IMG/VR virus record: IMGVR_UViG_3300011252_000588
Location: 1-33,830 of that record
Length of the DNA stretch: 33,830 nucleotides
Source: a virus
Direction: 5' to 3' (one strand)
Part shown: positions 1 to 33,830 of the stretch, one piece after another
Numbering within the stretch: position 1 is the first letter of the stretch
Layout: every line of letters starts with the position of its first letter
Notes under the pieces: model-generated
What the model was told of the DNA's origin: nothing
Database searches by the model: none
What the model saw: the letters and a program-made list of their open reading frames with translations, nothing else
Translations under genes and position numbers: made by a program

Positions 1-49
1 AAATAATATAATCTAGACTCTGGGTCTTAAATTTAGATGTGTTGTTTAT

Positions 50-235
50 CTAGGCAGTGGGATCGTTGGATGCTTTACCAACGTTAGCGCCCAGAACATT
101 AACAATCTTGAGAATGAATCCAACGATTTTGTCGTCAGACTCATTTGGGGTAAGTGTTGCAACAAGAGCAGCAACACCAACCACCTGAGTTACAATCTCA
201 ACGATTGCACTTACATTTCCTGTTAAAAATTCCAT
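50..235 (-). CDS. small hydrophobic protein, possibly membrane or holin-like
   Basis: This 61-residue protein has a hydrophobic segment at about residues 10-29 (VSAIVEIVTQVVGVAALVAT), a short charged stretch (NESDDK), then a second amphipathic or hydrophobic segment at about 37-52. A good AAGGAG ribosome site lies 5' of the ATG at 235. It is the last minus-strand gene after helicase 41. The 45-base leader contains an inverted repeat (TGTTC-ATGA-GAACA) and a CTAAATA element. I do not recognise a family. The size and hydrophobic pattern fit a small membrane peptide, and holin is only one possibility. Confidence 0.6.
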   Translation of the reverse strand: MEFLTGNVSAIVEIVTQVVGVAALVATLTPNESDDKIVGFILKIVNVLGANVGKASNDPTA

Positions 236-277
236 TTGGTTCTCCTTTGTTTATGTTCTCATGAACATTATGCGATA

Positions 278-284
278 TATTTAG
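278..284 (-). promoter_or_regulatory. CTAAATA element, possible late-promoter variant
   Basis: The minus strand reads CTAAATA about 43 bases upstream of the ATG of the small hydrophobic gene, overlapping the last codons of helicase 41. It resembles the T4 late-promoter octamer TATAAATA. The same heptamer precedes three other genes in this window (13837-13843, 28372-28378 and, on plus, 32320-32326). Function is inferred only from position and similarity. Confidence 0.3.
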
Positions 285-1657
285 TCCACAATCAAATCTG
301 AAAATGAACTTTTACTAATGCCAGAACTGACCGTTGAGGATAATCCACTATCCTGCATAATCTCACCCTGAGCATCATCTTCACAATCAAACAATCGCAT
401 TTTATTACGATCAACACCAATCACAAACCTTCGTTTGGCAGTCATATCAGAATAACGATTTTTTAATTGCTTAATCATAATCTGGTTCATCTCATCCAAT
501 TCATCTGTACGAATCAACGCCAGAAAAAGATCAGCCGTCGCAGGAAGACCGAAACTCTCTGCCACGTCTTCCATTGAAACATCACTACTAGATGATCCAG
601 AACGATTAATCTGAGTCGCAGTAACAATGGGAACAGCGAGTTCAACAGCCAATCCACGAAGTTCTTCTGCGATACTTTTAATTTTCTCATAACTATTTAC
701 GTTTGCTCCCCTGTAAACCATCGACTGACAAAGATTGATATAGTCAATAAAAACAAGATCAGGAACAAACTTCTTTTTCATAGTAAGCTCTTTCACCAAA
801 TGTCTGAAGTGTCCTGCTCCAGCTTGAACTGTTGGATATTCTTTTACAATAAGTTTACCCGTAGTCTTTTGTCGCAAATCACCAATCTTCTTGTCATACA
901 TTTGTTTGGCAAGACTCTTTAAGTCTGACATCGAAACATTCATCAGATTCGCATCTATTCTTTCAGAGATTTTTTCCTCTGCCATTTCAAGAGTAATATA
1001 CAAAACATTGTATCCACTAGACATTGCACTTGCAGCCATATGACACATTGCCAAAGTTTTACCAGCACCCGGAGATGCCATCAAAACATTTAACGTTTTT
1101 TTAGTCAACCCCCCTTCTGTAATCTCATTCAGAAGAGAAATGTCAAAAGGAATATGTTCTTCCTTTCTCCTATAATATGCAAATCGTTCATCAGAATCCT
1201 CAATATAATCATGTCCAATATGAGAATCAAACGAAACAGAAAGAGCCTCTGTCAAAAGAGTTGGAATAGCACCCTTATCCTTTTTCGTATTTCCATCAAG
1301 AATCTGAATAGACTCCATGATTGAATTGTAAATTGCCTTGTCTTGACAAAACTTTTCTGTTGCATCCATCAACCACTTTTCGTCATGATCTGAGTTGTTC
1401 TGATCAAGCTCATCTAAAAGAGATATAACAGAATCATATTCTTTCCCGACATTAGACTTTTCAGAAATCTCAATCGACAAAGCATCCTTTGATGGATTGG
1501 TGTTGTATTTATTTATATATTCGATGATCGAATTAAAAACAATACGCTCAACATTGTCATGAAAGTATTCTTCTTTAAGGAACGGAACTGTCGATTTTAT
1601 AAAAGACTCGTCTTTCAAAAGACTCGTCAATATCACCTTCTCCGTTCGTGTTGTCAT
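281..1657 (-). CDS. 41: replicative DNA helicase, T4 gp41 / DnaB type
   Basis: This is the hexameric 5'-3' helicase that unwinds DNA ahead of the phage polymerase and works with the primase. A DnaB-type RecA core is clear: Walker A ASPGAGKT at about residues 194-201, Walker B LVFIDYINL near 295, and the later ATQINR and IMIKQLKNRYSD segments typical of DnaB C-terminal domains. An N-terminal helical domain precedes it. The length of 458 residues is close to T4 gp41 (475). I chose the ATG at 1657 because GAGG sits 7 bases upstream. An in-frame TTG at 1663 would lie against that ribosome site. The gene overlaps the upstream gene-40-like ORF by over 80 bases, which suggests coupled translation. 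Order uvsX-40-41 is as in T4. Confidence 0.93.
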   Translation of the reverse strand: MTTRTEKVILTSLLKDESFIKSTVPFLKEEYFHDNVERIVFNSIIEYINKYNTNPSKDALSIEISEKSNVGKEYDSVISLLDELDQNNSDHDEKWLMDATEKFCQDKAIYNSIMESIQILDGNTKKDKGAIPTLLTEALSVSFDSHIGHDYIEDSDERFAYYRRKEEHIPFDISLLNEITEGGLTKKTLNVLMASPGAGKTLAMCHMAASAMSSGYNVLYITLEMAEEKISERIDANLMNVSMSDLKSLAKQMYDKKIGDLRQKTTGKLIVKEYPTVQAGAGHFRHLVKELTMKKKFVPDLVFIDYINLCQSMVYRGANVNSYEKIKSIAEELRGLAVELAVPIVTATQINRSGSSSSDVSMEDVAESFGLPATADLFLALIRTDELDEMNQIMIKQLKNRYSDMTAKRRFVIGVDRNKMRLFDCEDDAQGEIMQDSGLSSTVSSGISKSSFSDLIVD

Positions 1658-1976
1658 AATCAATCCTCACTTCCTCGGCGATGTTGTCTTGAACCATGTC
1701 TACCAGAATAGAAACCAAAAGCTGATCAAATGTATTCTTCATTTCATCAGGGAAACTCATGTTTTTTAAATCAGGTGGCATGTGAATAATGTCAAAGTCA
1801 TACTTCATTGCTGGTTGTTCGTCCTCCGATTTCGGAGCCACCAACTTAAATTCACCATACTTATAAATCAACCCCTCAAAAGGTCCATCTATAATTTTAA
1901 CATTTCCGTCAGAATTAGGAATGACATTATAATAACTTTTGATGTCTACTTCATTTGCCTCATTTAGAATCGACAT
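1575..1976 (-). CDS. gene 40-like protein (positional match to T4 head-vertex assembly chaperone)
   Basis: This is a 133-residue acidic protein with no motif I can name. It lies exactly where T4 has gene 40, between uvsX and gene 41, and is similar in size to T4 gp40 (about 114 residues), which acts in head/vertex assembly. Its ATG overlaps the uvsX stop in a TAATG junction, and its 3' end runs 83 bases into helicase 41, so it is translated with its neighbours. The assignment is by synteny and length, not by recognised sequence identity. Confidence 0.6.
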   Translation of the reverse strand: MSILNEANEVDIKSYYNVIPNSDGNVKIIDGPFEGLIYKYGEFKLVAPKSEDEQPAMKYDFDIIHMPPDLKNMSFPDEMKNTFDQLLVSILVDMVQDNIAEEVRIDYDNTNGEGDIDESFERRVFYKIDSSVP

Positions 1977-3031
1977 TAGACTTCTCCCACATCACCACTC
2001 TCCTCCACACCTTCAGACATTACAGCCTGCGTGGTTCCGTATTTAAACTCAACCCCACATGCCTCGTCAATCTTATCTAAAATATCTTTTGTAAAAATCT
2101 TCTCTGCGTTTTTTATAATGTGACTTGCATAGTGTTTGTTTCCATCCGGCAACTCGATCTTATTAGAAACCTTCTTGAAAATTTCATGAGCCACAGCAAG
2201 TTCAATCAAACCGTAATACCGATCAAGTCCTGTATCGTAACGAAGAAGAACATCAACCATCTTGTTTTCCACCGTCAAACGAGACTTATAGTTTCTGCAA
2301 TGAATAACATTACCAACAACATCTGTCCCAACCTTTTCCTTTCGCTTTGAAAGAAATATAATATTATCAGCAGAATACTTCAAGCCACTACCACCAGCAA
2401 GTTCCTTTGTTGGATACAGACTCCCGATGCTGTCGTATGTATGATTAGTGACAACCATTGGGATTCCTAGCTTACCCAACTGAATCGTCAACACACGAAA
2501 CGCGCCCTTGATCATAGGAGCGCGAGTCATGTCCCTCTTCTCAGAACCAGATTCCACATCGGCAACTTCCTTGCTTGTTGACAACTGACCCAGACTATCC
2601 AAACAAAACAGAAGAGGGTGACGACTACTTTCGGGTGTCTCCTGAACTCTCTTCAGAATAGTCATTGCCTGTGTACGAAACTCTTCAACAGTAGACACCG
2701 GAAGCATTGTTACACGTTCGCTATCAATACCACGCTCATCAAACATATCGTGTGTAATGGCAGACTCACTCTCAAAGAAAATAACTCCACCGTCTTTGTG
2801 ATCATTAAGAAATTGGCGAATCATTCCCATCAGAAAGAAAGTCTTACCTGTTGCAGACTCACCAGCAAGGGCAGTAATCTTATTCCCCGGAAGACCTTTA
2901 TAAATCGAACCCGAAATAAGACCATTCAAAATATAAGAACCTGTATCAGTATATGACGTTACATCTGCATACTGATCAACAAACGAATTCACCTTACTCA
3001 AATCACCAAGAAAATCAAATGTTCCACTCAT
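1976..3031 (-). CDS. uvsX: UvsX-type RecA-like recombinase
   Basis: This strand-exchange ATPase drives recombination-dependent replication and repair in T4-like phages. The RecA fold is visible: Walker A GESATGKT at residues 57-64, Walker B LLFCLDSLGQLS near 145, and the segment GIPMVVTNHTYDS ahead of the GGSGLKYSAD loop expected of RecA/UvsX. The length of 351 residues is near T4 UvsX (391). Its ATG overlaps the glutaredoxin stop (ATGA), and its own stop overlaps the next start (TAATG). This places it in a tightly coupled minus-strand operon with polymerase upstream and helicase downstream. The C-terminal tail is acidic (EGVEESGDVGEV), as in UvsX proteins. Confidence 0.93.
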   Translation of the reverse strand: MSGTFDFLGDLSKVNSFVDQYADVTSYTDTGSYILNGLISGSIYKGLPGNKITALAGESATGKTFFLMGMIRQFLNDHKDGGVIFFESESAITHDMFDERGIDSERVTMLPVSTVEEFRTQAMTILKRVQETPESSRHPLLFCLDSLGQLSTSKEVADVESGSEKRDMTRAPMIKGAFRVLTIQLGKLGIPMVVTNHTYDSIGSLYPTKELAGGSGLKYSADNIIFLSKRKEKVGTDVVGNVIHCRNYKSRLTVENKMVDVLLRYDTGLDRYYGLIELAVAHEIFKKVSNKIELPDGNKHYASHIIKNAEKIFTKDILDKIDEACGVEFKYGTTQAVMSEGVEESGDVGEV

Positions 3032-3288
3032 AATTTACCTTCTCCATATCCACCTTGATCATTTTCAAAATATTCAAGAAGATCCTCATAACCACCAATC
3101 AACTCTGTCCCTTTAAAGATTTTAGGGACTGTTAACTTTGTATCGTGTTGTTCAGTTATATGTTGAAATTCTTCTTTAGAAAGATCCTCTGGAATATTCC
3201 TCTCATGGTATGAGAGATTCCTCTTTTTAAATTCCTTCTTTGCCAGAACACACCACTTACAATTATCTTTCGTAATAATTGTATACAT
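3028..3288 (-). CDS. glutaredoxin
   Basis: This 86-residue thiol-disulfide oxidoreductase has the CxxC active site CKWC at residues 10-13, the cis-proline motif TVPKIF, and the GGYEDL glutathione-binding turn in the expected order. T4-like phages commonly carry a glutaredoxin to reduce their ribonucleotide reductase. No nrd gene is visible in this window, so the partner is not shown here. The start is one base from the ClpP-like stop, and its stop overlaps the uvsX ATG (ATGA), so it sits inside the polymerase-uvsX operon. Confidence 0.92.
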   Translation of the reverse strand: MYTIITKDNCKWCVLAKKEFKKRNLSYHERNIPEDLSKEEFQHITEQHDTKLTVPKIFKGTELIGGYEDLLEYFENDQGGYGEGKL

Positions 3289-3930
3289 CTACTTCAAGTC
3301 CTTAATTGCATCGCAGATTCCATACTTCTTTGCTTCCAATGCGCTCAACCAAACATCATGAGCAGGAAGCAACACCTTACGGATATTCTTTTCACTCATT
3401 CCTGTACACTTCTTATAATGATCAAGAATCATCTTTGCAGTTAGATCAAACGCTCTTACCGCAGTAACAAGTTCATGTTCTTTGCCCCACTTACCCCAAG
3501 AATACTGATGAGACAAGATTGAAGTGTTTGGAGTAAGAGTTCGATAACCCTTCTCTCCAGACATAAAGATCATCAAAGCTGCACTAGATACTTCACCTAA
3601 ACCAATTGTATGAATAGGAATACCAGAACCTCGCATAGTATCAATAAGCGCGAATGCATCTGTCACGCTACCCCCACCAGAATTCAAAATTAAAGTTAAA
3701 TGTTCTGGTTGGTTTGGTGAAAGATTGTTCCTAAAAATCCAATCAATTACTGGTCGAACGGAATCATTCTTAATATCATCCATTAGCATAAAGATGCCAG
3801 CCTTTTCTAAACCGTCACCTTCAGAACCAAACAAAGCACCAAGAACTTCGTTCGCAGAGTTTTGAGCTTCTAAAGCATTATCAAACGATTCAGACTCAAT
3901 TTCATCATTAATATTTTCATTATTTGTCAT
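3289..3930 (-). CDS. clpP: ClpP-like serine protease
   Basis: This is a 213-residue ClpP/crotonase-fold protease. The catalytic triad appears complete: Ser116 in GEVSSAALM (the GxAAS position of ClpP), His141 in SILSHQYS and Asp192 in HDVWLSALEAKKYG. The oxyanion stretch NSGGGSVTD is present too. I chose the ATG at 3930 because it overlaps the polymerase stop in an ATGA junction and follows AGAGAGG. An extension to 3972 would lie inside the polymerase gene without such a site. The acidic N-terminal 40 residues have no obvious ClpP counterpart. No ClpX/A ATPase is nearby, so it may use host chaperones, assemble with host ClpP, or act alone. Confidence 0.88.
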   Translation of the reverse strand: MTNNENINDEIESESFDNALEAQNSANEVLGALFGSEGDGLEKAGIFMLMDDIKNDSVRPVIDWIFRNNLSPNQPEHLTLILNSGGGSVTDAFALIDTMRGSGIPIHTIGLGEVSSAALMIFMSGEKGYRTLTPNTSILSHQYSWGKWGKEHELVTAVRAFDLTAKMILDHYKKCTGMSEKNIRKVLLPAHDVWLSALEAKKYGICDAIKDLK

Positions 3931-6494
3931 ACAAAAAACCTCTCTAGCGTGCTGGTCTTTTCGGATTTCCAACCCATACAGTCCAACAACACTTTTACGG
4001 GATCAAGAAATGATTTAACAAACTGCATATCATAGTTAATATATGTATTCAACCCAAATTCCTCTGGCAAATTATTTGAAATAGAAATAACACTTTCGCC
4101 ACAAGGATTTGGTTTGTTGAGATATAAAAACTTAATTTTGTCTCCATCACGAATTTCTTGATACATCAAATTTAAATTATTTTCCTTGACTAACCGATTG
4201 TAAATAATAGAACCTTTCACATGAATGGGTGTGCCTTTTATGTATTTGTTGTTTTCCTCATACTTTTTAATTCCATTCACACCACGAGGAAAAGCAACAT
4301 CCTCTGCGGAAAGACCGAAAAACTCTTCTTTAAATTCTGCAATATATTTTTGAATTTGTTTTTCAGACCCGTTCATCATAATAGACAAAGTGCCTTTAAT
4401 CTTGTCGCGACATACTTCTGGGGTCGATGACTTAACCGCTTCTAGTCCCATCACCTTTAACTTAGGTTCGTTGTAAGAAACTCCTTCATTATCATACACG
4501 TTTAAAACGTATCTCTTTTTGGCAGTCCACAATCCAGTCGAAGCAATTGCTTCTCTTTTCATAACCATCTTTTGGTCATACGCATTCATATATTCAGCAA
4601 GGTCAGTATAGCACTTGTCGATGTAAGGTTCAATCTTTTTGCTGCATACTTCGTCTAAAAACCTAACTATCTTTTGTTTATCTGAATCATCAGCAAATAC
4701 ATTTTGAACTAGTTTGTCGAGAACAACATAGATACTATCTGTGTCGCTTGCGATTACATAATCAACATTTTCAGTGGACAAAACATTATTCAAATATTCA
4801 TTCATTCTCTGTTCGATCCAACGAATAGAAAGCTGACCAGCTTTGGTAACAGCCTCCGCAATACGAAGATCATAGAATCTGAAGTATTGATTTCCCAATG
4901 CACCATACGCACTATTCAATTGAACTTTTCTAGCAAGCTGATCATTATTATGTTTGGAAATCAAATTCAAATACTTTTGTTTTTCATATCCAGTTGAACC
5001 TTCTGCTAATTGCTGACATTCGAGCATCTTCTTCTTTGAAGACTTTCGTTTGTTATAAAGATCCTCCAGAATCTCAGGAAGGAATCCTTGAGAGTCTCGC
5101 TTGAAGAACATAATGTTTGGTGTGACCGTAAGATCATCCCGCTTTAACAGTGATGTGTCAAAATCCTTTTCAATAAGTTTATCATAACTGGCAATGGTAT
5201 CCCAAGGTCCACGCTTCAGAGATTCAACAAGATCGTTGTTTGCTTGACTTTCTGTCACCAACTTTTCAGGACTCAAATTATACTGCATCATCAAATGAGG
5301 ATACAATGAATTCAAATCAAAAGAAACAACCCACTTATGAAATCCCACATGAGGCTCTTTAACATATGCACCTTCAAACTGTTCACTCTTTGAAGTGATC
5401 TTTCTTGGGGGATAGACTCGATTAGTTTTGCGAAGATGGTGATAACAAAGACTTTCCCACATTCTCACCTGTGAGAAAACATCATCCAAATTAACCTTTG
5501 CAGAATACGCAAGAGCAGCAGCCATCTCAATCAACTTCATCTTATCTTCAAGCCGACCAACAAGCTCAACATCCTTCACATTATATTCAATGAACTTATG
5601 ATAATCCCGCTTGTATAATGTATGCAAGCTGCCAAATTCTGAATAAGAAAGTTTGCTCTCGCCCAACTCAACGTTCGCAATATAATCTAGACGATAACTC
5701 TCTCGATTAACATATGTAAACTTTTTGTAAAGCTCTAGATAATCAAGAACACAAATACCACTCAAGGTAAGACGAGTCTCTTCTCGACCAAAGCCAGAAT
5801 GAAACTTTCTAAAAGAAACAAATTTCCACGGTGAAAGAGTCTTTGCAGTCTTCTCGTCAATTACCTTATTGATTCTATTGTAGAGATAAGGAATATCAAA
5901 TCCATTTACATTCCATCCAGTAACGATATCAGGAGAAAACTCATTCCAAGTATAAAGAAAACGATCAAGAAGATCAATCTCATTATCACAAGAAACATAG
6001 ATGATATCTCTTTCTGCAAGGGTTTCCTGTATTTTACAACCATCAGGCTCCCCAAAACCAAATACATAAAATGCTTCATTGAACTTCACCGCAATTGAAA
6101 TTACTGGAGAGGCAGCAAACTCTGCATGAGGAAAACCTTCATCAGAGGCAACCTCAATATCAATATTCGCAACCATGATCTTTCCAAAATCATATTCGAT
6201 TTCTTCGGGATACTCATCACCAATAAATGTAGTATCAAACTTGTCGAAGCCGTAAAGATTGAAACCTTCAACGTCTTTATAACCCTCAATGCGGGATCTG
6301 GCTTCTTTTAATCCACCAAAAGAAATTGGAGAAACATACTTACCATCAATGGTAGTGTACTTCGTAATTTTCTTTGAAGAAGTAAATAGTGTTGGACTGT
6401 ATCGAACCTTCTTAGAGAATCGTTCTCCTAGATCATCCACGCCACGAAGGAAAATCTGGTTTCCAACAGCTCTTACGTTTGTATAAAATGCCAT
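3927..6494 (-). CDS. 43: DNA polymerase, family B (T4 gp43 type)
   Basis: This is the replicative polymerase with 3'-5' proofreading. The exonuclease motifs are intact: D112/E114 in ANIDIEVAS, D200 in GWNVNGFDIPY and D308 in YNVKDVELV. Polymerase motifs are also intact: motif A SFDLNSLYPHLM with D393, motif B KVQLNSAYGALGNQ near 523-535, and motif C ASDTDSIY with D584 and D586. The length of 855 residues is close to T4 gp43 (898), and no intein or split is seen. The extreme C-terminus, STLERFFV, ends in two aromatics like the clamp-binding tails of gp43 proteins. AGGA lies 7 bases before the ATG. It is not next to regA as in T4, because an amidase, hsp20 and a DUF3293-like gene lie between. 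Confidence 0.97.
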   Translation of the reverse strand: MAFYTNVRAVGNQIFLRGVDDLGERFSKKVRYSPTLFTSSKKITKYTTIDGKYVSPISFGGLKEARSRIEGYKDVEGFNLYGFDKFDTTFIGDEYPEEIEYDFGKIMVANIDIEVASDEGFPHAEFAASPVISIAVKFNEAFYVFGFGEPDGCKIQETLAERDIIYVSCDNEIDLLDRFLYTWNEFSPDIVTGWNVNGFDIPYLYNRINKVIDEKTAKTLSPWKFVSFRKFHSGFGREETRLTLSGICVLDYLELYKKFTYVNRESYRLDYIANVELGESKLSYSEFGSLHTLYKRDYHKFIEYNVKDVELVGRLEDKMKLIEMAAALAYSAKVNLDDVFSQVRMWESLCYHHLRKTNRVYPPRKITSKSEQFEGAYVKEPHVGFHKWVVSFDLNSLYPHLMMQYNLSPEKLVTESQANNDLVESLKRGPWDTIASYDKLIEKDFDTSLLKRDDLTVTPNIMFFKRDSQGFLPEILEDLYNKRKSSKKKMLECQQLAEGSTGYEKQKYLNLISKHNNDQLARKVQLNSAYGALGNQYFRFYDLRIAEAVTKAGQLSIRWIEQRMNEYLNNVLSTENVDYVIASDTDSIYVVLDKLVQNVFADDSDKQKIVRFLDEVCSKKIEPYIDKCYTDLAEYMNAYDQKMVMKREAIASTGLWTAKKRYVLNVYDNEGVSYNEPKLKVMGLEAVKSSTPEVCRDKIKGTLSIMMNGSEKQIQKYIAEFKEEFFGLSAEDVAFPRGVNGIKKYEENNKYIKGTPIHVKGSIIYNRLVKENNLNLMYQEIRDGDKIKFLYLNKPNPCGESVISISNNLPEEFGLNTYINYDMQFVKSFLDPVKVLLDCMGWKSEKTSTLERFFV

Positions 6495-6503
6495 AATATA
6501 ATC

Positions 6504-7103
6504 CTATAATTTTTCGATTTCATCTCCCAATTCACGAGTGCGAACAATTAAATCATTCACACCTTCTTCGATACCCATCAATTCCTCAAACAATTTAATA
6601 AATTCTTTTTTGGATTCAACAATTCCAGCATTGAGTTTAGCAACTTCATCAGCATAATCATACAAAGAAGATGTCCGCTGAATCACCCCCAAATCAGTTA
6701 GATTTAGAATTTCCTTGTAATCAAAGACAGGACATTCCTTATCAGAAACTTCGCAATGACCATGAAAGGTTACATCAGGAATCCGGTCATCAATTTGTTC
6801 ACACAAATTTCTTAACGACTCAAACTGTTCTTGAGTAAAGTCGCCTACCGCAAGACCCGAAAGACAAATTGCAATCGTTCCTGTATTGTGACCTCTCTGT
6901 GCTGCTGGAGTAATTTCAACATCCCTTCCTCGGTGAACAGTTCCATCAAAAGTGATGTAATAGGTATAACCAATATCACTCCAACCATTCTTGAGGTGCC
7001 AGCTACGAATCACTTCAACATCGTCATGCGCCGCTAATCCTGATGCAGAACAATGAATAAAAACACGATCAATATCTCTATGGGGCTTACTAAAAATAAA
7101 CAT
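6504..7103 (-). CDS. N-acetylmuramoyl-L-alanine amidase (T7 lysozyme-like endolysin)
   Basis: This amidase cleaves the amide bond between MurNAc and the peptide stem of peptidoglycan and is the likely endolysin. The spacing of key residues matches T7 lysozyme closely: zinc ligands H17, H116 and C124, with catalytic Y47 and K122 in HGHCEVSDKECPVFD. The amidase domain covers about residues 10-135. It is followed by about 60 residues predicted to be helical or coiled coil (YADEVAKLNAGIVESKKEF), which T7 lysozyme lacks. There is no signal peptide, so it would need a holin to reach the wall. AGGAG lies 7 bases before the ATG. It sits between polymerase and hsp20, downstream of the hsp20 terminator. 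Confidence 0.9.
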   Translation of the reverse strand: MFIFSKPHRDIDRVFIHCSASGLAAHDDVEVIRSWHLKNGWSDIGYTYYITFDGTVHRGRDVEITPAAQRGHNTGTIAICLSGLAVGDFTQEQFESLRNLCEQIDDRIPDVTFHGHCEVSDKECPVFDYKEILNLTDLGVIQRTSSLYDYADEVAKLNAGIVESKKEFIKLFEELMGIEEGVNDLIVRTRELGDEIEKL

Positions 7104-7120
7104 AAAACATCTCCTAACAT

Positions 7121-7148
7121 AAAAAAGGGGGGAGCAAAAGCTCCCCCC
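7121..7148 (-). terminator. intrinsic terminator after hsp20
   Basis: On the minus strand GGGGGGAGC - TTTT - GCTCCCCCC is followed by TTTTTT. This is a 9-bp perfect GC-rich stem, a 4-base loop and a U-tract, so it is a textbook Rho-independent terminator. It lies between the hsp20 stop and the amidase start and would end the hsp20 transcript. Confidence 0.93.
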
Positions 7149-7163
7149 GGTCTAACCGAAAGA

Positions 7164-7607
7164 TTAGCTGAACGGTATCTTTCGGGGTTTCAACTTCTCA
7201 GGAGTCTCGTTTTTAAGACTAACCGTGAGAAGACCATTTACAAACTTTGCACCCGTAACACCAATGGTGGGACTCAATGTCCAAACTCTTTTAAAGTTAC
7301 GTTCTGCAATTCCCTGATGAATCAGAACTTCGTCACCAACCCCAGCAGAATGATCTTTAACAGATTCTACTGTTAGTTTATCGTCTTGAACGGTTACTTC
7401 CACATCATCTTCACTAAATCCTGCAATCGCAATCTCGATGCGAAATTCATCCTCTGAAACCTTTACGATATTATACGGAGGATACGATGCTGCCTGTGTA
7501 GTTCCAGCACCCGTTGAAACCAGTCTATCAAAAAACTGATCAAATCCAACAAGGAAAGGATCGTGTCTAAGTTCGTTAAAAATATTAGATGGTACTAATC
7601 GTGTCAT
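7164..7607 (-). CDS. hsp20: small heat-shock protein, Hsp20/alpha-crystallin
   Basis: This 147-residue holdase chaperone has an alpha-crystallin domain from about residue 42: FRIEIAIAGFSEDDVEV, a DDKLTVES strand, RNFKRVWTLSP and the closing FVNGLLTVSL motif (A/F-x-N-G-x-L). The tail KPRKIPFS carries the I-x-I/V-like end seen in Hsp20 proteins. Hsp20 genes are common in aquatic T4-like phages and are proposed to help head assembly, but the role here is not shown. A dedicated sigma70-like promoter lies just upstream and an intrinsic terminator just downstream, so the gene looks like a monocistronic unit inside the replication region. Confidence 0.95.
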   Translation of the reverse strand: MTRLVPSNIFNELRHDPFLVGFDQFFDRLVSTGAGTTQAASYPPYNIVKVSEDEFRIEIAIAGFSEDDVEVTVQDDKLTVESVKDHSAGVGDEVLIHQGIAERNFKRVWTLSPTIGVTGAKFVNGLLTVSLKNETPEKLKPRKIPFS

Positions 7608-7677
7608 ACTATTTCTCCTTAATTAAGCAAGTTATATTTAATTCAAACAAACCCAATTCGGCATTTGTTTGACCTTA

Positions 7678-7706
7678 AAGATAAGCACGGAATACTTATC
7701 TGTCAA
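7678..7706 (-). promoter_or_regulatory. sigma70-like promoter for hsp20
   Basis: The minus strand has a perfect -35 TTGACA (7706-7701), a 17-base spacer and a -10 TATCTT (7683-7678). A TG two bases before the -10 (GTGCTTATC) resembles an extended -10 element. The start of transcription would fall near 7671, about 64 bases before the hsp20 ATG. The site matches host RNA polymerase rather than the T4 late sequence, so early expression is likely. Confidence 0.7.
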
Positions 7707-7708
7707 CC

Positions 7709-8296
7709 CTAATCTTCAAGTTTTTTCAACTCTTCGCGGATTTCTTTCGCGTAAAGTGAAACAGCCCACTTTCCGTTATATGTCATGGGCATTGAAGCCT
7801 CTTCGTATGATTCAAAAGCAAATTTTCTCCCCTTTACGCGAGAGAAAAATTCACCCTTGGCATCACCAAATACTGGTTTACCAACAACTACCTTTTGATT
7901 GTAATCAGGAAAGCCGTCTTCTCGTTTTGATGTTCCATACAGATAACCCTTTTGTTCAAAAGGAACACTCAAAATACTGTCTTGATCATATAGACGACCG
8001 AGCTTGATTAAATCTCGTTCAAGCTGACCACCGTCATCTCCTTCAATCTTATAGTTTGCAACAAAAAAGGATTCTTCTCCAACCTCCTTCTGGGTATGGC
8101 TACGAAAGTTTTCCAAATAACTACCCTTCACCTTGATGACCGAGTAGCCAGCATTCATTAGATACGCAAGAACCTTTTTGTTATTTGCCTTATTCTCTGC
8201 CTTGGTTTTGTCACCCCGAAAGGCAGTGACCGCACCAACAGCATGGTTCTTCGTTTTTTGATAGATTCGATTTAGACTGGCTTCAACAAGTTCCAA
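7709..8296 (-). CDS. conserved phage protein, DUF3293-like N-terminal part
   Basis: This 195-residue soluble protein has the N-terminal half GAVTAFRGDKTKAENKANNK ... MNAGYSVIKVKGSY ... EESFFVANY. That follows the pattern I associate with DUF3293 (a 'TAf' strand, then ENxxNN, a variable turn, then E-S-F). This is recalled resemblance, so treat it as tentative. The C-terminal half (YGTSKREDGFPDYN ... SMPMTYNGKWAVS) has no pattern I know. It appears to start at TTG (8296) with AGGAG six bases upstream. It lies between regA and hsp20, a place occupied in T4 by the regA-43 junction, so it is an insertion into the core replication block. Function unknown. Confidence 0.7.
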   Translation of the reverse strand: MELVEASLNRIYQKTKNHAVGAVTAFRGDKTKAENKANNKKVLAYLMNAGYSVIKVKGSYLENFRSHTQKEVGEESFFVANYKIEGDDGGQLERDLIKLGRLYDQDSILSVPFEQKGYLYGTSKREDGFPDYNQKVVVGKPVFGDAKGEFFSRVKGRKFAFESYEEASMPMTYNGKWAVSLYAKEIREELKKLED

Positions 8297-8305
8297 AACA
8301 CACTC

Positions 8306-8746
8306 CTATTTTGAACTATTTCCTATGTTATACTTTGTGATTAAATTCCAATCGCTTTTACTTTTGTGGGCGATAATTTTAATCTGATTCATTGGTACTG
8401 TTGGTTCAGAACTTTTTTCAACATCAACCAAACTTAAAAGTTCCCATTCTGCTAGAAGATTTGCAATTGTATTTCTTCTGGCAACATCATTTTCATCAAA
8501 ATTAGAAGGCTTACCGTCCAGAGCAAAAAGCTCCTTGAAGTGAACGATGTAATACTTGCCGCGTTTGTGTAAAATGTGACATGATTGATATAGGGTTTGA
8601 TCTTTCTTTGAAGCGATACCAATTCTAGTAAGCGTTTCTCGAATCTTCAAAAAATCATCGTCATCATTCAATTCAATCTCGACGAGTGAACTCAGGTTGG
8701 GTTCTGTATATTTTCGATCATCATCTTTTCTTGGTTCGCTTTCCAT
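8306..8746 (-). CDS. regA: RegA translational repressor
   Basis: T4 RegA binds ribosome-binding sites of early phage mRNAs and represses their translation, including clamp and clamp-loader messages. This protein matches RegA strongly in KIRETLTRIGIASKKD, LYQSCHILHKRGKYYIVHFK and the closing WNLITKYNIGNSSK. The ATG at 8746 is preferred: AGGTGG lies 8 bases before it, while the in-frame GTG at 8758 overlaps that ribosome site. With this start it has 146 residues, longer than T4 RegA (122) because of a charged N-terminal extension of about 20 residues. It overlaps gene 62 by 26 bases, as part of the conserved order 45-44-62-regA. Confidence 0.93.
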   Translation of the reverse strand: MESEPRKDDDRKYTEPNLSSLVEIELNDDDDFLKIRETLTRIGIASKKDQTLYQSCHILHKRGKYYIVHFKELFALDGKPSNFDENDVARRNTIANLLAEWELLSLVDVEKSSEPTVPMNQIKIIAHKSKSDWNLITKYNIGNSSK

Positions 8747-9128
8747 TTTGTAAACCACCTCTTTTCAAACGTTTATGAATAAGAGATAACTGATCGCCCG
8801 TCAATACGCTAAACATCTCGCGTGCCTTCATTTCACTACAAGAATAATACTCCTTGATCGCATCAACATCAATATCCTGTTCTGGCTTCAACCATCTCGA
8901 AAATCGCTTCTTTTTCCTGACACTATTTAGCAAATAGTCATTCTGAAGCCGATTGTCGAGATTTCCCCGCAGGTTCATCTCATTTGCATAAAGCACAGTA
9001 TCCTGAAAATAAGATAGTGAGCGATTGATCACGAAGGGAGGATACTCATTTTCAGTTAATGGATCATCTTCCATCAAATTTTTCTTGCTAAGATTAATAG
9101 CAGTTAGAAAATCCCCAAGTTTAGCCAT
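8721..9128 (-). CDS. 62: clamp loader small subunit, gp62 type
   Basis: This partner of gp44 in the ATP-driven clamp loader lies directly between 44 (plus one tiny ORF) and regA, the T4 order. The segment PFVINRSLSYFQDTVLYANE followed by MN lines up with T4 gp62 (KFMVENALSQFP ... AMN), and SRWLKPEQD resembles the following basic region. At 135 residues it is shorter than T4 gp62 (187), as is usual in aquatic T4-like phages. The C-terminus is very basic (KRGGLQNGKRTKKR). Its ATG overlaps the preceding stop (TAATG). Confidence 0.85.
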   Translation of the reverse strand: MAKLGDFLTAINLSKKNLMEDDPLTENEYPPFVINRSLSYFQDTVLYANEMNLRGNLDNRLQNDYLLNSVRKKKRFSRWLKPEQDIDVDAIKEYYSCSEMKAREMFSVLTGDQLSLIHKRLKRGGLQNGKRTKKR

Positions 9129-9340
9129 TAATCATCATCCTCTTCTTGGGTAAAAAGCATTCCGCTCTCGGATGAATATCCTGATGCAAGATACTTAGCA
9201 AATCGAGCCGAGGCTTCTAGTGTTAGAAAGGGTCCGAATACCTTTGCACTCGGCTCCAAATCAAACTCCACACTTTCAAAGTCAACGATATAGAATCCAC
9301 TATCTCTACTAACAGTGGAAAGATTTTCTGAAATGTCCAT
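9128..9340 (-). CDS. hypothetical protein between 44 and 62
   Basis: This is a 70-residue acidic protein with no recognised family. The middle (GFYIVDFESVEFD ... KVFGPFLTLEASARFAKYLA) looks like a small alpha/beta fold, and the end is an acidic tail (TQEEDDD). Both junctions are TAATG overlaps, with the gene 44 stop and with the gene 62 start, so it is translated with the clamp loader. The coupling suggests a role with the loader or clamp, but nothing in the sequence shows one. Confidence 0.75.
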   Translation of the reverse strand: MDISENLSTVSRDSGFYIVDFESVEFDLEPSAKVFGPFLTLEASARFAKYLASGYSSESGMLFTQEEDDD

Positions 9341-10290
9341 TACTTATACTCCAATTCTACCATCAGTTCAGTTAAACAAGCAACCAAATTTATTTCTGCA
9401 TCAGCCACAAAAGCAGCCTTGTACTGATAATCAGCCAAGGTCAAAACCGCCTTCGGAACACTTTGAGGTTTCACAGAACCAAACAATCCATCATAGATAA
9501 GACGGAAAATACGAGATGGATCAGAATCCAAATTATGGACAACCCACTTTCTCATATCTTTCCAGTTCTTCTCCTTTAGAAATCCCATCAAATCCTTGAT
9601 AGACTTATCACTAATATTGGTAAGAATGCCAGCATCAATCTCACCGGAAACAGAATACCGCTGAAGCTCGTTAAGAATTCTTCTGAAGTCAGGAAAATGC
9701 TTCATGATAAGTTCAACAAGAACCTTCTCACTATACTTAACATTTTCCTTTTCCAGAATCTCAATAGTCCTCTTCAGGAATTGAAGTGCCAGTTTTGGAC
9801 TATCTTGCTTACTAAATCGAAAATCAATTACACTACACCGACTATGAATCGGTTCAATGATTCGATTCTTGAAATTGCAAGTAAGGATAAATCCACAGTT
9901 CTGAGAAAACTCTTCAATAAACCCACGGAGAGCAGGTTGAGTTGAAGACGGGTTTAGATAATCAGCCTCGTCGAGAATGACAATCTTTCGCTTTCCGCTG
10001 TTGGTAAAAGAAACACCAGAAGCGAAGTTGCGAATGTCATTGCGAAGAGTGTCAATGTTTCCACTTTCACTCCCATTGATGATGATATAATCAACACCAA
10101 GTTCTTGGCACAACGCTCTTGCTACAGTAGTCTTTCCCGTTCCAGCAGAACCCGAAAACAGCAGATTTGGGATATCCCCATTTGCAATAAAATCCTTGAA
10201 TGTTTCTTTCAATGATTTGGGGAGGATGCAATCGTCAATTGTTTGGGGTCGATACTTCTGACACCAAACAAAATCATCACGAACGTTCAT
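9340..10290 (-). CDS. 44: clamp loader large subunit, gp44 AAA+ ATPase
   Basis: This AAA+ ATPase opens and loads the gp45 sliding clamp. Visible motifs are Walker A GSAGTGKTT at 47-55, Walker B VILDEAD at 104-110 and the SRC motif with its arginine finger at 150-152 (HSRCSVIDFRF). The length of 316 residues is almost that of T4 gp44 (319). It is 11 bases from the end of gene 45, and its stop overlaps the next gene in TAATG. Confidence 0.96.
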   Translation of the reverse strand: MNVRDDFVWCQKYRPQTIDDCILPKSLKETFKDFIANGDIPNLLFSGSAGTGKTTVARALCQELGVDYIIINGSESGNIDTLRNDIRNFASGVSFTNSGKRKIVILDEADYLNPSSTQPALRGFIEEFSQNCGFILTCNFKNRIIEPIHSRCSVIDFRFSKQDSPKLALQFLKRTIEILEKENVKYSEKVLVELIMKHFPDFRRILNELQRYSVSGEIDAGILTNISDKSIKDLMGFLKEKNWKDMRKWVVHNLDSDPSRIFRLIYDGLFGSVKPQSVPKAVLTLADYQYKAAFVADAEINLVACLTELMVELEYK

Positions 10291-10301
10291 AATAAATTCC
10301 C

Positions 10302-10997
10302 TTATTCAGACACCACAGAATAGTTTGTTTGTGGTGCGATGAAATATTCCAAATCAAGATTCTTATTAAAGAAGTGACACACTCCAGTACGATAAAGACT
10401 CACCACATAATCACCCGGAAAAAGTTTTACAGTATCGACATTCAGCGTCGTGTAAAAATCAGAATCTCCAGCAATCTCAACATCAGCGATCTTTATATCA
10501 AATCCATTGAGAGACTTCTTAGACTTGTCTGCAACCGAAGCAACAATACTGTCACCTTTCATGTTGAAACATACATGAGGAAGATTGAGAACACCAGCAG
10601 ACTTCTTAATCGTCTTGACGTTATCATTCGTCAAGATAAACTTAAAGTCTGGGTCATCAGGAAGAGAGATTGTTCCACCGGGAACGCAACTTTGCAAAAG
10701 GACTGGATCAGAATATTCAAGACGAATTTTTCGATTTGAATCAGAAGACTCAACAAAAATAAACTGATCTTCAAACTCAAAAACTGGACTATCTTCAAGA
10801 AGAGACGTTGCGCTCAAAAACTCATTCAAATCATAAAGACCAAACTTCTTTGGAAAGGTTTCGTCCACCACCGCATGTGCCATGATGGTTCGATCCTCAG
10901 AAATAGTCTTCAAGCCAGAACCGCTATCCACAACAATCGAATTTTGGATAGAAGCAAAATTGCTAAGTATTGAAAGCGTGTCTTCACTAATCTTCAT
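10302..10997 (-). CDS. 45: sliding clamp, gp45
   Basis: This is the trimeric DNA polymerase processivity factor. In T4-like phages it is also the moving activator of late transcription through gp33/gp55. The N-terminus MKISEDTLSILSNFASIQN aligns with T4 gp45 (MKLSKDTTALLKNFATIN), and YDLNEFL and the C-terminal PGDYVVSLY match the family. I chose the ATG at 10997 because GGAGA lies 8 bases upstream and the T4 N-terminus aligns there. Upstream in-frame ATGs lie within the preceding gene. It then has 231 residues, against 228 in T4. The clamp is relevant here because late-type promoters are present at 28.4 and 32.3 kb. Confidence 0.93.
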   Translation of the reverse strand: MKISEDTLSILSNFASIQNSIVVDSGSGLKTISEDRTIMAHAVVDETFPKKFGLYDLNEFLSATSLLEDSPVFEFEDQFIFVESSDSNRKIRLEYSDPVLLQSCVPGGTISLPDDPDFKFILTNDNVKTIKKSAGVLNLPHVCFNMKGDSIVASVADKSKKSLNGFDIKIADVEIAGDSDFYTTLNVDTVKLFPGDYVVSLYRTGVCHFFNKNLDLEYFIAPQTNYSVVSE

Positions 10998-11277
10998 TAT
11001 CAAATTCTCCATTATTTTTTTCACTAAAATACATCATCAAAAGCGTGTAGTGGATTGCCTTGAGCAAATCCATTCTGTTCTTTCCATTTTTTCTACCATA
11101 TCGTGCAATGTATTTCATCGCATTTCCTTGGCAAAACTTTTCTGCCACACCAATTGAATCCAACAAATCCTGAATCTGAATTCCATCATCGTCTTTTCCA
11201 ACATAGTGTGAAGAATATGTCTTCGCGATATAATCCTTCACTTCATCCAGATTATCCAGTTCACTATATTTCCACAT
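10987..11277 (-). CDS. DUF3310 (SaV-like) protein
   Basis: This is a 96-residue protein with the DUF3310 signature: HYVGKDDDGIQIQDLLDSIG, then FCQGNAMKYIARYGRKNGKN and DLLKAIHYTLLMMYF. Such phage proteins are often annotated as nucleotide kinase-like, with no activity that I can see in the sequence (there is no P-loop). It is joined to the glycosyltransferase-like gene by a TAATG overlap and overlaps the start of gene 45 by 11 bases, so it belongs to the clamp operon. Confidence 0.85.
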   Translation of the reverse strand: MWKYSELDNLDEVKDYIAKTYSSHYVGKDDDGIQIQDLLDSIGVAEKFCQGNAMKYIARYGRKNGKNRMDLLKAIHYTLLMMYFSEKNNGEFDNED

Positions 11278-12293
11278 TATGATTTACTCTTCTTCTTCAC
11301 CTTTCTTTTCTTACGCCGCTCTTCGGCTTCCTTTCTTCTTCGCTCTGCGCGAGAAGCTAACTGACCTTCATCAAGTTTTGGAAAAGGAAGTGGCGGGGCA
11401 ATAGCAGCGGGTGGTTGAATATTAAGTGGATCATATTGAGTTCTTGCTTCCGCTGTCTTTGGTGCAGGAACATCTGAAACTCCACCATGAGTTGCATTAG
11501 GGAGTTGTGCAATCGCCGAAAGATTTCCAGAGAACACATATGAACCTACATGCTGCAACTGCATCCACGGACACATCCAAACCTTGAACCCAATTTTTCG
11601 CGACCACTGACAGAACATATAATCTTCAGATAGATATCGACGAGAGTCGGGATCAATGACCGTATCAAAGAATGCCGTAATCTCTCTGCTTCCATCAAAA
11701 TTTGTTGAACGATTATGGTCTGGGAGATAAAGAGCAATATCTTTATATTCCTCGGCATACTTTTCTAGAACATGTCTCTGGATACACATAAATCCAGTGC
11801 CGCCTTCTAGAACTTCAACAGGCTCATTGATAGCCATTTCTTGTGCGCCGCCAACAGGATTGAAAACATAATCACCAACATATTGTTCTAGATCAGTTGC
11901 AGGAACCCCATGTGTAACAGCAGAAGCAATTCGTTCCCATGCAATACACTTCTTCGGATATGGACCACACACAATATCTTTATCAGAATCTTCGTTGGAT
12001 AAAGCAACTAACGCCAGAACATCGTGCGGGTTAAAACCAATATCACTATCCAAGAAAACCAAGTGAGTAAATCCAGATCGCATAAATTCGTCACAAATAT
12101 AATTCCTAGCGCGAGTAATCAAACTCTCATTAAACAGGTAAAAGAACTTAATCTCGACACCCATTTGTGCGCCCATTGCGGCAAGATCATTACAGGACTT
12201 TGAATACATCCCATGACATTGCCCACCATACATTGGAGTACCGATAAAGATTTTCTTCTTTCTCATGTCCTCCATCGAAACTTCTAACTTCAC
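11277..12293 (-). CDS. GT-A type glycosyltransferase-like protein with basic tail
   Basis: This is a 338-residue protein. Its N-terminal 260 residues look like a GT-A glycosyltransferase, with the metal/nucleotide-sugar motif LDSDIGF (D82, D84), GGTGFMCIQRHV and EDYMFCQWSRKIG, where an acidic residue often serves as catalytic base. Proteins of this type recur in aquatic T4-like phages. Substrate is unknown, with phage DNA, virion or host glycans all possible. The last 80 residues are different, proline-rich (QPPAAIAPPLPFPK) then extremely basic (ERRRKEAEERRKKRKVKKKS), which suggests nucleic-acid or membrane binding. It appears to start at GTG (12293) after GGGGG. A later ATG at 12275 lacks a good ribosome site. 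Confidence 0.75.
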   Translation of the reverse strand: MKLEVSMEDMRKKKIFIGTPMYGGQCHGMYSKSCNDLAAMGAQMGVEIKFFYLFNESLITRARNYICDEFMRSGFTHLVFLDSDIGFNPHDVLALVALSNEDSDKDIVCGPYPKKCIAWERIASAVTHGVPATDLEQYVGDYVFNPVGGAQEMAINEPVEVLEGGTGFMCIQRHVLEKYAEEYKDIALYLPDHNRSTNFDGSREITAFFDTVIDPDSRRYLSEDYMFCQWSRKIGFKVWMCPWMQLQHVGSYVFSGNLSAIAQLPNATHGGVSDVPAPKTAEARTQYDPLNIQPPAAIAPPLPFPKLDEGQLASRAERRRKEAEERRKKRKVKKKSKS

Positions 12294-12310
12294 ATCAATA
12301 CCCCCAGAAT

Positions 12311-12856
12311 CTATTCTCCCGTCGAACCAAACCCACCCACTCTATTGGTGGTTCTGGAAGGAGCTTCATCAATTTCACGAATCCAATAATTAGATAAAGA
12401 AACAAGCTCACCTTGAGCAATCCTATCATTATGTATAATCTTTTTCGGGATCATAGAAAAATTAATCATAGAAATAAAAATTTGTTCTTTGTAGTCTGCA
12501 TCCACAATACCTTCTTGATTACTCAACGCAACACCACTCTTGAAGGCAAGACCCGAGCGTGGATGAATTCTAATTGAATACCCACTTGGAATATCGGCAA
12601 TCAATCCTGTCGGAATTAATGCTCTGTGGTTTGGTCTGAGAATGAAGCTATTGTTGGTGTCGGTAGACGACAACATAGGATCTACTTCATATGTTTCATT
12701 CTGTTCACTTCGACAACTCACCATCGCAACACCTCGAAAGTTAGCATGAAAATCAAAACATGCTGAATCGGGGGTTGCCATTTTCGGGAGAGTTACATAA
12801 TCATTCATACGATAAAACTTTAAAATATCAATTCCCAAAATCATTCTCCATTTCAA
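12311..12856 (-). CDS. dut: dUTP diphosphatase (trimeric dUTPase)
   Basis: This enzyme converts dUTP to dUMP and PPi, keeping uracil out of phage DNA and feeding dTMP synthesis. All five motifs of trimeric dUTPases can be seen: ATPDSACFDF (27-36), HPRSGLAF (98-105), GIVDADYKEQ (116-125), RIAQGEL (145-151) and RTTNRVGGFGSTG (168-180). An insert of about 20 residues (SCRSEQNETYEVDPMLSS) follows motif 1. The start is probably TTG at 12856, since AAGG is five bases upstream and the TTG overlaps the preceding stop in a TTGA junction. An ATG at 12844 has its GGAG only one base away. Confidence 0.93.
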   Translation of the reverse strand: MKWRMILGIDILKFYRMNDYVTLPKMATPDSACFDFHANFRGVAMVSCRSEQNETYEVDPMLSSTDTNNSFILRPNHRALIPTGLIADIPSGYSIRIHPRSGLAFKSGVALSNQEGIVDADYKEQIFISMINFSMIPKKIIHNDRIAQGELVSLSNYWIREIDEAPSRTTNRVGGFGSTGE

Positions 12857-13044
12857 TTAAACCTTTTCGTAAAGTCAATAACAAATCCAATATTGGCAAT
12901 TGCATATGCACCAAAAGTAATTGCCATTCCCACTTCATTCTGTCGTAAATAGGCAATCATCTGCCCAGCATACAAAAGACCCGTTAGAACGAGTGGGGCT
13001 GGTGAGTCTGTTAAAAACTTAACCAGCCATTCAATAATAATCAT
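12853..13044 (-). CDS. small membrane protein with two predicted helices
   Basis: This is a 63-residue protein with two hydrophobic segments, about residues 17-32 (PLVLTGLLYAGQMIAY) and 39-56 (GMAITFGAYAIANIGFVI), separated by a short polar loop and ending in a basic tail (TKRFN). The topology is that of a small hairpin membrane protein. I do not recognise a family. It lies between phoH and dut, overlaps dut by four bases (TTGA), and has GGGAGG before its ATG. Part of that ribosome site lies at the end of a short hairpin. Confidence 0.65.
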   Translation of the reverse strand: MIIIEWLVKFLTDSPAPLVLTGLLYAGQMIAYLRQNEVGMAITFGAYAIANIGFVIDFTKRFN

Positions 13045-13056
13045 AATAAAATTCCT

Positions 13057-13070
13057 CCCGTTCTAACGGG
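13057..13070 (-). repeat. 14-base inverted repeat between phoH and the small membrane gene
   Basis: CCCGTT-AG-AACGGG on the minus strand is a perfect inverted repeat of six bases per arm, just downstream of the phoH stop. The 3' arm runs directly into the GGGAGG ribosome site of the small membrane gene. It could be a weak terminator or processing hairpin for phoH, or could limit access to that ribosome site. The following U-tract is poor (GAATTTTATT), so a strong terminator is unlikely. Confidence 0.5.
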
Positions 13071-13077
13071 TTATTCA

Positions 13078-13809
13078 TTAGTAATTAGCGTAAATATTTA
13101 AAACCTCCGAAACAACAGGGTGTCGCTCAACTTCATCTGAAGAAAATTCGACAACTCCAATCATATCACTATGATATTGGGTAAGCCTATCAGTAAACAT
13201 TTTCAATCCGTTATCCTGATATCCTCTATCGTGCTGTTCCAAATCTCCTGTGACCATAAGTTTACTACAGTCGCCGACTCTTGTCAAGAGCATTTTCATT
13301 TGACTGTCAGTTGCATTCTGCATTTCGTCGGCAATGATCAAAGCATTTTTGAAAGTTCGTCCACGCATATATGCGAGCGGAGCGATTTCTATTACGTTAT
13401 CTTTAATCATTTTTTCTATTTGATATGGAGCATAATACTCCTCAAATATATCGAACATTGGTCGTGTCCACGGACCCATCTTTTCTACCAATGTTCCCGG
13501 CAAGAATCCATGTTGTTCATCAACACTCACTGCCGGTCTTGTGATAACTATTTTTTTAATTTCACCTTCTTGAAATTTTTTAATTGCATAGAGCGTGCTG
13601 ATCAGGGTCTTTCCCGTACCCGCCGGTCCTATTGCAAAATTGATGTGTTTATTTGGATTCTCCAAAAGACTTAGCAAATATCTCTGTTTAAGATTACGAG
13701 GTGTTATAGTTACTTCCATAACACGACGCTTTTTCAAGTGGGCATTCTCCTCTACTAGTTGTAGATGTTCAGCTTCCTTAACCTTGAGTCTTCTGTTTTT
13801 GCGTCCCAA
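13078..13809 (-). CDS. phoH: PhoH-like ATPase
   Basis: This 243-residue P-loop ATPase of the PhoH family has Walker A GPAGTGKT at 61-68, Walker B ALIIADEMQNAT, and the TGDLEQHD segment typical of PhoH/RhlB-adjacent ATPases. phoH is a common auxiliary gene in marine phages. Its link to phosphate stress is by family history, and RNA-related roles are also discussed. The first 30 residues are charged and helical. The start is TTG at 13809 with GGGAGGA upstream. No ATG fits. A CTAAATA element lies at 13837-13843, about 28 bases 5' of the start. Confidence 0.93.
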   Translation of the reverse strand: MGRKNRRLKVKEAEHLQLVEENAHLKKRRVMEVTITPRNLKQRYLLSLLENPNKHINFAIGPAGTGKTLISTLYAIKKFQEGEIKKIVITRPAVSVDEQHGFLPGTLVEKMGPWTRPMFDIFEEYYAPYQIEKMIKDNVIEIAPLAYMRGRTFKNALIIADEMQNATDSQMKMLLTRVGDCSKLMVTGDLEQHDRGYQDNGLKMFTDRLTQYHSDMIGVVEFSSDEVERHPVVSEVLNIYANY

Positions 13810-13836
13810 ATAAATCCTCCCACAGCCTCACAAAAC

Positions 13837-13843
13837 TATTTAG
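13837..13843 (-). promoter_or_regulatory. CTAAATA element upstream of phoH
   Basis: The minus strand reads CTAAATA (as CCTAAATAG) 28 bases before the phoH TTG start, in the 49-base gap between phoH and the SprT-like gene. It is one of four copies placed upstream of genes in this window. It resembles the T4 late octamer but is not identical, so a promoter role is a guess. Confidence 0.3.
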
Positions 13844-13858
13844 GAGATATTGTTTTCA

Positions 13859-14251
13859 TCAATCGTCGCGACCTTCTATCAAATCAGTCCAGAGTTGAGC
13901 ATATACAATTCCAAAGTCAGGACCATGTACACCATACTTACAAGTTCTACCTTCCTCGACTATTGAATCACCCACCCATGTAAATGCATGAGCGAGTTCG
14001 TGAATCATATTGACTCGACACAAATCTCGACCATGAGACGAATTTAAATATTCTTGATCAAAAGCAATCTCAATATATTTTTTGTTTCCCTTGCCTTTTA
14101 ATTCAGTAGTCGCATAACAGTCTTCCATTTTTTCTTCGGAAAGGAACACGACCTTAATTGGATAACAGGCAACATGCCCCATCCAATCTGCCTGCTCAAC
14201 CAGAGAACGAATATATCTTCTGGCTTTTTTATTTTCTTTGCTTAGACTCAT
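13859..14251 (-). CDS. SprT-like zinc metalloprotein
   Basis: This is a 130-residue protein with an HExxH zinc motif, MIHELAHAF (H84, E85, H88), and a third histidine in HGPDFG (H109), the SprT/SprT-like arrangement. SprT-family proteins (the Spartan group) can cleave DNA-protein crosslinks. For phage members the substrate is unknown. The protein has no C-terminal zinc ribbon, so it is a minimal catalytic domain. It lies between phoH and the tRNA cluster. Confidence 0.8.
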   Translation of the reverse strand: MSLSKENKKARRYIRSLVEQADWMGHVACYPIKVVFLSEEKMEDCYATTELKGKGNKKYIEIAFDQEYLNSSHGRDLCRVNMIHELAHAFTWVGDSIVEEGRTCKYGVHGPDFGIVYAQLWTDLIEGRDD

Positions 14252-14269
14252 TAATGTCCTTTTAAAAAA

Positions 14270-14346
14270 TGGTCGGGGATGCAGGATTTGAACCTGCGAC
14301 CCTTCGCCCCCAAAGCGAATGCTCTACCAGACTGAGCTAATCCCCG
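14270..14346 (-). tRNA. tRNA-Pro (anticodon UGG)
   Basis: A 77-base cloverleaf with acceptor CGGGGAT/ATCCCCG, anticodon stem TTCGC/GCGAA with loop TTTGGGG (anticodon UGG), T-arm GCAGG-TTCGAAT-CCTGC, and encoded CCA. It is the last tRNA of the cluster in transcription order, and its 5' end directly abuts the 3' CCA of tRNA-Leu with no spacer. Confidence 0.97.
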
Positions 14347-14433
14347 TGGTGTCGGATGCGGGACTCGAACCCGCAAGACCATTAGGTCGGGAGATTTTAA
14401 GTCTCCTGCGTATACCAATTCCGCCAATCCGAC
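14347..14433 (-). tRNA. tRNA-Leu (anticodon UAA)
   Basis: An 87-base class II tRNA with a long variable arm. The acceptor is GTCGGAT/ATCCGAC, the anticodon stem GGAGA/TCTCC with loop CTTAAAA (anticodon UAA), the T-arm GCGGG-TTCGAGT-CCCGC, and CCA is encoded. It reads UUA codons. Confidence 0.97.
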
Positions 14434-14442
14434 AAAATAAAA

Positions 14443-14517
14443 TGGAGCCTCCTATCCGACTTGAACGGATGACCTGCTCATTACAAGTGAGCTGCTCTAC
14501 CACTGAGCTAAGAAGGC
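14443..14517 (-). tRNA. tRNA-Thr (anticodon UGU)
   Basis: A 75-base cloverleaf with acceptor GCCTTCT/AGGAGGC (one G-U pair), anticodon stem GCTCA/TGAGC with loop CTTGTAA (anticodon UGU), T-arm ATCCG-TTCAAGT-CGGAT, and encoded CCA. Confidence 0.97.
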
Positions 14518-14526
14518 ATTAAAAAA

Positions 14527-14602
14527 TGGTGAACCCCCTGAGACTCGAACTCAGAACCTAAAGGTTAAAAGCCTTTTGCTCTACCAATTGAGCTAAGGGT
14601 CC
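14527..14602 (-). tRNA. tRNA-Lys (anticodon UUU)
   Basis: A 76-base cloverleaf with anticodon loop CTTTTAA (anticodon UUU), T-arm CTGAG-TTCGAGT-CTCAG and encoded CCA. The acceptor stem (GGACCCT with GGGGTTC) contains two G-U pairs. Confidence 0.96.
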
Positions 14603-14605
14603 ACA

Positions 14606-14682
<77 letters not shown>

Positions 14683-14696
14683 GTGGTATCAATCAT

Positions 14697-14927
14697 TCAT
14701 GAAGGGCCCTTCATCCAACTGTCATCGTCGGGAAAGAGGGGGGGAGTATGTCCACCGTCATATTCATAAGGATCTTCATGCTCGAAAACTTCACCGAAAA
14801 ATTCACTCATATCCAATCGAACTTTATTGAGGGCTAATTTCAAATGAGCAACATCTTCGGGATCAGAAAGGTTTTTAAGAACCACAAGCACTGGATCGAG
14901 AAGTTCTTCAATAATAGCCTTCTTCAT
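14697..14927 (-). CDS. hypothetical acidic protein
   Basis: This is a 76-residue protein, helical in its first 45 residues (EELLDPVLVVLKNLSDPEDV) and acidic, proline- and glycine-rich at the end. No family is recognised. Its ATG overlaps the preceding stop (ATGA), so it is coupled to the next unknown gene. It ends 15 bases before the tRNA-Arg 5' end. Confidence 0.65.
   Translation of the reverse strand: MKKAIIEELLDPVLVVLKNLSDPEDVAHLKLALNKVRLDMSEFFGEVFEHEDPYEYDGGHTPPLFPDDDSWMKGPS
14699..14714. repeat. 16-base perfect palindrome before the tRNA cluster
   Basis: ATGAAGGGCCCTTCAT is an uninterrupted palindrome covering the last codons of the hypothetical acidic gene, 17 bases upstream of the tRNA cluster. 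It could be a binding site for a dimeric protein or a transcript hairpin ahead of the tRNAs. No U-tract follows. Confidence 0.6.
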
Positions 14928-15115
14928 TCTGGGTATCCTCCGATATCGTCAATCTCTCGATTCATGTCTTCAAGCAGAGAGGCAACGATAATGTGTGCAG
15001 TATGTAAAACAGAATCCGATTCAGGGTCTACAACCTCATCCCTAAAAAGGGATAGTTCTGATTCAATCCTATTGATTGAATTCTCTACTATATATCGAAT
15101 ATTGGGGACATCCAT
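14924..15115 (-). CDS. hypothetical protein
   Basis: This is a 63-residue, mostly helical protein with no recognised family (ENSINRIESELSLFRDEV; HTAHIIVASLLEDMNREIDD). I chose the ATG at 15115, two bases after the upstream stop and 10 bases after GGAG. The reading frame is open to 15199, but the extra 28 residues would be read from inside the previous gene. It is coupled to the next gene through ATGA. Confidence 0.6.
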   Translation of the reverse strand: MDVPNIRYIVENSINRIESELSLFRDEVVDPESDSVLHTAHIIVASLLEDMNREIDDIGGYPE

Positions 15116-15116
15116 T

Positions 15117-15506
15117 TTACTCATTCTCCTTCTTAATACCGACCTTGTTGAGAACCCGAAGTCTATTAATATGATTCTCGTCATGGTTTTCGTAATCATT
15201 GTGAGAGTGTCGTTTAATCGTAGCCTTTACGATATAACAACAACCACCTTCAAGGGGATCATCCCCATGTTTAATGTCATCAGAAAAACTAATGAAAATA
15301 TTGTTTCCCTCATCAACAAACTTGAATACGCTGTATCCCTGTCTCGTAGTTTTCGCCGAAACAAATTTCAAAAACAAGTTCCGGCGATCACCAGTCTCGT
15401 ACATTGGAAGCGATTTTCTAGGTGTGTCACCTTGAGTGGTGTAAAAAGGACGATTGACGGCAATTCCATCATAATTCGTTTCAATAAAAGCAGAAGCAGC
15501 AGACAT
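15117..15506 (-). CDS. hypothetical protein, beta-rich
   Basis: This is a 129-residue protein with a beta-rich centre (NLFLKFVSAKTTRQGYSVFK ... NNIFISFSDD) followed by CCYIVKATIKRHSHNDY and NRLRVLNKVG. The last part, a 'kATxKrH ... lNRV' pattern, recurs in phage replication-associated proteins as I remember them, possibly an OB-like fold, but I cannot name it. It is the first of three coupled small genes upstream of the tRNAs. Confidence 0.6.
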   Translation of the reverse strand: MSAASAFIETNYDGIAVNRPFYTTQGDTPRKSLPMYETGDRRNLFLKFVSAKTTRQGYSVFKFVDEGNNIFISFSDDIKHGDDPLEGGCCYIVKATIKRHSHNDYENHDENHINRLRVLNKVGIKKENE

Positions 15507-15559
15507 ATAATCAAATCTCCAAAGATGTTAGGCGTGATAGTAGCGGCAGAACCGATGAA

Positions 15560-16798
15560 CTAGAAGGGAGCAATGTCAATACTCACAGTCGATTCAGTAG
15601 GAGCATCAGAATCAGCAACCACTTCAGTCGGAGCGTTAGCATCGGCATCAATCTTCTTATAAAGATCAACAAACGATTCCTTCGTTTCCTCATCGAACCG
15701 AGCAACACAAAGCTCGACTGCCTTGAGTCGATCACCGAAGATCGAGAACGCCTTCGCAATGTGAATCAATCGACGAGTCGCAATGATCTCGTCAACCCCA
15801 CCATCGAAGAACGTCTTACGAATGGTGTCTGCCCAACTAACAAGAAGACCAGCGAAGTCATTATCCTCGACACCGAGAATCTTGAGTTCCTTCGCAACGA
15901 TCTTCTTCTCAACAGGCATCGAAGGATAGGACTGTTCAAACGTAATCGGGAACCGCTCAAGGAACGCCTCGTTCAGTACGTTAGTTCCGATGAAGCGACC
16001 AGCCTCATCACCCTTACCCTTAGTGTTTGCAGTAGCAACAATGTTGAAACCCGGAGCAGGCTCAACCACTTCACCAATCTTCTTGAGAAAGAGAGGCTTG
16101 CCTTCAAGCACCGGCTGGAGGCACATGATCTTATTAGAAGCAAGATCAATTTCGTCGAGAAGCAAAACAGCACCACGCTCCATTGCTTCCGTCACCGGAC
16201 CCTTCTGATAAACGGTCTGTCCGTCAATCAATCGGAACCCACCGATCAAATCATCCTCATCGGTTTCGATGGTAAGGTTGACGCGAATGCATTCACGACC
16301 AGCCTTGGCACATGCCTGCTCAACACCGAACGTCTTACCGTTACCAGAAAGACCAGTGATGAACATAGGGTAGAACATTTCCGAAGAAATGATCGTATGC
16401 CAATCAGCGAAAGAACCAAAGGGAACGAAGTTCTTAGACTTCGCCGGAACCAGACTGCTAAGCAACTGAGTCCGAACCGAAGAAGCAGCAGCCGGTGCAG
16501 AAACTTCTGCATCAGTAACCGGAGTAGCAACCTTCTTGGCTACCTTCTTCTTGGATACTTTCTTGACAGCAGGAGTAGCAGAACCACCCTCAAAAGGAGC
16601 CGGAACCGAATAGAGTCCGCGACCAGCAGCAAACTTGCCACCCATCAACCAAGTAGGAGTAGGAAGATCGTTATCCTCGCAGAGCGACATAACTTGCGCT
16701 CGTGTGATCGTCGATCCAAACTCTTTCGTCGCAACAGCGATAAAAGCATTCTTATCAGCGATAGTAGCACGACCTTGACGATTAGACATATTACACAT
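15560..16798 (-). CDS. cobS: MoxR/CobS-type AAA+ ATPase
   Basis: This is a 412-residue AAA+ ATPase. After an N-terminal domain and an alanine/lysine-rich linker (about residues 72-110), the ATPase core has Walker A GLSGNGKT (149-156) and Walker B AVLLLDEIDLA (D215, E216), with CobS-like GGFRLIDGQTVYQKGP between them and a sensor region NIVATANTKGKGD. Phage annotations usually call it CobS, the cobaltochelatase ATPase, but no other cobalamin gene is present. With the VWA protein upstream it is better viewed as a MoxR-VWA type remodelling pair (as in RavA-ViaA or NorQ-NorD). ATGs at 16798 and 16789 are both possible. Confidence 0.88.
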   Translation of the reverse strand: MCNMSNRQGRATIADKNAFIAVATKEFGSTITRAQVMSLCEDNDLPTPTWLMGGKFAAGRGLYSVPAPFEGGSATPAVKKVSKKKVAKKVATPVTDAEVSAPAAASSVRTQLLSSLVPAKSKNFVPFGSFADWHTIISSEMFYPMFITGLSGNGKTFGVEQACAKAGRECIRVNLTIETDEDDLIGGFRLIDGQTVYQKGPVTEAMERGAVLLLDEIDLASNKIMCLQPVLEGKPLFLKKIGEVVEPAPGFNIVATANTKGKGDEAGRFIGTNVLNEAFLERFPITFEQSYPSMPVEKKIVAKELKILGVEDNDFAGLLVSWADTIRKTFFDGGVDEIIATRRLIHIAKAFSIFGDRLKAVELCVARFDEETKESFVDLYKKIDADANAPTEVVADSDAPTESTVSIDIAPF

Positions 16799-16843
16799 TA
16801 CCTTTTTTTATTGAAATTAAAACATTAAACAGAATGAAGTTTA

Positions 16844-19312
16844 CTAAGCGATAGTCTCAATAAACTTCTTGAGCAGGACTCGGGACTTGATCTTGTCCTT
16901 GGAACCCTTCTTGAATGCCGAGCGAATCTGCCCAACCTTCGCACCATGAGCAATCGAATCAAGCGGATTGCTTTCATCAGTATTCAGAGAAGAACCACCC
17001 CGAATAGCGAACCTAACATCGTAACCATCACAACCAGTCACGACTGCACCGTCCCTTTTCAAAACAGCATAGGATTCTTCAGCCACTTCAAGATCATCAA
17101 CGAGACTCCTCAATTCGTTCTTGGCATTGCGACCATTTGAAGGAAGGACATAGAACCCAACGATGCGAACATCGGTGCGTGCCTTCAGACCATCAAGAAT
17201 GAACACAGTCTGATCTGAGCGACCATAACGACGACCCGAAACTTTCATCGTTTTGCGTGTCAGTTCGTCATAAAGATACTGAAGTTCAGCACCATAAGAA
17301 CCAAGAGAAGCTGGAACCATTCCACCATCTTCACGAAAGGCAGCACGATAATACAGAGGGTTAGAATCTCCGTCGCTCAGAATAACAAGGTTGCAAATCT
17401 GAACACCAGTCTTATCACGAAAATCATTGATTAGACCAGAAGCCAAAACCAAAGCATCGTTTAACGGAGTGGAACCCAATTGATCAGCGTCTACCATTCT
17501 CATGTAATACTTACTAGTCCAATTATAATCGTTTCGGCTAGTATAGTTTGACCAAAACTCCTTCATGTAGAAGATATATTCAAGAGCCTTCTTAAACATA
17601 CCCGCCTTCAAGTCAGAAGAGATGAACTCCCGAAGATAAACCTCCCTATCAACCATCACATCATTAAGCAAGTAGTCTGGAAATTCCGTATCTACAGACC
17701 CGGTTCGACGCATAATCGTATCATTGAAACCATACACCCTGAATGGAATCTGAACACGCTTGCAGAACAGAACTAGATTGATCAACTGCTCCAGAGTACC
17801 AGCCATGTTAGGCTGCATGGAACCCGAAAGATCCAGCATCATAACCATGCCATGATTCTTTGCATCGGGCATGATTGACTTGCGAAGGAAAAGATCCTCG
17901 TCATACTTGTAAGCATGAAGTTTACCAACATTGATAACACCAGTCCGAGCAGTCGAAGAACGTCGATGTTGGTCAGCAGCCTTCTTCATATCAAACTCTT
18001 TTGCCATCAAAGAGACGACAGGCTTGACCGAAGAAACATACTTCGCACACTCAGCCGAAAGCTCAGCCTGAAAAGCAGCGACATTATTTTCGCCATTATT
18101 ACCCAAGTGGTATTCCTGCTTGGCAACAAACTCCTCAAGTATCTGCTTCGTACTATGAACATGCTTCGTATAATCAACTCGATCAAACGGAATAGCACAT
18201 CGTGTAGTAGAAGAACCAAATTTATCAGAAAGCGACTCAGCATTCTCCCGACTAGCCTCGTCGGTCTTGGACGCCGGTTCATAGTCAGGATTGAAAGCAT
18301 CACCCTTGCCAGCATCACCCGTAGTCACATCGCCGCCGCTGTCCTCGTCGCCATCATCGTCTGAATCGGAGTCGGAAGAATCATCACCCTCATCGTCATC
18401 ATCATCAGCATTGGAACCAGAACTTGCCGAATCATCATCACCCTCATCGTCACCCTCGTCATCACCGTTAGACGAATTAGTTTCCGAAGAATCATCAGAC
18501 TCATCATCCGAATCATCAGACGATTTATCATCATCAGGAGAATCGGAATCACCGTCATCAGAAGAAATGCCATCGCTGGAACCCGAATCGGAATCATCAG
18601 GCTCACCATCTTCATCAGGCTCACCATCTTCGCAAGGCTCACCTTGAGTATCCTGATTGTCCTCGTCCTGATTGTCCAACATGTATTCGTAAATATCATT
18701 GGCAAGGAGAACCGCTTCATCGAACGACTCAAGAGCATAGCCTCGATCAAGGAAGCTAAGCTCATCATCGTTATGGAACGGAATCATAGAAGCAAGATCC
18801 GAACCACACTTGAAACGAATGTTAAGACGATCAGCAATGTTACCATTAGCAGCAACATCGGCAAGCGAGTCGCCGAAGAAGCCCGCATCAATCAATCGCT
18901 TGTAACCTTCAATGAAGTCGGATCGAAGACCGGGATACTTACGCTTAACACGCTTCTCAATCCGAACATCCTCAGACACGTTGAGAATCGAACGATACCC
19001 ATTGCTCTCGATATACTCAGCAGGAATCAATGCACTACCAAACGCATCAACCGGAGTGTATAGCGCGTGACCAATCTCATGACCCGCGAAGAGAAGATAG
19101 CAAACCTTCGGCATATCCTTAAACGCCGGAAGAATCAACGTCCGAGTTTTAGTATTGAACATCGCAGTATGAGCAGAAGGATCATGAATAACATTCAAAT
19201 CCTCGGTGGCAAACAACTTGGTAAGCTGATTAAGAGCATCCAAGTTGACTGGATTGCGGTAATTAACAGTACGTTCATCCGAAGTGAGTAGCGCGTCAGA
19301 GTTGAAATTCAC
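16844..19312 (-). CDS. CobT-like protein: zincin motif, acidic linker, VWA domain
   Basis: This is an 822-residue protein in three parts. Residues 1-210 include an HExxH zinc-protease motif, FAGHEIGHALYTP (H78, E79, H82), with NVSEDVRIE about 30 residues later, where gluzincins place the third ligand (E114). Residues 214-338 are almost entirely Asp, Glu, Ser and Gly. Residues 480-822 hold a VWA domain with an intact MIDAS: MLDLSGSM (D494, S496, S498), the GSTPLND threonine and ILSDGDSNP. The partner is the adjacent AAA+ ATPase. The layout AAA+ ring plus acidic linker plus MIDAS recalls CobT and midasin. It starts at GTG (19312) with AAAGG 8 bases upstream. 'CobT' is a label by architecture only. 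Confidence 0.85.
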   Translation of the reverse strand: MNFNSDALLTSDERTVNYRNPVNLDALNQLTKLFATEDLNVIHDPSAHTAMFNTKTRTLILPAFKDMPKVCYLLFAGHEIGHALYTPVDAFGSALIPAEYIESNGYRSILNVSEDVRIEKRVKRKYPGLRSDFIEGYKRLIDAGFFGDSLADVAANGNIADRLNIRFKCGSDLASMIPFHNDDELSFLDRGYALESFDEAVLLANDIYEYMLDNQDEDNQDTQGEPCEDGEPDEDGEPDDSDSGSSDGISSDDGDSDSPDDDKSSDDSDDESDDSSETNSSNGDDEGDDEGDDDSASSGSNADDDDDEGDDSSDSDSDDDGDEDSGGDVTTGDAGKGDAFNPDYEPASKTDEASRENAESLSDKFGSSTTRCAIPFDRVDYTKHVHSTKQILEEFVAKQEYHLGNNGENNVAAFQAELSAECAKYVSSVKPVVSLMAKEFDMKKAADQHRRSSTARTGVINVGKLHAYKYDEDLFLRKSIMPDAKNHGMVMMLDLSGSMQPNMAGTLEQLINLVLFCKRVQIPFRVYGFNDTIMRRTGSVDTEFPDYLLNDVMVDREVYLREFISSDLKAGMFKKALEYIFYMKEFWSNYTSRNDYNWTSKYYMRMVDADQLGSTPLNDALVLASGLINDFRDKTGVQICNLVILSDGDSNPLYYRAAFREDGGMVPASLGSYGAELQYLYDELTRKTMKVSGRRYGRSDQTVFILDGLKARTDVRIVGFYVLPSNGRNAKNELRSLVDDLEVAEESYAVLKRDGAVVTGCDGYDVRFAIRGGSSLNTDESNPLDSIAHGAKVGQIRSAFKKGSKDKIKSRVLLKKFIETIA

Positions 19313-19364
19313 GAGTAAAACCTTTAATAAAGAAAACGAAAAGAAAAGCCAGAGAGGCTAGGAA

Positions 19365-19832
19365 CTAACGAAGCGACCGCGAAGCGCGAACCATGTTATC
19401 ATGCGCTCGTCGCGACTTGTCTAGAGAGTTGACACCAGAACCACCAGAGACACGAACCTTACTGGATCGCTTGAATCCCGCAGAAGTTCTAGTCGGAAGA
19501 ACATCAATAGAACCCCCGTTGGCTAGGAAAGCTCGCATCGACTTGGAATCAGAAGAACCAGAAGACAACCGAAGAGTGTGATCGGCGGAAGCGCGAGTGA
19601 CTCGCTTCGCTGCTTTGGGAAAAACAAGGGACTTGAATTCGACCCTCGCAGTTCGAGCCTTGGAAGCAGTAACAGCAACAGCGGCTCGATTGTTAGCAGC
19701 GATGGCTCGCTTGATCGCAGCAGGACGATGGTGAAGAGGAAGCGCAAGAATACGCTCCGCGCCTGCTAGGGAATCATCGCCAATAGCAAGCAAGATATCG
19801 GCAAGAGTGGTAAAGCGGGAAATGGCGTACAT
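19365..19832 (-). CDS. hypothetical basic protein, first gene of the AAA+/VWA operon
   Basis: This is a 155-residue, strongly basic protein rich in Ala, Arg, Ser and Lys (RPAAIKRAIAANNRAA; SKARTARVEF; KRSSKVRVSG; RRAHDNMVRASRSLR). The N-terminal 35 residues (ISRFTTLADILLAIGDDS) are different and may form a small helical domain. It probably binds nucleic acid or an acidic partner, and the very acidic linker of the adjacent VWA protein is an obvious candidate. The ATG at 19832 follows GAGGAG. The open frame to 19850 would use that ribosome site as codons. The family is unknown. Confidence 0.65.
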   Translation of the reverse strand: MYAISRFTTLADILLAIGDDSLAGAERILALPLHHRPAAIKRAIAANNRAAVAVTASKARTARVEFKSLVFPKAAKRVTRASADHTLRLSSGSSDSKSMRAFLANGGSIDVLPTRTSAGFKRSSKVRVSGGSGVNSLDKSRRAHDNMVRASRSLR

Positions 19833-19861
19833 GGTGATTTTTCTCCTCAATCAACAAACAA

Positions 19862-19890
19862 ATTATACCGCAGCATACCCTCTAGGGCAA
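19862..19890 (-). promoter_or_regulatory. sigma70-like promoter for the AAA+/VWA operon
   Basis: The minus strand has TTGCCC (19890-19885), a spacer of exactly 17 bases and a perfect TATAAT (19867-19862). Transcription would start near 19855, about 23 bases before the ATG at 19832, leaving room for GAGGAG. The -10 is consensus and the -35 matches at four of six bases. This is a host-type, probably early or middle promoter. Confidence 0.7.
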
Positions 19891-20016
19891 TAGGTTTATC
19901 CCCCACGGGGGAAAATAGTTGGTTTGTAAGTATTTGATTTTATTGAGGAATTAGACTTTCTTTTCTAGAGGCTCTATATTGAGTCTCAGCATTACCCTCG
20001 GGGAACATTTGGGGGC

Positions 20017-20053
20017 AAAAAAGGGTCACGAGGAGCGTTTCCCCCATGACCCT
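20017..20053 (-). terminator. intrinsic terminator ending the late curli-cyclase operon
   Basis: On the minus strand, AGGGTCA (20053-20047) pairs with TGACCCT (20028-20022) and is followed by TTTTTT. The loop is about 18 bases and could extend the stem with one mismatch. This is the first good terminator downstream of the long minus-strand gene run that begins at 28345 and ends with the holin-like gene at 20444. Confidence 0.85.
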
Positions 20054-20180
20054 AAATGTAAGCACCAGTTTTCTTTGTCAAGGCCCAAAATAAATTTACA
20101 TTTTCCCAAAACGTCATATACATAACTATGAGACTTCAAAGAAACTCGATAAAAACTTAAACAATATCTAACCAATATAA

Positions 20181-20215
20181 TTGATCCGAAGGATCAACAA
20201 TTGTCCGAAGGACAA
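20181..20215. repeat. twin hairpins with shared core
   Basis: TTGATCC-GAA-GGATCAA (20181-20197, seven-base perfect arms) and TTGTCC-GAA-GGACAA (20201-20215, six-base perfect arms) are separated by only CAA. Both share the core TCC-GAA-GGA and the same TTG/CAA flanks, so they look like copies of one element. They lie in the 3' part of the late transcript on the minus strand. They may be an mRNA 3'-end structure, a protein site or an origin element. No U-tract makes either a clear terminator. Confidence 0.75.
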
Positions 20216-20220
20216 TTTCA

Positions 20221-20316
20221 TTAGAAACTTATTTTACTCATTGCAATTCTAATTGAAAACATTCTTGAAGTACGTTTCGTATATCCACGATAACGTCTCC
20301 GTCTTTCTCTTCTCAT
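20221..20316 (-). CDS. possible 31-residue arginine-rich peptide
   Basis: The ATG at 20316 is preceded by AGGAG at 9 bases and opens a 31-codon frame ending in TAA. The peptide has 10 Arg and 2 Lys, with RRERRRRYRGYTKR at the N-terminus, much like an RNA-binding arginine-rich motif. Six of the Arg codons are AGA, which the phage tRNA-Arg-UCU reads. No family is known to me and it is very short, so chance is a real alternative. Confidence 0.3.
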   Translation of the reverse strand: MRRERRRRYRGYTKRTSRMFSIRIAMSKISF

Positions 20317-20443
20317 CTGCAACATCTCCTGCATTTATTTTGTGCGTACTATCACGCCTAACATGCGTAGAATCATATGATCACCACAAAGGTATATAGC
20401 AGATTTATTCAAATTTTTGTGTGAACATTTGGTTGCATTATCA

Positions 20444-20788
20444 TTATTTATTCTTGTCACCCAAATCCTGAGACTTTCCTATCCTACCCCATTCTTGTTC
20501 TAGATTATGAGCAGTCCTCATTACGATCTCGATTCTCGTAATGCTATCTTCCAGCGATCTAATTCTATCAATCAATTTTACCAATATGCCATATTGTTCT
20601 TGCTGGGTACTATTTAATTTAGCCATCAATTCTTGCTGTGTCTCTGATAAACCATCTTGAACTTCTTTGATCTCTTGTGTTAGATTATTCATCAACCATT
20701 TTAGAATTGCCCAAAAACCAAATGCAACTCCTATTGCTGCTGTAATTGGAAACCCTACTTCTGCTATCAATATGTATATGTCTTCCAT
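20444..20788 (-). CDS. holin-like membrane protein with coiled-coil tail
   Basis: This is a 114-residue protein with one N-terminal hydrophobic helix (about residues 5-33, EVGFPITAAIGVAFGFWAIL) followed by a long amphipathic coiled coil (about 36-90, LTQEIKEVQDGLSETQQEL) and a polar tail. The 'vGFPI' N-terminus plus short helical tail resembles the BhlA/UviB group of holin-like proteins, though the tail here is longer. It starts two bases after the cyclase stop and is the last gene before the terminator at 20053. It may be a holin, or a membrane partner of the cyclase. Confidence 0.7.
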   Translation of the reverse strand: MEDIYILIAEVGFPITAAIGVAFGFWAILKWLMNNLTQEIKEVQDGLSETQQELMAKLNSTQQEQYGILVKLIDRIRSLEDSITRIEIVMRTAHNLEQEWGRIGKSQDLGDKNK

Positions 20789-20789
20789 T

Positions 20790-22604
20790 TCATTCTCCTA
20801 CAGAATATATCATTACTTCTCTTGTTTGTCCTTTTACTGTTATCGAATCAACATACTCATAGTCAAACAAATTTTCAGTTTCGGCTACTGTAGCTTCACC
20901 CACAATGAGAGTAGCATTATAATTTTTGCTATTACTCTCTAATCTAGACGCCAAGTTTACGGCATCTCCTAGAACACTATAATCAAACCTCTGATTACTT
21001 CCCATGTTCCCTACAACACAATCCCCAGTATTGATACCAATTCCAATTTTGATCTCATCAGGAATTGTTTTATTTAAATTTTTCAATTCTTCGATCATTT
21101 CTAGTGCAGATACAACTGCCATCTCGGCATGATTGTCAACCCCTAAAGGCGCATTCCAGAATGCCATAATACAATCTCCCATATATTTATCAATAGTACC
21201 TTTGTTTTGCATAATGATCTCAGTCATCGGTGTCAAAAACGAATTAATCAGCTCGGTCAGTGCTATAGGATCGTCTTTGTATTTTTCTGAGATAGGTGTG
21301 AAACCCCTGATATCACAGAACAAGAAGGTCATACAACGTCGTTCTCCACCAAGTTTCAAAATAGATGGGTCTTTTTGTATTTTCTTGACTAAATCGGGAG
21401 AGAGGTAGGTTCCAAACTGATTCTTGATTTCTTGCTTCATTTTATACTGACGTATAAAGTTATTGAATGTAGAATGGGTGAATACAATAAACCCTGCCAG
21501 CAATGGGTATGACGGGTCAAGTAGCAACGAGTAGGTATCGAACACATAGAAAGATCCATAGAGCATTCCAACGAATACAGCCAGCACACTGAATATAACA
21601 AAATAGATATTGATGGTGTATACAAATACTATAATCAAAATCATCAATACAATTAAAGTTAATATCTCGTAACTCGCTGCGTAGTCAGGGCGGACAATAT
21701 TCTCGCCATTGATAATTGTTTGCAATACACTCGCCTGAATATATTGAGGAGTCTTCAATCCTCTTGGCGTAGGTAGAATTGGAACCAGACCTTCCGAGTC
21801 TGCACCCATTCCAATGATAACCGTCTTGCCATTGAAGTCTGGAAAGTCTTCAATAAATTCGTATTCATTAAATAAATGTTTTTGATTAATCCAGATACGA
21901 CCATGCTCGTCTGTGGGTATCGTGGGAAATGATGGAATACGAATCGCTTGGATTCCTGTTTCGCCTACCTTCATTTGGTAGCTAGGATCACCTGCTGTTA
22001 CTCGTAGGATCTCAAGTGGCACCGATGGATATAGTATGTCGTCTACTTGCACTACCATTGGGATTCGTCGAGTAAGGTTATCGACTTCAGGAGAACCGGC
22101 TGCTATACCATGACCGTCCGCAATTAATTGTGGTGTGTTTACCAATAGCCCATTATATTGAAATACAAAATCTAATGGGTCTTCGCCTATAATCGCAATG
22201 CCAACATGTGGTCCTTTGATACCAAGCATTCTACCACTCACTGTTTGTGATAGCACAACTCCATTATCCTTCATCCATGATGCAAACACCTCGTCACCAC
22301 CATAGCGATCCTCTTCTGAGAAGATCATGGTAAAGGCAATGATGCCTGCACCCTTGTCTCGTATGTCGCTAATAATTTGTGCGAAGTGTGTTCGGGGCCA
22401 CGGGAACTGTCCAAGTTCTTTGAGTGAATCATATCCGATATTGATTAGTGCAATATCTTCACTTTTGTCCACTTGCTGGCGTAGCTGTAGAGCATCAAAG
22501 GTTTTTAACCTGAGCATCTGTATTGGTATTGGGTCTTGTACTCTGATATAAAATAGACCAATGGCTACCAGTAGCACAACCCATATGGACGTTATAATCT
22601 TCAT
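20790..22604 (-). CDS. CHASE2-domain class III nucleotide cyclase
   Basis: This 604-residue inner-membrane enzyme should make cyclic nucleotide in the cytoplasm. TM1 is at about 5-20, then a periplasmic CHASE2 sensor at about 30-305 (ALINIGYDSLKELGQFPWPR; KTVIIGMGAD; GLKTPQYIQASVLQTIING), three TM helices at about 312-377, a linker, and a catalytic domain at about 418-604. Catalytic residues are present: metal ligands D431 (FCDIRGF) and D477 (YMGDCIMAFW), K473, N550 and R554 (GDAVNLASRLE). Position 543, the substrate-selecting Asp in class IIIa enzymes, is Ser, as in class IIIb, some of which respond to bicarbonate. The start overlaps the stop of a 41-residue membrane ORF (ATGA). A full-length cyclase is highly unusual in a phage. 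Confidence 0.95.
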   Translation of the reverse strand: MKIITSIWVVLLVAIGLFYIRVQDPIPIQMLRLKTFDALQLRQQVDKSEDIALINIGYDSLKELGQFPWPRTHFAQIISDIRDKGAGIIAFTMIFSEEDRYGGDEVFASWMKDNGVVLSQTVSGRMLGIKGPHVGIAIIGEDPLDFVFQYNGLLVNTPQLIADGHGIAAGSPEVDNLTRRIPMVVQVDDILYPSVPLEILRVTAGDPSYQMKVGETGIQAIRIPSFPTIPTDEHGRIWINQKHLFNEYEFIEDFPDFNGKTVIIGMGADSEGLVPILPTPRGLKTPQYIQASVLQTIINGENIVRPDYAASYEILTLIVLMILIIVFVYTINIYFVIFSVLAVFVGMLYGSFYVFDTYSLLLDPSYPLLAGFIVFTHSTFNNFIRQYKMKQEIKNQFGTYLSPDLVKKIQKDPSILKLGGERRCMTFLFCDIRGFTPISEKYKDDPIALTELINSFLTPMTEIIMQNKGTIDKYMGDCIMAFWNAPLGVDNHAEMAVVSALEMIEELKNLNKTIPDEIKIGIGINTGDCVVGNMGSNQRFDYSVLGDAVNLASRLESNSKNYNATLIVGEATVAETENLFDYEYVDSITVKGQTREVMIYSVGE

Positions 22605-22726
22605 TCAGCATATTGCTCCAGTAGAATGAATGTGCCTAAACAAAATGAAAACCATCCGCCAAACAGCCAATCTGGAATGATCATCATAAAAAAAATAATC
22701 GTATATATGGATAACAAATTTCGCAT
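22601..22726 (-). CDS. 41-residue hydrophobic peptide between fecR-like gene and cyclase
   Basis: A short frame runs from the ATG at 22726 to a TGA that overlaps the cyclase ATG (ATGA, 22604-22601). The peptide is hydrophobic, with a first segment at about 4-18 (LLSIYTIIFFMMIIP) and a second at about 20-36 (WLFGGWFSFCLGTFILL), and ends QYAE. Its start is 7 bases after the FecR-domain gene stop. The precise stop/start coupling on one side and close spacing on the other make it a likely real gene that fills the only gap in the operon. It could be a small regulator or subunit of the cyclase. No family is known to me, and its ribosome site is weak. Confidence 0.6.
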   Translation of the reverse strand: MRNLLSIYTIIFFMMIIPDWLFGGWFSFCLGTFILLEQYAE

Positions 22727-22732
22727 AAAATC

Positions 22733-23785
22733 TCACTGTTCTTGAGTAATCTGTATATTACTTTCTCCTGATCCAACAATAACGGTAACAGGCTCTCCAT
22801 CTTTTAGGGTGACAGAATAGCTGCCTGTCTTATCTAGCTTCAGACGAACTCTATTGTTCACCTTTCTTTCAAATATAACTTGACGATCTGTGACAATGGT
22901 ATTAATCTTCGTAACCGGATCTAAACCAAGGGCTGTGCCTTTGATTGTGAACGTCTGACTTTTTTCTTTCTCTTTTTTAGTAATTTTTTTGATAACATTC
23001 TGAAGTTCGTTTCGATCATCTTCGCGAAAATCTTCTTCTACTGTCTCTCTATCTTCCTCTTCTTCATTAAAGACATCATCATCCAATTCGTTTTGATCAA
23101 GAAACGTATTGTCTTCATATTCCTGATCCTCTTCTATGATCTCTACATCTTCTTCAGCTTCTTCAATAAAAAGCTCGGACATTAATCTATTATCTATTTC
23201 GAGAATGACTGGCTCTGTTGGAGATGATTCGGCTGAAGAAACCATTGTAGCTTGAAAAGCCTCGTTCAACGTTACGCTATCCACAAGACTTTCTACTACA
23301 ACTTCACCAACTACTCCATCAGCATCAGGCAACAGGACTACTAGACTACGACCAACCTCATCTACAGTCGTCGTGAAGTCTGTGCCGCGAATACCAATCG
23401 TCGCAGTCGGCGTGCGTATTTTAATTTTATTCTTATCTACTAAACCCAGCTTACCCGTGGCAAAGCGCGCAGTACCCGCAGCTACCTTGAATGCCATCTT
23501 TGATTTCTTTGGGTTGGGATCAAATACAAACTCATCAATAACCAGCTTGGAGTTTGCAGATAGCTTTACTGTAGAACCATCATCAAATGTAATCTCAAGT
23601 TTACCATTGTCCGTGCGAACATTATCATAACTATGAATGTCCAAAGAAAGAGAAGCGACGAGGCGTCCACCGCTTTTACGGATAACCTCGCCGCTTCCTT
23701 CGTGCGTCGTTATTCTGCCAATATCTGCGTATGCACTACCTTGGCTGAATAAGAGGAAACTGAGTATTAGTTTGATTAATCTCAA
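22733..23785 (-). CDS. secreted FecR-domain protein
   Basis: This is a 350-residue protein with an N-terminal signal peptide (LIKLILSFLLFSQGSAYA, cleavage about residue 20) and a FecR domain at about 30-150: SYDNVRTDNGKLEITFDDGS, KLSANSKLVI and the hallmark RTPTATIGIRGTDF. Then comes a very acidic stretch (about 205-260, EEAEEDVEIIEEDQEYED) and a basic to beta-rich C-terminus (about 275-350). FecR domains act as periplasmic signal sensors or scaffolds. This one lacks a TM anchor apart from the signal peptide. The likely start is TTG at 23785, with GGGG six bases upstream. It overlaps the curlin-like gene by 50 bases and lies just before the 41-residue peptide and the CHASE2 cyclase, so a sensor-cyclase pair is the natural reading. 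Confidence 0.88.
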   Translation of the reverse strand: MRLIKLILSFLLFSQGSAYADIGRITTHEGSGEVIRKSGGRLVASLSLDIHSYDNVRTDNGKLEITFDDGSTVKLSANSKLVIDEFVFDPNPKKSKMAFKVAAGTARFATGKLGLVDKNKIKIRTPTATIGIRGTDFTTTVDEVGRSLVVLLPDADGVVGEVVVESLVDSVTLNEAFQATMVSSAESSPTEPVILEIDNRLMSELFIEEAEEDVEIIEEDQEYEDNTFLDQNELDDDVFNEEEEDRETVEEDFREDDRNELQNVIKKITKKEKEKSQTFTIKGTALGLDPVTKINTIVTDRQVIFERKVNNRVRLKLDKTGSYSVTLKDGEPVTVIVGSGESNIQITQEQ

Positions 23786-24446
23786 TTGTTGCCCCGTTCA
23801 TTGTCCCTTCTAGATTAATAACAGAAGACTGCATATCATTCGCTTGCAAAATATCAATCTGATTATCACTACCATTCAATGCCATAGTAATACTATTATC
23901 CGACCAACCAAGCTGGGTCGTATTAATTGTATTCAAATCACCGTCAAGATTGGTATTCAATACTGCGGTGTCTGCATCAATAATACTTGTCATTTGATTT
24001 TCATTACCAGTAATAGTGATATCAACATCTGCACCAATAGCACTATTAGTAAGCCCTGTAATTAATGCAAGAGTATTTGTGTCGCCAGTCACACTAACAT
24101 CTACAGTTGAATCTGAAACCTCACCTGTTTCACCCATGTTGACATCAAACTGATTGGAATTTCCAATCATTTCAATATTAGCAATGACACCATCTGCCTT
24201 GACTATCTGACCGTCAAGTGAATTGTTGTCACCAGTTTGATCAATATTGACATCCATATTGTCTCCACCCAAAGTGAAGTCTGTGTCAATACCTCCAACG
24301 TTATTAGTATCCCCTGTCTGGTTGACTACCAAATTCAAAGTATCACCGACTTGATCAATATATACATCATTAGATTGCCCATGTGCAGCAAAAGTCGCGA
24401 ACATAGTCATAATAAAGGTAGTCAGAAATGGAATATTCTTTTTCAT
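23736..24446 (-). CDS. secreted curlin-repeat protein
   Basis: This is a 236-residue protein with a signal peptide (FLTTFIMTMFATFAAHG, cleavage about residue 23). The mature part is built of degenerate curlin-type repeats every 20-30 residues: YIDQVGDTLN, VVNQTGDTNN, NIDQTGDNNS, IEMIGNSNQ, VSVTGDTNT, ITITGNENQ, NLDGDLNT, ALNGSDNQ. The core is [Q/x]-x-G-[D/N]-x-N, as in CsgA/CsgB amyloid repeats, but the Gln is kept only in some units. It is acidic and rich in Asp, Asn and Thr. The AAGGAG ribosome site is strong. It is immediately downstream of csgG, so it is the likely exported substrate of that pore. Whether it forms amyloid fibres cannot be told from sequence. Confidence 0.88.
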   Translation of the reverse strand: MKKNIPFLTTFIMTMFATFAAHGQSNDVYIDQVGDTLNLVVNQTGDTNNVGGIDTDFTLGGDNMDVNIDQTGDNNSLDGQIVKADGVIANIEMIGNSNQFDVNMGETGEVSDSTVDVSVTGDTNTLALITGLTNSAIGADVDITITGNENQMTSIIDADTAVLNTNLDGDLNTINTTQLGWSDNSITMALNGSDNQIDILQANDMQSSVINLEGTMNGATIEINQTNTQFPLIQPR

Positions 24447-24458
24447 TTCTTTCTCCTT

Positions 24459-25238
24459 CTATTCTCTGTAACTCCAGAGATTTGTGTTAACACCTTCCTC
24501 GATCATAACGAGAACTGCCTGTTCAATTGCTGCACGCACAGCGTAACTCACAGGTTCGTTTTCCGTCACTCCAGTCTCTATCTCTAGAGCATTTGTATCC
24601 ATATCTAAAAACTTAATCGTGTCAATACCTGCTTTGATACTGAGTATCGTCTTCAGCGTATTAACCGATAATAAAACCTCTCCAGTTTGTGTACTAACTG
24701 CTCGTAGAGAGATTGTGACTTGATCTTTTCTCCATGATGTGCTTGCACCAATACCAAAATATCTCGCACCCATACCTCCTGTAAATATATTGGAGTCATA
24801 TGAGATGATTCCGCCTTCTAAAATAATTCCAGCATATAATAGAGGGCGCAACTTCTGTTGTGTTTCCTTTGAGTATGATTCTCTCTGGTTTCTGATTAGC
24901 TGACGCTCCTGAATAAGATTGTCCAAGAATGTTCGTTCAACTACAGTAAACCATGTTCCTCCACCGGCATCTTTAAGAGCTTTGATTAACCAGTTACCTG
25001 AGCCTTGAGAAACCGCAGTGGAAAAGAGCGCAAGATTTCCTTTTGATTTACGCTGCCCTGTTAAATCATAAAAATCATAAACCGCTACAACGACCTTCCG
25101 TTGAGGCGGTTTAACCTGAGCTAATCTGTCTATTGCAATTAGTTCTATTACAGGTTCATTTTTAAAGTATTTCGTGGTGGAGCATGAGGTTGTCAGAAGT
25201 AGTAGTGTGATTGCAAATATAAGTTTGCCTTGTATCAA
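24459..25238 (-). CDS. csgG: CsgG, outer-membrane curli secretion lipoprotein
   Basis: CsgG forms the nonameric outer-membrane channel that exports curli subunits. This 259-residue protein has a lipoprotein signal (LLLLTTSC, Cys19) and close matches to E. coli CsgG in KVVVAVYDFYDLTGQ, FSTAVSQGS, WFTVVERTFLDNLIQER, ILEGGIISYDSNI, GGMGARYFGIGAST and LLSVNTLKTILS. It ends near the CsgG LWD position (NLWSYRE) and lacks the last 25 or so residues of E. coli CsgG (277). The start is TTG at 25238, overlapping the csgF stop in a TTGA junction. The lipobox -1 residue is Ser, which is acceptable but not ideal. Confidence 0.95.
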   Translation of the reverse strand: MIQGKLIFAITLLLLTTSCSTTKYFKNEPVIELIAIDRLAQVKPPQRKVVVAVYDFYDLTGQRKSKGNLALFSTAVSQGSGNWLIKALKDAGGGTWFTVVERTFLDNLIQERQLIRNQRESYSKETQQKLRPLLYAGIILEGGIISYDSNIFTGGMGARYFGIGASTSWRKDQVTISLRAVSTQTGEVLLSVNTLKTILSIKAGIDTIKFLDMDTNALEIETGVTENEPVSYAVRAAIEQAVLVMIEEGVNTNLWSYRE

Positions 25239-25687
25239 ATTCCAAAATCTCCAATGGGAATTACTATAGAAGTCGAATTTCCATTGGGGTCTGTGGTTGT
25301 CAGAGTAATCATATCTCCGTCATTACTATATGTGATCAATGTTCCTTCTAATTCAATCTGTCCACTCTCTGAAGCCTCTTCCCCAAATAGTTGGTTAACA
25401 AGCTCACGGCTAAGTTGGCTGTATACTCGGCTCTCAAAGTTACGAAGAAATTTATTCAGGGTACTGTTGTACTCATCACGTTCAGCAGCAGCCAGTTCAG
25501 CTTCTCTCTCAGCTTTCAGTTTATCTTTTCGTGATTTTTCTTGATTCTCAATGGTAAGCATGTGTGCAGAATAACCGATACCATTAAAACTGGGATTCTT
25601 GAATATGTGTACAAGCTCATCCGAATTCGCATCTGATGCAAACATAACAATTCCTATGAGAAATGCGCCGGATAAAACGAGCTTCAT
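25235..25687 (-). CDS. csgF: CsgF, curli assembly factor
   Basis: CsgF caps the CsgG pore on the cell surface and couples secretion to nucleation. This 150-residue protein has a signal peptide (VLSGAFLIGIVMFASDANS), then the CsgF signature near the mature N-terminus, ELVHIFKNPSFNG (E. coli FQFRNPNFGG), which is the part that enters the CsgG channel. A helical charged region (KSRKDKLKAEREAELAAAER) and a beta-rich end (TTTDPNGNSTSIVIPI; E. coli TDRKTGQTSTIQVS) follow. It is the first curli gene of the module, starting two bases after a virion-type gene and overlapping csgG by four bases. Confidence 0.92.
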   Translation of the reverse strand: MKLVLSGAFLIGIVMFASDANSDELVHIFKNPSFNGIGYSAHMLTIENQEKSRKDKLKAEREAELAAAERDEYNSTLNKFLRNFESRVYSQLSRELVNQLFGEEASESGQIELEGTLITYSNDGDMITLTTTDPNGNSTSIVIPIGDFGI

Positions 25688-25688
25688 A

Positions 25689-26090
25689 TTACTTAATCCT
25701 CTTCTTGATTATATTTCCAAACTCTGGATATACTGAAAGATGCTCGGTCAGACTTCGGATATCCTTTGATACATTCAATAGAACTCCTTCATCTAACCGA
25801 TCATCTTTAATTGAATTTAAAAGAGCAGTAAGGACTTTAGCATTATCCACGAGATCCGAATGGGTTTCTTTGATGGTTTTCTGTTTTGGAGCAACACCAC
25901 CACGCATTTCAATAAGCGAACCACTGATAGAATTCAAAAGATCTTTGGTAATTTTTCCACCACCAACTGAGCCTACGTCTTTATACCGAGAGCGATTTTC
26001 TTTGAAGTTTTCATCTTCAGCCGTTAGTCTGTGTGCATTAACTGGCTCCTCGCCCTTCATCATTCGGAATGTATCTTCTAAAGATGCCAT
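25689..26090 (-). CDS. conserved phage protein, helical
   Basis: This is a 133-residue, mostly helical, soluble protein with a Gly/Lys turn in the middle (KDVGSVGGGKITKD). The N-terminus MASLEDTFRMMKG is of a kind I associate with T4-like phages of aquatic bacteria. Function is unknown. It lies in the late minus-strand unit with virion-type genes, starts one base after the stop of the 52-residue gene upstream, and its stop is one base from csgF. Confidence 0.7.
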   Translation of the reverse strand: MASLEDTFRMMKGEEPVNAHRLTAEDENFKENRSRYKDVGSVGGGKITKDLLNSISGSLIEMRGGVAPKQKTIKETHSDLVDNAKVLTALLNSIKDDRLDEGVLLNVSKDIRSLTEHLSVYPEFGNIIKKRIK

Positions 26091-26091
26091 G

Positions 26092-26250
26092 TTAGTCCTC
26101 TACTTCATCAAGGTGATCAGACCACTCATCCCCATATTTTTGTTTCAACTTCGCAAGAGTGTCTTCAATTTCTACTCCAACGTTTTCTGGTTCATCATCA
26201 ATCTGACCAAAAATTTCCTGTAGTGGTTTTGCTGTCTTTGAAATACTCAT
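26092..26250 (-). CDS. 52-residue acidic protein
   Basis: A short gene fills the gap between two longer ones: ATG at 26250, GAGGAG seven bases upstream, TAA one base before the next ATG. The product is helical and acidic (KPLQEIFGQIDDEP; TLAKLKQKYGDEW; DHLDEVED). The ribosome site and tight packing support it as real. No family is recognised. Confidence 0.7.
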   Translation of the reverse strand: MSISKTAKPLQEIFGQIDDEPENVGVEIEDTLAKLKQKYGDEWSDHLDEVED

Positions 26251-26252
26251 AA

Positions 26253-26732
26253 TCAAGCTCCTCTCGTAATTTGTAATACTCTTTGAATCTGTCTTTCGAT
26301 AATCTCTTTTCTATTAGGCCAGTAAATATATTCTTGTGCTAGTGATTCTGGCTTTATAAAGTTGACCAATAGAGGAAGAACTAATTTCTCCAGTTCTTTC
26401 ATTTTACTTTTAGTTCTCTCCGAAACCTTGCTTTCAATTTGATCTTCTGTTGCTTCGGTGTCATCAACTCTATCCAAAAGTGTGTCTAATTTCCCCTCAA
26501 TATTTAGTTCATCGAAATTTAGAAGAGCGGTAAGACCTTCAAGTGTTGACTTAATGTCGTCTATTTTTGCATCTAAAGAATCTAGTCCATCTATTTTTGT
26601 TGAAATAGTCTCTACAGTTTGTGCGGTAACAGACACATCGGCATTGGATGGTTGTTCATCAACAAATGAAATACCCAGATCCATATCATAGTCGTCAAGC
26701 TGAAAACCTTTAAGAAAATCTTGATCCGACAT
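26253..26732 (-). CDS. conserved phage protein with YWPNR motif
   Basis: This is a 159-residue protein with an acidic N-terminus, a long heptad-like middle (about 40-85, ISTKIDGLDSLDAKIDDIKS) likely to form a coiled coil, and a conserved C-terminus (LAQEYIYWPNRKEIIERQIQ). The C-terminal pattern occurs in T4-like phages near structural genes in my memory, but its role is not known. It lies in the late unit, two bases before the 52-residue gene. Confidence 0.72.
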   Translation of the reverse strand: MSDQDFLKGFQLDDYDMDLGISFVDEQPSNADVSVTAQTVETISTKIDGLDSLDAKIDDIKSTLEGLTALLNFDELNIEGKLDTLLDRVDDTEATEDQIESKVSERTKSKMKELEKLVLPLLVNFIKPESLAQEYIYWPNRKEIIERQIQRVLQITRGA

Positions 26733-26735
26733 AAA

Positions 26736-27482
26736 CTATCCCTTCATTAAATCTGTGACAGTTTTACCCTTTTCCCAAAACTTACATGACCAATAGCGAG
26801 CCTTCCATTTTGGACCCGGATCATCATCACAACTGTGTCTGTCCCTAAAAGCCTTTCGTCGTGCAGGATCATCTCTTTTAATTTCCATATTTGCATCTCC
26901 GAAATGAACCTTCACGACATTTCCTTTGTCGTTTTTAACATACACCATAGATTTCTTTTTGGGATTGTCTGAACGTGTTGGGTTATTCAGTTTAACCTTC
27001 CGTCCCTGATACTCAGCATCTTCGATAATTTCTTCAATCCTACCCATTAGTTTATCATGAAATTTGATTGCATAGGCATCGGCTTCTTTTTTATTGTCGA
27101 ATGTCTTTAAGGATTTTCCCTTCACATTCATAACAAAAAACTTTCCACCCTTCTCCACAACATGTTCTGTTGGGTCCATTTTCTCTTCAATGCCAGCACA
27201 ATCATCACAACAATAATCTTCTCTAATTCTAGGTTCTTTTCTATTATAGTTTTTGGATACCACAGAAAGATTTTTTGGATCGTTGTTTAAGGGGTTGTTA
27301 TCTTTATGGTGAACATCCTTATCTTCAAAATCCTCGTCAGTCATTCGCTTTTTAATAATTCTGCGTGCAGAATTTCTAGCAGAACGTCTTTCGATTTGTT
27401 CTGGCTTAGAATGATAATTCTTATATTCTTTTTTATAGTCTCTCTCTTTTAGCTGACTATAAAGATCCTTAAACTTCTTCAT
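26736..27482 (-). CDS. HNH-type nuclease fused to a conserved virion-associated domain
   Basis: This is a 248-residue protein. Residues 50-85 form an HNH-like centre (DVHHKDNNPLNNDPKNLSVV) followed by a cysteine cluster (YCCDDCAG). The C-terminal 70 residues (VYVKNDKGNVVKVHFGDANM, DPARRKAFRDRHSC, KARYWSCKFW) are a domain I recall from phage structural or head-region proteins. The N-terminus MKKFKDLYSQLKE resembles a T4 capsid-targeting peptide with an LxE cleavage-like site at 11-13. It could be a packaged nuclease, a homing-type HNH captured into a structural gene, or a DNA-binding protein. Confidence 0.75.
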   Translation of the reverse strand: MKKFKDLYSQLKERDYKKEYKNYHSKPEQIERRSARNSARRIIKKRMTDEDFEDKDVHHKDNNPLNNDPKNLSVVSKNYNRKEPRIREDYCCDDCAGIEEKMDPTEHVVEKGGKFFVMNVKGKSLKTFDNKKEADAYAIKFHDKLMGRIEEIIEDAEYQGRKVKLNNPTRSDNPKKKSMVYVKNDKGNVVKVHFGDANMEIKRDDPARRKAFRDRHSCDDDPGPKWKARYWSCKFWEKGKTVTDLMKG

Positions 27483-27495
27483 GGATGTCTCTTTT

Positions 27496-27870
27496 CTAGT
27501 AGAGTCCTACCAAGAACGTTGCTGTGGTATTCTGTGATGTGTCACCTTGTGTTATATTGTATGTGTATACACCCTTCATTCTTACGGGAAGAACTGTTCC
27601 AGCAACAACATTTCGGAAAAACACATTAGCTTCATCAACCACCGTGTTTCCATAAGCGACCTTGCAAAATACATTTCCAGCAGAACCCACATAAAGACCA
27701 CGAATAGTCGTTGGCAAATCGCTGTGATTTTCATCAGCGGGACTCGTTATAAACTGCATTTCAGCAATGTTAAACGCTTTACCCGCAGGAGAATCTAACT
27801 CTGTATTTTTATTTCGATGCTCGTCGTGAGGAAGAATCGGTGTCGGTTCATCTTTCGGATACTGTCCCAT
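27496..27870 (-). CDS. small virion-type beta protein
   Basis: This is a 124-residue, beta-rich protein with the pattern RGLYVGSAGNVFCKVAYGN ... FFRNVVAGTVLPVRMKGVY. The same pattern is widespread in short phage decoration or fibre-like proteins. It starts two bases before the end of the preceding gene's stop region, with a clear GGAGAA ribosome site. Structural role is likely, exact position in the virion unknown. Confidence 0.7.
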   Translation of the reverse strand: MGQYPKDEPTPILPHDEHRNKNTELDSPAGKAFNIAEMQFITSPADENHSDLPTTIRGLYVGSAGNVFCKVAYGNTVVDEANVFFRNVVAGTVLPVRMKGVYTYNITQGDTSQNTTATFLVGLY

Positions 27871-27871
27871 T

Positions 27872-28345
27872 TTATTTCTCCGTTAATTTTGATAAGTTGC
27901 TCAACGCAATATTAATTTTATCGCGATATGTTTTCTTTTCGTCATATGATCTGAGATTCTGAACACAATCACTTGCCTCAGACAAAGTTTCTTCTGTGGC
28001 TTTAAAATCGTCTGAGCCTTTAATCCAGTGTCTTACAGCAAGTTCTCGTTTCTTCATGTTCTCAAAAACCTTAGTTTTATCATCTTGCTCTTCGACAGCC
28101 TCTTCCAAATCTTGTTCGACAATTTCTGGAACAAAATTTTTAATCGTGGTTATTAAAGATTCGATAATAGAAAAGAGGGTTGTATCTATTTCTTTATTCG
28201 AGATATTCAACATCTCTTCTAGATCAGACAGTTCTGCTTGTAAATCAGCATATCTTTCCAAAAGAACATCATTGCGGATAGACTCTCTTGTTACCTGATC
28301 AGCCGAATAAAACTGTTTGATCTTTCCCGTCGAAATATTACGCAT
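27872..28345 (-). CDS. helical protein, first gene of the late minus-strand unit
   Basis: This is a 157-residue, almost entirely helical and acidic protein (LLERYADLQAELSDLEEML; DLEEAVEEQDDKTKVFEN), probably coiled coil. No family is recognised. It is the first gene behind the minus-facing late promoter at 28436-28443, with a CTAAATA element in between (28372-28378). Confidence 0.7.
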   Translation of the reverse strand: MRNISTGKIKQFYSADQVTRESIRNDVLLERYADLQAELSDLEEMLNISNKEIDTTLFSIIESLITTIKNFVPEIVEQDLEEAVEEQDDKTKVFENMKKRELAVRHWIKGSDDFKATEETLSEASDCVQNLRSYDEKKTYRDKINIALSNLSKLTEK

Positions 28346-28435
28346 GTTAAAGCTCCTAAAGGTTCTTCTATTATTTAGTCAAAATAGAGATTACATATAA
28401 TAAACTTTTATTCACAGATAACCTTTAATGTTATT

Positions 28436-28447
28436 TATTTATAAATA
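28436..28447. promoter_or_regulatory. palindromic divergent late promoter
   Basis: TATTTATAAATA is a perfect 12-base palindrome. It contains the T4 late-promoter octamer TATAAATA on the plus strand (28440-28447, 16 bases before the ATG at 28463) and again on the minus strand (28443-28436, about 91 bases before the ATG at 28345). One site can thus fire late transcription in both directions. Phage gp55-type sigma and the clamp would be needed. Gene 45 is in this window. Confidence 0.82.
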
Positions 28448-28462
28448 TATTAGGGGGAAGTT

Positions 28463-29515
28463 ATGAAATCTTTTAAAGAAGCAACATACAAAGATTCTGG
28501 TTTGGGCAAATGGTTCTCACAATCCGCAGGCGGAAAGCCGGGATGGGATCGTTATAATACGAGTGGGAAACGAGCTGGGAAATGCGGAGATGCCAAAGAT
28601 GGTGATCCATACTCTGTATGTTTATCTAAAGAAAAGGCTGATAAACTTGGACCCAAGAATATTGCATCTTTTGTTAGGCGAAAGAGAAAAGCCCAAAAAG
28701 ATTCTGGTAGAGATGATAAAGGCGATGGACCCGCCGGAAAGAAACCAATCATGGTAAAAACTGGTATTACAGATAAAGATCCAAATAAACGTGGAATTCA
28801 AGAAAAGAATGAGCCTGACAATCCAAAGCTGTGGGATTCAATCCTAAAGAAGACTCGCGCCAAGTTTGATGTATATCCATCTGCTTATGCTAATGCTTGG
28901 GCTTCCAAAGAATATAAGAAGCAGGGTGGAACATGGCGAAAAGTTGCTGAAGCTAAAATCGAGCAGGTTGAAGTCACCGGAGATGACATTGCAACCATTT
29001 TGGAATTTGTAATGATTCTTGATGAGGGGAATGAAGTGATCCTCTCTGAAGCACGAGCAGAGGATCTTAAATCACTGGTTGGTAGTGTCTCAAAGAAACT
29101 TGGATTTGCATCGAGTGGTAGAAAAAATCTATTGTCCCTACTTTCATCCATCAGCAAAAACGCAGCATTGACAGTTGTATATGCAATTCAAGCTCAGGCT
29201 GGTCGTGAGGGTGCAAAAGAAAAACTTCAGAATGTGCTTCAAACATCAAACGTTAAAGCTGAACTTCTGGACTTAGTTGTTCGCGCAGATGTTTTGACTC
29301 TTCATTTGATTAGTGGTCCTATTCATATGATTGATGCTTTGACTGGATATGAAATAGCAGATAAAATCAGAGAAAAGGCAGAAGTTGGTGGCAACAAGGT
29401 TAAAGATGCTGTCGAATTAATTCAAAAGTCTGCTCAATCTCTTTCTGACAATCAAAAGACTCGTCGGGTCAAAAAGAGTTTGAATACAATCAGGAAAGTT
29501 TTCACTCTTAAATAA
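28463..29515 (+). CDS. virion-associated protein with DUF5872-like segment
   Basis: This is a 350-residue basic protein. Residues 10-75 (GLGKWFSQSAGGKPGWDRYN, AGKCGDAKDGDPY, VCLSKEKADKLGP) form a Cys-containing region. Residues 122-160 (LWDSILKKTRAKFDVYPSAY, ASKEYKKQGGTWRK) match the DUF5872-like pattern seen in phages. The remaining 190 residues are helical, without a motif I know. The N-terminus MKSFKEATY resembles a T4 capsid-targeting peptide, but no LxE cleavage site follows. A perfect late promoter precedes it. It is one of three plus-strand genes among minus-strand late genes. Confidence 0.78.
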   Translation: MKSFKEATYKDSGLGKWFSQSAGGKPGWDRYNTSGKRAGKCGDAKDGDPYSVCLSKEKADKLGPKNIASFVRRKRKAQKDSGRDDKGDGPAGKKPIMVKTGITDKDPNKRGIQEKNEPDNPKLWDSILKKTRAKFDVYPSAYANAWASKEYKKQGGTWRKVAEAKIEQVEVTGDDIATILEFVMILDEGNEVILSEARAEDLKSLVGSVSKKLGFASSGRKNLLSLLSSISKNAALTVVYAIQAQAGREGAKEKLQNVLQTSNVKAELLDLVVRADVLTLHLISGPIHMIDALTGYEIADKIREKAEVGGNKVKDAVELIQKSAQSLSDNQKTRRVKKSLNTIRKVFTLK

Positions 29516-29631
29516 AATCTCTTAAAAAAGTTCGATTTATCTTCTTCAATTTCGACTAAACACTCTTCTTCTTCTTTGCAGCATATTATATGATCGGTGT
29601 TTTGTGTTGTGATTGTTATGGATACTTTCAT
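29452..29631 (-). CDS. possible 59-residue protein, convergent with the DUF5872-like gene
   Basis: The ATG at 29631 has a strong GGGAGG ribosome site five bases upstream. The frame runs 59 codons, ending 64 bases inside the 3' end of the plus-strand gene. The product has an acidic, Cys-containing centre (IICCKEEEECLVEIEED) and a basic, hydrophobic end (FLIVFKLFLTRRVF). The ribosome site lies next to the inverted repeat at 29641-29655. No family is known. The overlap with a better gene lowers confidence. Confidence 0.42.
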   Translation of the reverse strand: MKVSITITTQNTDHIICCKEEEECLVEIEEDKSNFFKRFYLRVKTFLIVFKLFLTRRVF

Positions 29632-29640
29632 CAAGACCTC

Positions 29641-29655
29641 CCGATATTATATCGG
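29641..29655. repeat. inverted repeat CCGATAT-T-ATATCGG
   Basis: Seven-base perfect arms around a single T. On the minus strand it directly precedes and overlaps the GGAGG ribosome site of the 59-residue ORF. It may fold in RNA and mask that site, or serve as a 3' end signal for one of the convergent transcripts. No long U-tract follows on either strand. Confidence 0.55.
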
Positions 29656-29678
29656 AAGATCTCGAACTATTCTTTATA

Positions 29679-30269
29679 TCAATCGCCCCATTTAGACCAG
29701 TCTATATTCAACGAATCTTCATCAATATCAGATTCATCTGAAAGAGATTCGTAATGATATGATGAATCGGTTATGTCATATTTTCCTGCAACTGTAGATT
29801 CTTCTATAATAACATCACTAGAATTTCCATCAGACAAAATATCACTAACGACCCCACTTTGACTTGTTTCGTTTGCTGCATTTTCAACACAAACCATTGG
29901 CTTTGGGTGACTATTATTTTCAAAAGATTTTTTCATATACTCTTTAGTCCAAACAGTAATTTGTGTTGTGTTGGAACCTCCTCTGACTTTGGTTCCAAAA
30001 CCTTTTACTTTGTCGAAGTCGTAAATAGGATATACCGCACCAAGGGGTCCACTCACATCAGAAAGTTTATTCCACTCTAAATTACCATCCGAATTGTATG
30101 AATTACTATAGTAGTGTTCTGAGTTTGCACTTGTGAAAATACCAATCGAATTTGTCTTTAGTGTATTTGGATGATCGGTTTCTAGGTGTGGAAAGAAGTC
30201 GCCGTCTTCCGTATAACGAGTGTAAACAATAACGTGGTCTTTTGTTGTAACAAATTTATTAATAATCAT
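29679..30269 (-). CDS. hypothetical late protein with acidic Ser/Asp-rich tail
   Basis: This is a 196-residue protein with a beta-rich N-terminal part (FVTTKDHVIVYTRYTEDGDF; GIFTSANSEHYYSNSYNSDG; KVRGGSNTTQITVWTKEYM) and a Ser/Asp-rich tail (about 140-196). No family is recognised. It may be a tail-fibre or baseplate-associated protein, judged by place next to the adhesin-like gene. The ATG at 30269 overlaps the previous stop in TAATG, so the longer frame from 30278 is not preferred. Confidence 0.62.
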   Translation of the reverse strand: MIINKFVTTKDHVIVYTRYTEDGDFFPHLETDHPNTLKTNSIGIFTSANSEHYYSNSYNSDGNLEWNKLSDVSGPLGAVYPIYDFDKVKGFGTKVRGGSNTTQITVWTKEYMKKSFENNSHPKPMVCVENAANETSQSGVVSDILSDGNSSDVIIEESTVAGKYDITDSSYHYESLSDESDIDEDSLNIDWSKWGD

Positions 30270-30715
30270 TAATCCCACTCCGAATTTAAAATCTGAGTAT
30301 TCATTATAGATTTTGTGTATGTATAGTCTCCAGACACAAAATCATTTCCCCATGTAGTTTTTGGATTTGTGGGAAGTTGATCTTCATACCAAGTAGGAGC
30401 AAAGGTCTTCATCCTATTTTTATTTGATTCTGTTACAAGTTGACTTGCGAGAGAATCGCGAGATATTTTAAACAGAGTGACGAAGTATGCTCTTTCGGAG
30501 GATAAGGCTCTGGCTGACAATTGAGTGTTTGCTTGAATTCTATGCTCCTTCAATTCATCTAAAGTTGTCCCATCATGCAGCAAGACACTTCCTTGCATTA
30601 AAACAATGGAAAAGTCTTCATTGACACTCCAATCGTAGTTGATAGTTTCTCCAGAATCTATCATGTTCAATATCACTAAAGATTCTGTATTAAATACTGC
30701 TCTAGAATATGCCAT
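30269..30715 (-). CDS. hypothetical late protein
   Basis: This is a 148-residue protein with no recognised family (NYDWSVNEDFSIVLMQGSVL; AYFVTLFKISRDSLASQL). It is joined to both neighbours by TAATG overlaps, so it is translated as part of the adhesin unit. A tail-fibre assembly or structural role is possible by context only. Confidence 0.6.
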   Translation of the reverse strand: MAYSRAVFNTESLVILNMIDSGETINYDWSVNEDFSIVLMQGSVLLHDGTTLDELKEHRIQANTQLSARALSSERAYFVTLFKISRDSLASQLVTESNKNRMKTFAPTWYEDQLPTNPKTTWGNDFVSGDYTYTKSIMNTQILNSEWD

Positions 30716-30912
30716 TATATAATTTTCGCCTCTTTGTGTTTTTTTAGGCTTCTGTACAAAGCTAGTCTTTGTTTCAGTGAAGTCACCAAAGCCTCTCGAT
30801 CCACTATACCAATATTAGCGCGATCTAAAACTAAGTCGTCACCATCATACATAGTAACTATGCATTCAGTTGTTTTATTATCTACACTATGTATAGTCGT
30901 ATTTGCTGCCAT
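30715..30912 (-). CDS. 65-residue hypothetical protein
   Basis: This short protein begins MAANTTIHSVDNKT, has a beta stretch (ECIVTMYDGDDLVLDRANIG) and a basic helical end (LKQRLALYRSLKKHKEAK). The ATG at 30912 has AGGA six bases upstream and lies 8 bases after the adhesin-like gene stop. The open frame to 31005 overlaps that gene and is not preferred. It is coupled to the next gene by TAATG. Confidence 0.6.
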   Translation of the reverse strand: MAANTTIHSVDNKTTECIVTMYDGDDLVLDRANIGIVDREALVTSLKQRLALYRSLKKHKEAKII

Positions 30913-30920
30913 GTTAATTC

Positions 30921-32291
30921 CTAAAGCTCCAGTATAATATCTCGACCAACAATTTTGGCTGCATCGCCACCTCCAGTATCGGTCAATGTGAATGTGTTGG
31001 AACATGCCACATTTGCAGTATTCCAGAATAGCGCCGCTCCAGCCAATCCGCCTCTAGGGTAAGTTGCCGCCGCAACTTTGGTTGCTCCTTTCACACCCAA
31101 TGCCCCACCATTTGAACCATCATTAGTAAAATGACCACCATCACCACCTCCACCACCACCGGCTACAATAGCGTCATCTGTCGCTATGATTTCTATAGAG
31201 GTTCCTGTAAGCGGAGTAGATGTGTATGTATTCGATCTAAAGTAAAATGCGCTTCCCCCCCATCCACCATGACCACCATGAAAAATTTGATGACTCCGAT
31301 CAGCAGCATCGCTCTCCGTGACAACATATGCATGTGTGCTGTTCAAACCTCCTGCACCCGTATGGGTAGTATTACCGAATCCACCATTCGCCGCAGGGGT
31401 TCCAGATGAAGAGAAAATCGCCGGGTCGGCACTAGTACCTGCTCCATCCCAATAACTTGCAGAACGACCACCCTGTCCACCAAGAATTGTGTTGGCATAA
31501 CTGCTCGCCATCACAATCCCAAAATCGCGGTATTTTAATGACCAAGTATTATTTGCCGAGTCTGCGGTTGAAATTAAGTCTGGGTGGAGTCCTCTACCAC
31601 CTCCACCACCTCCACCAGCAAGATCAACAGTGTAACTGTTAAGATCTTGTGTGAGACTTCCGTAACCACCGAAACCACCAGCACCAATAACGTGACCACC
31701 ATTTACATTAAATACGAGTTCTGTGTCTTGAGTCGTGCCAGCAGTGACTTCATTAGAATTGAAATCTATCATGAACGATGGATCAGACATCGCATAATAT
31801 ACATATGAATTGTGAGATCCATCAATTGTCCCTCTTGGATGACTTGCTCCCAAACTGGGTTCTGTAAAAAATGGGTGATCATCATCCCATGCATTTTTGA
31901 TGTCAGCAAATTCAACAAATTTTGCGTGACTGTTTCCGCCAATTCTCATAGTTGATGGAACGTCGATTGTTAATTTTAATGCTGCGTTAATCGCATCGTT
32001 ATCATCCCTATATCCATAAAATGGATCTTTTGGAATTGTTACTCCACTTGCATCTGTTGAAATTGTGTCTTCTGAATTAACTTCAGACACAAAATCTCTA
32101 GGAAATGCAAAGTTGTAGAATAAGCTGACACCATCAGTTGTTGATACATATCGACTTCTACCCGCACTAAAAGTTCCAAACGCAAGAGCGTTTAGGGTTA
32201 GCTCCAAAATTGGCAATCCTGTGGGTACAAAAGCTGCTGCCTTTGAATCTGATATGTTTAATCCAAATGTTATTTTCAAAACAACCCCCAT
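30921..32291 (-). CDS. poly-glycine adhesin-like protein (candidate receptor-binding protein)
   Basis: This is a 456-residue protein. The first 200 residues (MGVVLKITFGLN...) have normal composition. From about 200 on it holds at least six glycine-rich patches: GAGGFGGYGS, LAGGGGGGGRG, LGGQGGRS, TGAGGLN, HGGHGGWGGS and AGGGGGGDGGH. Glycine patches linked by variable loops are the architecture of gp38-type adhesins of T-even phages, where they pack as a polyglycine sandwich and the loops bind the receptor. This protein is longer than gp38, so it may combine attachment and adhesin parts. The C-terminus (GDAAKIVGRDIILEL) is conserved-looking. A late promoter is only 8 bases from the ATG, so translation may begin at TTG 32279 (MKITFGL) after GGGGG. 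Confidence 0.75.
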   Translation of the reverse strand: MGVVLKITFGLNISDSKAAAFVPTGLPILELTLNALAFGTFSAGRSRYVSTTDGVSLFYNFAFPRDFVSEVNSEDTISTDASGVTIPKDPFYGYRDDNDAINAALKLTIDVPSTMRIGGNSHAKFVEFADIKNAWDDDHPFFTEPSLGASHPRGTIDGSHNSYVYYAMSDPSFMIDFNSNEVTAGTTQDTELVFNVNGGHVIGAGGFGGYGSLTQDLNSYTVDLAGGGGGGGRGLHPDLISTADSANNTWSLKYRDFGIVMASSYANTILGGQGGRSASYWDGAGTSADPAIFSSSGTPAANGGFGNTTHTGAGGLNSTHAYVVTESDAADRSHQIFHGGHGGWGGSAFYFRSNTYTSTPLTGTSIEIIATDDAIVAGGGGGGDGGHFTNDGSNGGALGVKGATKVAAATYPRGGLAGAALFWNTANVACSNTFTLTDTGGGDAAKIVGRDIILEL

Positions 32292-32298
32292 TCATATG

Positions 32299-32310
32299 TA
32301 TTTATAAATT
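32299..32310. promoter_or_regulatory. late promoter upstream of the adhesin-like gene (near-palindrome)
   Basis: TATTTATAAATT gives a perfect TATAAATA on the minus strand (32306-32299) and TATAAATT on plus (32303-32310). The minus site would start transcription about two bases before the adhesin-like ATG at 32291. The plus site is a 7/8 match facing the kinase-like gene at 32363. It is nearly the same palindrome as at 28436-28447. Confidence 0.75.
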
Positions 32311-32319
32311 TTGGTGTAG

Positions 32320-32326
32320 CTAAATA
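32320..32326 (+). promoter_or_regulatory. CTAAATA element upstream of the kinase-like gene
   Basis: CTAAATA lies 37 bases 5' of the ATG at 32363, a better distance for a late promoter than the TATAAATT at 32303-32310. It is one of four CTAAATA copies upstream of genes in this window. Promoter activity is inferred only. Confidence 0.3.
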
Positions 32327-32362
32327 TAGAGTATATTTTAATTTTAACCGGGGAATTATACC

Positions 32363-33079
32363 ATGAAAACATATAAAGACTTAAAAGAATTCTTGCAATT
32401 GTCTGAGGGTGTAAACGACCCCGGAATTTTTAAGATCGTATTTACTGCTGGTGGGCCCGGATCAGGAAAATCCTTTATTGCAGGAAAGACTGGTCTAACT
32501 TCGATGGGTCTTCGCGCAGTTAATTCTGACGATATCTTTGAGAAGAAACTTGAGGCTGCGTTTGAGCGCAGTATGGATGATATTGGTCCAGAGGATATCA
32601 TGTCGCCCAAGGGTCAAGAAATTCGTGGCGCAGCAAAAAAACTTACAGGAAAAAAACAAGATATTTTGGTTGATGGTCGAATCGGTCTTCTGATTGATGG
32701 AACCGGAAAAGATGTTGCCAAGATCAAAAAACAAAAAGCTGGTTTTGAGCGACTCGGCTATGAGTGCATGATGATCTTCATTAACACTACACTAGACACA
32801 TCAATCTCGCGAGACAAGATGAGATCAAGAACCGTTGGTGCTGACGCTGTGACTGATATGTGGTCTGAGGTTCAAAATAACATTGGTGCTTTCCAGAGAA
32901 TGTTTGGTAATAATAAATTTATTATTGTGGACAACACCGAGGGTAAAGACTTCAAAAAAGAAACCATGACTGCATATAAAACTGCAATAAAGTTTATTGG
33001 TAAGCCCCCGAAGACTCGGGCTGCGAAACGATGGATTCAAAATGAAATGAGCAGAAGAAATATTACAAAGCGGAAGTAA
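32363..33079 (+). CDS. P-loop kinase, zeta-toxin/polynucleotide-kinase-like
   Basis: This is a 238-residue P-loop protein: Walker A TAGGPGSGKSFIAGK (motif at 30-37), then RAVNSDDIFE (an Asp placed like the substrate-binding Asp of zeta/PNK kinases), LVDGRIGLLIDGTGKD and a lid-like region with Arg/Lys (SISRDKMRSRTVG). The C-terminus is basic (KRWIQNEMSRRNITKRK). The substrate is unknown. The N-terminus MKTYKDLKEF ... LSE|G strongly resembles the T4 capsid-targeting peptide (MKTYQEFIAE) with an LxE site at residues 13-15, so the enzyme may be packaged in the head. Confidence 0.85.
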   Translation: MKTYKDLKEFLQLSEGVNDPGIFKIVFTAGGPGSGKSFIAGKTGLTSMGLRAVNSDDIFEKKLEAAFERSMDDIGPEDIMSPKGQEIRGAAKKLTGKKQDILVDGRIGLLIDGTGKDVAKIKKQKAGFERLGYECMMIFINTTLDTSISRDKMRSRTVGADAVTDMWSEVQNNIGAFQRMFGNNKFIIVDNTEGKDFKKETMTAYKTAIKFIGKPPKTRAAKRWIQNEMSRRNITKRK

Positions 33080-33081
33080 CT

Positions 33082-33830
33082 ATGAAGCGTTTCAAGCATT
33101 ACATAACAGAAGACGCTGCATGGTTAAAAAGTGCCTCCGAGCATATCTTTTTTGCTGACATTCATGTCCCACTGAGTGCCAAGATGCTCAAGCGCGCGCT
33201 TAACACCAAACTCCCACGAGCCACTGTGTTTCATGTGACCAATGCACAATACCTTGATGATATCATCAAGATGCAGGGAAAGCGAAAGTCTCTTTCGGCT
33301 GCAACCCAAATGCATCCTACTGTTGTCACAGGGGGCATCAATGTTAGGGGTGGAATGGTCTTTGAGTTAGAGGCTGATGTTATGGTGTCCGCACCTAACG
33401 ACATTATGTCTCGACCCGATAAGACCGGAAGACGTTGGTTGGAATGGTACATGCTCTCTACTGATGGAGCCCCTAACGGGAAAGCCATCAAAGAGGAGGC
33501 GGAGAAGTTTGGGCAGAAGGAAATAGTGAAACTGATCGAGAAGTATGGCGGACCAAAGCGTGTGCAACCTTCCCGCGCTCCTGATGCATGGTCAAAGATG
33601 GACCCACGAAACACGTCTTCTCTCTACAATGTTGATCCAAAGACTTCCAAGATCGTCAAGGACATGTCATATGCCGAAATCAAGATTCTTCTGCGAGACA
33701 TGATCAAGGACTACATTGATGCAATGGAACGAATGCTCACCAAGTTTGCACCAGACCTAGCAAAACTGTTCTTTGCACACTCTCAGAATGCCATGAAGGT
33801 GGTCAATGATGGTTGGGATGAGGTAGTGGT
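33082..33830 (+). CDS. unknown protein, cut by the window edge; capsid-targeting-like N-terminus
   Basis: The frame opens at ATG 33082, two bases after the kinase stop, with GGAAG upstream, and continues past 33830 with no stop (at least 249 residues). The N-terminus MKRFKHYITEDAAW resembles a T4 capsid-targeting peptide with an IxE site at 8-10. The segment TVFHVTNAQYLDDIIKMQGK, KSLSAATQ and GGINVRGGMVFELEADV followed by DIMSRPDKTGRRWLEW looks like a conserved fold. A weak resemblance to the ADP-ribosyltransferase layout (arginine, Ser-rich strand, acidic residue) is noted only as an idea. It forms a two-gene plus-strand unit with the kinase. Base composition here is richer in GC than most of the window. 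Confidence 0.7.
   Translation, partial: MKRFKHYITEDAAWLKSASEHIFFADIHVPLSAKMLKRALNTKLPRATVFHVTNAQYLDDIIKMQGKRKSLSAATQMHPTVVTGGINVRGGMVFELEADVMVSAPNDIMSRPDKTGRRWLEWYMLSTDGAPNGKAIKEEAEKFGQKEIVKLIEKYGGPKRVQPSRAPDAWSKMDPRNTSSLYNVDPKTSKIVKDMSYAEIKILLRDMIKDYIDAMERMLTKFAPDLAKLFFAHSQNAMKVVNDGWDEVV

Follow-up and report, generated by a model that had tools for sequence, protein, structure and literature searches.

A viral locus in which genes for a curli-type secretion pore stand beside genes for a FecR-domain protein and a membrane cyclase raises the question of whether these genes form a single unit and what such a unit would do for a phage. The window considered here, the whole analysed stretch of 33,830 bases from an IMG/VR virus record of environmental-metagenome origin, carries a T4-like gene set (gp41 helicase, UvsX, gp43 polymerase, clamp loader and clamp), further T4-like genes for a RegA-like translation repressor, Hsp20, PhoH and CobS/CobT-like proteins, and five tRNAs. 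Its DNA polymerase is ~50% identical to cyanophage DNA polymerases, and a ClpP-like protease gene (3289-3972) adjoins the polymerase gene. Two plus-strand genes at 28463-29515 and 32363-33079 encode products that begin with MKSFKEA and MKTYKDL, respectively, N-termini that resemble the peptides directing T4 internal proteins to the capsid; the second of these products is a P-loop kinase-like protein.

The preliminary description reported five genes in a row, from csgF to a CHASE2 cyclase, and open reading frames and domain searches agree with it, all five running in one direction from 25687 to 20790 (Table 1). Overlaps of 4-50 bases or short gaps were said to join them, which holds for most junctions: csgF and csgG overlap by 4 bases, csgG and the curlin gene lie 12 bases apart, and the curlin gene and fecR overlap by 50. 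The gap between fecR and the cyclase gene is 128 bases, longer than implied. The terminator placed at the end of the run is real, with its paired stem and T run, but a further gene lies between it and the cyclase gene. The label "virion-type" for the flanking genes is weak upstream, where PHROGs gave one tail-fibre match, at 27496-27870. Rfam searches near the module returned tRNAs only and no riboswitch. The late-promoter-like sequence was rejected as a late promoter, as its 4 matches in the window do not exceed chance (mean 1.8).

Table 1. Features of the curli-type locus and its surroundings in the window
Feature	Position	Strand	Evidence or remark
csgF-like	25235..25687	-	PF10614 E 9e-18; signal peptide; conserved N-terminal FxNPxFxG motif
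csgG-like outer-membrane channel	24459..25238	-	PF03783 E 1e-54; probable lipobox (TTSC)
curlin-repeat protein (cur1), signal peptide	23736..24446	-	viral profile matches curlin 8c50; AF2 model all-beta
FecR-domain protein, signal peptide	22733..23785	-	PF04773 E 1e-13; AF2 model; C-terminal motif
CHASE2 - transmembrane - class III adenylyl cyclase	20790..22604	-	PF05226 E 6e-33; PF00211 (Guanylate_cyc) E 1e-25
small one-transmembrane-helix and coiled-coil protein, sixth cassette member	20444..20788	-	phrog_18771 E 1e-11
intrinsic terminator	20022..20053	-	13-pair stem, 7 GC, T run; sequence conserved in relative L286
exchanged block, csgF through small membrane protein	20444..25688	-	blastn vs L286
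T4-type late-promoter-like TATAAATA, candidate only	28436..28443	-	upstream of co-directional run 28345 to 20444

A module of this kind is already known, and the pelagiphage set has been published. The full set, including FecR, an adenylate cyclase and a "histidine kinase", was described in pelagiphages and found expressed in metatranscriptomes (Wittmers 2022, PMC9599517), and phage curli genes are discussed, with the notion of "sibling capture", by Zaragoza-Solas 2020 (PMC7029224). Buchholz 2022 (PMC9004378) put forward a pinholin or secretin role and saw no clumping in Melnitz infections. Gene order is identical in Pelagibacter phage HTVC008M and Methylophilales phage Melnitz. The preliminary description mentioned csgF and csgG in marine myophages; it missed that the entire set had been published (PMC9599517), and it missed the sixth gene. 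The published podovirus genome MW574966 shows no annotated curli genes over the 50 kb examined. A 3-kb contig binned as Candidatus Pelagibacter (L084:1-3066) carries a phage-type csgF-csgG-curlin-fecR run and is probably phage sequence in a MAG, and a CsgG encoded on a 1.5-kb "Salmonella phage" record (OR851715.1:301-942) may be bacterial sequence.

The limits of the unit are defined by comparison with phages related through the flanks, which have the same neighbour genes and lack the module; CsgG was not found on five such records, all of them fragments. In the closest relative, L286, CobS, PhoH and the clamp are 94%, 99% and 95% identical to those of the window. Homology by blastn ends at window position 25689, where the gene preceding csgF has its stop codon, and restarts at 20434, just past the stop codon of the gene at 20444-20788. 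The interval in L286 spans 432 bases and holds one 120-aa gene, whose product has a coiled coil and a C-terminal transmembrane helix; L284 and L297 carry a similar gene. Six genes, including 20444-20788, have been exchanged for one small membrane-protein gene, an observation that is new here. The exact breaks at stop codons on both sides point to a cassette swap and define the boundaries of the unit. An assembly chimera of two contigs would also account for a module present at this site in one contig only and missing from flank relatives, and the preliminary description had named such a chimera as grounds for dismissing its proposal. This explanation is highly improbable, and we reject it on the stop-codon boundaries and on the relatives, in which the flanks are continuous. 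All genes are co-directional, the module genes are phage-type and deep-branching, and the sixth gene is part of the same cassette in other loci.

Linkage across IMG/VR viral contigs was assessed in three scans that took the best 80 relatives of each query, a sample that is not random, and only contigs with enough flank were tested. Among these testable contigs, csgG occurs with csgF in 135/135, with the curlin gene in 164/164, with fecR in 140/140 and with the cyclase gene in 98/99. Counted from the cyclase, the partner is fecR in 92 of 93 contigs and csgG in 66 of 66. Linkage is near-absolute and far beyond chance. Pairwise distances of csgF, csgG, fecR and the cyclase correlate over 100 loci (Mantel r 0.60-0.86, compared with at most 0.14 in 500 permutations), and the window copies of all four are distant from every other locus. 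The refuting condition named in the preliminary description, genes scattered in related phages, is answered in favour of the module: related phages with csgG carry fecR and the cyclase gene linked. Its view of the set as one module is strongly supported by invariant linkage, correlated divergence and block transfer. A second curlin gene lies between fecR and the cyclase gene in 79 of 168 loci, and the window represents the type that lacks it. L228:10536-12290 (-) is the sole locus with the cyclase gene inverted relative to the other module genes.

The gene at 20444-20788 belongs to this unit. A profile of its product and the Melnitz homologue defines a family whose members are small (median 95 aa) and combine a single N-terminal transmembrane helix with a coiled coil. 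The family is present in 123/123 testable module contigs: 113 have a member at most 1.5 kb upstream of csgF, and the other 10 have it solely on the downstream side of the cyclase. Two copies occur in 139 of 172 loci. When the family itself served as the query, 68 loci had csg genes, four had room for them but none, and seven were too short. Among 50,697 phage records, the member from L240 matched only Melnitz and HTVC008M at E 1e-3. The sixth gene is an overlooked invariant cassette member, reported here for the first time. It also bears on the published annotation, in which one or two histidine kinases precede the pelagiphage module (PMC9599517), as small transmembrane coiled-coil genes sit in that very place. 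Because HATPase_c was detected in all 14 control genomes and in none of 30 module-carrying records, we think that these small genes are the reported "histidine kinase".

The company kept by this family brings in a different explanation of the module. Its four csg-free loci have a phage structural or lysis gene context; in one of them, L305, a 3TM holin and an M15 endolysin come after the family member. Members adjoin lysozyme in L189 and L173, a kind of neighbour that the gene in the window does not have, and the small membrane protein shows weak similarity to holin PHROGs. Extending the pinholin or secretin idea of Buchholz 2022 (PMC9004378), one may read the module as a lysis-timing device in which a CsgG/CsgF envelope pore, a holin-like small protein and the cyclase set the moment of lysis. 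The small coiled-coil protein with a C-terminal transmembrane helix that the block replaces may likewise be a lysis accessory. We regard lysis timing as unlikely on balance, and as a serious rival on account of the holin-like sixth gene and its lysis neighbours in some phages. However, CsgG is an outer-membrane and not an inner-membrane channel, and the curlin gene, kept in every contig tested, would be superfluous for a pore alone. In addition, the holin matches are weak, and the window amidase (6504-7103) is far from the module.

The csgG product matches CsgG structures in the PDB (3x2r, 4uv3, 6si7) at E about 2e-47 to 6e-47. The curlin-repeat substrate of the preliminary description stands on a family profile: the window protein alone does not reach the Pfam Curlin_rpt threshold, but a profile of 54 viral homologues matches the solved curlin 8c50 (E 9e-11). 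Its repeats are mostly 22-27 aa apart, and its AF2 model has a pLDDT of 89.6. Foldseek comparison of this model with the PDB gave weak, non-significant matches only, many of them to beta-helical proteins. A domain scan of the ten proteins at 20444-27870, with the rest of the window scanned by PHROGs only, gave no CsgE. The second curlin of HTVC008M (L002:10638-11963) has a PA14 domain (E 3e-6) followed by curlin repeats (PF07012 E 5e-8), a layout suggesting that a binding domain may be displayed on a curlin fibre in that phage. The csgG gene at L207:952-1802 is split over two ORFs by a frameshift or sequencing error.

The FecR protein, a sensor in the preliminary description, is not one of the FecR/PupR anti-sigma type: a signal peptide is present and no transmembrane helix is found. 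Such a helix after the signal peptide is missing in 144/151 distinct viral FecR sequences. AlphaFold models the FecR domain (21-182) and the C-terminal beta domain (278-348) with confidence, and an acidic linker (207-277) with low confidence. A curlin-type strand closes 148 of the 151 viral sequences, compared with 17 of 2238 background ORFs; for a stricter form the counts are 129/151 and 0/2238. The spacing N-x-I-x-I-x-Q at the FecR end is that of curlin repeats. Profile-profile comparison of the C-terminal domain with curlin aligned 10 columns at 4% probability, which is not significant, and the likeness is accordingly one of motif and of a single strand, with whole-domain homology unsupported. 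Foldseek matches the model to the anti-sigma proteins 4m0h and PupR 6ovk (surface-signalling domain), and also to an antifreeze adhesin, in the domain that anchors it to the cell surface (5ix9; TMt 0.76, rmsd 1.0 over 62 columns). The near-constant terminal strand speaks for a role as fibre anchor and not for one in iron regulation. Import of nutrients or cofactors for phage growth through the pore, with FecR as a mark of iron-linked regulation, was proposed in PMC7029224 and PMC9599517 and would suit a wide channel and the role of FecR families in iron uptake elsewhere. We consider it very unlikely, since iron regulators have a transmembrane helix and a cytoplasmic part that the phage protein does not, neither a TonB receptor nor a sigma factor is seen among the annotated window genes, and curlin and CsgF are always retained.

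The cyclase appears competent. Residues D431, D477, K473, D541, N550 and R554 are all present in the window protein, the two metal-binding Asp, the Asn and the Arg are intact in 158/163 distinct viral cyclases, and the Lys/Asp pair typical of adenylyl cyclases occurs in 145 of the 163. The adenine-specifying residues and phmmer matches to bacterial adenylyl cyclases, such as CyaB 3r5g, suggest cAMP as the product. The Melnitz cyclase (L003:19826-21877) has lost the catalytic Asn and the adenine-contacting Asp, as has a small group of other viral cyclases, so some phages can do without the readout. In 142 genomes from the class to which the Alphaproteobacteria MAG of L086 belongs, a listed FecR gene lies within 5 kb of 37 of the 143 listed CHASE2 genes, on the same strand in 27 cases, against a rough random expectation of about one or fewer. 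Among the matches listed, none of eight bacterial csgF loci from two classes has a CHASE2 gene on its contig. No FecR protein of 15 bacterial FecR-CHASE2 loci has the phage C-terminal domain. No bacterial donor operon with the whole module was found: the hits of the genome scan were canonical curli loci (L085-L087), fragments and the short Pelagibacter MAG contig that resembles phage sequence. We infer that the phage unit unites a curli part and a FecR-CHASE2 signalling part, newly linked through the FecR tail.

Our leading reading, held tentatively and at somewhat less than even confidence, is that the six genes form a horizontally exchanged cassette, which would build a curli-type fibre on the surface of the infected cell and report its own assembly through FecR and CHASE2 to cAMP. 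By homology, CsgG and CsgF would form the outer-membrane export pore. The curlin-repeat protein would reach the periplasm by Sec, leave through CsgG and form the fibre. FecR would be held in the periplasm by its folded FecR domain while its curlin-type strand joins the fibre, which would make it an anchor or nucleator in the place of CsgB, as sequence and model suggest. Bacterial gene neighbourhoods suggest that the FecR domain partners CHASE2 in the inner-membrane cyclase, an arrangement by which the state of the fibre or envelope may be converted to cAMP by an enzyme with the sequence marks of catalytic competence. The small membrane coiled-coil protein would belong to the unit; in some phages members of its family neighbour lysis genes, and the module is on that ground probably made late. 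The likely benefit would be an altered surface during a long infection, for example by excluding other phages or aggregating cells.

Invariant linkage, correlated divergence, the exact swap, the curlin identity and the HTVC008M PA14 curlin count in favour of this reading. So do the FecR strand, the likeness to 5ix9 and 6ovk, the bacterial FecR-CHASE2 pairing and the intact cyclases. The missing CsgE, the one-strand FecR tail, the lack of clumping with Melnitz (PMC9004378), the lost Melnitz cyclase residues and the fact that no cAMP receptor was identified count against it. The secreted fibre and periplasm-to-cyclic-nucleotide report of the preliminary description are plausible from the exported curlin, the FecR tail, the cyclase residues and the bacterial pairing. 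A bolder version, which we hold to be distinctly unlikely, casts FecR as a bridge whose strand, threaded through CsgG, caps or nucleates the fibre while its folded domain, kept in the periplasm in the manner of adhesin anchoring domains, contacts CHASE2, with fibre pull, completion or contact raising a cAMP signal that delays or triggers lysis. If true, this bridge would be a phage-built sensor of the infected cell's outside. The predicted contacts between FecR tail and curlin and between FecR and CHASE2 could help to tell a fibre model from a lysis model. Curli modules occur widely among ocean phages. The window copy reveals the boundaries of the unit, which was swapped cleanly, brings to light an invariant member that had been overlooked and calls the published histidine-kinase and iron-regulator labels into question.

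With the curli of bacteria (type VIII secretion; csgBAC/csgDEFG in E. coli) the cassette has CsgG, CsgF and a curlin-repeat substrate in common, and it differs in the added FecR protein and CHASE2 cyclase and in that CsgE was not found. The FecR domain and fold are common to FecR/PupR cell-surface-signalling regulators, but the phage protein has a signal peptide instead of a cytoplasmic anti-sigma domain and transmembrane helix, and it ends in a curlin-type strand. Bacterial CHASE2 adenylyl cyclases with FecR neighbours show the same domain order and frequent FecR adjacency; the FecR neighbours examined lack the curlin tail domain, and those loci yielded no curli genes. With the pelagiphage T8SS module of HTVC008M and Melnitz the window shares the csgF-csgG-curlin-fecR-cyclase order, a single direction, an exported curlin and the phage setting. 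In contrast to that module, the window copy has no second curlin gene between fecR and cyclase, carries its small membrane protein after the cyclase and not before csgF, adjoins cobT-like genes, and encodes proteins whose identity to their counterparts in the two phages is only about 31-52%.

Follow-up and report, generated by a model that had tools for sequence, protein, structure and literature searches.

A type VIII secretion (curli) module that includes a nucleotidyl cyclase (AC) and a FecR protein has been described in phages by Wittmers et al. 2022 (PMC9599517), and partial reports of the module appeared earlier (PMC7029224, PMC9004378). In cultured phages the cyclase is annotated as I899_gp019 in Pelagibacter phage HTVC008M and as QZI94833.1 in phage Melnitz. 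Bacteria possess cyclases in which the catalytic domain is joined to a CHASE2 sensor. The S. meliloti CHASE2-ACs raise cAMP in response to a protein signal that is sensed via the outer-membrane barrel NsrA (PMC13001267), and clusters found in Campylobacterota combine a CHASE2-AC with FecR, a phosphodiesterase and a TPR protein (PMC9239204). Here we analyzed a stretch of 33,830 nucleotides from a marine T4-like phage (IMG/VR record IMGVR_UViG_3300011252_000588, hereafter referred to as the window), whose AC is a divergent new member of the already published phage curli module. It is a full-length homologue of the T8SS cyclase described by Wittmers et al., as well as of the ACs of HTVC008M and the four Methylophilales phages Melnitz, with 40% identical residues and 100% of the protein covered (tblastn), and it shares the csgF-csgG-curlin-fecR-AC neighborhood with these phages. 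It differs from their modules in the divergence of its AC, which is at most about 50% identical to its nearest relatives. Based on sequence comparisons and a predicted structure, we estimate a probability of roughly 70% that this class III cyclase is active, uses ATP and provides the inner-membrane signaling component of the phage curli module.

The curli module of the window and of related phages

The AC gene is located on the minus strand at positions 20790..22604 and encodes a CHASE2-class III nucleotidyl cyclase of 604 amino acids, an assignment that is based on its open reading frame (ATG start, no internal stop), Pfam searches, an AlphaFold2 model and Foldseek comparisons. The initial annotation had proposed a complete class III cyclase with a CHASE2 sensor at this site in a phage, and the coordinates, reading frame and Pfam domains all agree with this proposal, which had not specified the strand. 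The remaining genes of the module are also on the minus strand. The csgF gene (25235..25687; Pfam PF10614, 8.9e-18) is followed by the gene encoding the CsgG curli secretion pore (24459..25238; Pfam PF03783, 1.3e-54; NCBIfam CsgG, 3.6e-51), a gene for a curlin-like repeat protein of 236 amino acids that is CsgA/B-like (23736..24446; family HMM 2.4e-39, with a weak NCBIfam CsgA match of 3.4e-5), and a gene for a FecR-domain protein of 350 amino acids (22733..23785; Pfam PF04773, 1.4e-13; family HMM 5.6e-123). The latter lies beside the AC gene, upstream of it on the same strand. Between fecR and the AC is a possible small hydrophobic protein of 41 amino acids (22601..22726), whose stop codon overlaps the AC start codon (ATGA) and whose ORF occupies the place of the second curlin-repeat gene in most relatives. 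Directly after the AC is a single phrog_18771-like gene (20444..20788) that encodes a divergent, 114 amino acid member of this family containing a transmembrane (TM) segment and a coiled-coil (family HMM 9.3e-23; phrog_18771, 1.2e-11).

The window thus contains the clustered csgF, csgG, curlin repeat, fecR and AC genes that characterize the phage T8SS module, and their order is the same as in HTVC008M and Melnitz. The usual phage order is two phrog_18771 genes, csgF, csgG, curlin, fecR, a second curlin gene and the AC. The window variant departs from this arrangement in two respects, as searches of the window with family HMMs revealed neither a second curlin gene between fecR and the AC nor a second phrog_18771 gene, and its one phrog_18771-like gene follows the AC, whereas relatives usually have two copies near csgF. 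The second curlin gene is also missing in some other phages, and in some (L181, L185) fecR and the AC are located on different strands.

The association of the AC with the curli genes is conserved. In samples composed of the best 80 matches per scan, which are not random draws and in which related phages are counted repeatedly and a few contigs are entered under two locus ids, csgF, csgG, curlin and fecR are all present in 73 of the 78 phage loci that extend at least 6 kb upstream of the AC, and phrog_18771 genes are found in 76 of these loci (exactly two copies in 75). Loci selected by the other genes of the module give the same picture, as the AC is present in all 17 csgG-anchored loci and in 42 of 43 phrog_18771-anchored loci that have 7 kb on both sides. 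Full-length membrane cyclases had initially been described as rare in viruses, a statement that does not hold, as homologues are encoded by at least 595 stretches in IMG/VR, a count that is a lower bound, and by cultured phages too. Among the IMG/VR matches listed, phage ACs also occur on contigs of 328-338 kb (L180, L194), and PHROG 35576 covers the whole AC of the window (E 2.9e-187). Cyclase matches in a record named Acinetobacter phage MD-2021a (CAKLQH020000011.1, L084) were left out; this record carries mfd, hscA/B and iscA/U and is probably bacterial DNA mislabelled as phage.

Proteins of the phrog_18771 family are about 85-115 amino acids in length and contain one TM segment and a coil. 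Judging from their position and size, they are probably the ‘histidine kinase’ that Wittmers et al. placed ahead of csgF; they are too short to contain a kinase catalytic domain. The pair in HTVC008M (L082:3929-4491) has no Pfam match, and the window copy matches the sensor kinase AtoS weakly (E 0.0012), far below the curated cut-off. The second curlin gene of HTVC008M, gp018 (L082:7667-8992), encodes a PA14 domain in addition to Curlin_rpt, and it is possible that the PA14 domain forms a ligand-binding fibre tip.

The small TM proteins and the CsgG pore could also be viewed as parts of a lysis or pore-timing device that is gated by cAMP or by the small coiled-coil proteins themselves. CsgG has been proposed to be a gated secretin or pinholin-like pore (Buchholz et al. 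2022, PMC9004378), and the phrog_18771 proteins are short, single-TM and coiled-coil, with two of the six tested showing a faint similarity to holins (phrog_4898, E 0.005-0.007). However, this similarity is at the level of noise, and a lysis device consisting only of a pore needs neither curlin-repeat genes nor FecR, which are kept together with the pore in nearly all phages that have the module. We consider such a device improbable and favor fibre export as the function that the AC would serve.

Several other features of the window were noted. The sequence TATAAATA, a candidate T4-type late promoter, is present on both strands at positions 28436-28447, within a divergent gap ahead of the minus-strand run that holds the curli module; its occurrence in the window as a whole is not significantly enriched (4 copies versus 1.8 expected, with 13 of 100 shuffles reaching 4). 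An Rfam search of the window returned tRNAs only, and its phage DNA polymerase is ~50% identical to cyanophage polymerases.

Domain architecture and active site of the cyclase

The AC has the layout of a CHASE2-cyclase receptor, in which an N-terminal TM segment precedes a periplasmic CHASE2 sensor domain (residues 13-324, 21633..22568 on the minus strand; Pfam PF05226, 5.5e-33), three C-terminal TM helices, a signaling helix and a class III catalytic domain (residues 423-600, 20805..21338 on the minus strand; Pfam PF00211 Guanylate_cyc, 1.4e-25). In the AlphaFold2 model (mean pLDDT 89.7), an N-terminal helix leads into a mixed alpha/beta CHASE2 domain and three long C-terminal helices, after which the cyclase domain begins. 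A Foldseek comparison reveals that the catalytic domain is similar to that of the class IIIb cyclase CyaB from P. aeruginosa (3r5g; target-normalised TM-score 0.87, 1.6 A), and its fold is also like that of the class IIIb enzyme CyaC from S. platensis (1wc0; 0.78-0.86). In a sequence search of the PDB, the best matches were CyaB/Cya2-type cyclases (E 1e-31 to 1e-26).

All of the residues that define class III catalysis are present in the AC, namely two metal-binding aspartates (D431 and D477), a base-contacting lysine (K473), and a transition-state asparagine and arginine (N550 and R554). Each of these residues, as well as S543, is positioned exactly where the initial annotation had placed it. 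These six positions never vary in the 81 closest phage homologues, and within a wider set whose mean pairwise identity is 44%, D431, K473 and D477 are kept in 160 of 160 sequences and R554 in all 158 that have letters at this position. The plain reading of this invariance is purifying selection, and the AC is very probably a catalytically active class III cyclase. An AC that is catalytically dead and functions only as a scaffold or sensor, which had been named at the outset as an outcome that would overturn the assignment, is hardly credible. Nothing was found in its favor, and a dead family is strongly opposed by the invariance of all six positions in the close homologues and by the wider set of 158-160 sequences, which without exception keeps the metal ligands, the lysine and the arginine. 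By sequence, K473 and S543 form an adenine-type pair of the kind that is typical of purine-specific ACs, and it is plausible that the phage sets the level of host cAMP with its own enzyme.

The catalytic domain is also matched by the PADLOC models for PycC (best 4.7e-27), and the AC could conceivably counter a Pycsar-like host nucleotide defence, for example as a decoy or as an enzyme that makes cCMP or cUMP. However, the best PycC match is confined to the generic class III domain (residues 421-558), the purine-type K473/S543 pair argues against a cCMP/cUMP maker, the linkage to CHASE2, FecR and curli has no known place in Pycsar, and a Pycsar effector was not seen among the window genes examined. 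Membership of the AC in PycC was rejected, as the match is that of a generic cyclase and no cNMP-gated effector is present among the neighboring genes examined. We judge a role in counter-defence to be very improbable, and retain the reading in which the AC is an ATP-using component of the curli module.

The initial annotation had further assigned the AC to class IIIb. This is supported by S543, which occupies the position that is an aspartate in class IIIa enzymes, and a Ser/Thr-type residue at this site is common to the window AC and to CyaB and CyaC. However, the subclass label is weak, since position 543 is a serine in 91, a threonine in 47 and an aspartate in 20 of the 160 homologues that belong to the same phage family. 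Bicarbonate activates some class IIIb members, but because of this variation, control by CO2 or bicarbonate, which had been suggested initially, is not inferable from residue 543. In contrast to CyaB and CyaC, the relatives with an aspartate at position 543 (20 of 160) always pair it with a serine at position 550 in place of the asparagine, and in this subset the substrate or mechanism has possibly changed. Cyclases with the D543 and S550 combination are present at L189, L195, L197, L198, L202, L226, L230, L233, L236 and L237.

Bacterial CHASE2 cyclases and surface-protein export

Alphaproteobacterial CHASE2-ACs resemble the phage AC in that they combine CHASE2, TM and cyclase segments and are often adjoined by FecR. 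S. meliloti CyaD1, CyaD2 and CyaK are named here as the type only, as the comparison rests on the best 80 alphaproteobacterial loci, 74 of which are untruncated. An ORF with a FecR domain is located directly upstream of the AC in 27 of the 74 untruncated loci, a further 8 have one at a distance of up to 8 kb, and many of these bacterial ORFs are large, encoding 900-2,450 amino acids. Pfam searches of 124 genes neighboring the bacterial ACs gave FecR matches for 32 genes, ABC_membrane matches for 10 and HlyD matches for 9, and type I secretion genes are found near the alphaproteobacterial enzymes. These loci are distinguished by FecR-domain proteins of giant size and by type I secretion, whereas the phage loci contain curli and phrog_18771 genes; neither curli, CsgF/G nor phrog_18771 genes were found beside the bacterial CHASE2-AC in any of the 80 loci. 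The phage and bacterial ACs are separated by a single branch (SH-aLRT 100) in a tree of 80 rows that was calculated with a quick method and in which long branches make the positions of L259, L260 and L264 uncertain.

The best ‘bacterial’ match, L165/L264, was considered as a donor genome and rejected, as its gene content points to a phage contig that was binned with a bacterium. At L264:9632-15813, the AC and two phrog_18771 genes are located beside TolC, HlyD and a membrane protein that Pfam does not clearly assign, and curli genes are missing.

In one marine order with small genomes, the CHASE2-AC is accompanied by ORFs with a cNMP-binding domain (PF00027). In 21 of 24 genomes, such an ORF of 571-591 amino acids and the CHASE2-AC are no more than 6 kb apart, and PF00027 ORFs of 145-185 amino acids lie within the same distance in 23. 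The larger ORF is a cNMP-binding/HlyD fusion by Pfam in two genomes and is assumed to be so elsewhere from its size. The fusion adjoins an ABC exporter of the peptidase-C39 type, an arrangement in which the cyclic nucleotide would apparently control the exporter directly. Fusions located by the CHASE2-AC in small marine alphaproteobacteria occur at L152:6256-7980, L266:6867-8591 and L267:11750-13465. Because FecR, type I secretion and cNMP-binding/HlyD proteins are its neighbors, the CHASE2-AC is tied repeatedly to the export of surface proteins in bacteria.

Predicted cAMP signaling in SAR11-type hosts

The hosts of some relatives that carry the AC module belong to SAR11, and potential cAMP receptors were sought in phages and in genomes of this type. 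HTVC008M and Melnitz contain no PF00027 domain, and 36 other module-bearing phage contigs yielded no PF00027 match over the cut-off. A small alphaproteobacterial genome (G242) contains two SAM-V riboswitches, one ahead of a PLP enzyme of Cys/Met metabolism and the other ahead of a homocysteine S-methyltransferase. Because this arrangement matches what we take to be that of Pelagibacter, the genome family reached through G242 looks like SAR11. PF00027 is present in 5 of the 99 genomes of this SAR11-like family and is missing from the other 94. A class I cyclase was found in none of the 99, a class III cyclase in 3 (one below the cut-off) and CsgG in 2. Both full cyclases and both CsgG genes are located on the same two phage-like contigs, L259, on which the curli module is accompanied by ORFs that were read by eye as terminase-like and portal-like, and L260, which carries the whole module. 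By comparison, PF00027 exceeds the cut-off in 10 of a set of 14 control genomes and occurs in all 32 genomes of a control order whose marine genomes are similarly small, so small genome size is not the cause of its absence from the SAR11-like family; incomplete genomes or receptors with other folds are possible causes.

These results bear on how cAMP produced by the phage would be read. Wittmers et al. 2022 (PMC9599517) suggested for the AC the route of Gammaproteobacteria, in which CRP of the host and a CsgD-like regulator take part. Such a route is plausible in hosts that possess CRP-family proteins, which could include those of many relatives. However, the phages are without CsgD (PMC9599517), and since cNMP-binding domains are nearly absent there, signaling via CRP appears unlikely in SAR11-type hosts; the scarcity of PF00027 relative to the control order counts against the route in hosts of this type only. 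Taking all hosts together, we view the CRP-CsgD route as rather doubtful. As a tentative proposal, the phage would provide a SAR11-type host with a cAMP signal for which the cell has neither its own cyclase nor a canonical receptor, and this signal may act through a receptor outside the cNMP-binding family, possibly a protein of the phage module, or may be exported. The phrog_18771 pair is a possible receptor, because it tracks the AC even on L264, where curli is replaced by TolC/HlyD-type genes.

In the mechanism that we propose for the AC as the signaling component of the module, the phage would build CsgG/CsgF pores and export curlin-repeat proteins through the envelope, and the CHASE2 domain would sense the state of this export assembly in the periplasm, probably with FecR as its partner. 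The sensed state would alter the rate at which the enzyme, if active as predicted, synthesizes cAMP, its presumed product, in the infected cell, and cAMP would in turn tune the export or expression of the fibres. Support at the level of sequence is provided by the invariant active site, the domain architecture, the conservation of the module and the linkage to FecR in phages and bacteria. Two observations speak against parts of this mechanism. A canonical cNMP-binding domain that could read the output is missing from HTVC008M, Melnitz and most of the SAR11-like genomes and does not exceed the cut-off in the 36 other phage contigs, and the location of fecR and the AC on different strands in L181 and L185 weakens the case for a direct CHASE2-FecR contact.

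The role of phage curli and the reader of cAMP can be addressed with the cultured phage HTVC008M and its host Ca. Pelagibacter ubique HTCC1062, and experiments would be most worthwhile on the predicted orphan cAMP signal of SAR11-type hosts. The AC is conserved as an enzyme and not as a passenger, and CHASE2, FecR and the export of fibres or adhesins are linked in phages and bacteria alike. In phages of very abundant ocean bacteria, a phage-borne second messenger, predicted to be cAMP, is thereby tied to phage-borne surface fibres.
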